This document shows positions 1 to 47,300 of a DNA stretch of 47,300 nt, piece after piece. The stretch lies in NCBI GenBank assembly GCA_015068725.1, contig SVKA01000012.1, forward strand, positions 1 through 47,300, in the 5' to 3' direction. Origin of the DNA: Oscillospiraceae bacterium. Lineage in GTDB: Bacteria > Bacillota > Clostridia > UBA1381 > UMGS1253. The notes under the pieces are model-generated. The model was not told the DNA's origin. It made no database searches and worked only from the letters and a program-made list of their open reading frames with translations. Numbering within the stretch: the stretch's first letter is position 1; each line of letters starts with the position of its first letter. A program made the translations under genes and the position numbers.

Positions 1-1
1 T

Positions 2-82
2 GTGCAGCTTGCTTCGCCCGATTTTAAATATATGAATGGAGAAACACTGACACTTGAAGGTGGCATGGGGTTAAGACCTTAA
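2..82 (+). CDS. C-terminal end of a short-chain dehydrogenase/reductase (partial)
   Basis: Only the last 26 codons lie in the window and the gene continues upstream. The frame reads through ASPDFKYMNGETLTLEGGMGL and stops with TAA. The pattern of an alanine-serine-aspartate turn, then G-x-T-L-x-x-x-GG near the end, is the usual C-terminus of classical SDR oxidoreductases, where this strand and the following loop close the substrate pocket. Substrate and cofactor cannot be judged from this fragment. The stop lies 32 bases before tex, on the same strand, so the two may be co-transcribed. The call rests on a short C-terminal pattern only. Confidence 0.5.
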   Translation: MQLASPDFKYMNGETLTLEGGMGLRP

Positions 83-114
83 ATGAGAAATTAATACACA
101 CAAGGAGAGCTTTA

Positions 115-2265
115 ATGGACATTATACAGACACTTTCAACAGAATTTAATATAGCAAAAAACTATACCGAAAATATAGTTTCGCTTATTGATGACGGTAA
201 TACAATTCCGTTTATAGCGCGATACAGAAAGGAAATGACAGGCTCTTGCGATGACCAGGTTTTGCGTGAACTTGGCGACAGATTAAATTATCTTCGAAAC
301 CTTGATGAGCGTAGAGCAGAGATTATAAATTCCATTACCGAGCAGGAAAAAATGACGCCCGAAATTATGGCGGCGCTTGATGAGGCAAAAACACTTGCCG
401 CGCTCGAGGATATTTATCGTCCGTACAAGCAAAAAAGACGCACAAGAGCCACGATTGCAAAGGAGAAGGGACTTGAACCTCTTGCCGAGCTTATATTTTC
501 TCAGTCGCTCGCAAGCGGTGATATATATGAGAGGGCAAGAGGTTATATCGACGAAGAAAAGGGCGTAATGAGCGCCGAGGAAGCAATCGACGGAGCAAAG
601 GATATAATTGCTGAAATGGTATCTGATGATGCACTCGCAAGAGCGCTTCTTCGTGATATGCTTTTTAAAACTGCGATAGTGCAGTCGGTGGCGGCAAAGG
701 ATGAGCAGTCTGTATATGAGATGTATTATGAGTATTCAGAGCCTGTTTCAAAAATTGCGCCGCACCGTGTGCTTGCACTTAACCGCGGCGAAAAAGAGGG
801 TTTTTTGAAGGTTACAATAGAGGCTGATGAGCAAAGGGCCCTCGGGATTTTATATAATAAATTTATTGTGTCAAAGAGCGTAACTGATGACATTTTTACC
901 GAGGCGATTGACGATGGCTATAAACGCCTTATATTTCCTTCGCTCGAACGCGAAATCCGTTCATCTCTTACCGATACTGCAAGTGAGCAGGCAATAAAAA
1001 TATTTGGCCTTAACCTGAAAGCACTTTTGATGCAGCCGCCAATCAAGGGCAAGGTAACGCTCGGTTTTGACCCTGCATACAGAACGGGCTGCAAGATTGC
1101 GGTTGTCGATTCGACGGGCAAGGTGCTTGATACAACTGTTGTTTATCCAACACCGCCGCAAAACAAAACTGAGCAGGCAAAAGAGGTTTTAAAAGGACTT
1201 ATAAAAAAGCATAAGGTAGATGTTATTTCGATAGGAAATGGCACTGCCTCAAAGGAGTCTGAAATTTTTGTTGCCGAGCTTATAGGCGAGCTTGACACAA
1301 AGGTATCATATATGGTTGTAAACGAGGCGGGTGCATCGGTGTATTCAGCCTCAAAGCTTGGCGCAAAGGAATTTCCTGATTTTGATGTATCACTTAGAAG
1401 TGCAGTATCAATTGCGCGTCGCTTGCAGGACCCGCTTGCCGAGCTTGTAAAAATAGACCCGAAATCCGTCGGCGTAGGGCAGTATCAGCACGATATGCCG
1501 CAAAAAAGACTTGACGAAACGCTTGGCGGTGTAGTTGAGGACTGTGTAAACAAGGTTGGAGTAGACTTAAATACGGCATCTGCATCACTTTTGTCGTATG
1601 TGTCGGGACTTTCTGCGGCGGTTGCACAAAATGTTGTTTTATACCGCGAGGAAAATGGTGCGTTTTCGTCGCGCGCACAGCTTAAAAAGGTGTCAAAGCT
1701 TGGCCCGAAGGCGTATGAGCAGTGTGCAGGATTTTTGCGTATACCGGGCGCTAAAAACGTGCTCGATAATACAGGAGTACATCCCGAGTCATACGATGCG
1801 GCGACAAAGCTTCTTGATTTGTTTGGCTTTAAAAAGAGTGATGTTGAAAAGGGAGCGGTAAGCGCTCTTTCAGATAAAATCAATGAGATGGGCGCGGCCA
1901 CGGTTGCACAAAGGTGTGAAATTGGCGTGCCCACACTAAAGGATATTGCGGCCGAGCTTGCAAAGCCGGGACGCGACCTTCGTGATGATTTGCCCGCACC
2001 GATGCTTCGAAGCGATGTTATGGATATGAAGGATTTAACACCCGGAATGCAGATGAAGGGCACTGTGCGAAACGTTATTGATTTTGGCGTATTTGTGGAT
2101 ATCGGCGTGCATCAGGACGGACTTGTCCATATTTCGCAGATTACAAACAGATACATCAAGCATCCGTCCGAGGTTTTGAAGGTAGGCGATGTAGTAGATG
2201 TGTATGTAATAAGTGTTGATGTAGATAAAAAACGTATATCGCTTACTATGAAAAAACCGCAGTAA
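115..2265 (+). CDS. tex: Tex family RNA-binding transcription accessory protein
   Basis: A 716-residue protein of the usual Tex length. The N-terminal helical region is followed by a YqgF/RNase H-like domain around residues 320-450 (TLGFDPAYRTGCKIAVVD), helix-hairpin-helix repeats around 490-560 (LNTASASLLSYVSGL; FSSRAQLKKVSKLGPKAYEQ) and a C-terminal S1 RNA-binding domain from about 645 (GMQMKGTVRNVIDFGVFVDIG). Tex proteins bind nucleic acid and contact the transcription machinery; the precise role in Firmicutes is not settled. The ATG follows AAGGAG at 8-base spacing. A strong hairpin terminator lies directly downstream. Confidence 0.96.
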   Translation: MDIIQTLSTEFNIAKNYTENIVSLIDDGNTIPFIARYRKEMTGSCDDQVLRELGDRLNYLRNLDERRAEIINSITEQEKMTPEIMAALDEAKTLAALEDIYRPYKQKRRTRATIAKEKGLEPLAELIFSQSLASGDIYERARGYIDEEKGVMSAEEAIDGAKDIIAEMVSDDALARALLRDMLFKTAIVQSVAAKDEQSVYEMYYEYSEPVSKIAPHRVLALNRGEKEGFLKVTIEADEQRALGILYNKFIVSKSVTDDIFTEAIDDGYKRLIFPSLEREIRSSLTDTASEQAIKIFGLNLKALLMQPPIKGKVTLGFDPAYRTGCKIAVVDSTGKVLDTTVVYPTPPQNKTEQAKEVLKGLIKKHKVDVISIGNGTASKESEIFVAELIGELDTKVSYMVVNEAGASVYSASKLGAKEFPDFDVSLRSAVSIARRLQDPLAELVKIDPKSVGVGQYQHDMPQKRLDETLGGVVEDCVNKVGVDLNTASASLLSYVSGLSAAVAQNVVLYREENGAFSSRAQLKKVSKLGPKAYEQCAGFLRIPGAKNVLDNTGVHPESYDAATKLLDLFGFKKSDVEKGAVSALSDKINEMGAATVAQRCEIGVPTLKDIAAELAKPGRDLRDDLPAPMLRSDVMDMKDLTPGMQMKGTVRNVIDFGVFVDIGVHQDGLVHISQITNRYIKHPSEVLKVGDVVDVYVISVDVDKKRISLTMKKPQ

Positions 2266-2271
2266 ACAAAC

Positions 2272-2310
2272 ATAAAAATCCACTTGTTCATTGAACAGGT
2301 GGATTTTTAT
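2272..2310. terminator. Bidirectional terminator between tex and the AraC-type gene
   Basis: A near-perfect inverted repeat of about 17 bp (ATAAAAATCCACTTGTTCA and its complement, with one G-T pair) sits between the convergent genes. A-rich and T-rich flanks allow it to act on both strands. Confidence 0.85.
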
Positions 2311-2322
2311 TGTGTAAAATCA

Positions 2323-3144
2323 TTAAAAATGGTTTTTAAGCCTGAACTCGCTCGGAGAAAAGCCCGTTTTAAGCTTGAACATTTTAGAAAATGTCATTTG
2401 GTCATTATAGCCTACCGAATAAGCAATATTACCTATGGGCAAGTTTTTATCCAAGAGAAATTCCTTGGCTTTTTCTATACGGTAGCTTGTTATATAATCT
2501 TTGACCGATACAGAGTATGCTTTTTTAAATATTGCAAAAAGATATTTTCGGCTTATTCCTGCGTGAGCTGCTACCTGCTCGACGCTAAGCTCTTTGTGAT
2601 AATTTGCTTTAATATATCTTATTGCGGTTTCAAGATAAACATTTTCGTTTTTTACTTCTTCGTTTTTATTAGCTGCCAGTAAAGACATAAATTCATATAA
2701 CTTGGCGGTGAAAAGTAAATTTTCGCTTATATTTGTTCCACGCTCCTGTGGCATTTTTCGAAGGGTATTTACAACCTCAGATGCATTGTTTATATTTATT
2801 ACGGGATTTTGATATGTCAGACCGATATCACTTAAAATACCCTTTGCCTCATCTCCGTAAAAGGTTACCCAGATGTAGTGCCACGGTTCGCTCTCATCTG
2901 CCTGATATTTGACGATTGTTCCCGGAAAGATAACAAAAAGCTGTCCTTTTCGTAGCTCATACTTGTTTGTACCGCTATAAAAAACGCCTTTGCCGGAAAT
3001 GACATAATGAATGACATAATATGAGCGTACGCCGGGGCCCCACGAATGACCCGACACGCACATTTGCTCGGAGTGTATGAGCGGTGTAATCGAATTATTT
3101 TTCTTTTGAAGTGCGTTGTAGGTTAAATTGCAGATATCTGACAT
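2323..3144 (-). CDS. AraC family transcriptional regulator
   Basis: A 273-residue protein. The N-terminal half is a cupin-type AraC ligand-binding domain (YYVIHYVISGKGVFYSG and KGQLFVIFPGT fit the beta-barrel pattern). The C-terminal 100 residues hold two helix-turn-helix units (LSVEQVAAHAGISRKYLFAIFK and IGNIAYSVGYNDQMTFSKMFK), followed by the family end GFSPSEFR. It is transcribed divergently from the GH4 glycosidase gene with 124 bases between the start codons, so it probably controls that gene in response to a sugar; this is inferred from position. AAAGAGTGAG precedes the ATG. Confidence 0.93.
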   Translation of the reverse strand: MSDICNLTYNALQKKNNSITPLIHSEQMCVSGHSWGPGVRSYYVIHYVISGKGVFYSGTNKYELRKGQLFVIFPGTIVKYQADESEPWHYIWVTFYGDEAKGILSDIGLTYQNPVININNASEVVNTLRKMPQERGTNISENLLFTAKLYEFMSLLAANKNEEVKNENVYLETAIRYIKANYHKELSVEQVAAHAGISRKYLFAIFKKAYSVSVKDYITSYRIEKAKEFLLDKNLPIGNIAYSVGYNDQMTFSKMFKLKTGFSPSEFRLKNHF

Positions 3145-3173
3145 ATTCTCACTCTTTTCATAATTTTGTAGAC

Positions 3174-3205
3174 ATTATACCATATAAATGCGACAAAAAG
3201 CAATA
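3174..3205 (-). promoter_or_regulatory. Promoter of the AraC-type regulator
   Basis: On the reverse strand a perfect TATAAT with an upstream TG (extended -10) lies about 30 bases before the ATG. The -35 region is weak (TTGCTT at 18 bases). Confidence 0.5.
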
Positions 3206-3232
3206 GACAAAATGATATGTTTAATATAGAAT
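3204..3232 (+). promoter_or_regulatory. Promoter of the GH4 glycosidase gene
   Basis: TAGACA-17-TAGAAT, one mismatch in each hexamer against sigma-A consensus. It lies back to back with the regulator promoter, as expected for a locally controlled divergent pair. Confidence 0.55.
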
Positions 3233-3268
3233 GTGAATATAATCTTAAGAAAAGAGAGGAGATATATG

Positions 3269-4591
3269 ATGAAAAAATTTGCTTTTATTGGTGGTGGAAG
3301 CTTTGGCTTTACCCGCAAGCTTGTTAATGACATTTTAACATTTCCTGCATTCTGCGATGCAGAAATTGCACTCATGGATATAGATGAGGAACGTCTTGGT
3401 TATATAAAGCGTGCGTGTGAAAAAATTGTCCGTGCGGGAGGTTATAAAGCAACTATAACGGCAACAACTGACCGCGCAGAAGCGCTTAAAGGTGCTGACG
3501 GAGTGTTGTGCACAATTCTGGCCGGTGATGTTGACGTATGGAAATATGATATTCTGATACCTGAAAAATACGGCATTGATATAAATGTCGGGGATACGCG
3601 CGGCCCTGCGGGAATATTTCGTGCGCTTCGCACAATTCCTGTTATGTTTGATATATGTAAGGATATTGAAAAATACTGTCCTGATGCAGTATTTCTTAAT
3701 TATACTAATCCTATGGCTATGCTTTGCCGTGCGATGCAACAAAAATTTCCGCATCTTAAAATTACGGGCCTTTGCCACAGCGTTCAGCACACCGTAGAAA
3801 TGCTTGCAAGATGGACGGGCGTCGATAAAAATGATGTTACATACACATGTGCGGGTATAAATCATCAGGCGTTTTATCTCGATTTAAAGCACAATGGCAA
3901 GGATATGTATCCGGCGCTTAGAGAAGCAATGAAAAATCCCGAAATTTTAAACGAGGAAATTGTACGCAATAATATGTTTAAGAACCTCGATTACTATGTA
4001 ACAGAGAGCAGCGGACACAACAGTGAATACGTTGCGTGGTATCGAAAACGCGCTGACCTTATTGATAAATACTGCAAAGATTCTACCGGTTGGAATCCGG
4101 GGCATCACGCGTTTATATTAAACCAATATCTTGAGCGCAAGGATACATGGCGTAATGAAATTAATGAATTTTTGGATAAGCCTGACTGTGAGATTGAACT
4201 TGAACGTGGCTCGGAATATGCGGCATACATTTTCAACGCCGTTTTTGGTGATAATACAATTTTCAAATTCAATGGAAATGTACGAAATTACAACCTTATA
4301 GACAACCTGCCGTACGGATGCTGCGTAGAAGTTCCGGTTGTAGCAAGCAAGGATTCGCTCGAGCCAATAGCCGTGGGTGCGCTTCCAATGCAGCTCGCAG
4401 CTCTTATTAACACAACCGCACACTCAGAGGAACTTGCCGTTGCAGCTGCTCTTGAAGGGGATGCGCGCAAGGTGTTCTGGGCATGTGCGTATGACCCGCT
4501 TACATCAGCGGTGCTTTCGCTTGATGAAATACAAGCTATGGTTACAGAAATGCTTGAGCAAAACAAGGATTACATTCCGTGGTATAAATAA
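3269..4591 (+). CDS. GH4 family glycosidase, alpha-galactosidase (MelA) type
   Basis: A 440-residue NAD- and Mn-dependent glycosidase of family GH4. A Rossmann start is visible at residues 2-12 (KKFAFIGGGSFGF). Family motifs are NYTNPMAM, GLCHSVQHT (Cys and His of the metal site) and AGINHQAFYLDL. These resemble MelA alpha-galactosidases, but GH4 also includes alpha-glucosidases and alpha-glucuronidases, so the substrate is unproven. GH4 enzymes act in the cytoplasm through transient oxidation at C3 of the sugar by NAD. Two ATGs lie in a row; the second is preferred because AGGAG is then 7 bases upstream. No sugar transporter is adjacent. Confidence 0.88.
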   Translation: MKKFAFIGGGSFGFTRKLVNDILTFPAFCDAEIALMDIDEERLGYIKRACEKIVRAGGYKATITATTDRAEALKGADGVLCTILAGDVDVWKYDILIPEKYGIDINVGDTRGPAGIFRALRTIPVMFDICKDIEKYCPDAVFLNYTNPMAMLCRAMQQKFPHLKITGLCHSVQHTVEMLARWTGVDKNDVTYTCAGINHQAFYLDLKHNGKDMYPALREAMKNPEILNEEIVRNNMFKNLDYYVTESSGHNSEYVAWYRKRADLIDKYCKDSTGWNPGHHAFILNQYLERKDTWRNEINEFLDKPDCEIELERGSEYAAYIFNAVFGDNTIFKFNGNVRNYNLIDNLPYGCCVEVPVVASKDSLEPIAVGALPMQLAALINTTAHSEELAVAAALEGDARKVFWACAYDPLTSAVLSLDEIQAMVTEMLEQNKDYIPWYK

Positions 4592-4594
4592 AAC

Positions 4595-4638
4595 AAAAAA
4601 AGAACAGGTATTGCACTTGCAATACCTGTTTACTTTTT
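4595..4638. terminator. Bidirectional terminator between GH4 gene and yqeY
   Basis: A 13-bp inverted repeat (AACAGGTATTGCA and complement) with an A-tract on the left and TTTACTTTTTT on the right, placed between convergent genes. Confidence 0.85.
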
Positions 4639-5082
4639 TCAGGATAACATTTTCTTTGCCAAGGAACCAATCATTTTTGCATCCGCACGACCTTTTGTCT
4701 GTGCAGTTACAATTCCCATGATTTTACCCATATCTTTTATGGATGACGCACCTGTCTGTTCAATAGCAGCCTTGATAATTTCTTCAAGCTCAGCCTCACT
4801 AAGCTGCTCAGGAAGATATGCCATCAAAACTTCCATCTCTTTTTTTAGGTTTTCGACTAAATCCTCTCTGCCGCTTTTTTCAAAATCGGGCAAAGAATCG
4901 CGTCTTTGCTTTAATTCCTTTGCAATAACGTCGATAACACCATTGTCATCAAGCTCTGTTTTGTTGTCCTTTTCATACTGCAAAACAGCGCTTCTTACCA
5001 TTTGCACGGTATTTTTTCTGATGGTGTCTTTTTCCTTCATTGCGAGTTTCAAATCCGCCATAAGCGTTTCTTTTAAACTCAT
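4639..5082 (-). CDS. yqeY: GatB/YqeY domain protein
   Basis: A 147-residue YqeY-family protein. It starts MSLKETLMADLKLAMKEKD and contains LMAYLPEQLSEAELEEII and the C-terminal MGKIMGIVTAQTKGRADA, all characteristic of the family. The domain is shared with the tail of GatB, which contacts tRNA, but the role of the free-standing protein is unknown. It lies 14 bases after rpsU on the same strand, a common Firmicute pair. The ATG at 5082 follows AAGGTG; an in-frame GTG upstream lies inside that ribosome-binding site and is not the start. Confidence 0.93.
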   Translation of the reverse strand: MSLKETLMADLKLAMKEKDTIRKNTVQMVRSAVLQYEKDNKTELDDNGVIDVIAKELKQRRDSLPDFEKSGREDLVENLKKEMEVLMAYLPEQLSEAELEEIIKAAIEQTGASSIKDMGKIMGIVTAQTKGRADAKMIGSLAKKMLS

Positions 5083-5096
5083 GCTTTTCACCTTAA

Positions 5097-5273
5097 TTAC
5101 TTAAATTTTCTTTTTCTTGCTGCCTCAGACTTCTTCTTACGCTTTACGCTGGGCTTTTCATAGTGCTCTCTTTTTCTCATCTCGGTCAAAACACCCGACT
5201 TGGCACACTGGCGCTTAAAGCGGCGAAGTGCATTATCTAAAGACTCGTTGTCCTTCACTCTGATTTCAGACAT
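5097..5273 (-). CDS. rpsU: 30S ribosomal protein S21
   Basis: A 58-residue basic protein, [19 protein letters not shown] followed by a Lys/Arg-rich tail, the normal length and sequence of bS21. S21 joins the small subunit near the anti-Shine-Dalgarno region of 16S rRNA. The start is set by GGAGGGA 7-10 bases upstream. It heads a two-gene unit with yqeY and has a very strong promoter with a leader of about 85 bases. Confidence 0.97.
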
Positions 5274-5365
5274 TATTTTCCCTCCCTCCACTACTATATA
5301 CATAATAGTGTTTCATTGTTGTGTTCGTGCGGTATAAAAGCACAACACACACAAATGTATTAAAT

Positions 5366-5395
5366 ATTATACCTTACGATTATACATTATGTCAA
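5366..5395 (-). promoter_or_regulatory. Consensus sigma-A promoter of rpsU-yqeY
   Basis: TTGACA-18-TATAAT on the reverse strand, both hexamers perfect. The leader contains short complementary segments (GTTGTG / CACAAC at about 5320-5347) that could form a small hairpin. The rest of the 5274-5568 gap shows only this promoter and the divergent aroC promoter. Confidence 0.8.
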
Positions 5396-5505
5396 GAGCA
5401 ATTTAATAAATAATTTGTAAACATTAAAAATTCCTTTGTGTGAGCGCAGTTTGGACTGATAAGAAAAAAATAAATTACCGAAATATTAAATTTTCTCTTG
5501 TGATG

Positions 5506-5534
5506 TTGCGATATTTTTATATTCGTGGTAAAAT
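5506..5534 (+). promoter_or_regulatory. Promoter of aroC
   Basis: TTGCGA-17-TAAAAT with TGG just before the -10 hexamer. Confidence 0.55.
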
Positions 5535-5568
5535 GACTTTATGTTGTATTATAAGGAGTAGATGAAAT

Positions 5569-6714
5569 ATGCTTAGATTTTTAGATGCGGGGGAAACACA
5601 CGGTAAGGCACTTGTCGCAATTATCGAGGGACTTCCGGCAAATTTGAGTATTGATACGGACAAAATCAATGAAATGCTCAAAAAAAGGCAGGGCGGCTAC
5701 GGACGTGGCGGACGAATGAAAATTGAAACCGATACGGTTGAAATTTTGAGCGGTGTACGAGGCAAAAAGACGCTTGGAAGCCCCGTTGCGCTTATGATAA
5801 AAAACAAGGATTATCAAAACTGGGAAAATATTATGAGTCCCGAGTTTTCAAACGGTGAGCGTGCAGTGTATGTGGCGCGCCCGGGTCACGCTGACCTTAC
5901 AGGAGCGCTTAAATATGACCATGAGGATATGAGAAACGTGCTTGAGCGTGCAAGTGCGCGCGAAACTGCTATAAGAACGGCGGTGGGTGCAGTTTGCAAG
6001 CAGCTTCTTTCAGAGCTTGGCATTTCGGTTATGAGCAGAGTTGTAAGCATAGGCGATGTTGCCGATGCATCTGTTGTGAATTATGATAATTATGAAAATA
6101 ACATAAGTTCAAACGAGCTTCGAATGTATGACGCCGCGCTTGTAGATGAGGCAAAAAAGCTGATTGACAAAGCAAAACAAGAAGGCGAGTCGCTCGGCGG
6201 CGTTGTTGAGGTTGTGGCGCTCGGCGTGCCCGCAGGACTTGGAAGCTATGTACAGTTTGATAAAAAAATCGATGCACGAATCGGTGGCGCTATTATGAGC
6301 GTGCAGGCAATAAAGGGAGTAGAATTTGGCATTGGCTTTGAGGCGTCAAAGCGTTTTGGCTCAAAAGTACACGATGAGATTTTATATTCTGACGGCTATA
6401 AACGCAGGACAAATAACGCAGGTGGTATAGAGGGTGGCATGACAAACGGCGAGCCTGTTGTAATGCGTGCGGCAATGAAGCCGATACCGACACTTTATAC
6501 ACCTTTAAAAAGCGTCAATATAAAGGATAAAAGCGTGGCCGACGCATCTGTTGAGAGAAGTGATATATGTGCGGTGAGTGCATGCTCAGTTGTATGCGAG
6601 GCCGTTTTGGCGTTTGAGCTTGCATCGGCAGTGTGTGAAAAGTTTTGCTCGGATAACATGGGCGAGCTTGCCAAAAGTGTGGACGATTACAAAAAAAGAA
6701 TAGCTCAAAAATAA
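5569..6714 (+). CDS. aroC: Chorismate synthase
   Basis: A 381-residue enzyme that converts 5-enolpyruvylshikimate 3-phosphate to chorismate using reduced FMN, the last step of the shikimate pathway. The signature GETHGKALVAIIEGLPA is at residues 8-24; RGGRMKIETD, RPGHADLTGALKY, RNVLERASARET and NNAGGIEGGMTNGEP follow in family order. AAGGAG lies 10 bases before the ATG. No other aro genes are adjacent. The ECF sigma gene starts 38 bases after the stop without a clear promoter, so aroC transcription may run into it. Confidence 0.97.
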   Translation: MLRFLDAGETHGKALVAIIEGLPANLSIDTDKINEMLKKRQGGYGRGGRMKIETDTVEILSGVRGKKTLGSPVALMIKNKDYQNWENIMSPEFSNGERAVYVARPGHADLTGALKYDHEDMRNVLERASARETAIRTAVGAVCKQLLSELGISVMSRVVSIGDVADASVVNYDNYENNISSNELRMYDAALVDEAKKLIDKAKQEGESLGGVVEVVALGVPAGLGSYVQFDKKIDARIGGAIMSVQAIKGVEFGIGFEASKRFGSKVHDEILYSDGYKRRTNNAGGIEGGMTNGEPVVMRAAMKPIPTLYTPLKSVNIKDKSVADASVERSDICAVSACSVVCEAVLAFELASAVCEKFCSDNMGELAKSVDDYKKRIAQK

Positions 6715-6752
6715 GTAAAAAATAACACTGGGTGGGGGAGGTGATTGTTCGC

Positions 6753-7325
6753 ATGCAGGAAGGTGAGCTTATAAAAAAGAGCGCCGAGGGAAATCAAGGC
6801 GCGTTTGAACAGCTTATAGCGCCGTATATGCAGTCTGTTGTAAATCATGCATATATGATGCTTGGTGATAAAGAGGATGCCTGCGATATGGCGCAGGAAG
6901 CATTTGTAAAGGCTTTTGTTTCTGTAAAGAGCTTTGGCGGACAATCATCATTTAAAACGTGGCTTTTTAAAATTGCGACAAATGTGTGCCTTGATTTTCT
7001 TCGAAAGAAAAAACGGCGTCCGAATGTATTGAGCCTGACAATTGAGGGCGAAGATACAAACGCAGTAATGTCCGATGTGGCAGATACACAGTTTTCGCCT
7101 GATACGATTTTGGAGTCAAACGAGCTTAAAGATGCTATCATAAAAGCGATAAACTCTCTTGATGCGGAGTATCGGGCAGCGATTGTGCTGCGCGAGCTTG
7201 AAGGTATGGATTATAAGAGCATATCGAAGGTTTTGGGAGTGTCGCTCGGTACGGTAAAATCGCGAATAAATCGTGCGCGCTTGCAGCTTCGTGAAAAACT
7301 TTTGGAATATAAGGAACTTTTTTAG
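6753..7325 (+). CDS. ECF-type RNA polymerase sigma factor
   Basis: A 190-residue sigma factor. Region 2 spans about residues 15-85 (GAFEQLIAPYMQSVVNHAYMM, DACDMAQEAFVKAF, SSFKTWLFKIATNVCLDFLRK) and region 4 about 125-180 (LDAEYRAAIVLRELEGMDY, ISKVLGVSLGTVKSRINRAR). This is the SigW/RpoE class. The ATG at 6753 is preferred because GGAGGTGAT, almost fully complementary to 16S rRNA, lies just upstream. The next gene encodes a zinc-finger anti-sigma factor, the usual partner. No separate ECF-style promoter is evident in the 38-base gap after aroC. Confidence 0.93.
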   Translation: MQEGELIKKSAEGNQGAFEQLIAPYMQSVVNHAYMMLGDKEDACDMAQEAFVKAFVSVKSFGGQSSFKTWLFKIATNVCLDFLRKKKRRPNVLSLTIEGEDTNAVMSDVADTQFSPDTILESNELKDAIIKAINSLDAEYRAAIVLRELEGMDYKSISKVLGVSLGTVKSRINRARLQLREKLLEYKELF

Positions 7326-7372
7326 AGGTTTTTACGTCTTAATAAGTAAGCAAAAGCGAAAGGAGGATGCAA

Positions 7373-8386
7373 ATGCTATCGTGTGAGGAAACAAAAAATT
7401 TATTATCGGCATATTATGACGGCGAGCTTGGAGTTGCGGCGGCAAATGAGGTAGCTGAGCATCTTGCCCTGTGTGAAGATTGCAGAAAGCTTTTTGAGGA
7501 TATGTCATTTGTAAGCAATGCTTTTGCGGGTATAAAATATCCCGAAATTGACGAAAAATTTAAACAGTCGCTTAGCGAAAAGCTTTTTGATGTATCAAAA
7601 ACCATGCGGCCAAAGGGATTTGGCGTATGGTCATCAAAAATGCGTCCGTATATTGCGGCTGCGGCGTGCTTTGTACTTGTGGTGGGCGTATACGCACTGG
7701 TGCATAACGGACAGCCTTTGACGAATACGACAACACCGCAAATGGTGCAGCTTTTGCCGGATGAAAACAGGGAAGATATAGTAGCTCAAACCGAAGAAAT
7801 CCCGCCAACACCGAAAGCGGATACAGAAAAAGAAAATACCGCTGCAAATACAACTTATACTTATGAAATTAAAACGGTAAAACCCGTAAGCGATACTGTG
7901 GCAGCAAAAGAAAATACCATAAATGCACACACTGAGTTTTCCGCTTTGGACGAAGCTGACGAAAACGCACTTGTAAATGGCCGCGCGGTTGTAGAGGATG
8001 AAAAAAACCGGCCCGACCAAAGCGAAACGGTAACCCCCTCCACGCCAACACAGCCGCCTTCTGATGTGGCACAGGAGCATTTGTCGGGTGAAAATACGAA
8101 GGCACATGGCGGTGGAGGCGCAGGCGGTGGCGCAGCTTCAGCACAGACAAAGCCCAGGGCAGCACAGTTTGTTTTGCTGGATAAAACGCAGTTTGATGCT
8201 TTAAAGGATATAGTTTATAACTACGGAACGTGTGATATAGATGAAAATTATATTCATCTTACGCTGCTTTCGGCAAATTATGACGCTTGTGTAGAGCTGC
8301 TTTCGGGACTTGACTGGCTTGAGGTGTCAGACATCCAAGAAAATGGCGAAAGCGAATACTGTTATATACAAATTAAGATACAATAA
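7373..8386 (+). CDS. Membrane-anchored zinc-finger anti-sigma factor
   Basis: A 337-residue protein. Residues 1-45 form a cytoplasmic anti-sigma zinc finger (CEETKNLLSAYYDGEL, then H-L-A-L-C-E-D-C, the HxxxCxxC motif). One membrane segment spans about 91-110 (YIAAAACFVLVVGVYALV). The rest should lie outside the membrane: a Thr/Pro/Glu-rich linker, a glycine run (GGGGAGGGAA) and a compact 75-residue C-terminal domain that I do not recognise. It probably holds the preceding sigma factor inactive until an envelope signal. Start chosen at the second ATG, 6 bases after AAAGGAGG. How release occurs cannot be seen. Confidence 0.88.
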   Translation: MLSCEETKNLLSAYYDGELGVAAANEVAEHLALCEDCRKLFEDMSFVSNAFAGIKYPEIDEKFKQSLSEKLFDVSKTMRPKGFGVWSSKMRPYIAAAACFVLVVGVYALVHNGQPLTNTTTPQMVQLLPDENREDIVAQTEEIPPTPKADTEKENTAANTTYTYEIKTVKPVSDTVAAKENTINAHTEFSALDEADENALVNGRAVVEDEKNRPDQSETVTPSTPTQPPSDVAQEHLSGENTKAHGGGGAGGGAASAQTKPRAAQFVLLDKTQFDALKDIVYNYGTCDIDENYIHLTLLSANYDACVELLSGLDWLEVSDIQENGESEYCYIQIKIQ

Positions 8387-8416
8387 AAATGCAAAGCGAA
8401 GCGCTTTGCATTTTTT
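8387..8416 (+). terminator. Terminator after the anti-sigma gene
   Basis: The stem AAATGCAAAGCG / CGCTTTGCATTT is followed by a T-tract, immediately after the stop codon. Confidence 0.85.
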
Positions 8417-8477
8417 GTCATAAAGCGGACATTTTGTGCATAAGATTATTAATAAGACATTTATAGAGGTGATTAAC

Positions 8478-9314
8478 GTGAAATGTTTTTTTAAAAATTT
8501 TATGTGTACACTGCTTTGCTTGTGTTTGCTTTGCGGCTGCAAAAATGAAATGCCGCAAAATGCATCGTCAGTAAACTCCGATACCGAGCCGCCCGAGGCG
8601 CATCTTCAAGGCGAAAATGTTTATTCGTCGCTTAAAAACGAGCTTGTGGCGTGGGGACTCAAAAAAAATAAGGGCCAAAAGCCAGATGTGCCGGACTCAA
8701 TTGTTAAACTGCTTGATGAAAATGATGGGTTTTATCTTTCAAATTCAGGCAAAAATCTGTATCTTACCTTTGATGAAGGATATGAAAATGGTTACACATC
8801 ACAAATTTTAGATGTGTTAAACAAAACAGATACGCCTGCAGCGTTTTTTATAACGGGAGATTATCTTAAAAACGAGCCTGAGCTTGTAAAAAGAATGGCG
8901 GATGAGGGGCACATCGTAGGTAATCACACAAAAAATCATCCTTCGATGCCGTCTGTTACAAGCATACCCAAAATCGTGGAGGAAATCACGGGACTTGATG
9001 ACGAATTTTATGCACTTACGGGGCAGCATATGAAATATATACGCCCGCCAAGAGGAGAATTCAGCGAAAGAACGCTTGCAATAAGCAAGGATTTAGGGTA
9101 TAAAACAGTTTTGTGGAGCTTTGCATACGCCGATTGGGAGAGAGGCAAAGTAAATGGTGCGCAGTATGCGTATGAGCACGTTATGCCGTATCTTCACGAC
9201 GGAGCGGTGATTTTGTTGCATGCCGTATCAAAGGATAATGCCGACGCACTTGCACAGATTATTACAGATGCGAGGGCAAAGGGATATACATTTAAAAGTC
9301 TTGATGAAATTTGA
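8478..9314 (+). CDS. pdaA: Polysaccharide deacetylase lipoprotein, PdaA-like
   Basis: A 278-residue NodB-fold deacetylase. An N-terminal hydrophobic stretch ends in LLCLCLLCGC, a lipobox, so it is a predicted lipoprotein. The catalytic run is very close to PdaA of Bacillus: LTFDEGYENGYTSQILDVL, GDYLKNEPELVKRMADEGH, IVGNHTKNHPS, RPPRGEFSE, LLHAVSKDNADAL and GYTFKSLD. PdaA removes N-acetyl groups from muramic acid on the way to muramic delta-lactam in spore cortex, so a germination-related role is likely. The start is a GTG placed after AGAGGTGAT; the open frame upstream has no ribosome-binding site. Confidence 0.92.
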   Translation: MKCFFKNFMCTLLCLCLLCGCKNEMPQNASSVNSDTEPPEAHLQGENVYSSLKNELVAWGLKKNKGQKPDVPDSIVKLLDENDGFYLSNSGKNLYLTFDEGYENGYTSQILDVLNKTDTPAAFFITGDYLKNEPELVKRMADEGHIVGNHTKNHPSMPSVTSIPKIVEEITGLDDEFYALTGQHMKYIRPPRGEFSERTLAISKDLGYKTVLWSFAYADWERGKVNGAQYAYEHVMPYLHDGAVILLHAVSKDNADALAQIITDARAKGYTFKSLDEI

Positions 9315-9330
9315 TGTAGGGCCGAACGCA

Positions 9331-9584
9331 AAATGCGTACACCACACAAGGCAAAAAAACGCATACTAAGCCTTTTGATTAATTAATATAGTTAAATAAC
9401 ATGAAAATTCAAAGAAGAAATTTGCCATTTGACGAATTTCTTCTTTATCTATGCCTTGTGTTTTGAACAAACTTCGCCTCTCGTCGTACCTGTGTACGAC
9501 TTCGGGTAACCCAACAAAGCCTATAATATAAGGCTTTGTTGGCTCAGTTTGTCCAATCTGCGCTATTTTTCGTCCAGCCCAAAA
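9331..9584. repeat. Structured intergenic repeat, copy A
   Basis: About 254 bases in the 454-base gap between pdaA and efp, closely similar to 34049-34292. Visible pairings: CACAAGGCA / TGCCTTGTG around a hairpin AAGAAGAAATT / AATTTCTTCTT; then ACAAACT / AGTTTGT (9467-9473 with 9546-9552), which encloses GTCGTAC / GTACGAC and a 12-bp hairpin CCAACAAAGCCT / AGGCTTTGTTGG. No ORF is credible here. The remaining gap from 9585 to 9768 holds only the efp promoter. Confidence 0.8.
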
Positions 9585-9670
9585 GGATTGTGCAAAACTA
9601 CATTTTGCTACAATACCTTTCGTAAAAACGTGCTATTTGGAAAAATTTTTAATTATTATTAAAAAAAGGC

Positions 9671-9699
9671 TTGTGTTTTTCCCCGTTTTCATATACAAT
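9671..9699 (+). promoter_or_regulatory. Promoter of efp
   Basis: TTGTGT-17-TACAAT; an overlapping TATAAT lies a few bases further on, so the exact -10 is uncertain. Confidence 0.45.
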
Positions 9700-9768
9700 A
9701 TAATAAGTGAAAGCTATGCGCATGCATAGAATACTTTGTGAAAAATAAGTTTTTGGAGGTATAAACTA

Positions 9769-10326
9769 ATGATATCAGCAGGTGAATTCAGAAATGGTGT
9801 TACTTTTGAGCTTGACTCTAACGTATTTCAGGTTGTAGAGTTTCAGCATGTTAAGCCGGGTAAGGGTGCAGCTTTCGTAAGAACAAAGCTTAAGAACGTA
9901 ATTACCGGCGGCGTTGTTGAAAGAACGTTCCGTCCCACAGAAAAAATGCCAAAGGCACACATCGAGCGTAAGGATATGGAGTATTCATATTCTGATGGCG
10001 ATTTGTACTATTTTATGGACCAGGAAAGCTTCGAGCTTATGCCGCTTAATGCAGAGCAGCTCGGCGATGCTTTAAAGTTCGTAAAAGAGAACATGATGGT
10101 AAAGGTGCTTTCATACAAGGGCAGCGTTTTCGGTATCGAGCCGCCTACATTCGTAGAGCTTGAGGTTACTGAAACAGAGCCGGGTGTAAAGGGCGATACA
10201 GCTACAAACGTTACAAAGCCGGCAACCGTTGAAACAGGTGCGACAATTTTTGTTCCTTTGTTTGTAAATCAGGGCGATATGATCAGAGTAGATACACGTA
10301 CAGGAGAGTATATGGAGCGTGTATAA
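9769..10326 (+). CDS. efp: Translation elongation factor P
   Basis: A 185-residue EF-P, which relieves ribosome stalling at polyproline. Three beta-barrel domains are expected. The N-terminal domain carries the modification loop KPGKGAAF, whose second Lys is the site modified in many bacteria, and the C-terminal half contains [15 protein letters not shown] and the terminal [16 protein letters not shown] lies 9 bases before the ATG. The enzyme that would modify the Lys is not in the window. Confidence 0.97.
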
Positions 10327-10413
10327 TGGTTACAATAACCATACAGAGCTTTTATAATGTTTTACAAAAATAAAAAAGATGCGTAATTTATCGTATCGGA
10401 ACGGAGAGATATT

Positions 10414-10839
10414 ATGGAAGAATTAGTAAAGAAGGTTGCGTACTTAAAGGGCTTTGCAGATGGTCTTGATATTAACGAAAAGACCGATGAGGGCAAGCTT
10501 TTAAAGAAAATCGTTGAAGTTTTAGAAGAGATTGCAGATTCAGTTTGCGACCTTGCCGAGGAGCATGATGAGCTTTGCGAGCAGGTTGACGCTATTGACG
10601 AGGACCTTGGCGAAGTTGAAGAAATTATATATGACTGCGATGATGATTGCGATTGTGATTGCGACGATATGGATTGCTTTGAGATTGAGTGCCCTAACTG
10701 CAAAGAAACTATCTGCATAGATGAAGATTTCTTTGATGATGAGGACGCACCGCTTATCTGCCCGAATTGCAACAAGGAAATCGAGCTTGATTTCTCATGT
10801 GATTGTGGCGATTGTGATTGTGATTGCGACGAAGAGTAA
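10414..10839 (+). CDS. CD1247-type zinc-ribbon protein with Cys/Asp-rich segments
   Basis: A 141-residue acidic protein. The first 60 residues (VKKVAYLKGFADGLDINEKTDEGK, then a Glu-rich helix) match an N-terminal domain I know from clostridial proteins annotated CD1247-like. The C-terminal half has two CPNC motifs (ECPNCKETICI and ICPNCNKEIEL) that should form a zinc ribbon, flanked by two tracts of alternating Cys and Asp (DCDDDCDCDCDDMDC and CDCGDCDCDCDEE). The function is unknown; the tracts could bind metal. It has its own ribosome-binding site (GGAGAGA) and a downstream terminator and lies 87 bases after efp. Confidence 0.8.
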   Translation: MEELVKKVAYLKGFADGLDINEKTDEGKLLKKIVEVLEEIADSVCDLAEEHDELCEQVDAIDEDLGEVEEIIYDCDDDCDCDCDDMDCFEIECPNCKETICIDEDFFDDEDAPLICPNCNKEIELDFSCDCGDCDCDCDEE

Positions 10840-10852
10840 TAATTTTAAAGAT

Positions 10853-10890
10853 TAAAATATCCGCGTAAATCTTTACGCGGATATTTTTTA
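10853..10890. terminator. Terminator between the CD1247-like gene and the rluA-type gene
   Basis: The stem AATATCCGCGTAAA / TTTACGCGGATATT with a TC loop is followed by TTTTTT. It lies between convergent genes. Confidence 0.88.
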
Positions 10891-10906
10891 TGCACTAAAA
10901 TTTATA

Positions 10907-11866
10907 TCAAAAATCAAATCCAAAATCCTTTAAAAAATCAATATTTTTAATTGTAAACACCTTTTTATCAAGGTAAGACAAAATGCCACCGTCTGTTGTA
11001 AAATCAAAGGACAGCTTGTACGAGCAAAGCGCCTGATGCGTTCTGCCCGCGCGCTTGTTGTCTGCATTTTTTCCGTATTTTCCGTCGCCAACGAGTGGAT
11101 GCGACAAATACGAAAGATGTGCGCGTATCTGATGTGTGCGCCCTGTAACAAGGTCGACCTCGACAAGACTTATGCCATCGCGGTAGCCAAGAACATTATA
11201 GCGTGTTATGATTGTCTTTGCGTCTGGTCTTGGAGAAGGGTATATGCTTACCTGCTTTTTATTTTCATCCTTTATAAGATACGCCGTTTTTTCTGCACGC
11301 TTTTCATCAAATTTTCCAAAAGCAAGACATAGATAGTATTTATGAATTTCTCTGTCTTTGATTTTTTGATTCAGTATACGAAGGGACTCGGCATTTTTTG
11401 CCGCAATCACAATGCCCTGCGTATTTCTGTCAAGGCGGTTACACAGTGCGGGTGCAAAGGTGTTTTCTACATCCGGATTATATTTGCCCTTTTTATAAAG
11501 ATACGCCTGAATGTGAGCTATGAGTGTGTTTGGGGTGTTTGTTTCATCATCGTGAACAACCATACCCTCGGGCTTGTTTACGAGCAAAATGTTTTCATCT
11601 TCATAAACTATGTCAAGGTTTGGTACAACCTTTTTATATGCTTCATCCGTATTGGGTGCATCAAAAAACTCATCCTTTATATAAAAAGCAAGTACATCAC
11701 CCTTTGAAAGCTTATAGTCGCCGCTCTGATGCTTTCCGTTTACACGCACGCACTTTTTTCTTAAATATTTATACAAAAGGCTTTGTGGCATTGATACAAA
11801 AAATTTTGCCATAAATTTATCGAGCCTTTGATTTGCGTCGTTTTCGCCTATTATTACTTCTCTCAT
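10907..11866 (-). CDS. RluA family pseudouridine synthase
   Basis: A 319-residue enzyme that isomerises uridine to pseudouridine in rRNA. An S4 RNA-binding domain covers about residues 12-60 (QRLDKFMAKFFVSMPQSLLYKYL, VRVNGK). The catalytic domain follows, with NRLDRNTQGIVIAAK containing the active-site Asp, and VDLVTGRTHQIRAHLSYL. Which uridines it modifies (RluC, RluD or other specificity) cannot be told. AAGGAGGTGA precedes the ATG. It is a single gene with its own promoter. Confidence 0.93.
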   Translation of the reverse strand: MREVIIGENDANQRLDKFMAKFFVSMPQSLLYKYLRKKCVRVNGKHQSGDYKLSKGDVLAFYIKDEFFDAPNTDEAYKKVVPNLDIVYEDENILLVNKPEGMVVHDDETNTPNTLIAHIQAYLYKKGKYNPDVENTFAPALCNRLDRNTQGIVIAAKNAESLRILNQKIKDREIHKYYLCLAFGKFDEKRAEKTAYLIKDENKKQVSIYPSPRPDAKTIITRYNVLGYRDGISLVEVDLVTGRTHQIRAHLSYLSHPLVGDGKYGKNADNKRAGRTHQALCSYKLSFDFTTDGGILSYLDKKVFTIKNIDFLKDFGFDF

Positions 11867-11896
11867 ATGCTCACCTCCTTATATTTTTCACTCATT

Positions 11897-11925
11897 ATAA
11901 TACAATGATTATTTTTAATTGTCAA
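11897..11925 (-). promoter_or_regulatory. Promoter of the pseudouridine synthase gene
   Basis: TTGACA-17-TATTAT on the reverse strand, 31 bases from the start codon. Confidence 0.65.
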
Positions 11926-12021
11926 CAGTTTAGCGTGCTCTTTTTGATGGACATACACAAAAACAAGGACTGCGGCATATATTGTAAATATCCGTTTTTT
12001 TAGTCATAGGAGGGGCAATAT

Positions 12022-12726
12022 ATGTTTGAGTTTTTATTTGGTTTTTTTTCAGATTTAATTTTCCGCGTTTTTCTTCATGGTTATGTTTCAAATAACTACA
12101 CTTTTCCAAAACCGCTTACACCGTCTGAGGAAAACGAATATTTAAAGCGCAGCCGCGAAGGCGATGAAAAGGCGCGTGCGATGTTGATAGAGCACAATTT
12201 ACGCCTTGTCGCTCACATAGCAAAAAAATATTCTCCCACCACTCTTTGCGACAGCGACGATTTAATTTCAATAGGAACAATCGGTCTTATAAAAGCGATT
12301 GACAGCTTTGATGAAAATAAAAACATTCGCCTTGCAACATATGCATCAAGATGCATCGCAAACGAAATTCTGATGGTGATGCGCGCAGCAAAAAGCCGTG
12401 CACGTGAAACGTCGCTTCAGGAGCCGATAGGGACCGACAGCGAAGGCAACACAATCTCACTTTTGAATGTTATAACTGGCAGCGACGAGGAAATTGATGA
12501 TGAGATTTCTTTGAAAATGCAGATAAAAAAGCTTTACGAGGCGATAGAAAAAACGCTTTCAAATCGCGAAAAGCGCGTAATAAAAATGAGGTATGGACTC
12601 TATAATGATGAGCCCTTGACACAGCGTGAAATTGCAAAGCTTTTAAAGATTTCGCGCTCATATGTATCGAGAATTGAAACAGGTGCCATAAACAAGCTTC
12701 GCGGCGAATTTGGCGACGATGAGTGA
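12022..12726 (+). CDS. sigK: Sporulation sigma factor K precursor (pro-sigma-K)
   Basis: A 234-residue sigma-70 factor closest to sigma-K. Residues 1-20 are a hydrophobic pro-sequence, followed by YVSNNYTFPKPLTPSEE, which aligns with the mature N-terminus of Bacillus sigma-K. Region 2 includes LIEHNLRLVAHIAKKY, DLISIGTIGLIKAIDSF and LATYASRCIANEILM; region 4 ends in TQREIAKLLKISRSYVSRIE. Sigma-K drives late mother-cell genes after the pro-sequence is cut by SpoIVFB, under control of BofA, which is encoded 4.5 kb away. The reading frame is whole, so there is no skin-type insertion. GGAGGGG lies 7 bases before the ATG. Confidence 0.93.
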   Translation: MFEFLFGFFSDLIFRVFLHGYVSNNYTFPKPLTPSEENEYLKRSREGDEKARAMLIEHNLRLVAHIAKKYSPTTLCDSDDLISIGTIGLIKAIDSFDENKNIRLATYASRCIANEILMVMRAAKSRARETSLQEPIGTDSEGNTISLLNVITGSDEEIDDEISLKMQIKKLYEAIEKTLSNREKRVIKMRYGLYNDEPLTQREIAKLLKISRSYVSRIETGAINKLRGEFGDDE

Positions 12727-12827
12727 TATAGTCATAGATTTGTAGTAGTTTTTGGTGAAATTATATAAAAGAGTAAAGATGAAAACACACAAAACAACAT
12801 TAATTTTAAAAGTTTGCAAATAATATC

Positions 12828-12856
12828 TTGCAAAATTTGGCGCGTTATGTTAAAAT
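12828..12856 (+). promoter_or_regulatory. Promoter of the aminotransferase gene
   Basis: TTGCAA-17-TAAAAT with TGT before the -10 (extended -10). Confidence 0.6.
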
Positions 12857-12930
12857 AAAAGCGTTTAAAAGCAAAAAAATGAAGGTTTGAGATAAAATTT
12901 ATTCAAAAAACCATTTTGGAGGGAAAGTTA

Positions 12931-14118
12931 ATGAGCTTTATAGCAAAGAAGGCCGGCTCGATAAGTCCGTCGTCTACACTTGCGATTGATTCAAAATTTA
13001 AGAGCATGAAGGCACAGGGACTTGACGTTGTCGGATTTGGTGCGGGAGAACCCGATTTTGATACACCCCAGCACATAAAAGAGGCTGCAATCGCAGCAAT
13101 AATGGAAGGAAAAACAAAGTATACACCCGCTTCGGGAACGCTCGAGCTTAAAGAGGCAATCTGCCGCAAGCTTATGCGTGATAATGGTCTTTGCTATAAG
13201 CCGGAGAACATTGTTGTATCAAATGGTGCAAAGCATTCACTTGTAAACGTTTTTATGGCGATTTGCGACCCGGGTGATGAGGTTATAATCCCTGCGCCCT
13301 ATTGGGTAAGCTATCCTGAAATGGTAAAACTTGCCGACGGTGTTCCGGTTATACTCACTACAACAGAGGAAAACGGATTTAAGTTTTCAATCGAGGATTT
13401 AGAGGCGGCAATTACGCCAAAAACAAGAGCTATTGTAATAAATTCGCCAAGCAATCCTACGGGTATGATTTATACAAAAGAAGAGCTTGCAAAAATTGCC
13501 TCTGTTGCGGTAAAGAATAATATTTATGTAGTTTCCGATGAAATATATGAGCATCTTGCCTATGGCGAAAAGCCCGTAAGCATAGCGTCGCTTGGTGATG
13601 AGATACGCGATTTGACAATCATAGTAAACGGCGTATCAAAAACGTATGCAATGACGGGCTGGAGAATTGGTTATACGGCGTCAAAGGCTGATATAGCAAA
13701 GGCTATGTCAAATGTTCAGAGCCACGCTACATCAAATCCCAATACAATCGCTCAGGTGGCGGCAGTATGTGCGCTCGATGGCCCGATGGAAACGATTGAT
13801 ATGATGAGAGCGGCATTTGAGGAGCGTCGCAATTATATGGTAGAGCGTATGAACTCTATTGAAGGTGTTTCCTGTCTTATGCCGGGCGGAGCGTTCTATG
13901 TTATGATGAATATTAAAAAGCTTTTTGGAAGAGAAATTGCAGGCTGCAAAATTGAAACAAGCGACGATTTTGCAAATGCTTTTCTTGAAAAGGCAAAGGT
14001 TGCAGTTGTGCCCGGAAGCGGTTTTGGCGCAGAGGGGTATGTTCGCTGGTCGTATGCTACAAGCATGGAAAATATAAAAGAAGGTCTTGACAGACTTGAA
14101 AAGTTTTTGGCTGAGTAA
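12931..14118 (+). CDS. Pyridoxal-phosphate aminotransferase, class I (aspartate aminotransferase type)
   Basis: A 395-residue fold-type I aminotransferase of the AspB/AspC group. Motifs in order: FGAGEPDFDTPQHI, NSPSNPTGMIY, VSDEIYEHLAYG and the PLP-lysine site NGVSKTYAMTGWRIGY, then the C-terminal small domain. The likely reaction is transfer between aspartate and 2-oxoglutarate, though the same family includes enzymes acting on other amino acids. The ATG follows GGAGGGA at 6 bases. The TSCPD gene follows after 46 bases on the same strand and may share the transcript. Confidence 0.92.
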   Translation: MSFIAKKAGSISPSSTLAIDSKFKSMKAQGLDVVGFGAGEPDFDTPQHIKEAAIAAIMEGKTKYTPASGTLELKEAICRKLMRDNGLCYKPENIVVSNGAKHSLVNVFMAICDPGDEVIIPAPYWVSYPEMVKLADGVPVILTTTEENGFKFSIEDLEAAITPKTRAIVINSPSNPTGMIYTKEELAKIASVAVKNNIYVVSDEIYEHLAYGEKPVSIASLGDEIRDLTIIVNGVSKTYAMTGWRIGYTASKADIAKAMSNVQSHATSNPNTIAQVAAVCALDGPMETIDMMRAAFEERRNYMVERMNSIEGVSCLMPGGAFYVMMNIKKLFGREIAGCKIETSDDFANAFLEKAKVAVVPGSGFGAEGYVRWSYATSMENIKEGLDRLEKFLAE

Positions 14119-14164
14119 TTATTTATTATAAAAATTCTTGGCGTAAAATAAGGGGAGAACAAAA

Positions 14165-14416
14165 GTGAAATATAGCTTCAGACCAAAGGGTGTATGCTCG
14201 ATGCAGATAGAAATAGAGGTCGAAAATTCACTCATAAAAAATGTAGAATTTGTCGGTGGCTGCAGCGGCAATACACAAGGTGTTGCAAGCCTTGCAAAGG
14301 GAAGAAATATTGACGAGGTTATAGCTGCGCTCGAGGGTATTAAATGCGGTTTTAAAAACACATCGTGCCCTGACCAGCTTGCATGTGCGTTAAAAGAAAT
14401 AAAAAAAGGTGCATAA
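14165..14416 (+). CDS. TSCPD domain protein
   Basis: An 83-residue protein of the TIGR03905/TSCPD family. It has the pattern VEFVGGCSGNTQGVASLAKG and the family tetrapeptide region NTSCPDQLACAL, with five cysteines in total. The related domain occurs at the C-terminus of some ribonucleotide reductases; the function of the free-standing form is unknown. The start is GTG, 7 bases after AGGGGAG. The stop codon lies in the loop of the terminator that serves apbE on the opposite strand, and the two coding regions are only 5 bases apart. Confidence 0.85.
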   Translation: MKYSFRPKGVCSMQIEIEVENSLIKNVEFVGGCSGNTQGVASLAKGRNIDEVIAALEGIKCGFKNTSCPDQLACALKEIKKGA

Positions 14417-14423
14417 AGCACCT
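14401..14423 (-). terminator. Terminator of apbE, embedded in the end of the TSCPD gene
   Basis: Read on the reverse strand, AGGTGC-loop-GCACCT is followed by seven T. The hairpin contains the apbE stop region and the TSCPD stop codon. Confidence 0.7.
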
Positions 14424-15513
14424 AATCTGCAAAAGAATATAAGCTATCAACTATTTCCACACTGCTTTTATCAAGAGTAGTGTGGATTTTTTTATCTTTA
14501 TCAATAATGAGAGCGTCGTAGCCTTGCTTTTTTACAAGCGTGAGCGCATCATCAATATCCATCATAAACGAAGTGGTGGAAAGTGCATCGGCGTGCATAG
14601 AGCTTTCGCCAATTATCGTAACGCTTTCTATCTCGCCATTATATGGATAGCCTGTTTTTGGGTTTAATATATGATGGTAGAGCACGCCATTTTCGGTAAA
14701 ATTACGCTCATATGCTCCCGAGGTTACCACGCTCGTTTTTGAGCTATCTTCGTTTTCGACGGATATAACAGCGCATGAAGTGCCTGACGGAGCGAATGGC
14801 GTTTGTATACCTATGCGCCACGGCTTTTTGTTGTCTGTTTTAAAGCATTTGTCCAAAAATGCGCCAAGCGGGGTTTTGTTTGTGCCAATAAGGCATATGT
14901 TTCCGCCTAAATCAATAATGGCTTTTTTTGTACCATTTTTTAAAATCTCCTCTGATGCGAGGTCAGCACCATAGCCTTTTGCAATTGCACCAAGGTCGAG
15001 CTGCATGCCGTCTTTTAAAAAGGTGATTGTTTTGTCCTGCTCGTTTAAGATGATATTTTCATAGCCTGTATGCTCTAATGCCTTGTCAATCTCGCTTTGG
15101 CTTGGCAGGCGCGGATTTTGAGAAATTGACCATAAGTCTGAAACGGGTTTCAGAGTTATATCAAACAGGCCCCCCGAAATATGCGAGTAATCAAGAGCCG
15201 TTTTGATTATATAAAAAAGCTCGTCGCTTATATGAATGGGAGTATCTTTTGCCTGTACTGCGTTTATGTGCGATATTTCGCTTGAATCGATGTATGCACT
15301 AAAACGTGCTTCGACATCTGCTACGACAGAGGCGGCATTTTCGCTCGCTCGTTTAGAGTCTTTTCCATATGCCGTTATGGTTGTGTATGTATTCAGGGCA
15401 AAGTTTGTCTTAGTGTTTTTTTGGCCCGAATACAAATTACCGACTGCTATATATAATACGGCGAAAGCTAAAATTGCCGAAATTATGTATGTTGTAAGAT
15501 TTTTCAGTTTCAT
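14422..15513 (-). CDS. apbE: FAD:protein FMN transferase (ApbE family)
   Basis: A 363-residue membrane-anchored or secreted ApbE. Residues 5-28 form one hydrophobic segment (uncleaved anchor or signal, no clear lipobox Cys). Family motifs follow: DLGAIAKGYGAD, IDLGGNICLIG, HHILNPKTGYP and HADALSTTSFMM. The enzyme attaches FMN from FAD to Thr/Ser of flavoproteins such as Rnf and Nqr subunits; no such target is in this window. The start codon is preceded by AAAAGGA. Single gene, convergent with the TSCPD gene. Confidence 0.93.
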   Translation of the reverse strand: MKLKNLTTYIISAILAFAVLYIAVGNLYSGQKNTKTNFALNTYTTITAYGKDSKRASENAASVVADVEARFSAYIDSSEISHINAVQAKDTPIHISDELFYIIKTALDYSHISGGLFDITLKPVSDLWSISQNPRLPSQSEIDKALEHTGYENIILNEQDKTITFLKDGMQLDLGAIAKGYGADLASEEILKNGTKKAIIDLGGNICLIGTNKTPLGAFLDKCFKTDNKKPWRIGIQTPFAPSGTSCAVISVENEDSSKTSVVTSGAYERNFTENGVLYHHILNPKTGYPYNGEIESVTIIGESSMHADALSTTSFMMDIDDALTLVKKQGYDALIIDKDKKIHTTLDKSSVEIVDSLYSFAD

Positions 15514-15649
15514 AATTTGTGCGTCCTTTTAATTTTTTATAGGATAATTATATACAAAAACAGTTAAAAAGTAAAGCTTTGAAAATTACATCAGAAGCAT
15601 CAAAAACTTACAATATTGTTACACATTAAAGAATGTATGATTTTTAGTA

Positions 15650-15678
15650 TTGTTTTTTTTTATAAATTATAGTATAAT
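15650..15678 (+). promoter_or_regulatory. Promoter of pgsA
   Basis: TTGTTT-17-TATAAT. Confidence 0.55.
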
Positions 15679-15724
15679 ATCCCAATAGGTAAACAAAAAA
15701 CAAAGGAAACAGAGGTGAAACCGT

Positions 15725-16291
15725 TTGAATATACCGAATATTCTTACAATCATACGCTTATGTCTTATGCCTGTATTTTTGGTTGTGTACTTTTTGCCGA
15801 TAGAAGATGCAAGAATGTGGGCTATGGGTGTATTATTGGTTTCATTTGTAACGGATATGCTTGATGGCTTTATCGCAAGGACGTTTAACCAGATAACAAA
15901 CCTTGGCAAAATTCTGGACCCTATTGCCGACAAGCTTATGCAGATTACGGTTTTAATATGTCTTGCAATTTTTAATAAGAGTCTTATATGGATTGTCGTA
16001 TTTGTATTTATAAAGGATGCCATTTTGGGAATAGGTGCAATATATATGTATAAGCGCGGCATAATCGGGGCGGCAAACTGGTTTGGAAAAATATCTTGTT
16101 TTGTAAGCTTGGTATCCACACTCGTTTTGATTTTTCCGTTTTCGCAGCCGCTTAGTCAAAATTCTGTAATGATGCTTGCAATAGCGATTGCGTTTGTCAA
16201 TGCGTGTGCGCTTGTATCATATTCTGTAAGATTTTACAAAACGGCGTTTCGAAAGCCAAAAGTAACGGCTTTTTATACATCGGAAAGGTAG
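15725..16291 (+). CDS. pgsA: CDP-diacylglycerol-glycerol-3-phosphate 3-phosphatidyltransferase
   Basis: A 188-residue integral membrane enzyme that makes phosphatidylglycerol phosphate. The CDP-alcohol phosphotransferase motif is complete: DMLDGFIARTFNQITNLGKILDPIADK, i.e. D-G-x2-A-R-x8-G-x3-D-x3-D. Several hydrophobic segments surround it, as in PgsA. The start is TTG at 15725, 7 bases after AGAGGTGA; no ATG is available upstream of the first conserved residues. It is a lone gene with its own promoter, followed by rpmB, which has a separate promoter. Confidence 0.92.
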   Translation: MNIPNILTIIRLCLMPVFLVVYFLPIEDARMWAMGVLLVSFVTDMLDGFIARTFNQITNLGKILDPIADKLMQITVLICLAIFNKSLIWIVVFVFIKDAILGIGAIYMYKRGIIGAANWFGKISCFVSLVSTLVLIFPFSQPLSQNSVMMLAIAIAFVNACALVSYSVRFYKTAFRKPKVTAFYTSER

Positions 16292-16327
16292 TTTTTTGAT
16301 AAAATATAATAAAAATAAAAAAAATAC

Positions 16328-16356
16328 TTGCCTTATTGATTGTTTTGTGTTAAAAT
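16328..16356 (+). promoter_or_regulatory. Promoter of rpmB
   Basis: TTGCCT-17-TAAAAT with TGT before the -10. Confidence 0.55.
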
Positions 16357-16442
16357 AAGTATTGCTTTGTAATAACAGTATAATTTCGTCTGTGACGACA
16401 TGTTATAGGATTAAGCTATAACGTATAGGAGGTGTATCTAAA

Positions 16443-16631
16443 ATGGCAAAATGTGAATTGTGTGGTAAGGGCGTTACATTTGGTATAAAGGTCAGCCACT
16501 CACATAGGAGAAGTAACCGTGCGTGGAAGCCTAACGTTAGAAAGGTTAGAGCTGTTGTAAACGGTGGCACAAAGACAATGCATGTATGCAGCAGATGTCT
16601 TCGTTCCGGTAAGGTTGAAAGAGCTATCTGA
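16443..16631 (+). CDS. rpmB: 50S ribosomal protein L28, zinc-binding form
   Basis: A 62-residue L28. Two Cys pairs, CELC at residues 4-7 and CSRC near 52-55, mark the zinc-binding (C+) form. The conserved NRAWKPNVRKVRAVVNG block is present. L28 is part of the large ribosomal subunit. AGGAGGTG lies 8-10 bases before the ATG. It is monocistronic, with promoter and terminator close on either side. Confidence 0.97.
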   Translation: MAKCELCGKGVTFGIKVSHSHRRSNRAWKPNVRKVRAVVNGGTKTMHVCSRCLRSGKVERAI

Positions 16632-16668
16632 TGATGCTTTTTTATCCGAAAACATAATAAAAGCAAAT

Positions 16669-16698
16669 AATCCGCACAGTATCTGTGCGGATTTTTGT
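16669..16698. terminator. Terminator after rpmB
   Basis: AATCCGCACAG-TAT-CTGTGCGGATT, followed by TTTG. It lies between convergent rpmB and the TM2-domain gene. Confidence 0.85.
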
Positions 16699-16716
16699 AT
16701 ATGTACGTTTTTATTT

Positions 16717-17058
16717 TTACGAAAGCTGGTTTCCTTTTGAGTCCGTATTAATGTGGCCCGACAAAATCATAATCCCGTCAATAACGGGCCAGATAAGTGC
16801 GCTGCCTCCTGTAATCATAACGAGCAGGAATTGTAAAATCGCAAGCTTGTAATATCCAAGATACAAACGTCCCGCGCCGACAAAGCCTAAAGAAATCTGC
16901 AAAAGTCCTGCTATAATGCGTGATTTTGCGTGTAAAAATTCAAATTCGGGATGCACGGTTTTAATTTCCTGAGCGCTTTCAGCATATGGGTTATTGCCGC
17001 ATTGACTGCATTTTTGTGTTCCCTCTTCAAGCTGTGCGCCGCATGTATTGCAGAACAT
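16717..17058 (-). CDS. Zinc-ribbon TM2 domain protein
   Basis: A 113-residue protein. The N-terminal zinc ribbon is MFCNTCGAQLEEGTQKCSQCG (two CxxC pairs). The C-terminal 65 residues form a TM2 domain, two membrane helices joined by a short turn: IIAGLLQISLGFVGAGRLYLGYY and then LAILQFLLVMITGGSALIWPVIDGIMIL. The role is unknown. The ATG at 17058 has AGGAGG 7 bases upstream; the longer open frame has no ribosome-binding site. A reverse-strand TTGTTT-16-TATACT near 17085-17115 is a possible promoter. Confidence 0.85.
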   Translation of the reverse strand: MFCNTCGAQLEEGTQKCSQCGNNPYAESAQEIKTVHPEFEFLHAKSRIIAGLLQISLGFVGAGRLYLGYYKLAILQFLLVMITGGSALIWPVIDGIMILSGHINTDSKGNQLS

Positions 17059-17179
17059 ATTGTTTCCTCCTGTTTTAGTATTTGTGATACTTATAGTATA
17101 TACTATATCGGAGAAAAAACAATAAAAAACGCAGTTTTGCATTATAAAATTTACAATTTATTAAAAAACGAGCGGCAAA

Positions 17180-17449
17180 TCAATGTATAAGCATTTTTGA
17201 GCAAAGCAGCATTAAAAAGCCCGGAAAACCAAGAATGCCGCATAAAACAGATGAATAAAGATTTACACCGAGTGTTATTCCGAAAAGACTGCCCGCATAG
17301 TTAAATGCTATAAGACACAATGCGCCTATCGCACTGTTGGCAGCAAGCTTTAAAATAAGCTTGACCGGTTTTATAAAAATCCACACAAGTATGTATAAAA
17401 GCACAAACCCAAGTATCAGCATTGCAAATAAAGACGGATTTATCTGCAT
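17180..17449 (-). CDS. bofA: BofA family inhibitor of pro-sigma-K processing
   Basis: An 89-residue membrane protein. Two hydrophobic segments cover about residues 5-25 and 35-55. The C-terminal LGVNLYSSVLCGILGFPGFLMLL matches the BofA pattern. BofA holds the protease SpoIVFB inactive in the outer forespore membrane until the checkpoint signal arrives, so it links to sigK in this window. GGGAGGG lies 8 bases before the ATG at 17449. It lies 44 bases after yaaL, the same order as in Bacillus recR-yaaL-bofA, though recR is absent here. Confidence 0.87.
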   Translation of the reverse strand: MQINPSLFAMLILGFVLLYILVWIFIKPVKLILKLAANSAIGALCLIAFNYAGSLFGITLGVNLYSSVLCGILGFPGFLMLLCSKMLIH

Positions 17450-17493
17450 AAAAATATCCCTCCCGATAGTTAACATTTTGTTTACAAGCCTTA

Positions 17494-17766
17494 TCAGAAG
17501 GCTTTTTTTATATATTCAATTTGAGTAAGGCCCTTGATGCGTGCCTTTTTGAGCAAATATGCATATTTTGCCTGAGATGCCTTGATTTGATAGGCGTATA
17601 AATCGACTAAAAGCGGGTCGGTTGCATCTGAAAAATTTTGATTTGCCGCCTCAAGCTCAAGTCTTGCGCGTGTAATATTTCGTAAAAGCTCGGTATTTTC
17701 TGCGTTTTGCTGCTTTTGGAGCGCGCGGCGCGACAGGTGTGGATGCTGCTCATTTTGAAAAGTCAT
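17494..17766 (-). CDS. yaaL: YaaL family protein (DUF2508)
   Basis: A 90-residue, mostly helical protein. LLRNITRARLELEAANQNFSDATDPLLVDLYAYQIKASQAKYAYLLKKARIKGL follows the DUF2508/YaaL pattern (two helices separated by a D-P-L turn, then an AKYxYLL helix). The function is unknown. The start at 17766 is preferred because AAAGGAG is 11 bases upstream; two earlier ATGs have no ribosome-binding site. The gene precedes bofA and is divergent from spo0A. Confidence 0.8.
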   Translation of the reverse strand: MTFQNEQHPHLSRRALQKQQNAENTELLRNITRARLELEAANQNFSDATDPLLVDLYAYQIKASQAKYAYLLKKARIKGLTQIEYIKKAF

Positions 17767-17895
17767 AATTACATAAGCTCCTTTTGGTTTTTTCATAAAG
17801 GTTGTACGATTTTGGCATGTTTTTTTTATCAATATAAGTATAGTCATAAAGGTGGATAAATATTCCGTAAGATATGTGCAAAAACGCGCGTTTTT

Positions 17896-17902
17896 TCGAC
17901 AA
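17896..17902 (-). promoter_or_regulatory. 0A box (Spo0A binding site)
   Basis: The reverse strand reads TGTCGAA, a perfect 0A box, inside the 253-base region between yaaL and spo0A. It lies about 52 bases upstream of the spo0A -35 hexamer. This suggests autoregulation of spo0A or control of yaaL-bofA. Confidence 0.6.
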
Positions 17903-17953
17903 AAACGGTGCGAAAAATGGCAATCGAAAGTTGTAAAAACTATCCATAAAGCA

Positions 17954-17982
17954 TTGCTTTTTAGCCTTGCGTGTGCTATTCT
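17954..17982 (+). promoter_or_regulatory. Possible promoter of spo0A
   Basis: TTGCTT-17-TATTCT with TGC before the -10. The match is moderate; no convincing sigma-H promoter was found. Confidence 0.4.
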
Positions 17983-18019
17983 ATCAATGTCAAAAATTTA
18001 AAGTTAGGAGATTATGAAG

Positions 18020-18838
18020 ATGACAAAAAGTATTTCAGTTTTATTGGCGGATGATAGCGAGGATTTTGTAAAATCAGTCAAGGAGTATCTGTCGGAGCAG
18101 GACGGCATTACAATAGCGGGCGTTGCCTATGACGGAAGAGAAGCATTCGAGCTTGTAAAGGAAACAAAACCCGACGTGGTTTTGCTTGATATGATAATGC
18201 CTTACATAGACGGGCTTGGAGTATTAAAGAAAATTAAAAACACAAACCTTGAAAAAGAGCCTGTATGTATGATGCTTACGGGCGTTGGTCAGGAAAAGGC
18301 TACTCAAAAGGCTGTCGAGCTTGGAGCACAGTATTTTATGCTAAAACCGTTTGAACTTGACTCCCTGGCAGAGAGAATAAAAGAATTTGGAACCGAGGGT
18401 GCGGACGGAATCGTTAAATCAGACAACGTAAAGATGTGCAAAAGCGACAATTCTTTTTCAAAGGAAAGCACTAAAAAGTGTTACAGCAAGGATAATCTGG
18501 AAGTGATAGTTACGGGCATAATTCATGAGGTTGGTGTGCCTGCAAACATAAAAGGATATCGCTTTATAAGAAGCGGAATACTTATGGCAATCGAAAATAT
18601 GGAGGTTATAAACCATATAACAAAGCAGCTGTATCCCGATTTGGCGAAGATGTATAAAACGACGCCGAGCCGCGTCGAGCGTGCGATAAGACATGCGATT
18701 GAGGTTGCGTGGGACCGTGGAAGCAGCGAGGCTATGGAATCATTGTTTGGCTATACTGTTTCGTGCGATAAAGGAAAGCCCACAAATAGCGAATTTATTG
18801 CAATGATTGCTGATAATGTAAGACTTAGAATGAAATAA
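18020..18838 (+). CDS. spo0A: Sporulation master regulator Spo0A
   Basis: A 272-residue response regulator. The receiver domain (about 5-125) has the acidic pair ADDSED, the phosphorylation site [15 protein letters not shown] and the Lys of FMLKPFE. A linker precedes the Spo0A-specific DNA-binding domain, with [39 protein letters not shown] and the ending of the sigma-A contact helix. Phosphorylated Spo0A starts sporulation. Two ATGs are present; the second (18020) is 9 bases from TTAGGAG and preferred, the first is only 3 bases away. A perfect 0A box lies upstream. Confidence 0.97.
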
Positions 18839-18857
18839 GAAAAAATTTTTATACAAT

Positions 18858-18893
18858 AAAAAGGCTGAACAATTTATGTTGTTCAGCCTTTTT
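18858..18893. terminator. Bidirectional terminator between spo0A and proA
   Basis: A perfect 15-bp inverted repeat AAAAAGGCTGAACAA / TTGTTCAGCCTTTTT between convergent genes. Confidence 0.9.
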
Positions 18894-18908
18894 AAAAACG
18901 TAATAAAA

Positions 18909-20153
18909 CTATCTTATCTGTCCATTTCCGTATACTATATATTTAATCGTTGTCAGCTCGCTAAGTCCCATAGGACCGCGCGCATGGATTTTTTGTGTGC
19001 TTATACCGATTTCTGCGCCAAGACCGAATTCATATCCGTCCGTAAAGCGTGTCGAAGCATTGACATATACTGCCGCCGCATCAATTTTATCAAGAAATTT
19101 TTGCGATGCCGCATAGTTGTTTGTAACGATTGCCTCGGAATGCTTTGTGTTATGGGTGTTGATGTGCTCTATTGCCTCGTCAATATCGTCTACAATTTTT
19201 ACGGATATAATATAGTCGGTATATTCTGTATAAAAATCCTCATCGGTTGCTCTTTTCATATCGGGACAAATCTCGCATGAGCGCTCGCAGCCACGAACCT
19301 CGACGCCTTTTTCTTTTAGCGCATCATAAATCATCGGCAAAAACTCTGGTGCGATTTTTTTATCTATTACAAGGCTTTCCGCCGCATTACATACTGCTGG
19401 GCGACTTGTTTTGGCATTTATGATAATATCTCTTGCCATATCAAAATCACATTCGCTGTGAGCGTATATATGACAGTTGCCCGTGCCTGTTTCAATTACG
19501 GGGACGGTTGCATTTTCTACAACGCTTCGAATAAGACCTGCGCCGCCACGCGGAATAAGCACGTCAATATAGCCGTTTAGCTTCATCATCTGCGTTGCGG
19601 TTTCGCGCGAGGTATCTTCGATAAGGCAAACACAGTCTTCGTTTAGACCACAGCTTAAAAGTGCGTTTCTCATAATTTTTGCAAGTGCCTTATTTGAATT
19701 TATAGCTTCGCTTCCACCGCGAAGAATAGCGGCGTTTGACGATTTTAAACAAAGCACCGCCGCATCAACTGTTACGTTGGGACGAGCCTCGTAAATTATA
19801 CCGATAACTCCAAGGGGCACGCGTTTTTTGCCTATTACAAGTCCGTTCGGACGTTTTTGCATGCCGAGCACCTCGCCGACGGGGTCGGCAAGCGCACGTA
19901 CCTGCATCACGCCTTCGGCAATCCCATCAATGCGCGCTTTTGTGAGCGTGAGTCTGTCAAGCATGGACTCCGAGATGCCTTTTTCGCGCGCATTTTTTAA
20001 GTCAATTTCGTTTTGTGAAATTATATAATCTGCATTTTTTACAAGCTCATCGGCAATACTTTTGAGTACGTCATCTTTTTTTGCGCTGTCAATACAAGCA
20101 AGCTCGTATGATGCTTTTTTTGCCTTTTCGGCCATTTGTATCAAGCTTTGCAT
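18909..20153 (-). CDS. proA: Gamma-glutamyl phosphate reductase
   Basis: A 414-residue aldehyde-dehydrogenase-fold enzyme that reduces gamma-glutamyl phosphate to glutamate semialdehyde with NADPH in proline synthesis. Motifs: VPLGVIGIIYEARPNVT, SSNAAILRGGSEAINSN, PRGGAGLI, VIETGTGNCHIY and the active-site region RPAVCNAAESLVI with the catalytic Cys. The C-terminus holds FGLGAEIGISTQKIHARGPMGL. The start at 20153 follows TAGGAG. It lies 31 bases after proB on the same strand. Confidence 0.97.
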   Translation of the reverse strand: MQSLIQMAEKAKKASYELACIDSAKKDDVLKSIADELVKNADYIISQNEIDLKNAREKGISESMLDRLTLTKARIDGIAEGVMQVRALADPVGEVLGMQKRPNGLVIGKKRVPLGVIGIIYEARPNVTVDAAVLCLKSSNAAILRGGSEAINSNKALAKIMRNALLSCGLNEDCVCLIEDTSRETATQMMKLNGYIDVLIPRGGAGLIRSVVENATVPVIETGTGNCHIYAHSECDFDMARDIIINAKTSRPAVCNAAESLVIDKKIAPEFLPMIYDALKEKGVEVRGCERSCEICPDMKRATDEDFYTEYTDYIISVKIVDDIDEAIEHINTHNTKHSEAIVTNNYAASQKFLDKIDAAAVYVNASTRFTDGYEFGLGAEIGISTQKIHARGPMGLSELTTIKYIVYGNGQIR

Positions 20154-20184
20154 AAAGTTTACTCCTATCAAAAATTACGAAAAA

Positions 20185-20979
20185 TTATTTTTTCGACAAA
20201 AACCTTGTTCCTATATTTTCGTCATTAAGTGCTTTATATATGTCGTACGGGTCATTTCCGTTTATAATAAGCATATCAATACCTGCGTTATTTGCAATTT
20301 CGCCCGCCTTGATTTTGGTAATCATACCGCCCGTGCCGCGACGGCTTCCCGCACCGCCCGCACACTCTTTGATGCTGTCGTCTATTTTTTCTACAATGTG
20401 TATAAGCTTGGCATCGGCACTTTCTTTGGGGTCTTTGTCATACAAGCCGTCAATGTCGGATAAAATAACAAGCAAATCAGCATGGATAAGCTCGGCAACG
20501 AGAGCCGAGAGCGTATCATTATCACCAAATTCAATCTGCTCTGTTGAAATCGTGTCATTTTCGTTTACTATTGGAATTATACCAAGGTCAAGAAGCGTTT
20601 CAAAAGTATTTTGGGCATTTTGCTTTCTAAGGTCATGCTCTAATACGTCCGCCGTAAGAAGCAGCTGCGCCACGGTGTTATTGTACTCTGAAAAAAGCTT
20701 GTCATAAAGATACATAAGCTCGCTTTGTCCTACTGCGGCAAGCGCCTGCTTGTGCGGAAGCGACTTTGGCCTTTCGCCGCAGCCCGTTTTTGCAACGCCC
20801 ACGGCGATTGCGCCCGAAGAAACGAGAACAATGTCCTTGCCCGAATTTCTGAGGTCGCAAAGAACGCGCGAAAGCTTTTCGACGCGCTGTATATTAATTT
20901 TTCCGTTTTCGTATGTAAGCGTGGATGTGCCAACCTTGAATACGATTCTGTTCATATTTTTTAAGGAAGAATATTCCAT
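20185..20979 (-). CDS. proB: Glutamate 5-kinase, short form without PUA domain
   Basis: A 264-residue amino-acid kinase that phosphorylates the gamma-carboxyl of glutamate, the first step of proline synthesis. Motifs: VFKVGTSTLT, VLVSSGAIAVG, PIVNENDTIS, FGDNDTLSALVA, LSDIDGLYDKDP and GTGGMITKIKAGEIA. It lacks the C-terminal PUA domain found in the approximately 367-residue enterobacterial form, as in many Firmicutes. The start is uncertain: the ATG at 20979 has only a weak ribosome-binding site, and the next ATG at 20955 has none. Forms a proB-proA unit. Confidence 0.94.
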   Translation of the reverse strand: MEYSSLKNMNRIVFKVGTSTLTYENGKINIQRVEKLSRVLCDLRNSGKDIVLVSSGAIAVGVAKTGCGERPKSLPHKQALAAVGQSELMYLYDKLFSEYNNTVAQLLLTADVLEHDLRKQNAQNTFETLLDLGIIPIVNENDTISTEQIEFGDNDTLSALVAELIHADLLVILSDIDGLYDKDPKESADAKLIHIVEKIDDSIKECAGGAGSRRGTGGMITKIKAGEIANNAGIDMLIINGNDPYDIYKALNDENIGTRFLSKK

Positions 20980-21026
20980 ATAAAAATCACAACTTTCTTA
21001 ATAAATTATAATTTTGGCATAATACA

Positions 21027-21055
21027 AGTATAATACTAAAACCAAAGATTGTAAA
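21027..21055 (-). promoter_or_regulatory. Promoter of proBA
   Basis: TTTACA-17-TATACT on the reverse strand. Confidence 0.55.
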
Positions 21056-21122
21056 GAAAAAGTTAATATTGCCGTTTAAAAATTCTTATAAAAGTTTACA
21101 AAAAATTTTCTTTATTATTATA

Positions 21123-21150
21123 TTGCGCTATGTTATACTTATATTATAAT
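21123..21150 (+). promoter_or_regulatory. Promoter of the two-component system
   Basis: TTGCGC-16-TATAAT, 40 bases before the start codon. Confidence 0.45.
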
Positions 21151-21190
21151 GCAGAAGGTGGCAAAAATTACTATGTCGGGAGGTTTTTAT

Positions 21191-21877
21191 ATGCAACAGA
21201 CAAAGGTACTTATTGTAGATGATGATATAAATATTGCCGAGCTTATACGCTTATGCCTTGAAAGAGAGGGCTATGCTACGATTGTGGCACATGATGGTAT
21301 GGCTGCTATTGAAAAGTTTAAGTCAGAAGCGCCCAATCTTGTGCTACTCGACGTGATGATGCCGCGCGTTGACGGCTGGCAGGTATGCCGCGAGGTAAGA
21401 CGTGTGAGCAACATACCGATTATCATGCTCACGGCAAAGGGAGATACTTTTGATAAGGTGCTGGGCCTTGAACTTGGGGCAGACGATTATATGGTAAAGC
21501 CGTTTGAAAGCAAGGAGCTTATTGCGCGCATAAAAGCAGTAATGCGCCGCTATGAAACAAAGGGACAGGAAATGTCAAAAGAGGTTGTGTATCCAAACCT
21601 TATAATAAATCTTTCAAATTACGAGCTGAAAATCGAAGGGGAGGCGATTGACATTCCGCCAAAGGAGCTTGAGCTTTTGTTTTTTCTTTGCTCAAATCCA
21701 AATCGCGTGTATACCCGTGAGCAGCTTTTGGAGGAGGTTTGGGGCTTTGATTACTTTGGCGATTCGCGCACAGTCGATGTGCACGTAAAGCGCCTTCGTG
21801 AAAAGCTTGAAGGACACGAAAAGAACTGGCAGCTCAAAACTGTGTGGGGCGTAGGCTACAAGTTTGAGGTGAAGTAA
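21191..21877 (+). CDS. OmpR/PhoB family response regulator
   Basis: A 228-residue regulator. The receiver domain has the acidic pair VDDDINIAEL, the phosphorylated Asp in VLLDVMMPRVDGWQ, IIMLTAKG and the Lys of MVKPFE. The winged-helix output domain covers about residues 130-226 (PPKELELLFFLCSNPNRVYTREQLL and DSRTVDVHVKRLREKL). The start at 21191 follows GGGAGG by 7 bases; an ATG 15 codons earlier lacks a site. The sensor kinase begins at the base after the stop. The signal is not known; proximity to htrA hints at envelope stress. Confidence 0.94.
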   Translation: MQQTKVLIVDDDINIAELIRLCLEREGYATIVAHDGMAAIEKFKSEAPNLVLLDVMMPRVDGWQVCREVRRVSNIPIIMLTAKGDTFDKVLGLELGADDYMVKPFESKELIARIKAVMRRYETKGQEMSKEVVYPNLIINLSNYELKIEGEAIDIPPKELELLFFLCSNPNRVYTREQLLEEVWGFDYFGDSRTVDVHVKRLREKLEGHEKNWQLKTVWGVGYKFEVK

Positions 21878-23326
21878 ATGTTTAAAACGATATTCGGAAA
21901 AATGATGTGGTCAAATATTGCGATTTTGCTTTTGAGCTTTGTTATGACGGGCGTAATGCTTTTTGGTATGCTCGGAAAATATGCCATAGACCAGAAGGCA
22001 GCAAATCTTCGAGAAATTGCACCACTTATTTCTGAGATGACAGTGAATTTGCAAATTGAAAAAAATGACAGGTTTTACAGAAAAGTCTATCTTGATAATC
22101 TTGAAACTATCAGCGTGATGAACGGTATGCACGTAATAGTTACAAATTCGCAGGGGGACATTTTTGCAAAAACATCAGGTATAAAGGGTAATCTTGCTAA
22201 AATTGATGAAGAATATATGCGCCAGCCGCTTGATGGAAAAGCGTCGCAGTTTACAGGTAGGCTTGGCGGAGCATTTTTAGACACTGTTTTGAGTGTGGGA
22301 TATCCGATAAAATATCAGCAAAAGGTTGTAGGCGTTATATTTTTAAATGTTTCCATGCCAAATCTTGAACGCGACAGACTAAACACCTCAAAGATTTTTG
22401 TTACTGTCAGCGCTGTGGTGCTCTTTATTGCGTTTGTAGTGTGCTATATCGTATCGCAGAGAATGACGCGCAACCTTAAAAGTATAAACGCAGCGGCTAA
22501 AAGCATCGCATCGGGCAACTTTAAATCTCGCGTGCAAGTTGAAGGGAAAGATGAAATTGCCCAGCTTGGCGCAACGTTTAATTATATGGCGGACTCGCTG
22601 CAGCAAATAGATGATACACACACAAGCCTTGTTGCCAATATTTCTCACGAGCTTCGTACACCGATGACGACGATATCGGGCTTTATTGAAAGTGTATTAA
22701 ATGGCACAATACCAAAGGAGCGTGCGGGCGAATATTTATCGATTGCTCTTTCGGAGTCAAAAAGGCTTTCCCGTATGGTAACAGATATGCTCGATATTTC
22801 TAAAATGAGTCTTGGACAGTTTTCACTTGATTTAAAGCCATTTAATCTTGCAGAAATGATACGACTTACGATAATCAAATTTGAAAGTGCACTTGATGAA
22901 AAGAATCTTGATGTCGAGGTTGACTTTTTCGAAGATCATATAAATGTTATAGCGGATAAGGATTCAATCTCGCGTGTTATAACCAATCTGATGGATAATG
23001 CAGTCAAATTTTCCGATCCTTCATCGCAGCTCGCGATTAAAGTGTTTAAAAAGGGTGGCAAAGCATACGTTGCAGTTACAAACGAGGGTATAGGAATTGA
23101 AAAAGAGGATTTGCCCCACGTTTTTGACCGCTTTTTCAAAACGGATAAATCGAGAAACGATAAAAAGGGAACGGGACTTGGTTTATACCTTGTTAAAAAT
23201 ATATTATCCATACACGGTGAAAAAATTTTTGCACACAGCGTAGATATATCAGATGAAGAGTATGACGGAAATCCAAATCACCCGCAGAAAAGAACGACAT
23301 TCATCTTTTCTTTGGAGCTTGCGTAA
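21878..23326 (+). CDS. Sensor histidine kinase
   Basis: A 482-residue membrane kinase. The first membrane helix is at about 10-32, an extracytoplasmic sensor domain covers about 33-170, and the second helix is at about 170-190 (IFVTVSAVVLFIAFVVCYIV). A HAMP domain follows (about 192-245), then the HisKA phospho-acceptor SHELRTPMTTISGFIES, then the ATPase domain with DNAVKF (N box), NEGIGIEKEDLPHVFDRF (G1/F box) and GTGLGLYLVKNI (G2 box). All catalytic motifs are present. The ATG abuts the stop of the regulator, with GAGGTGA upstream, so translation is coupled. Confidence 0.95.
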   Translation: MFKTIFGKMMWSNIAILLLSFVMTGVMLFGMLGKYAIDQKAANLREIAPLISEMTVNLQIEKNDRFYRKVYLDNLETISVMNGMHVIVTNSQGDIFAKTSGIKGNLAKIDEEYMRQPLDGKASQFTGRLGGAFLDTVLSVGYPIKYQQKVVGVIFLNVSMPNLERDRLNTSKIFVTVSAVVLFIAFVVCYIVSQRMTRNLKSINAAAKSIASGNFKSRVQVEGKDEIAQLGATFNYMADSLQQIDDTHTSLVANISHELRTPMTTISGFIESVLNGTIPKERAGEYLSIALSESKRLSRMVTDMLDISKMSLGQFSLDLKPFNLAEMIRLTIIKFESALDEKNLDVEVDFFEDHINVIADKDSISRVITNLMDNAVKFSDPSSQLAIKVFKKGGKAYVAVTNEGIGIEKEDLPHVFDRFFKTDKSRNDKKGTGLGLYLVKNILSIHGEKIFAHSVDISDEEYDGNPNHPQKRTTFIFSLELA

Positions 23327-23436
23327 AATATTTTTAAGGGTTTTACACTTTATTCATACTTTGGACAAAAAGAGATTGTATAATAATATTGTAAGATGGT
23401 TAGATGCTTAATAAAAATTAAAACGAGGTGAGCTTT

Positions 23437-24690
23437 ATGAGTGATTACAAATGGTATCCTGATGATTATCAGTTGGGGATAGAGCCTAAAAAACCTGAGA
23501 GGGCACTTGTTGTTTCTTCGGCGAGTGAGCAAAATAAAAAGATATTCAAAAAGCCGTGGGTTATGGTTGTTGTTACGGCTCTTATAACGAGTATTTTGTG
23601 TACGGGAGTGCTTGGCGCTTTTGTGCTTGTTCCGATGATGAATAAATATAATCAGGATTCGGCGGTCATTTTCAAGGATGGAAGTGATATGCGAAACAAG
23701 GTCGATGTTTCAACTGTGCTTGGTCTTCAGGGAAATTCTGTAAGCGGACAAGAGCCTCTTAGTATTGTAGAAATTGCGCGAAGAGTTGGGCCTGCTGTTG
23801 TGGGTATTGTGGCAAAAGGACAGTCGGTAAACAGCCTGTTTTTTATTCCCTCACAAAGTAGCGGTTCAGGTATTATAATAAGCGGCGATGGTTATATAGT
23901 TACAAATAATCACGTTGTAGAAAACGCAACTTCGCTGACGGTTATTTTAAATAATAAAGAAGAATATGAAGCGAAAATTGTAGGCACAGACCCGCAGACA
24001 GATTTGGCGGTGATTAAAATTGAGGCCACCGGTCTTACGTCGGCAGTGCTTGGCAATTCGGCTGATGTGGAAGTAGGCGAGCTTGCGGTTGCGATAGGAA
24101 ATCCTCTTGGTCAGGAGCTTGCAGGAACTGTTACTACGGGCATTATCAGTGCTACAAACAGAACAGTTACGGTTGATGATACAGAGTATACACTTTTGCA
24201 GACTGATGCTGCGATAAACAACGGTAACTCTGGTGGTGCACTTGTCAATGCTTATGGCGAGGTTATTGGTATAAATACTGTAAAAATGGCATCTACGGGC
24301 GTTGAAGGGCTTGGCTTTGCTATACCGACTGACGTCGCAAAGCCTATTATAGAGGACCTTATGAACGGAGGATATGTAAAGGGACGGCCCGAGATAGGAA
24401 TAAATTACCGAAACATAACAAAGAGTATGTCTGAGTATTATGATTTGCCGGTGGGAGTTTATGTTGCAAACGTGATTGAGTTTTCTGCGGCAGAAAAGGC
24501 AGGAATTAAACCGGGAGATGTCATCATAAAATTTGATGGGCAGACGATTGAAACAGGTGATGAGCTAAATGAGCTGCGCGACCAGAAAAAAGCAGGAGAC
24601 AGCGTAGTGCTTACGATTGTAAGAAACTCAAAAAGCATGGAAATATCGCTTGTGCTTGGCGAAGCAAGACCGCAGATGATCGAACAGTAA
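23437..24690 (+). CDS. HtrA/DegP-like membrane-anchored serine protease
   Basis: A 417-residue trypsin-fold protease with one N-terminal membrane helix at about 39-62, so the catalytic part lies outside the cell. The triad is visible: His in IVTNNHVV, Asp in TDLAVI, Ser in INNGNSGGALV. A single C-terminal PDZ domain covers about 315-405 (VGVYVANVIEFSAAEKAGIKPGDVIIKFDG). Such proteases remove misfolded envelope proteins. The ATG at 23437 follows GAGGTGA; a GTG overlapping that site is not the start. It follows the two-component genes by 110 bases and is probably controlled with them (inference). Confidence 0.93.
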   Translation: MSDYKWYPDDYQLGIEPKKPERALVVSSASEQNKKIFKKPWVMVVVTALITSILCTGVLGAFVLVPMMNKYNQDSAVIFKDGSDMRNKVDVSTVLGLQGNSVSGQEPLSIVEIARRVGPAVVGIVAKGQSVNSLFFIPSQSSGSGIIISGDGYIVTNNHVVENATSLTVILNNKEEYEAKIVGTDPQTDLAVIKIEATGLTSAVLGNSADVEVGELAVAIGNPLGQELAGTVTTGIISATNRTVTVDDTEYTLLQTDAAINNGNSGGALVNAYGEVIGINTVKMASTGVEGLGFAIPTDVAKPIIEDLMNGGYVKGRPEIGINYRNITKSMSEYYDLPVGVYVANVIEFSAAEKAGIKPGDVIIKFDGQTIETGDELNELRDQKKAGDSVVLTIVRNSKSMEISLVLGEARPQMIEQ

Positions 24691-24721
24691 AAAATGATTC
24701 ATATATAAGCAATCAGAAAAT

Positions 24722-24757
24722 GAGTCGGCTCAACATCTTTTGCCGGCTCTTTCGTTT
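24722..24757 (+). terminator. Terminator after the htrA-type gene
   Basis: GAGTCGGC / GCCGGCTC (8 bp with one G-T pair) followed by TTTCGTTTT. The rest of the 317-base gap before pckG holds only the pckG promoter and an A/T-rich stretch. Confidence 0.7.
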
Positions 24758-24881
24758 TATACTGATATGGCAAAACGCCAAAAAAGCATGTTCAAACTAC
24801 GTAAAACACATACAAAACGCCACCTTTTGTACCATTTTTTAGATAATAAGAAAAATTTTTCAAAAAAAATTAAAAAAAGAC

Positions 24882-24910
24882 TTTAAATTATATTTTTTTT
24901 AGGTTATAAT
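24882..24910 (+). promoter_or_regulatory. Promoter of pckG
   Basis: TTTAAA-17-TATAAT, leaving a leader of about 90 bases. Confidence 0.5.
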
Positions 24911-25007
24911 AAATATGATTTGTTACAATGGGTAATTATAGTATTTACAAATTAAAAATATAAATCATTGCGAGTAAGTTCGCGAAGGAAAGGAAGGAGA
25001 AATTACC

Positions 25008-26783
25008 ATGACACAGAACAAAAAGGTTCTTAACTGGCTTGAGGAAATGAAAGCACTCACAAAGCCGGATGAGGTAGTTTGGATTGACGGAAGTGAGGCT
25101 CAGCTCGAGGCTCTCAGAGCAGAAGCTGTTGCAACAGGCGAAATGATTAAGCTTAATCAGGAAAAGCTTCCGGGCTGTTATTATCACAGAACAGCAGAAA
25201 ACGACGTTGCACGTGTAGAGGAAAGAACATTTATCTGCACAGAAACAAAGGAAGAGGCAGGCCCGATTAACAACTGGATGGCACCTGCTGAAATGTATGC
25301 AAAGCTTAACAAGCTTTACGACGGTTCTATGAAGGGCAGAACAATGTATATTATCCCATATTCAATGGGTCCCGTTGGTTCACCGTTTTCAAAAATCGGT
25401 ATTGAGCTTACAGACAGTATTTACGTTGTTCTTAATATGAATATCATGACAAGAATAGGCAAAAGCGTTATCGATGCTCTTGGCGAGGATGGCGATTTTG
25501 TAAAATGCTTGCATGCTAAAAAGGATGTAAATCCTGACGAAAGATACATCGTACACTTCCCGCAGGATAACACAATTATGTCTGTTAACTCTGCTTACGG
25601 TGGTAACGTATTGCTTGGTAAAAAGTGCTTTGCACTAAGAATTGCTTCATACCAGGGTATGAAAGAAGGCTGGATGGCTGAGCATATGCTTATCCTCGGT
25701 CTTGAGAATCCGCAGGGCGAAGTAAAATACATCGCAGCAGCATTCCCGTCTGCTTGCGGTAAGACAAACCTCGCTATGCTTATTCCGCCCGAATACCTTA
25801 AGAAAAAGGGTTATAAGGTATGGACGGTCGGCGACGATATCGCATGGATAAGAAAAGGCGCTGACGGAAGACTTTATGCAATCAATCCTGAGGCTGGCTT
25901 TTTCGGCGTTGCTCCGGGAACAAGCGTTAAGACAAACTTTAATGCATTGGAATCAACAAAGAAGAATACAATCTTTACAAACGTTGCAATAAACAATGAT
26001 GACATGACAGTATGGTGGGAAGGTCTTGATAAGAATCCGCCTGAAAATGCAACAGAGTGGAAGGGTGCAAAGGTAAACGGCAAAGAGTTTACTGCTGATG
26101 GTAACAAGCTTGCACATCCGAACTCAAGATTTACAGCTCCTGCTGTTAACTGCCCGTGCATTTCACCTGAGTTTGAAAATCCGCAGGGTGTACCGCTTAG
26201 CGCAATTGTATTCGGCGGCAGACGTGCAAAGACAGCTCCGCTTGTATATCAGGCATTTGATTGGAATCATGGTGTATTCGTTGGTGCTACAATGGCATCT
26301 GAAACAACTGCAGCTGCTGCAGGTGCAGTAGGCGTTGTTCGTCGTGACCCAATGGCTATGAAGCCGTTCGTTGGTTATAATATGGCTGACTATTTTGCAC
26401 ACTGGATCGAAATCGGTGCAGGTCTTGATCCTGAAAAAGCTCCTAAGATTTTCCACGTTAACTGGTTCAGACTCGACGATGAAGGACACTTTATGTGGCC
26501 CGGATTTGGTGATAATATGAGAGTTCTTAACTGGATTTTGGATCGCTGCGAAGGCAAGGTTGATGCAAAAGAAACAGCTATCGGTTACCTTCCGAAGGAA
26601 ATTGATACAACTGACCTTGATATAGATCCGAAGGCTATGGAAGAGCTTCTAAGCATCGATAAAGAAGTATGGCTTGAAGAAGTTGCAAGCCAGAAGGAGT
26701 TCTTTGCTCAGTTTGGCGACAGACTTCCGAAGGAAATTATGGAAGAGCACAACGCACTTGAGAAGAGACTTAATGATATGTAA
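25008..26783 (+). CDS. pckG: Phosphoenolpyruvate carboxykinase (GTP)
   Basis: A 591-residue GTP-type enzyme that interconverts oxaloacetate and PEP. Family motifs include YIIPYSMGPVGSPFSKIG, the kinase P-loop region AAFPSACGKTNLAML with the mobile catalytic Cys, VGDDIAWIRKGADGRLYAINPEAGFFGVAPGTS and the guanine-site stretch NWFRLDDEGHFMWPGFGDN. The length fits the GTP family, not the 530-residue ATP family. Many gut anaerobes use it in the carboxylating direction; the direction here is unknown. AAGGAAGGAG precedes the ATG. Codon use looks more biased than that of its neighbours, suggesting high expression. Confidence 0.97.
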   Translation: MTQNKKVLNWLEEMKALTKPDEVVWIDGSEAQLEALRAEAVATGEMIKLNQEKLPGCYYHRTAENDVARVEERTFICTETKEEAGPINNWMAPAEMYAKLNKLYDGSMKGRTMYIIPYSMGPVGSPFSKIGIELTDSIYVVLNMNIMTRIGKSVIDALGEDGDFVKCLHAKKDVNPDERYIVHFPQDNTIMSVNSAYGGNVLLGKKCFALRIASYQGMKEGWMAEHMLILGLENPQGEVKYIAAAFPSACGKTNLAMLIPPEYLKKKGYKVWTVGDDIAWIRKGADGRLYAINPEAGFFGVAPGTSVKTNFNALESTKKNTIFTNVAINNDDMTVWWEGLDKNPPENATEWKGAKVNGKEFTADGNKLAHPNSRFTAPAVNCPCISPEFENPQGVPLSAIVFGGRRAKTAPLVYQAFDWNHGVFVGATMASETTAAAAGAVGVVRRDPMAMKPFVGYNMADYFAHWIEIGAGLDPEKAPKIFHVNWFRLDDEGHFMWPGFGDNMRVLNWILDRCEGKVDAKETAIGYLPKEIDTTDLDIDPKAMEELLSIDKEVWLEEVASQKEFFAQFGDRLPKEIMEEHNALEKRLNDM

Positions 26784-26796
26784 TTTAGTTTAACTT

Positions 26797-26832
26797 TAAA
26801 GCGGCTGGCTATGTGCCAGCCGCTTTTAAAAA
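26797..26832 (+). terminator. Terminator after pckG
   Basis: TAAAGCGGCTGGC / GCCAGCCGCTTTTA with a TATGT loop, 13 bases after the stop. Confidence 0.9.
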
Positions 26833-26849
26833 ATATTTTGTGTGGTGAA

Positions 26850-26995
26850 TTAACGTGAAAAATCACGTTAACAAAAATTGAAATGCCCGTGCGATATTTT
26901 CGCCAGTGGCGAAACGCACATGGGCAAAATATCCATTTAACGCCTTAGCTGCCCACAGCAAGGGGTTAACACTCTTTGTTACTATTTGTGGGCAG
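26850..26995 (+). promoter_or_regulatory. Hairpin-rich leader before the radical SAM gene
   Basis: Four inverted repeats follow each other in the 219-base gap: TTAACGTGA / TCACGTTAA (26850-26871); TGCCC..TGCG / CGCA..TGGGCA (26884-26926) enclosing TTCGCC / GGCGAA; TTAACgCCTT / AAGGgGTTAA (26937-26969) enclosing GCTG / CAGC; and CTGCCCACA / TGTGGGCAG (26949-26957 with 26987-26995). The last two are mutually exclusive, and the final arm touches the weak ribosome-binding site. It matches no riboswitch class I recognise. Confidence 0.5.
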
Positions 26996-27002
26996 AAAGG
27001 CT

Positions 27003-27899
27003 ATGGATATTATTATGGATAAGTGCTATTTGTGTCCGCGAATGTGCGGCGTCAATCGAAAACAACAGATAGGCTTTTGCGGTGCGGGCGATAGTATCCG
27101 CGTAGCGCGTGCATCGCTTCATATGTGGGAGGAGCCTTGTATAAGTGGGAAAAACGGCTCGGGCACAATATTCTTTTCGGGCTGCTCGCTAAAGTGTTGC
27201 TTTTGTCAGAATTATAAAATCAGCGCGCAAAATTTTGGTCTGGATATTTCGGTAGAAAGGCTTTGTGATATTATGCTTGATTTGCAGTCGCAGGGTGCGC
27301 ATAACATAAACCTTGTTACACCGACGCATTATGTGGACAAAATTGCAGATGCACTTGAAAAAGTAAAAAACAAGCTGAAAATTCCCGTTGTTTACAATAG
27401 CTCTGGATATGAAAATACACAGACGCTCGATATGCTTGACGGACTTGTGAATATTTATATGCCCGACTTAAAATACTTTGCAGAGGAGCTTTCCAAAAAG
27501 TATTCGGGAGCAAAGGATTATTTTAAAAAAGCGTCAAATGCAATATTACATATGTATAAACAGGTCGGCAGTGTAGAATTTGACGAAGAAAAAATGATGA
27601 AAAAGGGACTTATAATTCGTCATATGCTGCTTCCCGGTGCATATAAGGATTCGTTAAAGATACTTGACTGGATAGCTGATAATTTTGATAAAGATAAAAT
27701 AATGATAAGCCTTATGTGCCAGTATACACCAAGTTATAAAAGCAGTGAATTTAGCGAGATAAACAGAAGGGTAACAAGCTTTGAATATAATAAGGTAATA
27801 GAACGTGCACTTTCGCTTGGACTTGACGGATGTATGCAAGAGCGTTCATCTGCAAGCAAAAGTTATGTTCCCGAGTTTGACCTTCGTGGAATAAACTGA
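27003..27899 (+). CDS. Radical SAM protein, pyruvate formate-lyase-activating enzyme-like (COG1313 type)
   Basis: A 298-residue radical SAM protein. An N-terminal Cys cluster (CYLCPRMCGVNR, later GFCG) precedes the SAM-iron-sulfur motif CSLKCCFCQ (CxxxCxxC). VYNSSGYENTQTLDML and a TIM-barrel-like body follow. This family is often labelled as PFL-activating enzyme homologue, but it is distinct from true PflA and its substrate is unknown. The start is uncertain: the ATG at 27003 is very close to AGAAAGG, and the ATG at 27015 is rather far. No glycyl radical enzyme is adjacent. Its leader is unusually rich in hairpins. Confidence 0.85.
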   Translation: MDIIMDKCYLCPRMCGVNRKQQIGFCGAGDSIRVARASLHMWEEPCISGKNGSGTIFFSGCSLKCCFCQNYKISAQNFGLDISVERLCDIMLDLQSQGAHNINLVTPTHYVDKIADALEKVKNKLKIPVVYNSSGYENTQTLDMLDGLVNIYMPDLKYFAEELSKKYSGAKDYFKKASNAILHMYKQVGSVEFDEEKMMKKGLIIRHMLLPGAYKDSLKILDWIADNFDKDKIMISLMCQYTPSYKSSEFSEINRRVTSFEYNKVIERALSLGLDGCMQERSSASKSYVPEFDLRGIN

Positions 27900-27900
27900 T

Positions 27901-27944
27901 TAAAAAAGATACACATCTTTGTATAAAAGAAGTGTACCTTTTTT
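27901..27944. terminator. Bidirectional terminator between the radical SAM gene and the pnuC-like gene
   Basis: AAAAAAGATACAC / GTGTACCTTTTTT with one mismatch, between convergent genes. Confidence 0.75.
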
Positions 27945-27954
27945 AATATCATAT

Positions 27955-28620
27955 TTAGTTGTCATTTTGTTCCTTATAAAGCTTATGAGTGCTTGATGCT
28001 GTGATAGCTATGCAAATAAACGAATATATCGAGTAGATAAGATACGGAAGTTGGCTAAAATCGTTTGTGCAGATTTGAGCATTAAGAAATATTGCTATAA
28101 TGCCGCTTATAAGATTGACAAAAGGATATTCTTTGTATGCGAGCAGCGAAAGAAAAGTTACAAGCATGCCCAAAACTGAGGATGCACTGTCAAGTATCGC
28201 GTATGTATTGCCGTTTTTATAAAGTATTAAAAATACTATGCCAAGGCAAACGAGAGTTGCAATTGACAATATGATTCTTGCCTTTGGAGATAGTGATTTT
28301 AATACTGTAGAATTTTTATATGCTTTCTTTTTCCAATTCAGGAAGGTTATTATTTGAAGTGGACATGAAAACAAAAGTGCATACCACGCCGAAGCATAAA
28401 TTCCCATAAACATATATACAATTGCGTATATTATTGCATTGAGCCCGCCTATTAAAAATGCGTATCTGTTTACCGATGTTTGCAAAAGCATTATAAAAAT
28501 GGAGATAGTTAAAGGTAGAGTCATAAACGGTGGTTGCTTAACTATTATTGCTGTGGATACAATAAGAGCGAGCATAAAAAGCCCAACGGACATTTTTTTT
28601 ATATCTATCTTTTTAGGCAT
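27955..28620 (-). CDS. Integral membrane protein, PnuC-like (putative nicotinamide riboside transporter)
   Basis: A 221-residue protein with about seven hydrophobic segments. The pattern YALLFSCPLQIITFLNWKKKAY after the third segment and an Asp-led helix (LDSASSVLGMLVTFLSLLAYKEYPFVNLISGIIAIFLN) resemble PnuC transporters, where these positions line the vitamin pathway. Similarity is moderate and the typical W-W residues are partly missing, so another small membrane family is possible. The ATG at 28620 follows AAAGGA. It is a single gene behind a perfect consensus promoter. No NAD-salvage gene lies beside it. Confidence 0.55.
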   Translation of the reverse strand: MPKKIDIKKMSVGLFMLALIVSTAIIVKQPPFMTLPLTISIFIMLLQTSVNRYAFLIGGLNAIIYAIVYMFMGIYASAWYALLFSCPLQIITFLNWKKKAYKNSTVLKSLSPKARIILSIATLVCLGIVFLILYKNGNTYAILDSASSVLGMLVTFLSLLAYKEYPFVNLISGIIAIFLNAQICTNDFSQLPYLIYSIYSFICIAITASSTHKLYKEQNDN

Positions 28621-28662
28621 AATACCATTCCTTTTGTTTGTTTTTTGGATATTACCACAGTA

Positions 28663-28691
28663 ATTATAAAGCAGCAAAAAGAAGATGTCAA
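28663..28691 (-). promoter_or_regulatory. Perfect sigma-A promoter of the pnuC-like gene
   Basis: TTGACA-17-TATAAT on the reverse strand, with both hexamers and the spacer at consensus. I saw no operator-like repeat at the hexamers. Confidence 0.75.
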
Positions 28692-28831
28692 TATACGTTT
28701 TTGTAAGTTCTGCCGATTGACAGTTTTGGGGTTTTATGGTATGGTAAAACTATATAAAAACTGGGATTTTTGATGCAAATTTTTACAAGTAAATTAAGGC
28801 AAGAAAATTTCAAAAACTTGAAAAACATGGC

Positions 28832-28860
28832 TTGCTTTTTTGTAAAAAATGGTGTATAAT
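28832..28860 (+). promoter_or_regulatory. Promoter of carA-carB/dapF
   Basis: TTGCTT-17-TATAAT, leaving a leader of about 55 bases, too short for a PyrR-type attenuator. A second, weaker TTGACA-17-TATGGT lies near 28715-28745. Confidence 0.6.
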
Positions 28861-28920
28861 GATTAATTGATGTAAAATTATAGATAAAGATGAAGAATTT
28901 TAAAAGGAGGAGCGGCATAA

Positions 28921-30003
28921 ATGCAAAAGAGTGCGTACTTAATTTTGGAAAACGGCACAGTATTTGAAGGAAAAAGTTTTGGCTATGAAGGCGAAGCTAT
29001 CGGTGAAGTTGTATTTTCAACAGCTATGACAGGCTATAATGCTACATTGACAGAGCCTTCATACTATGGTCAGATTGTTACACAGACTTTCCCCCTTGTT
29101 GGCAATTATGGTATTATTCCGGAAGATTTTGAGAGTGATAAGCCTTATTTAAAAGCATACATTGTGCGTGATTGGTGTCAGCACCCTTCAAATTTTCGTT
29201 GCGAGGGTTTGCTTGACACTTTTTTAAAGGAGAATAAGATTGTAGGTCTTTACGGGATTGACACAAGAGAGCTTACAAAGATTTTGCGTGATAACGGCGT
29301 TATGAATGCAAAAATTACAACCTCGCCCGAGGTTTGTGATGAGCTTTTGTCAGAGATTAAGGCACATAAAATTGTCGGTGCGGTGAATGCCGTAACATGC
29401 AAAGAAGACATAGTTTATGAGTGCGACGAGAAAAAATACAGGGTTGCACTTTGGGACTTTGGTATAAACAAAAGCCTCATAAAAGAGCTTACAAATCGCG
29501 GCTGCGAGGTTGTAAGAGTGAGTGCGCATACAAAAGCCGAGCATATATTTGAGCTTTCGGTTGACGGCGTGGTAATTGCGGGTGGCCCCGGCGACCCCGA
29601 GGAAAATATGGATGCCGTAGCCGAAATTAAAAAGGTGCTTGACAAAAAAATCCCCACCTTTGGTATAGGCCTTGGTCATCTGTTGATGGCACTTTCGCAG
29701 GGAGCAAAATCGTACAAGCTAAGATATGGTCATCGCGGCTCTCAGCCTTGTGTCAAAGTAAAGACTGGTGGCGTATACACAACGAGTCAGAACCACGGTT
29801 ATGCAATTGCGTCACAGACAATTCCGGCAAATGCGTGCGAAAGCTATACAAATGTAAATGACTCAACTTGTGAAGGTATAGAATATACAAATATCCCCGC
29901 ATTTTCGGCGCAGTTTTCTCCTAAAAAGTGCGAAGGACCGTATGATGCATCTGTTATGTATGATGAGTTTGTTGATTTGATGGCAAAAGGAGGTAGACAA
30001 TAA
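28921..30003 (+). CDS. carA: Carbamoyl phosphate synthase small subunit with a degenerate glutaminase site
   Basis: A 360-residue CarA of normal length with both domains. The N-terminal domain is typical (STAMTGYNATLTEPSYYGQIV, YGIDTRELTKILR). The class I amidotransferase domain keeps its fold (VVIAGGPGDPEEN, TSQNHGYAI) but not its chemistry: the nucleophile motif GICLGHQ reads GIGLGHL (Cys to Gly at residue 250), and the Q-x-H-P-E motif reads QFSPK (His to Ser at 333, Glu to Lys at 335). The frame is intact on both sides. It cannot be a normal glutaminase. Ammonia-dependent synthesis with CarA as a structural subunit is the likely outcome (inference; compare animal CPS I). The stop overlaps the carB start. 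Confidence 0.93.
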   Translation: MQKSAYLILENGTVFEGKSFGYEGEAIGEVVFSTAMTGYNATLTEPSYYGQIVTQTFPLVGNYGIIPEDFESDKPYLKAYIVRDWCQHPSNFRCEGLLDTFLKENKIVGLYGIDTRELTKILRDNGVMNAKITTSPEVCDELLSEIKAHKIVGAVNAVTCKEDIVYECDEKKYRVALWDFGINKSLIKELTNRGCEVVRVSAHTKAEHIFELSVDGVVIAGGPGDPEENMDAVAEIKKVLDKKIPTFGIGLGHLLMALSQGAKSYKLRYGHRGSQPCVKVKTGGVYTTSQNHGYAIASQTIPANACESYTNVNDSTCEGIEYTNIPAFSAQFSPKKCEGPYDASVMYDEFVDLMAKGGRQ

Positions 30004-33000
30004 TGCCGCTGAGAAGTGATCTTAAAAAAGTAATGGTAATAGGCTCAGGTCCTATCGTAATCGGACAGGCGGCAGAGTTTGACTACGCCGGAACACAGGC
30101 GTGCCGCGCTCTTAAAGAAGACGGGCTTGAGGTTGTACTTGTAAACTCAAATCCCGCTACGATTATGACGGATAACGCTATGGCGGACAAGATATATATT
30201 GAGCCGCTTACGCTTACAACTGTAAAAAGAATTATAAAGAAGGAAAGACCCGACGGTCTTTTGTCTACCCTTGGCGGTCAGACAGGCCTTACCCTTTCGA
30301 TGCAGCTTGCAAAGGAAGGCTTTCTTGACAAGTATGGGGTAAAGCTTTTGGGTGCAAATCCCGAAACTATTGATAAAGCAGAGGACAGACAGCTTTTTAA
30401 AGATACAATGATGCAAATCGGTCAGCCCATAATTCCTTCGCTCGTTGTAAACGATGTTGAAAGTGCGGTAGAATTTGCAAACGAAATCGGCTATCCGCTT
30501 ATTATCCGTCCTGCATTTACTCTTGGCGGAACGGGTGGCGGTATCGTAAACGATGAAGCAGAGCTTCGCGAAATTACGCACGGCGGTCTCGAGCTTTCGC
30601 CGATACATCAGGTGCTTGTAGAAAAATGCGTGTCAGGCTGGAAGGAAATCGAGTTTGAAACAATCCGCGACAGCAAGGGTAATGTTATTACCGTCTGCGG
30701 TATGGAAAACCTTGACCCCGTAGGCGTTCATACGGGCGATTCAATCGTAATTGCACCTACTGTTACACTTTCTGATAAAGAGTACCAAATGCTCAGAAAT
30801 GCGGCACTCAGCATCGTATCCGAGCTTAAAATAGAAGGTGGATGCAACTGTCAGTTTGCACTTAACCCAAACAGCTTTGAGTATGCTGTAATCGAGGTTA
30901 ACCCGCGTTTGTCGCGCTCATCAGCACTTGCATCAAAGGCTACGGGATATCCGATTGCAAAGGTTGCAACAAAAATTGCCGTTGGACATACTCTTGATGA
31001 AATAAAAAATGCCGTTACGGGCACAACTTATGCGTGCTGCGAGCCTACAATCGACTATGTCGTTGTAAAATTCCCGAAATGGCCGTTTGATAAATTTGTA
31101 TACGCAAAGCGTTCGCTCGGCACACAGATGAAGGCAACTGGTGAGGTAATGTCAATTGCGCCTACATTTGAGCAGGCTATTATGAAGTCGGTGCGCGGCG
31201 CGGAGATTTCGCTTGATTCTATGCGTTATCCAAAGGCGATGGCGCTTAGTGATGACGAGCTTGAATGTGCGCTTCATGAGTGTAACGACGAGCGTCTGTT
31301 TATGGTATATGAGGCTATAAGACGTGGCGTAAGCTGCGAGCACATCTTTGATATAACAAAGATAGATACATGGTTTTTATACAAGCTTTCAAATATTGCT
31401 GATATGGAAAAACGCCTTGAAAGTGAGACTCTTACAGAAAAGCTTTACACAGAGGCTAAAAACCTCGGCTTCCTTGACAGCGTAATTGAAAGACTTTCAA
31501 ATCAGAAGGTAGAAAATCCGCTTGTTGCATCGTATAAAATGGTTGATACTTGTGCGGCAGAATTTGCAGCGCAGACACCGTATTTTTATTCTACATTTGA
31601 TAAAACAAACGAGGCGGCGCAGTTTATAGAAAAGAAAAATTCGGATAAAAAGACTGTAATCGTATTTGGCTCAGGACCAATTCGTATAGGTCAGGGAATA
31701 GAGTTTGACTATGCGTCGGTTCACTGTGTATGGGCACTCAAAGAGGCGGGCTATGAGGTTGTCATTGTAAACAACAATCCCGAAACAGTATCGACAGACT
31801 TTGATACTGCAGACAGGCTGTACTTTGAGCCTCTTACAAAAGAGGATGTTATGAATATCATACGCACTGAAAATCCGTATGGCGTTGTTGTGGCTTTTGG
31901 CGGACAGACCGCGATAAAGCTTACAAACTTCCTTAACGATAACGGTGTAAAAATCCTTGGCACAAGTGCTGACAGCATTGATATGGCAGAGGACAGAGAG
32001 CGTTTTGATGAGCTTTTGGAAGAGCTCCAGATAAAGCGCCCGAATGGTTTTACTGTTATGACGTGTGATGAAGCACTTGAGGTTGCAAAAAAAATCGGCT
32101 ATCCTGTGCTTATGCGTCCTTCATACGTTCTTGGCGGACAGAATATGATAATTGCCTTTAACGATGAGGATATTGTAGAGTATATGGGTATTATCCTTCA
32201 GCAGAACATCACAAACCCTGTTCTGATTGATAAGTACCTGATGGGTACTGAAATCGAGGTTGACGCAATATGCGACGGAGAAGAGATACTTATCCCCGGA
32301 ATTATGGAGCATATTGAGCGTGCGGGTATTCACTCGGGCGACTCGATTGCGGTATATCCTGCGTTTAATATAAGCGATGCTATGCGCGACAGAATTATCG
32401 AATGTACCAGAAAGCTTGCCGTAAGCCTTAAAACTCTCGGCCTTGTAAATATACAGTATCTTGTATATGACAACGAGCTTTATGTAATCGAGGTAAACCC
32501 GCGTTCATCTCGTACAATACCTTATATAAGCAAGGTTACGGGCGTGCCGATGGTTGACCTTGCAACAAGAGCGATGCTTGGCGAAAAGCTTTCGGATATG
32601 GGATATGGTACAGACCTTTACAAGAGCGCTCCTTATGTTGCGGTAAAGGTGCCGGTGTTCTCGTTTGAAAAGCTTATAAACGTTGATAGCCACTTAGGTC
32701 CCGAAATGAAATCAACAGGTGAGGTGCTTGGTATTGCACAGACACTTGAGGAGGCATTGTATAAAGGACTTATCGGCGCAGGATATAAGCTCAAAAAACA
32801 TGGTGGTGTATTTATTACTGTGCGCAACAGTGATAAAAATGAGATTGCAGATGTTGCAAAGAAATTTGCAGATTTGGGATTTTCGCTCTACGCTACAAAG
32901 GGTACTGCAAAGGTGCTTGAAAATGCGGGCATTTACGCACGCGCGGTAGACAAAATTCATGAGTCAGATGATAATACGCTCAAGCTTTTGGAAAGCGGAA

Positions 33001-34043
33001 AGATAAATTATGTTATTTCTACATCTACAAAGGGTAGAATTCCGACTCGCGACAGTGTTAAAATCCGTCGTAAAGCGGTTGAAAGAAACATTCCGTGTCT
33101 TACATCGATTGACACGGCAAATGCAATTGCTGACAGCTTAAAGAGCCGTTACTCAGAGTTTTCAACAGAGCTTGTTGATATAAACAATATGAGAAGCGAG
33201 AAGATGAAGCTTAAATTCTCAAAGATGCAGGGCTGCGGAAATGACTATATCTATTTTAGCTGCTTTGATCAGACGATTGATAATCCCGAAGGACTCAGCG
33301 TACGTCTTTGCGACAGACACTTTGGCATAGGCGGCGATGGTGTTGTTTTAATCGGACCGTCAGATGTTGCAGATGCACAGATGCGTACATTTAACCTTGA
33401 CGGAAGCGAAGGCAATATGGGCGGAAACGCTATACGCTGTGTAGGAAAGTATCTGTATGACAATAAAATTACAGATAAAACAACCGTTACGGTTGAAACT
33501 GCAAGCGGCATAAAGACGCTTACGTTATCACTTAGAAATGGAGAGGTTTATGCTGTACAGGTTGATATGGGCAAGGCGATACTTGCGCCAAATCAAATCC
33601 CTGTAAAGCTTGGCGGTGAGCTTGTTGTTGACAGACCTGTACAAATAGGCGGCGAGGATTATAATATAACATGCGTTTCAATGGGCAATCCGCACTGTGT
33701 GGTATTTACAGACAATGTAGATACGCTCGATATCGAAAAAGTAGGCCCGCTTTTTGAAAGCAGCGAGCTGTTCCCCGAACGTGTAAACGCCGAATTTGTT
33801 CGCGTGCTTGATAAAACGACTATCAAAATGCGTGTATGGGAGAGAGGCAGCGGCGAAACATGGGCATGTGGTACAGGCGCGTGTGCAGCGGCTGTTGCGG
33901 CGGTTGAAAACGGCTTTTGCCCGAAGGGTGAGGATATTACAGTAAAGCTTCGCGGCGGAGATTTGATTGTACGCTATACCGACAATGGCGTGTTTATGAC
34001 AGGCACGGCGGTCAAGGTATATGACGGCGTTGTAGAAGTATAA
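30003..34043 (+). CDS. Carbamoyl phosphate synthase large subunit fused to diaminopimelate epimerase
   Basis: One 1346-residue reading frame. Residues 1 to about 1065 are a complete CarB: first ATP-grasp half (GSGPIVIGQAAEFDYAGTQAC, NPRLSRSSALASKATGYP), second half from about 548 (GSGPIRIGQGIEFDYASVH, NPRSSRTIPYISKVTGVP) and the MGS regulatory domain (about 935-1050). From residue 1068 a full 279-residue DapF follows: FSKMQGCGND, DRHFGIGGDG, SMGNPHCVVF, ERGSGETWACGTGACAA. DapF position 73, normally the first catalytic Cys, is Gly (residue 1140). The linker contains no stop. CarB makes carbamoyl phosphate for arginine and pyrimidines; DapF makes meso-diaminopimelate. A weak internal AGAAG before the DapF ATG (33204) could also allow separate translation. 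Confidence 0.93.
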   Translation: MPLRSDLKKVMVIGSGPIVIGQAAEFDYAGTQACRALKEDGLEVVLVNSNPATIMTDNAMADKIYIEPLTLTTVKRIIKKERPDGLLSTLGGQTGLTLSMQLAKEGFLDKYGVKLLGANPETIDKAEDRQLFKDTMMQIGQPIIPSLVVNDVESAVEFANEIGYPLIIRPAFTLGGTGGGIVNDEAELREITHGGLELSPIHQVLVEKCVSGWKEIEFETIRDSKGNVITVCGMENLDPVGVHTGDSIVIAPTVTLSDKEYQMLRNAALSIVSELKIEGGCNCQFALNPNSFEYAVIEVNPRLSRSSALASKATGYPIAKVATKIAVGHTLDEIKNAVTGTTYACCEPTIDYVVVKFPKWPFDKFVYAKRSLGTQMKATGEVMSIAPTFEQAIMKSVRGAEISLDSMRYPKAMALSDDELECALHECNDERLFMVYEAIRRGVSCEHIFDITKIDTWFLYKLSNIADMEKRLESETLTEKLYTEAKNLGFLDSVIERLSNQKVENPLVASYKMVDTCAAEFAAQTPYFYSTFDKTNEAAQFIEKKNSDKKTVIVFGSGPIRIGQGIEFDYASVHCVWALKEAGYEVVIVNNNPETVSTDFDTADRLYFEPLTKEDVMNIIRTENPYGVVVAFGGQTAIKLTNFLNDNGVKILGTSADSIDMAEDRERFDELLEELQIKRPNGFTVMTCDEALEVAKKIGYPVLMRPSYVLGGQNMIIAFNDEDIVEYMGIILQQNITNPVLIDKYLMGTEIEVDAICDGEEILIPGIMEHIERAGIHSGDSIAVYPAFNISDAMRDRIIECTRKLAVSLKTLGLVNIQYLVYDNELYVIEVNPRSSRTIPYISKVTGVPMVDLATRAMLGEKLSDMGYGTDLYKSAPYVAVKVPVFSFEKLINVDSHLGPEMKSTGEVLGIAQTLEEALYKGLIGAGYKLKKHGGVFITVRNSDKNEIADVAKKFADLGFSLYATKGTAKVLENAGIYARAVDKIHESDDNTLKLLESGKINYVISTSTKGRIPTRDSVKIRRKAVERNIPCLTSIDTANAIADSLKSRYSEFSTELVDINNMRSEKMKLKFSKMQGCGNDYIYFSCFDQTIDNPEGLSVRLCDRHFGIGGDGVVLIGPSDVADAQMRTFNLDGSEGNMGGNAIRCVGKYLYDNKITDKTTVTVETASGIKTLTLSLRNGEVYAVQVDMGKAILAPNQIPVKLGGELVVDRPVQIGGEDYNITCVSMGNPHCVVFTDNVDTLDIEKVGPLFESSELFPERVNAEFVRVLDKTTIKMRVWERGSGETWACGTGACAAAVAAVENGFCPKGEDITVKLRGGDLIVRYTDNGVFMTGTAVKVYDGVVEV

Positions 34044-34048
34044 AGATG

Positions 34049-34292
34049 GTCTGTTGAAAAATGCGCACATCACACAAAGCAAAGAAACCACATAATAAAG
34101 TCTTTTGATTAATTAACGTAGCTAAAATAACATAAAAATTCAAAGAAGAAATTCGTCATTTGACGAATTTCTTTTGTCTATATGCCTTGTGTTTTGAACA
34201 AACCTCGCCACTCGTCGTACCCGTGTACGACTTCGGGTAACCCCTACGGGCTTGGTTTGTCCAATCTGCGCTATTTTTCATCCAGTCCAAAA
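34049..34292. repeat. Structured intergenic repeat, copy B
   Basis: About 244 bases after the carB-dapF stop, aligned along most of its length with 9331-9584. GTCGTAC / GTACGAC is identical; the closing stem reads ACAAACC / GGTTTGT (34198-34204 with 34254-34260) where copy A has ACAAACT / AGTTTGT, a compensatory change. The 12-bp arm of copy A is replaced here by a short CCC / GGG arm. Confidence 0.8.
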
Positions 34293-34293
34293 T

Positions 34294-34397
34294 AATCTGT
34301 TGAAAAATGCGTATACCATACAAGGCAAAAATTATAACAAAAAAAATAATATAAAACTTAAAGAAGGAATTTGTCAGTTGACGAATTCCTTCTTTTA
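34294..34397. repeat. Structured intergenic repeat, partial copy C
   Basis: Starts like copy B (CTGTTGAAAAATGCG) and contains only the first half of the element. Its hairpin reads AAGAAGGAATT / AATTCCTTCTT where copies A and B have AAGAAGAAATT on the left arm, so an A-T pair has become G-C. With a trailing T-rich stretch it could also terminate transcription from the left. Confidence 0.65.
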
Positions 34398-34401
34398 TAT
34401 C

Positions 34402-35514
34402 TTATTTTTCCAATAATCCCATAACAAGCTCGAGCTTGTTTTTAAGCTCGCTGACCTCTGTGCAAAGCGCCGCCAAAGCAGATTTTATACGTTTTATCTC
34501 ATCATCAGAATTGTTTGTGCTTTCGCGTATTATGGGGCGCTTGTCTTTTATCGTACTTGTGGCTAAAGCAGTCCCGGGGGGATGCGCGCCGATATTTATA
34601 AGCCGATGCTCGCCGTTTATAAGTGTGCCAAAAGAAAAACTGCGACGGTTTTGATTTTGAACAGAGAATAATAATGGCACGTCGCCTGATGAAATCATTT
34701 TTACGGGCGAGCCAAAGCTTTCGCCATCATCTGTGCTTTGGATATACATTATGCATCCGCCCGTGCGCCATATAATATATATTTTTTCTTCATAAAAGTG
34801 TATGAACGGGGCGCTATCTGCTTCAATATACGGCATTGGTATTGATGTCTTTTTATGCTCGCCGTCAAGGGTGCGTTTTATGTATATTATCGAATTTTTA
34901 CTTTTGGCGCAGATGTGATGGCGTCCGTACATATCCGAGCTTGTATACACACACTCACCGACACAATCTTCAATTTTTATAAACTCGCCAAAGCTTTTTT
35001 GCGACCATTTATATATTCTGTATCCAAGCACGCCCTGCTCATTTTGATAATATATGTATGCATTAAGCTCGTTATCATTTACAACAAAAAAAGGTTGTGC
35101 GCTTTCGCGTATCGGAGCCACAACGATTGGTTCGCTGTTTTGGTGTGATAAAATCTGCTCGATAAGAAGACATCTTCCTGATGATTTTATCGTATAAAAC
35201 AGCTGCGCGCACTCACCCGAGCAAAGAAGATAAAAGTTTTTATCACATACGTTTTGTGTTTTACTTACAAGAAGGGTGTATTTGTGCCATGTATTGTCAA
35301 AATGCTTTAACAGTATAATATCACCGTTGTTATTTTGGCACACAAGGTATATTACAGAGTCAAGGTATACTACGTCAAAATCTTTTGCCGCCTCTTTTAA
35401 AAGAGAATGGACTCCGTTTTTTGTGCGTATGCATATTCCTTCTTTGTTGCAGTAATAAAAATGAAGAACGTCCCCGTTTTTAAGATATATAAGCTTATTA
35501 TCAATCTGTTTCAT
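34402..35514 (-). CDS. Beta-propeller-like protein with Asp-box and C-terminal coiled coil
   Basis: A 370-residue protein with no signal peptide or membrane helix. It is rich in short beta-strand repeats with Tyr/Ile ends (IYLVCQNNNGDIILLKHF, YIIWRTGGCIMYIQSTDDGESFG). STDDGESFGSP is an Asp-box (S-x-D-x-G-x-x-F), found in sialidase-like propellers. The C-terminal 40 residues (SDDEIKRIKSALAALCTEVSELKNKLELVM) form a heptad coiled coil that may mediate oligomerisation. No catalytic residues of sialidases can be assigned and the function is unknown. The ATG at 35514 follows GAGG; it is divergent from the DUF3343 gene. Confidence 0.7.
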   Translation of the reverse strand: MKQIDNKLIYLKNGDVLHFYYCNKEGICIRTKNGVHSLLKEAAKDFDVVYLDSVIYLVCQNNNGDIILLKHFDNTWHKYTLLVSKTQNVCDKNFYLLCSGECAQLFYTIKSSGRCLLIEQILSHQNSEPIVVAPIRESAQPFFVVNDNELNAYIYYQNEQGVLGYRIYKWSQKSFGEFIKIEDCVGECVYTSSDMYGRHHICAKSKNSIIYIKRTLDGEHKKTSIPMPYIEADSAPFIHFYEEKIYIIWRTGGCIMYIQSTDDGESFGSPVKMISSGDVPLLFSVQNQNRRSFSFGTLINGEHRLINIGAHPPGTALATSTIKDKRPIIRESTNNSDDEIKRIKSALAALCTEVSELKNKLELVMGLLEK

Positions 35515-35561
35515 CCTTGCCACCTCATAATATATTTTAATTTATTATATGGCAGAGCGTG

Positions 35562-35590
35562 TTGCAAAATTACAGCGTTTTGCATACTAT
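35562..35590 (+). promoter_or_regulatory. Possible promoter of the DUF3343 operon
   Basis: TTGCAA-17-TACTAT, about 40 bases before the GTG start. Confidence 0.4.
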
Positions 35591-35635
35591 GTAGCGTGGG
35601 GCAGGCGAGAAATTAAGATTAAAGAAGGTGAGAGT

Positions 35636-35893
35636 GTGGATTATGCTTTGGTGGTATTTAACTCTGTTACTGTATCAAACAGGGCAAAAAAGCTTTGTAA
35701 AAAGCACATAGATTATGCTGCAGTAATACAGCTTCCTGTAGAGTTTGGAATAAGGGGGTGCAGCTATGGACTTCGCATAAAAAAGAGCGATTATAATACA
35801 GTTTTGGAAATTGCGCGCGAATATGAGCTTTTAATAAGAGATGCATTTATAGAAAAGAATATAGACGGACAGAAGGTGTATGAGAAAATATGA
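35636..35893 (+). CDS. DUF3343 protein (putative Se/S carrier-like)
   Basis: An 85-residue protein. DYALVVFNSVTVSNRAKKLCKKHIDYAAVIQLPVEFGIRGCSYGLRI matches the DUF3343 pattern: a beta strand ending in F-x-S, a helix, then a strand and the Cys-Gly-like turn (here GCSYGLRI). The conserved Cys may carry sulfur or selenium. The start is GTG at 35636, 7 bases after AAGG; the longer open frame upstream lacks a site. Its stop overlaps the ATG of the cysteine desulfurase gene (ATGA), so the two are translationally coupled and probably work together. Confidence 0.82.
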   Translation: MDYALVVFNSVTVSNRAKKLCKKHIDYAAVIQLPVEFGIRGCSYGLRIKKSDYNTVLEIAREYELLIRDAFIEKNIDGQKVYEKI

Positions 35894-37023
35894 TATATCT
35901 TGACTGTGCGGCAACTTCGCACAAAAAACCTGATGCGGTATATAAAACACTTTATAATATGACGCGTTATCATAGCGCAAATGCAGGGCATGGGGCAAAC
36001 TCTCTGGCGGTTTTGGCATCTGAATACATTTATGAGTGTGCAGAGAAGGTCTCGGCCCTTTTTAATATATCGGCGCCTGAAAATATTGCATTTACACACA
36101 ATACTACGTTTGCGCTCAATATGGCTATAAAAGGTGTGGCAGGCAAGAAAGGTCATATTATTATGACATCTATGGAGCACAACTCTGTTGCAAGAGTTGT
36201 GTATGCAAGCGGCGATAGGTATACGATTGTATATGCCGACGAAAATGGTAGGGTAGAGCCAAATGATATTGAGCGTGCCATATGCGCTGATACGACGCTT
36301 GTAGTTGTAAATCATATATCAAACGTATGCGGAAGGATACAGGATATCTCCAAAATAGGTCAAATATGCCAAAAACGCGGTGTATTGTTTTTGGTTGATG
36401 CAGCGCAAAGCGCGGGCGTAGCAGATATAGATGTACAAAAACAAAATATTGATATGCTTGCTTTTGCGGGGCATAAATCGCTATTAGGACCACTCGGCAC
36501 GGGAGGACTATATGTAAAAGAGGGCATAGTGCTTGACACAATAGTAGAGGGTGGCTCTGGCTCTTCGTCCGAAGATAAACATCAGCCGCTTTTTATGCCT
36601 GACCGTCTTGTAAGCGGAACTATGAATATGCCTGCCATTGCCGCATTGGGCAGCGGAGTGGATTTTATTTTAAAAACGGGAACCCGAAATATTCTCAATC
36701 ACGAACAGGAGCTTAAAAACAGATTTATTGATGGCCTTAAAAATATTGATGGAGTCAGGATATATGGCGGTGAAGATGAAAATTATGCGGGAGTAGTAAG
36801 CGTTAATATAAAAAATAAAAACTGTGTAGAGGTTGCAGAAAGGCTTGACAGTGAATACAAAATTTGTGTGCGCGCAGGTCTTCACTGCGCACCGCTTGCA
36901 CACGAAACACTTGGCACACTTGATAAGGGAGGAACGGTTCGGTTTTCTTTTGGCATATATAATACAAAAAGAGAGGTTGACAAGGCGTTGGATGCGGTAT
37001 ACAAAATCCAAAAAAGCGTATAA
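35890..37023 (+). CDS. Cysteine desulfurase family protein (EF2568/CsdA type)
   Basis: A 377-residue class V aminotransferase-fold enzyme. It begins MIYLDCAATSHKKPDAV; the PLP-lysine is in LAFAGHKSLLGPLGTGGLYV, and the sulfur-accepting Cys is in RAGLHCAPLAHETLGT. The family removes sulfur (or selenium) from cysteine (or selenocysteine). In some Firmicutes the EF2568 subfamily occurs beside DUF3343 and selenium genes, but no selD or hydroxylase is seen here. Overlaps DUF3343 by 4 bases. Not the IscS/NifS housekeeping form, as no iscU or thiI is adjacent. Confidence 0.9.
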   Translation: MIYLDCAATSHKKPDAVYKTLYNMTRYHSANAGHGANSLAVLASEYIYECAEKVSALFNISAPENIAFTHNTTFALNMAIKGVAGKKGHIIMTSMEHNSVARVVYASGDRYTIVYADENGRVEPNDIERAICADTTLVVVNHISNVCGRIQDISKIGQICQKRGVLFLVDAAQSAGVADIDVQKQNIDMLAFAGHKSLLGPLGTGGLYVKEGIVLDTIVEGGSGSSSEDKHQPLFMPDRLVSGTMNMPAIAALGSGVDFILKTGTRNILNHEQELKNRFIDGLKNIDGVRIYGGEDENYAGVVSVNIKNKNCVEVAERLDSEYKICVRAGLHCAPLAHETLGTLDKGGTVRFSFGIYNTKREVDKALDAVYKIQKSV

Positions 37024-37065
37024 AAAGTAAAAATCACGCCAATAATAAGCGTGCGAGGTGATAAT

Positions 37066-37512
37066 GTGAACGCTTGGAAATTTTTTGTAGCCGCCGCATT
37101 GGCAATAGCAGTAGGCGTTGGAGTAGGGTATTACGCTTTTGACGCTTCGTATAATGATATAGGGCAAAAGCAATATGAAAGATTACAATCACAGATTTTG
37201 CGCAGTCCGTCTCCCACGCCGAGTGCAGATGCAACGGTTTTGCCTTCTGCCGATAAAGAAGCAAACGCCACAGGCGAAGTGTATGTCACACCCGATGCTT
37301 CAAATGTATACGATGAGCAGTATATATTAAAAGAATATCTTGGAAGAATTGCGGTGTACAAAACATATACATCGGGGCAAACGACGCTTATGAATATAGT
37401 TGATGTTTCAACAGATGCTCTTCCTGAAAGCGACAGAAAGCTTTTATCAAATGGCATACAAGGATTATCCTACGAAGATATGCTACAGCTTTTAGAGGAT
37501 TATACAAGTTAA
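37066..37512 (+). CDS. BofC C-terminal domain protein, membrane-anchored
   Basis: A 148-residue protein. One membrane helix at about residues 4-23 (FFVAAALAIAVGVGVGYYAF) is followed by a Ser/Pro/Thr-rich linker (LRSPSPTPSAD). The last 65 residues, YILKEYLGRIAVYK to GIQGLSYEDMLQLLEDYTS, follow the BofC C-terminal domain pattern. In Bacillus BofC slows the SpoIVB signal for sigma-K activation. Many clostridia have this domain in proteins of unknown function, so a sporulation role is only suggested. The start is GTG at 37066 after GAGGTGAT. It lies 42 bases after the desulfurase gene. Confidence 0.75.
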   Translation: MNAWKFFVAAALAIAVGVGVGYYAFDASYNDIGQKQYERLQSQILRSPSPTPSADATVLPSADKEANATGEVYVTPDASNVYDEQYILKEYLGRIAVYKTYTSGQTTLMNIVDVSTDALPESDRKLLSNGIQGLSYEDMLQLLEDYTS

Positions 37513-37540
37513 AAAAACAGGGTATATACCCTGTTTTTTT
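37511..37540. terminator. Bidirectional terminator between the bofC-like gene and ruvX
   Basis: A perfect 15+15 palindrome, AAAAAAACAGGGTAT and its complement, between convergent genes. Confidence 0.92.
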
Positions 37541-37550
37541 ACACAAATTA

Positions 37551-37964
37551 TTATTTCATACGCTCCATATACGCCTGCAAAATCAAAACTGCTGCAACGG
37601 TGTCTACGACATTTTTGCGCTTTTGTCCGCGTGTGTTTGTTTCGTTTAACGTGCGTATCGCACTCACAGTAGTAAGACGCTCGTCAAAAAGCTCAGTTTT
37701 GCCGTCATAAATCTCTTTTAGCTGCTTTTCAAATTCAATGCTTTTTTCGGCGCGCTCTCCGAGTGTGCCGTTCATATTTTTTGGAAGACCTATTACTATG
37801 ACAGAGGGTTTGTATTCGTCTATAAGCTCGCCAAGGCGGCTAAAAAGCGCACGCCGTCCTGTGTTTTTAATCGTTTCAACACCTTGCGCAGTAATGCCGA
37901 GCGCATCCGAAACAGCTACGCCAACGCGTGAGTCGCCATAATCTATTGCCATCATTCTGTCCAT
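37551..37964 (-). CDS. ruvX: YqgF/RuvX family Holliday junction resolvase-like nuclease
   Basis: A 137-residue protein of RNase H fold. Motifs: MMAIDYGDSRVGVAVSD (first Asp), VIVIGLPKNMNG, LFDERLTTVSA and the last acidic residue in NVVDTVAAVLIL. In E. coli the homologue helps mature 16S rRNA; a Holliday junction role was first proposed from structure. AAGGAG lies 11 bases before the ATG. It follows the csaB fusion gene by 30 bases on the same strand and is probably in the same transcript. Confidence 0.93.
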   Translation of the reverse strand: MDRMMAIDYGDSRVGVAVSDALGITAQGVETIKNTGRRALFSRLGELIDEYKPSVIVIGLPKNMNGTLGERAEKSIEFEKQLKEIYDGKTELFDERLTTVSAIRTLNETNTRGQKRKNVVDTVAAVLILQAYMERMK

Positions 37965-37994
37965 ATAAAGCCATACTCCTTCTTGAAATTTATA

Positions 37995-40229
37995 TCAGAT
38001 TTGCTTTTTGTCTATAAGCTCGCTTGCCAAAAGTGCATTTTTCTTTGCAAGCTCTTTCATTGATGCGTTCTTTTGTATAAGAGTATCCTTGTCCTGCTCT
38101 GTCTTACAAAGCGTGAGTTTTTCTTTTAAAAGCTCAAAGCTTACATTTTTTGTATCGATATAATTTGTTTGCCCGATATATTCCATAAACGACTTTATTT
38201 TCGGATCATATACAATGCCGACAAACGCAACGTTTGCCACCGCAGCATAAATCAGTGTGTGCAGTCTTTCACCAAGCACCATATCCATTTTGCTTATTAT
38301 TCCAAGCATTTGTGTATCGGTTACATTATCGCCGATTACATATGCCTTTGTTTTCATTTTTTCGATAATTGCCAAAGAAACCTTGACGTCTACGGGATAT
38401 TGCATATTGATAAATACGGGCGTATATCCGTACTCATCATGCATATAATCTGCTATTTTGGCGATGCTTTGTTCAAATTCGTCGCCGTGGTGCTTCCATT
38501 GTCTTACAGATATGCCCAAAAGCTTGTCCGTATTTTCTATGCCAAAGCCTTTAAATATCTTGTCCACTTCATCAGACGGGGCAGGCGTTATATTAAATGC
38601 AGGGTCCGCAGTAAGAACGGTCTTTACATCAGTTACACCAAGGTTTTCAAGCTCTTTTAAAGAGTCGGGGTCACGAAGTGTTATCAAATCAAGCGTTGAT
38701 AAAACCTTTCGTGCGCGAACAACATTCTTTTTATGCACAATAGGACCTATTCCGTTTGCATAAAGCATACATTTGCAGCCACAACGCTTTGCGATTTTCA
38801 TTATGGCAAGATAATACAAAAGCGATTGTGTACTTGTGCCGTCTTGTATAAGTGAGCCACCACCGCTTATAAGAAGCTTTGCTTTTTTTGCCTTTTGCGC
38901 TATTTTTATAAAGTTAAAGCGATTGATGGTGTCTACATTATGCGCCTGAGCGGTATCGGACGGACTGTAAGAGAGCACGCATATTTTTATATCGGGATTT
39001 TGCTCTCTCAAATCACCTATTATAGCTGATAAAAGTGCATCATCACCATTGTTTTTGAAACCGTAATAGCCTGAAATTATAACGTCGCAGTCATCTGATT
39101 TTTCATTTAAAACCGACGCATATGCATCAATAGCATCCTGCGCCATGCGATTTACAGAATAGTGGTCAAGTATAATCTGGCGACAATACTGTCCAAGCTT
39201 TTCGAGTTTTTCTTTATCCTTTGGTTTAAGAAGAGTGATAATATCGTTATACAAAAGCTCGCTTGATGGTTTTCTGCAGTCGCGGCATGTAAAGTTTGTC
39301 TTGATGCTTTCGTCAAGCTTTGACTCATCAAAAATGCCAATATAGCCTTCGTTTCCGGCAACGATAACCGGCTTTGCCGCAGCCATCGCTTCAAGCGCCG
39401 CGCGCGAAACGCCGACAAATATATCGCCCGTTTTTATAAATTTGTTGATATCGGTGCGTCCGTTTGTAAGCTTTATAACATTTTGACCGATAGCATCGTT
39501 GACCTTGTCTGCCTTTGCTTTAAGTGCATCAAAATCGTTGCCGCCGCCGACAATCACAATTTCAAGATTTTCAATTTCTTTATAAAGCTTTTGTGTGATT
39601 TCGACAAGATGGTGCGCGGCAAGACTGCGGTCGGTATCCATACGGCTTACATATACGATGCGTGTTTTGTCATTTGAAAGCTCAAATTCTGCCTCGACGT
39701 CGGATGCATCAATATTTGCCGAAAATTTTTCTGTATCAATTCCGTTTATTGTAACGGATATATCGTCCTTGTTTGTACCGTAATTATCGATAAGATATTT
39801 TTTGATGTCGTTACTTACTGCGATTGTCTTTTGCCCCCAATTTGTAATGTTACGCAAAACAAAATCCGTTTTAAATACCCAATGTGCAGTTGTTACAAAA
39901 GGAAAACCCATTTTTTTGTGCAAAAGCCCGCACAAAAACGATGGAATTCTTGCATGTCCGTGAACAATATCTATATTTTCTTCTTTTATAATACGACGAA
40001 GACCTTTATATGATTTAATCATACTCAGCGGATTTTTTGTGTGAAGTGGGAGAGAGTAGTGCTTTATTCCGGCGTTTTCAAGCTCTTTTTCATATACGCC
40101 GCCGTTTGATGCTACAATAATGTTAAAGTCACGGCGTTTAAGCTCGCGTGAAAGCTCGAGCACATGCGTTTCTGCACCGCCGATTTCCATTCCCATTGTA
40201 GCCATAAGTATGTTAATTTGCTTATCCAT
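37995..40229 (-). CDS. GT4 glycosyltransferase fused to CsaB polysaccharide pyruvyl transferase
   Basis: A 744-residue two-domain protein. Residues 1 to about 370 form a GT-B glycosyltransferase of family 4 (GMEIGGAETHVLELSREL, DIVHGHARIPS, TINGIDTEKFS, RIVYVSRMDTDRS, GVSRAALEAMAAAKPVI with the donor-site Glu). From about 380 a complete CsaB domain follows (VIISGYYGFKNNGDDALLSAI, LISGGGSLIQDGTSTQSLLYY, ITLRDPDSL, VLGERLHTLIYA). CsaB adds pyruvate ketals to secondary wall polymer, which then binds SLH-domain proteins. The fusion suggests a sugar is added and pyruvylated by one protein. It is cytoplasmic, with no membrane helix. The start at 40229 follows GGGAGA. Confidence 0.9.
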   Translation of the reverse strand: MDKQINILMATMGMEIGGAETHVLELSRELKRRDFNIIVASNGGVYEKELENAGIKHYSLPLHTKNPLSMIKSYKGLRRIIKEENIDIVHGHARIPSFLCGLLHKKMGFPFVTTAHWVFKTDFVLRNITNWGQKTIAVSNDIKKYLIDNYGTNKDDISVTINGIDTEKFSANIDASDVEAEFELSNDKTRIVYVSRMDTDRSLAAHHLVEITQKLYKEIENLEIVIVGGGNDFDALKAKADKVNDAIGQNVIKLTNGRTDINKFIKTGDIFVGVSRAALEAMAAAKPVIVAGNEGYIGIFDESKLDESIKTNFTCRDCRKPSSELLYNDIITLLKPKDKEKLEKLGQYCRQIILDHYSVNRMAQDAIDAYASVLNEKSDDCDVIISGYYGFKNNGDDALLSAIIGDLREQNPDIKICVLSYSPSDTAQAHNVDTINRFNFIKIAQKAKKAKLLISGGGSLIQDGTSTQSLLYYLAIMKIAKRCGCKCMLYANGIGPIVHKKNVVRARKVLSTLDLITLRDPDSLKELENLGVTDVKTVLTADPAFNITPAPSDEVDKIFKGFGIENTDKLLGISVRQWKHHGDEFEQSIAKIADYMHDEYGYTPVFINMQYPVDVKVSLAIIEKMKTKAYVIGDNVTDTQMLGIISKMDMVLGERLHTLIYAAVANVAFVGIVYDPKIKSFMEYIGQTNYIDTKNVSFELLKEKLTLCKTEQDKDTLIQKNASMKELAKKNALLASELIDKKQI

Positions 40230-40276
40230 AAAAAATCTCCCATCTGCCGAAAATATAGCAAGCCTGTATATAAAAA

Positions 40277-40305
40277 AGTATACCATAATAAGCATTTATT
40301 GTCAA
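40277..40305 (-). promoter_or_regulatory. Promoter of the GT4-csaB fusion gene
   Basis: TTGACA-17-TATACT on the reverse strand, with TGG before the -10. Confidence 0.65.
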
Positions 40306-40365
40306 ACGATAATGGGGAAGGGACATAGCTGTACAGGTGCAGTTTTCTCTTTTTTAAAATTTCTG

Positions 40366-40394
40366 TTGATAAATTATAAAAAATGTGGTATTAT
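40366..40394 (+). promoter_or_regulatory. Promoter of the structured RNA
   Basis: TTGATA-17-TATTAT with TGG before the -10. The predicted start, 7 bases after the -10, is 40401, exactly the first base of the closing stem of the RNA. Confidence 0.6.
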
Positions 40395-40400
40395 AATTAT

Positions 40401-40611
40401 GCCAAACAAACAGAATATGTTATGCGGGATTGATGTATATTTTTTCTTTGGAATAATATGCTTATTTCTGCATACAATCATTTTAGAATTTGATAAAAAT
40501 GCAAATTCCATTATGGTTGTATGTAAATATACCTCATACTGCATAAAGTTTGTTTGGCGACAATCGGGGTTTGCGTTTTTTATGCGTCGGCTTCGGTTGG
40601 CGCATTTTTTA
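40401..40611 (+). ncRNA. Candidate structured non-coding RNA or regulatory leader, rod-shaped
   Basis: Both ends of a 158-base segment pair perfectly: GCCAAACAAAC (40401-40411) with GTTTGTTTGGC (40548-40558). Inside follow TTATGC / GCATAA, TGA / TCA plus GTATATTT / AAATATAC (40435-40442 with 40525-40532), CATACAATCAT / ATGGTTGTATG (40471-40481 with 40513-40523) and AATTTG / CAAATT (40487-40507). A 5'-side bulge of about 28 bases interrupts the rod and may hold a small hairpin. A UUCG-loop terminator ends the transcript at about 210 bases. Length and shape recall 6S RNA, but I cannot assign a family; a riboswitch-type leader for the next ORF is the alternative. Confidence 0.6.
40582..40610 (+). 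terminator. UUCG-loop terminator of the structured RNA
   Basis: ATGCGTCGGC-TTCG-GTTGGCGCAT (10 bp with three G-T pairs) followed by six T. The ribosome-binding site of the small ORF begins 5-6 bases later, as expected of a read-through or attenuation device. Confidence 0.85.
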
Positions 40612-40630
40612 ATTTAAAGGAGAGATTGTT

Positions 40631-40768
40631 ATGCCAGATTACAAAAGCATGTACCTCGATTTGTTTAATTCAGTTACCGACGCAATCGAAGTACTTAGCG
40701 CGGCGCAGAAAAGAGCCGAGGAAGTGTATATCACCTCATGCGAAGGCGATGAAGAAACGGACGAGTAA
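40631..40768 (+). CDS. Small protein of 45 residues
   Basis: MPDYKSMYLDLFNSVTDAIEVL followed by SAAQKRAEEVYI and an acidic tail, ending in TAA. The AAAGGAG ribosome-binding site is 8-10 bases upstream of the ATG. The sequence forms one amphipathic helix, and I recall similar short clostridial proteins with a YLxLFNxVTDAI core, often left unannotated. The function is unknown. Its position just after the terminator of the structured RNA implies expression by read-through, or from an unseen promoter. Confidence 0.7.
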   Translation: MPDYKSMYLDLFNSVTDAIEVLSAAQKRAEEVYITSCEGDEETDE

Positions 40769-40794
40769 TCTTTATCTGTGATGAACTCAAATAC

Positions 40795-40834
40795 AAAAAA
40801 AGGTTGTGATAAAATTTTATCACAACCTTTTTTT
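40795..40834. terminator. Bidirectional terminator between the small ORF and groEL
   Basis: A perfect 20+20 palindrome, AAAAAAAGGTTGTGATAAAA and its complement. Confidence 0.92.
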
Positions 40835-40853
40835 GTAGTATAAGCGGTTTTTA

Positions 40854-42509
<1,656 letters not shown>

Positions 42510-42518
42510 TTATTAATA

Positions 42519-42815
<297 letters not shown>

Positions 42816-42838
42816 CTAAAATTATTTACAAGATATTA

Positions 42839-42865
42839 TTAGCACTCGTCTTGGTTGAGTGCTAA
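42839..42865. promoter_or_regulatory. CIRCE operator (HrcA binding site) of groESL
   Basis: TTAGCACTC-N9-GAGTGCTAA, a perfect match to the CIRCE consensus, 36 bases upstream of groES. It indicates repression by HrcA and heat induction. Confidence 0.95.
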
Positions 42866-42869
42866 TAAT

Positions 42870-42898
42870 ATCTTAATCGTTTTAACCTTTATAATCAA
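42870..42898 (-). promoter_or_regulatory. Promoter of groESL
   Basis: TTGATT-17-TAAGAT on the reverse strand, directly upstream of the CIRCE element. Beyond it, 42899-43060 is A/T-rich and shows nothing further. Confidence 0.5.
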
Positions 42899-43059
42899 AT
42901 TGCAATTTTTATAAATTACAGTCTGTTTTCGCGTGTTTTCTTAAAAATGCTAACAAATTCTCAATTTTTCTCAGTTTTTGAAATAATTGTATATTTTTTG
43001 TTAACAAAGTAATTATAGTCAAGGGGATGGGGGATTATACAAAGATGGTTATAATTTTA

Positions 43060-43100
43060 AAAGAAAGCCGCCAATCTTGATACAAGATAGGCGACTTTCC
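43060..43100 (-). terminator. Hairpin terminator at the far end of the tRNA-associated element
   Basis: GAAAGCCGCCAATCTTG / CAAGATAGGCGACTTTC-type stem (forward positions 43063-43099, mismatched at a few bases). Read on the reverse strand it is followed by TTTTAAAAT. Confidence 0.6.
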
Positions 43101-43105
43101 TGTTT

Positions 43106-43260
43106 GCGTGCCTGGAGGGATACAGTCGCTTCGCGCCCTAACTGCTTGTCCACTCAAATGCTTTGCATTTCGGTACCGGACTGCGCACCTTTTTGCTAAG
43201 AAACAGTCCACCGGACTATTTCTTTTAACGCAAAAACCCCCTCGGTGTTCGAATCCCACA
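43106..43260. repeat. tRNA-derived hairpin element next to tRNA-Arg
   Basis: Bases 43106-43121 repeat exactly the 16 bases at 43307-43322, which are the 3' end of tRNA-Arg with CCA. Between the two lie several short palindromes (for example AGTCCACCGGACT, AAATGCTTTGCATTT) and a second T-arm-like sequence GTGTTCGAATCCCAC at 43244-43258. The layout suggests a small element inserted at, or derived from, a tRNA end. Confidence 0.55.
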
Positions 43261-43264
43261 CAAA

Positions 43265-43304
43265 TAAAAAACATCTGCACTACCTTCGGTAATACAGATG
43301 TTTT
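43265..43304 (-). terminator. Terminator after tRNA-Arg
   Basis: On the reverse strand, ACATCTGTATTACC-GAA-GGTAGTGCAGATGT is followed by TTTTTATTT, directly after the CCA end of the tRNA. Confidence 0.85.
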
Positions 43305-43381
43305 TGGCGTGCCTGGAGGGATTCGAACCCCCGACCTTTTGGTTCGTAGCCAAACACTCTATCCAGCTGAGCTACAGGCAC
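43305..43381 (-). tRNA. tRNA-Arg (anticodon ACG)
   Basis: Read on the reverse strand: acceptor GTGCCTG pairs with CAGGCAC; D-arm GCTCAGCTGGATAGAGT; anticodon stem TTTGG / CCAAA around the loop CTACGAA, anticodon ACG; T-arm CGGGGGTTCGAATCCCTCC region; discriminator G and encoded CCA. The total is 77 bases with CCA. The anticodon A is normally edited to inosine by TadA, letting it read CGU, CGC and CGA. It has its own promoter and terminator. Confidence 0.95.
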
Positions 43382-43410
43382 AAATATGTTCTAACAAATC
43401 AACATTAGAT

Positions 43411-43439
43411 ATTATAACACCATTTTTTTCAAAAGTCAA
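43411..43439 (-). promoter_or_regulatory. Promoter of tRNA-Arg
   Basis: TTGACT-17-TATAAT on the reverse strand, 30 bases before the mature 5' end. Confidence 0.7.
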
Positions 43440-43464
43440 ACAATTTTTATATTTTTTTAAAAAA

Positions 43465-43500
43465 ATTAAAAGGGGATTCATAAAAATCATAAATCCCCCA
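43465..43500 (-). terminator. Terminator of gltX
   Basis: GGGGATT / AATCCCC (43472-43478 with 43492-43498). On the reverse strand it is followed by TTTTAATTTTTTT. Confidence 0.75.
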
Positions 43501-43514
43501 TCTTTTAGTACATT

Positions 43515-44969
43515 TTAAGAGAGTAAATCGATACCCTTTTTAATTCTTTCTATGCTTTCCTGCTTACCAAGAAGTGATGCAATTTCAACACCACCACCGG
43601 GAGTAAACTTTTTACCCGACAACGCTACACGGAGCGGGAAGAGTATAACTCCGTTCTTTACCTCAAGTTTTTCAATAAGCGCAAAAAGTGCGTCGTGAAT
43701 AGCGTCGTGATTCCAGTTAGAAAGCCCTTCAAGCACAGGCAAAATCTGCTCAAGCGACTCTTTTGAGCTTTCGCATGTTGTTTTCATCTTCTTGTTTACA
43801 TAAAGCTCTGTATCATACTCGGGCAGCGCATCAATAAAATCAATTGCCTCGGGTATGTCAGAAAACTTTTCCGTTCTGTCGTGCAAAAGCTGCGAAAGTG
43901 CCATAAAATCTATATCGCGCGAAACTGCCTCTTTATAATACGGCATAGCCTCGTTGCAGAACTCCTCAAGACTCATTTTGCGGATGTATTCACCATTCAT
44001 CCAGTTTAGCTTGTTTATATCAAATATAGCAGGTGATTTGCTGATTCCCGATACATCAAACTGCTCTGCAAGCTCGTCAAGCGTAAATATTTCCTGCTCA
44101 CTTCCCGGACTCCAACCGAGGAGCGCAATATAGTTTATAATTGCATCCTTTAAATATCCCTTATTGATAAAATCTTCATACGATGCGTCGCCATCACGCT
44201 TTGAAAGCTTTTTCTGTGCGTCCTTCATAACGGGTGAACAGTGAATATATGTTGGAATTTCCCAACCAAATGATTCATACAAAAGGTTATACTTTGGCGT
44301 CGATGAAAGGTACTCGCTGCCGCGTATAACGTGTGTAATACCCATCAAATGATCATCAACAACGTTTGCAAAGTTATATGTCGGAAGTCCGTCTGCCTTT
44401 AAAAGTACGTTATCATCAAGAGTTGAATTTTCAACAGTTATATCGCCAAATACCTCATCGTGAAAAGAGGTTGTCCCCTCTCTTGGAATTTTCTGGCGGA
44501 TAACGTATGGCACTCCGCTCTTCAGCTTCTCTTCAATTTCTTCTTTTGAAAGACGTGAACAATGTCCGTCATACTTTGGCGGAACCTTTGACGCAGTCTG
44601 AATTGCACGAAGCTCGTCAAGGCGGTCTTTATCGCAAAAACAATAGTACGCACCACCAAGTTCTACAAGCTTTTCGGCATACTCTTTGTAAATACTTCTG
44701 CGCTCACTTTGAATGTACGGTCCATAGCCTGCGTCTTTGTCAGGACCTTCATCATGTGTAAGTCCCGTGTCTGCAAGCGTTTTATAAATAAGCTCAACCG
44801 CACCGTCAACATACCTCTCCTGGTCGGTATCTTCTATTCTCAAAATAAAATCGCCACCGTCTTTGCGCGCCAGAAGCCATGCATAAAGAGCTGTACGCAA
44901 ATTTCCTATATGCATATATCCCGTCGGACTCGGGGCAAATCTTGTCCTTACTTTTTTTGTGTCACTCAT
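43515..44969 (-). CDS. gltX: Glutamate-tRNA ligase
   Basis: A 484-residue class I aminoacyl-tRNA synthetase that charges tRNA-Glu (and often tRNA-Gln in bacteria with GatCAB). The HIGH-type motif is [19 protein letters not shown] and the KMSKS-type motif is [16 protein letters not shown] zinc-knuckle pattern [12 protein letters not shown] followed by YDGHC is present. The helical anticodon-binding domain occupies the last third. The ATG at 44969 has GGAG 6 bases upstream; two earlier in-frame starts have no site. A perfect consensus promoter lies 49 bases upstream. Confidence 0.97.
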
Positions 44970-45017
44970 ATTACTCTCCATTCCGCCGCCACGCGACAAT
45001 ACTTACTTAATATACCT

Positions 45018-45046
45018 ATTATATGCCTCAAAGCAAAATTTGTCAA
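45018..45046 (-). promoter_or_regulatory. Perfect sigma-A promoter of gltX
   Basis: TTGACA-17-TATAAT on the reverse strand. No T-box leader fits in the 48-base gap. Confidence 0.8.
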
Positions 45047-45078
45047 CCAAAAACAATTTATAGTTATAAATTAAATAA

Positions 45079-45108
45079 TTGCAAAGCATACAGGATATAT
45101 GTTATAAT
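45079..45108 (+). promoter_or_regulatory. Promoter of uvrC
   Basis: TTGCAA-18-TATAAT, divergent from gltX. Confidence 0.55.
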
Positions 45109-45149
45109 TTATTTGTACAAAATTTTACTATTTACACACAGGTGAAATT

Positions 45150-47003
45150 ATGTTTGATTTAAAAAAACAACTTAAAAACCTTCCCGAACAGCCGGGCGTG
45201 TATCTTATGCACGATAAAGATGACAATATAATATATATCGGCAAGGCGAAAATTTTAAAAAACAGAGTGCGCCAGTATTTTAATTCGTCAAAAAGCCACT
45301 CGCCAAAAGTGCGTGCAATGGTTAATCATATTGCGTGGTTTGAGTATATCGTAACCGACTCGGAGCTTGAAGCACTTGTGCTCGAATGTAACCTTATCAA
45401 AAAGTACAAGCCGCATTATAATATTCTTTTAAAAGACGACAAACACTATCCATATATAAAAGTAACCATGAACGAAGAGTATCCAAAGCTTGCTATAACG
45501 CGCGCCATGAAAAATGACGGTGCACGCTATTTCGGGCCGTACTCTGGCATGGGGCCTGTGCGTCAGGTGCTTGATGTTATAAAAAAAATATTTCTTATAC
45601 CTACATGTAAGCGCGTTTTCCCCCGTGATATCGGCAAGGCTCGCCCATGTCTTAACTGTCAGATAAATAAATGCTTTGCTCCATGTACGGGCAAGGTATC
45701 ACAAACTGAATACAGAGAGGTTTTTAATAATATATGCTCATTTTTAGAAGGAAAGACAGACGAGCTTGTCGGCGTGCTTGAAAAGAATATGAACGATGCC
45801 GCAAACGTGCTCGATTTTGAAAAAGCGGCTTTGGCGCGAGATAAAATAGCCGCTATTAAAGCAATAACTCAAAAGCAAAAAATCGTTTCGGACAAAATGG
45901 CAAATCAGGACGTTATTGCCTTTAAATGTTATGACGGCAAAGCTTTTATCGAAGTGTTTTTTATACGAAACGGACGTGTGCTCGGCAGAAAAAGCTGTGT
46001 AATAGATGACATTGATGAACTTTCGGACACAGAAATTATGAGCGAATTTTTAAAGCAGTTTTACACAGATGCAACATATATTCCAAACGAAATTATCTGC
46101 CAGTGTGAAACCCAGGAAGCCGATCTGTTTGTCGGCTGGCTCTCTAAAAGACTTGGCAAAAAGCTTGTGTTCAGCGTACCAGTGCGTGGCGAAAAAGCAG
46201 CACTTGTAAAAATGGTACAAAAAAATGCCGATTTAAGCATAGAAAATTACAAATTAAATATGCTCAAAAAAGAAACAAATAAAAATACACTCGAAAAACT
46301 GGCAGAATATATACATCTTGAAACAGCACCAAAGCGCATTGAAAGCTATGATATATCAAATATTTCGGGCACAAGCAACGTCGGTGTTATGATTGCTTTT
46401 AAAAACGGTGCATATGATTCATCACTTACGCGAAAATTTCAGATAAAATCCTTTGAAGGAAGCGATGATTATATGGCGATGAGCGAGGTTGTTTACCGCC
46501 GTATTATACGTGCAAAGGATGAAGAAAATAAAATACAGCAGGGTGTACTTGAAAAAAGCAAAGCAAAGTTTCTCCCCCTTCCCGACCTGATTTTACTTGA
46601 CGGTGGCAAAGGACATGTGAACACAATCAAACACGTTCTTGAAAAAGAAGATGTATCCATTCCACTTTTTGGTATGGTTAAAGATGATAAGCATCATTTT
46701 CGCGCACTTACGGACGGCGATATCGAAATAACGCTTCCAAAAAATTCGCCCGTATACAATCTTGTGTGCGCCATCTCTGAAAAGGTGCATGAAACGGCGA
46801 TAAGCTATCATGCAAAAATGCGTGGCAAAAAAGGACTTTCATCCGAGCTGTCGAATATTAATGGAATAGGCGAGGTAAAGCGCAAAAAGCTTATGCGAGT
46901 GTTCAAATCAATTGACAATATTGCAAACGCAGGTCTTGACGAGCTTATAAGCGCAGGCATTGACAAGCGCAGCGCACAAAATGTATATGACTATTTTAAT
47001 TAG
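45150..47003 (+). CDS. uvrC: Excinuclease ABC subunit C
   Basis: A 617-residue UvrC that makes both incisions in nucleotide excision repair. The GIY-YIG domain is at residues 14-93 (PGVYLMHDKDDNIIYIGKA). A four-Cys stretch (PTCKRVFPRDIGKARPCLNC, CFAPC) and a UVR motif at about 200-235 follow. The C-terminal RNase H-like endonuclease domain includes IESYDISNISGTSNVGVMIAF and LILLDGGKGHVNTI, and a helix-hairpin-helix pair closes the protein (LSNINGIGEVKRKKLMRVF). AGGTGA precedes the ATG. The pgeF gene starts 12 bases after the stop. Confidence 0.97.
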   Translation: MFDLKKQLKNLPEQPGVYLMHDKDDNIIYIGKAKILKNRVRQYFNSSKSHSPKVRAMVNHIAWFEYIVTDSELEALVLECNLIKKYKPHYNILLKDDKHYPYIKVTMNEEYPKLAITRAMKNDGARYFGPYSGMGPVRQVLDVIKKIFLIPTCKRVFPRDIGKARPCLNCQINKCFAPCTGKVSQTEYREVFNNICSFLEGKTDELVGVLEKNMNDAANVLDFEKAALARDKIAAIKAITQKQKIVSDKMANQDVIAFKCYDGKAFIEVFFIRNGRVLGRKSCVIDDIDELSDTEIMSEFLKQFYTDATYIPNEIICQCETQEADLFVGWLSKRLGKKLVFSVPVRGEKAALVKMVQKNADLSIENYKLNMLKKETNKNTLEKLAEYIHLETAPKRIESYDISNISGTSNVGVMIAFKNGAYDSSLTRKFQIKSFEGSDDYMAMSEVVYRRIIRAKDEENKIQQGVLEKSKAKFLPLPDLILLDGGKGHVNTIKHVLEKEDVSIPLFGMVKDDKHHFRALTDGDIEITLPKNSPVYNLVCAISEKVHETAISYHAKMRGKKGLSSELSNINGIGEVKRKKLMRVFKSIDNIANAGLDELISAGIDKRSAQNVYDYFN

Positions 47004-47015
47004 AGGGTGGAATTT

Positions 47016-47300
47016 TTGAATATTGGCTTTACTCGGCATAAAGAAGGTGGTCTTGTATATTACAGCATAGATGCTTTTACAAAGACAAAGCTTGTCAGAT
47101 GCGCAATGTCAACGCGCCTCGGCGGCGTAAGCGTGGGCGAAACCGCTACGTTAAATCTTGGCTTTAATAAAAAGGATACGCGCGAAAACGTGCTCAAAAA
47201 TTATGATATAATATGCTCATCTCTGGGCATTGACTACAAAAAGCTTGTTTTGTCAAATCAGGTGCACGAAAACAAGGTGCGAATTATAACCTCTGATGAC
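47016..47300 (+). CDS. pgeF: PgeF/YfiH family protein (multicopper polyphenol oxidase-like), 5' part
   Basis: The first 95 codons of a gene cut by the window end. CAMSTRLGGVSVGETATLNLGF, with NVLKNYDIICSSLGI and LSNQVHENKV, is the YfiH/DUF152 pattern (S-T-R-x-G-G-V-S, N-L-G, Q-V-H). Family members have been described as laccase-like oxidases, purine nucleoside phosphorylases and peptidoglycan editing factors; the last is the better supported role in E. coli. The start is TTG at 47016 after GAGGGTGG. It probably shares a transcript with uvrC. Confidence 0.88.
   Translation, partial: MNIGFTRHKEGGLVYYSIDAFTKTKLVRCAMSTRLGGVSVGETATLNLGFNKKDTRENVLKNYDIICSSLGIDYKKLVLSNQVHENKVRIITSDD

Follow-up and report, generated by a model that had tools for sequence, protein, structure and literature searches.

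Within the window, as we call the whole 47,300-nt stretch of DNA analyzed here, a promoter-like sequence, a long rod-shaped fold and an intrinsic terminator lie one after the other on the forward strand, and a small gene encoding a 45-aa microprotein begins directly behind them (Table 1). A preliminary description of this DNA had interpreted the segment as a gene of its own of about 210 bases. Our results support a compact structured RNA with a promoter, a rod and a terminator, but one that is a 5′ leader and is not 6S-like: the terminator lies only about 20 nt before the ribosome-binding site and start codon of the next gene, with no space for a second promoter in between. The same description had seen no credible protein inside the segment, and this was borne out by the open reading frames that cross the region, which are not kept among homologues. 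Because the homologues differ by indels, we rejected a protein-coding reading. An upstream open reading frame starting from the AUG in AAAAAUGCAAAUUCC was rejected as well, as inspection revealed ACG or another codon at this place in about one-quarter of the units.

Table 1 Features of the leader unit and of the gene behind it (positions in the window)
Feature	Position	Strand	Basis or remark
Promoter TTGATA-17-TATTAT with extended −10 TG	40366..40394	+	Promoter-like sequence; ends 6 nt upstream of G40401
P1 closing stem, 5′ strand, and inferred transcription start at 40401	40401..40411	+	Fold; pairing among homologues
5′ bulge AGAATATG, 8 nt, with conserved AATA; candidate recognition site	40412..40419	+	Fold; between P1 and next helix
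P2/P3, 5′ strands	40420..40441	+	Partners 40526-40546
Side hairpin at three-way junction, flanked by U-rich strands	40450..40468	+	Fold; alignment
P4 arm	40469..40525	+	40469-40481 pairs with 40513-40525
Apical hairpin GAATTTG/CAAATTC	40486..40508	+	Mutually exclusive with long-range pairing; 84.9% paired
Long-range pairing, rod-tip strand AAAAATGCAAATTCC	40495..40509	+	15 nt fully complementary to linker 40566-40580
P1 closing stem, 3′ strand	40548..40558	+	11 perfect pairs with 40401-40411
Antiterminator, 5′ strand, core CAATCGGGG	40561..40571	+	Partner 40589-40599
Linker strand GGGGTTTGCGTTTTT	40566..40580	+	Partner 40495-40509; GGGG common to antiterminator
UUCG intrinsic terminator and U run	40582..40610	+	Stem 40582-40605; 40591-40599 is antiterminator 3′ strand
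Shine-Dalgarno AAAGGAG	40616..40622	+	Sequence
45-aa microprotein MPDYKSMYLDLFNSVTDAIEVLSAAQKRAEEVYITSCEGDEETDE, gene behind leader	40631..40768	+	ATG at 40631

The first base of the perfect 11-bp closing stem (P1) had been taken as the predicted transcription start, and both the promoter and the stem were found as described, with the 3′ partner 137 nt downstream. Is this precise spacing kept among relatives? Among 75 homologous units, the −10 lies exactly 6 nt from the first stem base in 64, the extended TG is present in 70, and the spacer is 17 nt long in 66. Selection of these units had required a P1 of 7 bp or longer and a −10-like box nearby, whereas exact distance, TG and −35 played no part in it. 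The extractor that applied this selection retained 11 of the 15 class-level loci found by a covariance model built from the 3′ part of the element and lacking the P1 5′ strand; a direct look at the four loci that it dropped revealed that their P1 is also long (11 bp or more).

The predicted fold of the whole unit has a minimum free energy of −71.0 kcal/mol (z −7.84), and none of 200 shuffled sequences folded as well. Inside P1, it contains the nested helices 40420-27/40539-46, 40431-33/40534-36, 40435-41/40526-32, 40469-81/40513-25 and 40486-92/40502-08. The earlier proposal of a rod with nested stems and a 5′ bulge thus stood with respect to the helices and the bulge, but not as a plain rod, because the extra side hairpin turns the structure into a rod with a three-way junction. 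A linker of about 22 nt (40559-40581) joins P1 to the UUCG terminator, which sits at the end of the unit as had been stated and is also kept among homologues. The minimum-energy fold contains the antiterminator (40561-40571/40589-40599) and not this terminator. The rod alone gave z scores below −3 in all 75 units; its sequence is free to vary, the exceptions being P1, the AAUA bulge and the tip. The AATA of the bulge was found in 65 of the 75 units, versus 34 expected from shuffled sequences.

To examine pairing, we used a main alignment of 38 full-length sequences. P1 was paired at 97.8% across these homologues, with two-sided changes in 9 of its 11 pairs. A second pairing, which is absent from the minimum-energy fold, joins the rod-tip strand to the linker over 15 bp; it was 99.5% paired and was complete in 34 of the 38 sequences. 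The test of P1 and this long-range pairing counted 88 cells with two-sided changes, compared to 20 after shuffling, and its slid controls were 34 to 49% paired. Over all pairings examined, pairing fell to 30 to 49% when the 3′ partners were slid by 1 to 3 columns. The antiterminator pairing 40561-40569/40591-40599 was 98.5% paired, likewise with two-sided changes. The apical hairpin, which excludes the long-range pairing, is more weakly kept (Table 1). The preliminary description had named stems unconserved or uncompensated among relatives as the observation that would speak against it; we found instead that the stems are strongly compensated.

Pairing is specific to each unit as well. In permutation tests on the 75 units, each linker preferred its own rod tip over permuted ones (−17.9 versus approximately −15.7 kcal/mol; P ≤ 5 × 10⁻⁵) and also its own terminator over permuted partners (P ≤ 5 × 10⁻⁵). 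Pairing is kept despite changed sequence in variants such as L035, L071, L079, L085 and L138. In L138 the linker has become CGAGAG and the terminator loop CTTTCG, with both pairings preserved, and in L196 and L197 the rod-tip pairing is, by eye, preserved with other letters. The A:U pairs of the rod-tip/linker helix do not vary. As judged from these alignments, each of the four elements, namely, the closing stem, the long-range pairing, the antiterminator and the terminator, is retained across units and shows covariation.

Can the linker serve both of its partners at the same time? Both pairings need the same GGGG, so the rod-tip pairing and the antiterminator are mutually exclusive. Two features expected of an attenuator were found, namely, a conserved structured 5′ leader directly before a coding sequence and a mutually exclusive terminator and antiterminator that are both conserved. 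We consider it likely that the element is a cis-acting transcription attenuator, that is, a riboswitch-like leader, a judgment that concerns the mechanism and not the type of signal. In the proposed mechanism, RNA polymerase would begin at 40401, the rod would fold first and be closed by P1, and the linker would emerge next. The linker could then reach across P1 to the rod tip and form a pseudoknot with it, in which case the antiterminator would be impossible, the UUCG terminator would form and transcription would stop after an RNA of about 210 nt (OFF). Alternatively, the 5′ half of the linker could pair with 40589-40599, in which case the terminator could not form and the downstream gene would be transcribed (ON). 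Whether the rod-tip strand is available would be decided by a signal that acts on the rod, be it a metabolite, a second messenger or a protein at the AAUA bulge, the junction or the tip. The parts of the RNA most likely to be specifically recognized are the AAUA bulge, which is conserved, and the A:U pairs that do not vary.

Energies calculated for the window copy differ by 3.7 kcal/mol between the antiterminator state (−71.0 kcal/mol) and a forced terminator (−67.3 kcal/mol), and the terminator together with the long-range duplex reaches about −75 kcal/mol with no pseudoknot penalty counted; the states are thus near-balanced. When the 3′ part was folded alone, the antiterminator was favored in 65 of the 75 units. 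Given this preference and the near-balanced energies, the simplest model would be that a bound tip means OFF and a withheld tip means ON. Counting against this geometry, the linker starts at the base of the rod and would reach the tip only if the three-way junction folds back. The weaker conservation of the apical hairpin, short forms with no convincing gene behind them, two copies in the same genome with half of the rod missing and downstream genes that point to no ligand also weigh against the attenuator. What we infer here is that the leader is transcribed, which state is its default or in which direction it switches, and that a signal is involved. The predicted switch, in which one linker has two exclusive and covarying partners, is directly testable on short transcripts.

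The preliminary description had likened the RNA to 6S RNA, with which the element shares a length of about 200 nt, a rod shape and a promoter of its own. This resemblance did not hold. Of the 6S and riboswitch families whose Rfam covariance models had been suggested as a check, none matched in the window, and a genuine 6S RNA (RF00013, 78 bits) lies elsewhere in the same genome (G000:C24:12351-12534:+), so we rejected a 6S assignment. The element also differs from 6S RNA in having a three-way junction and a side hairpin in place of the symmetric central bubble, in being multicopy and in sitting before a ribosome-binding site and ATG. More generally, the element was unmatched by Rfam in the window and in 20 loci with relatives, and the weak matches within the window lay far below gathering scores.

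The preQ1-I, fluoride and ZTP riboswitches form a pseudoknot between a loop and the 3′ strand that is coupled to a terminator directly before the gene; the preQ1 family is reviewed in PMC11625349. The element resembles them in having a pseudoknot tied to a terminator just upstream of a gene, but its pseudoknot would compete with an antiterminator and in this way leave the terminator free (predicted OFF), and its aptamer-like part is a rod of about 158 nt with a three-way junction that has no Rfam match. T-box leaders are similar in being long structured leaders of Clostridia that occur in many copies and set a terminator against an antiterminator; the T-box model (RF00230) did not match the element, and no T-box sequence was seen in it. 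Separately, a T-box leader lies beside one of the units (L029, 1773-2015, +), and a Gut-1 RNA (RF01706) lies near another (L122, 2330-2400, −). The c-di-GMP riboswitches of Clostridia, for example those of C. difficile, are described as occurring in many copies per genome and as controlling surface and biofilm proteins (PMC7865049, PMC6447587). The element has the same multicopy surface-gene pattern but a different architecture, and the c-di-GMP-I and -II models of Rfam did not match it. Fremin and Bhatt (2021; PMC8040213) reported candidate structured RNAs from human microbiomes directly upstream of gut-bacterial genes; a keyword search of the text of that article found no match to the element, although its supplementary tables may list a fragment. 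Literature searches and keyword searches of the structured-RNA surveys consulted likewise yielded no description, and an earlier mention under a code name is possible. The element is best read as an undescribed, widespread family of leader RNAs of the riboswitch or attenuator kind.

How widespread is the family? The genome itself carries four copies that are 81 to 91% alike, namely, the window copy, a full copy on C28 (81%) and two copies, on C3 and C17 (C17:6600), in which the 5′ half of the rod is missing; both of the latter precede paralogues of the microprotein gene. These deletion variants (L003, 1480-1615; L137, 380-512) retain the rod-tip strand, the linker and the terminator, and in the C3 copy a new TATAAT adjoins the rod-tip strand. 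A blastn search of 60 relatives gave matches in 42 of 61 genomes. Using the covariance model, we found the element in 72 of 95 genomes at the level of the order, with a maximum of 24 copies each, in 90 of 391 genomes at the level of the class and, in a phylum-wide sample of 299 genomes, only in its own genome. Where a matching record names its sample in the title, it is a metagenome-assembled genome of animal-gut Clostridia. A phage or plasmid origin was rejected, as plasmids gave no match, the one match among phages, to a record from human faeces, was weak, and the hits of the pattern in viral contigs looked like chance by eye. Some units are arranged in tandem (L065, L055 and L138); each of these is complete, including promoter and terminator, and they precede a single gene or no gene at all. 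Behind the short forms at L070, L077, L090, L139 and L144, no convincing gene follows on the same strand within 260 nt, and a number of copies may therefore be RNAs that stand alone. Being present in most genomes of the order and in about one-quarter of the sampled Clostridia genomes, in up to 24 copies and with none in Rfam, the family would be one of the more abundant regulatory RNAs of gut bacteria that await description.

Most units stand before a gene. A same-strand open reading frame starts within 260 nt in 76 of 77 units, at a median distance of 31 nt and with a clear Shine-Dalgarno sequence in 59, although some of the frames behind short forms look spurious. Signal-peptide-like N termini, called by a crude hydrophobicity rule in proteins of at least 90 aa, were found in 42 of 55 downstream proteins compared to 39 of 187 background open reading frames (P = 8 × 10⁻¹⁴). 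Pfam domains encoded downstream include LRR_5 (LRR/BspA), copper-amine-oxidase N, SLH, NPCBM, dockerin, ricin-B and Big_2. On the basis of these gene neighborhoods, the regulon appears to consist mostly of surface and secreted proteins, together with a small protein that carries the MPDYK motif. With such targets, the leader would account for switching of the cell exterior in these uncultured bacteria; it also offers a defined handle for finding the signal.

What might the signal be? The downstream genes suggest no ligand theme. One possible reading, somewhat less likely than not, is that gut Clostridia have a new class of riboswitch, with a small molecule, perhaps a signaling molecule, that sets the 15-bp pseudoknot and thereby controls dozens of surface-protein genes and the microprotein. 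Within the same attenuator model, the main alternative is that the sensor is a protein or a trans-acting RNA that binds the leader, as in protein-dependent antitermination. We regard this as possible but doubtful: a large AU-rich rod with the sequence freedom described above would suit a protein, as would many copies before unrelated genes without an obvious metabolite theme, but the genes behind the leaders do not consistently encode a candidate RNA-binding protein.

It is unlikely that the element is a stand-alone small RNA, 6S-like or base pairing, which lies near genes by chance and whose read-through is incidental. The promoter and strong terminator of each unit, the tandem copies with promoters of their own and the short forms that have no same-strand gene would fit such an RNA. 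However, most units have a ribosome-binding site and ATG about 20 to 30 nt past the terminator, the covarying antiterminator is specific to each unit's own terminator, and the true 6S RNA is encoded elsewhere. Rod tips also differ within one genome and match their own linkers, unlike a shared trans-acting seed, which the linker/rod-tip permutation test disfavors. Quite unlikely, too, is a temperature or ion sensor, in which melting of the rod-tip/linker pairing would require no specific ligand; the AU-rich tip and the near-balanced states agree with it, but the animal-gut samples in some record titles suggest a stable temperature, and both the conservation of the AAUA bulge and the lack of variation in the A:U pairs point to specific recognition. 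A selfish, MITE-like palindromic repeat whose terminal inverted repeat mimics the closing stem is highly improbable in spite of the multiple copies, the stem at the end of the rod and the truncated copies in the genome, and we rejected it because the stems, including P1 and the long-range pairing, covary and the copies diverge with compensatory changes, while promoter, linker, antiterminator and terminator are conserved outside the inverted repeat, placement near genes is precise, and plasmid and phage matches are nearly absent.

Turning to the gene behind the attenuator-like leader in the window, the 45-aa family shares the motif MPDYKxxYxxLFNxITDxIExL, and searches of Pfam, PHROGs and NCBIfam with this family gave no convincing hit. 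Within the order, the RNA lies directly upstream of the microprotein gene in 25 of 30 loci (E ≤ 0.013), and two further loci carry the RNA by eye (L189 and, at a contig end, L169). Elsewhere in the class the link looks looser, with the RNA at about 12 of 21 loci. A fourth paralogue in the genome (L216, 168-296, on G000:C17) follows a tRNA and a plain hairpin and has no copy of the RNA. In the window, a hairpin of about 20 bp that is almost perfect and rich in T on both strands occupies 40787-40843 between the convergent microprotein and groEL genes; it had weak chance hits to microRNA models and is probably a bidirectional terminator.
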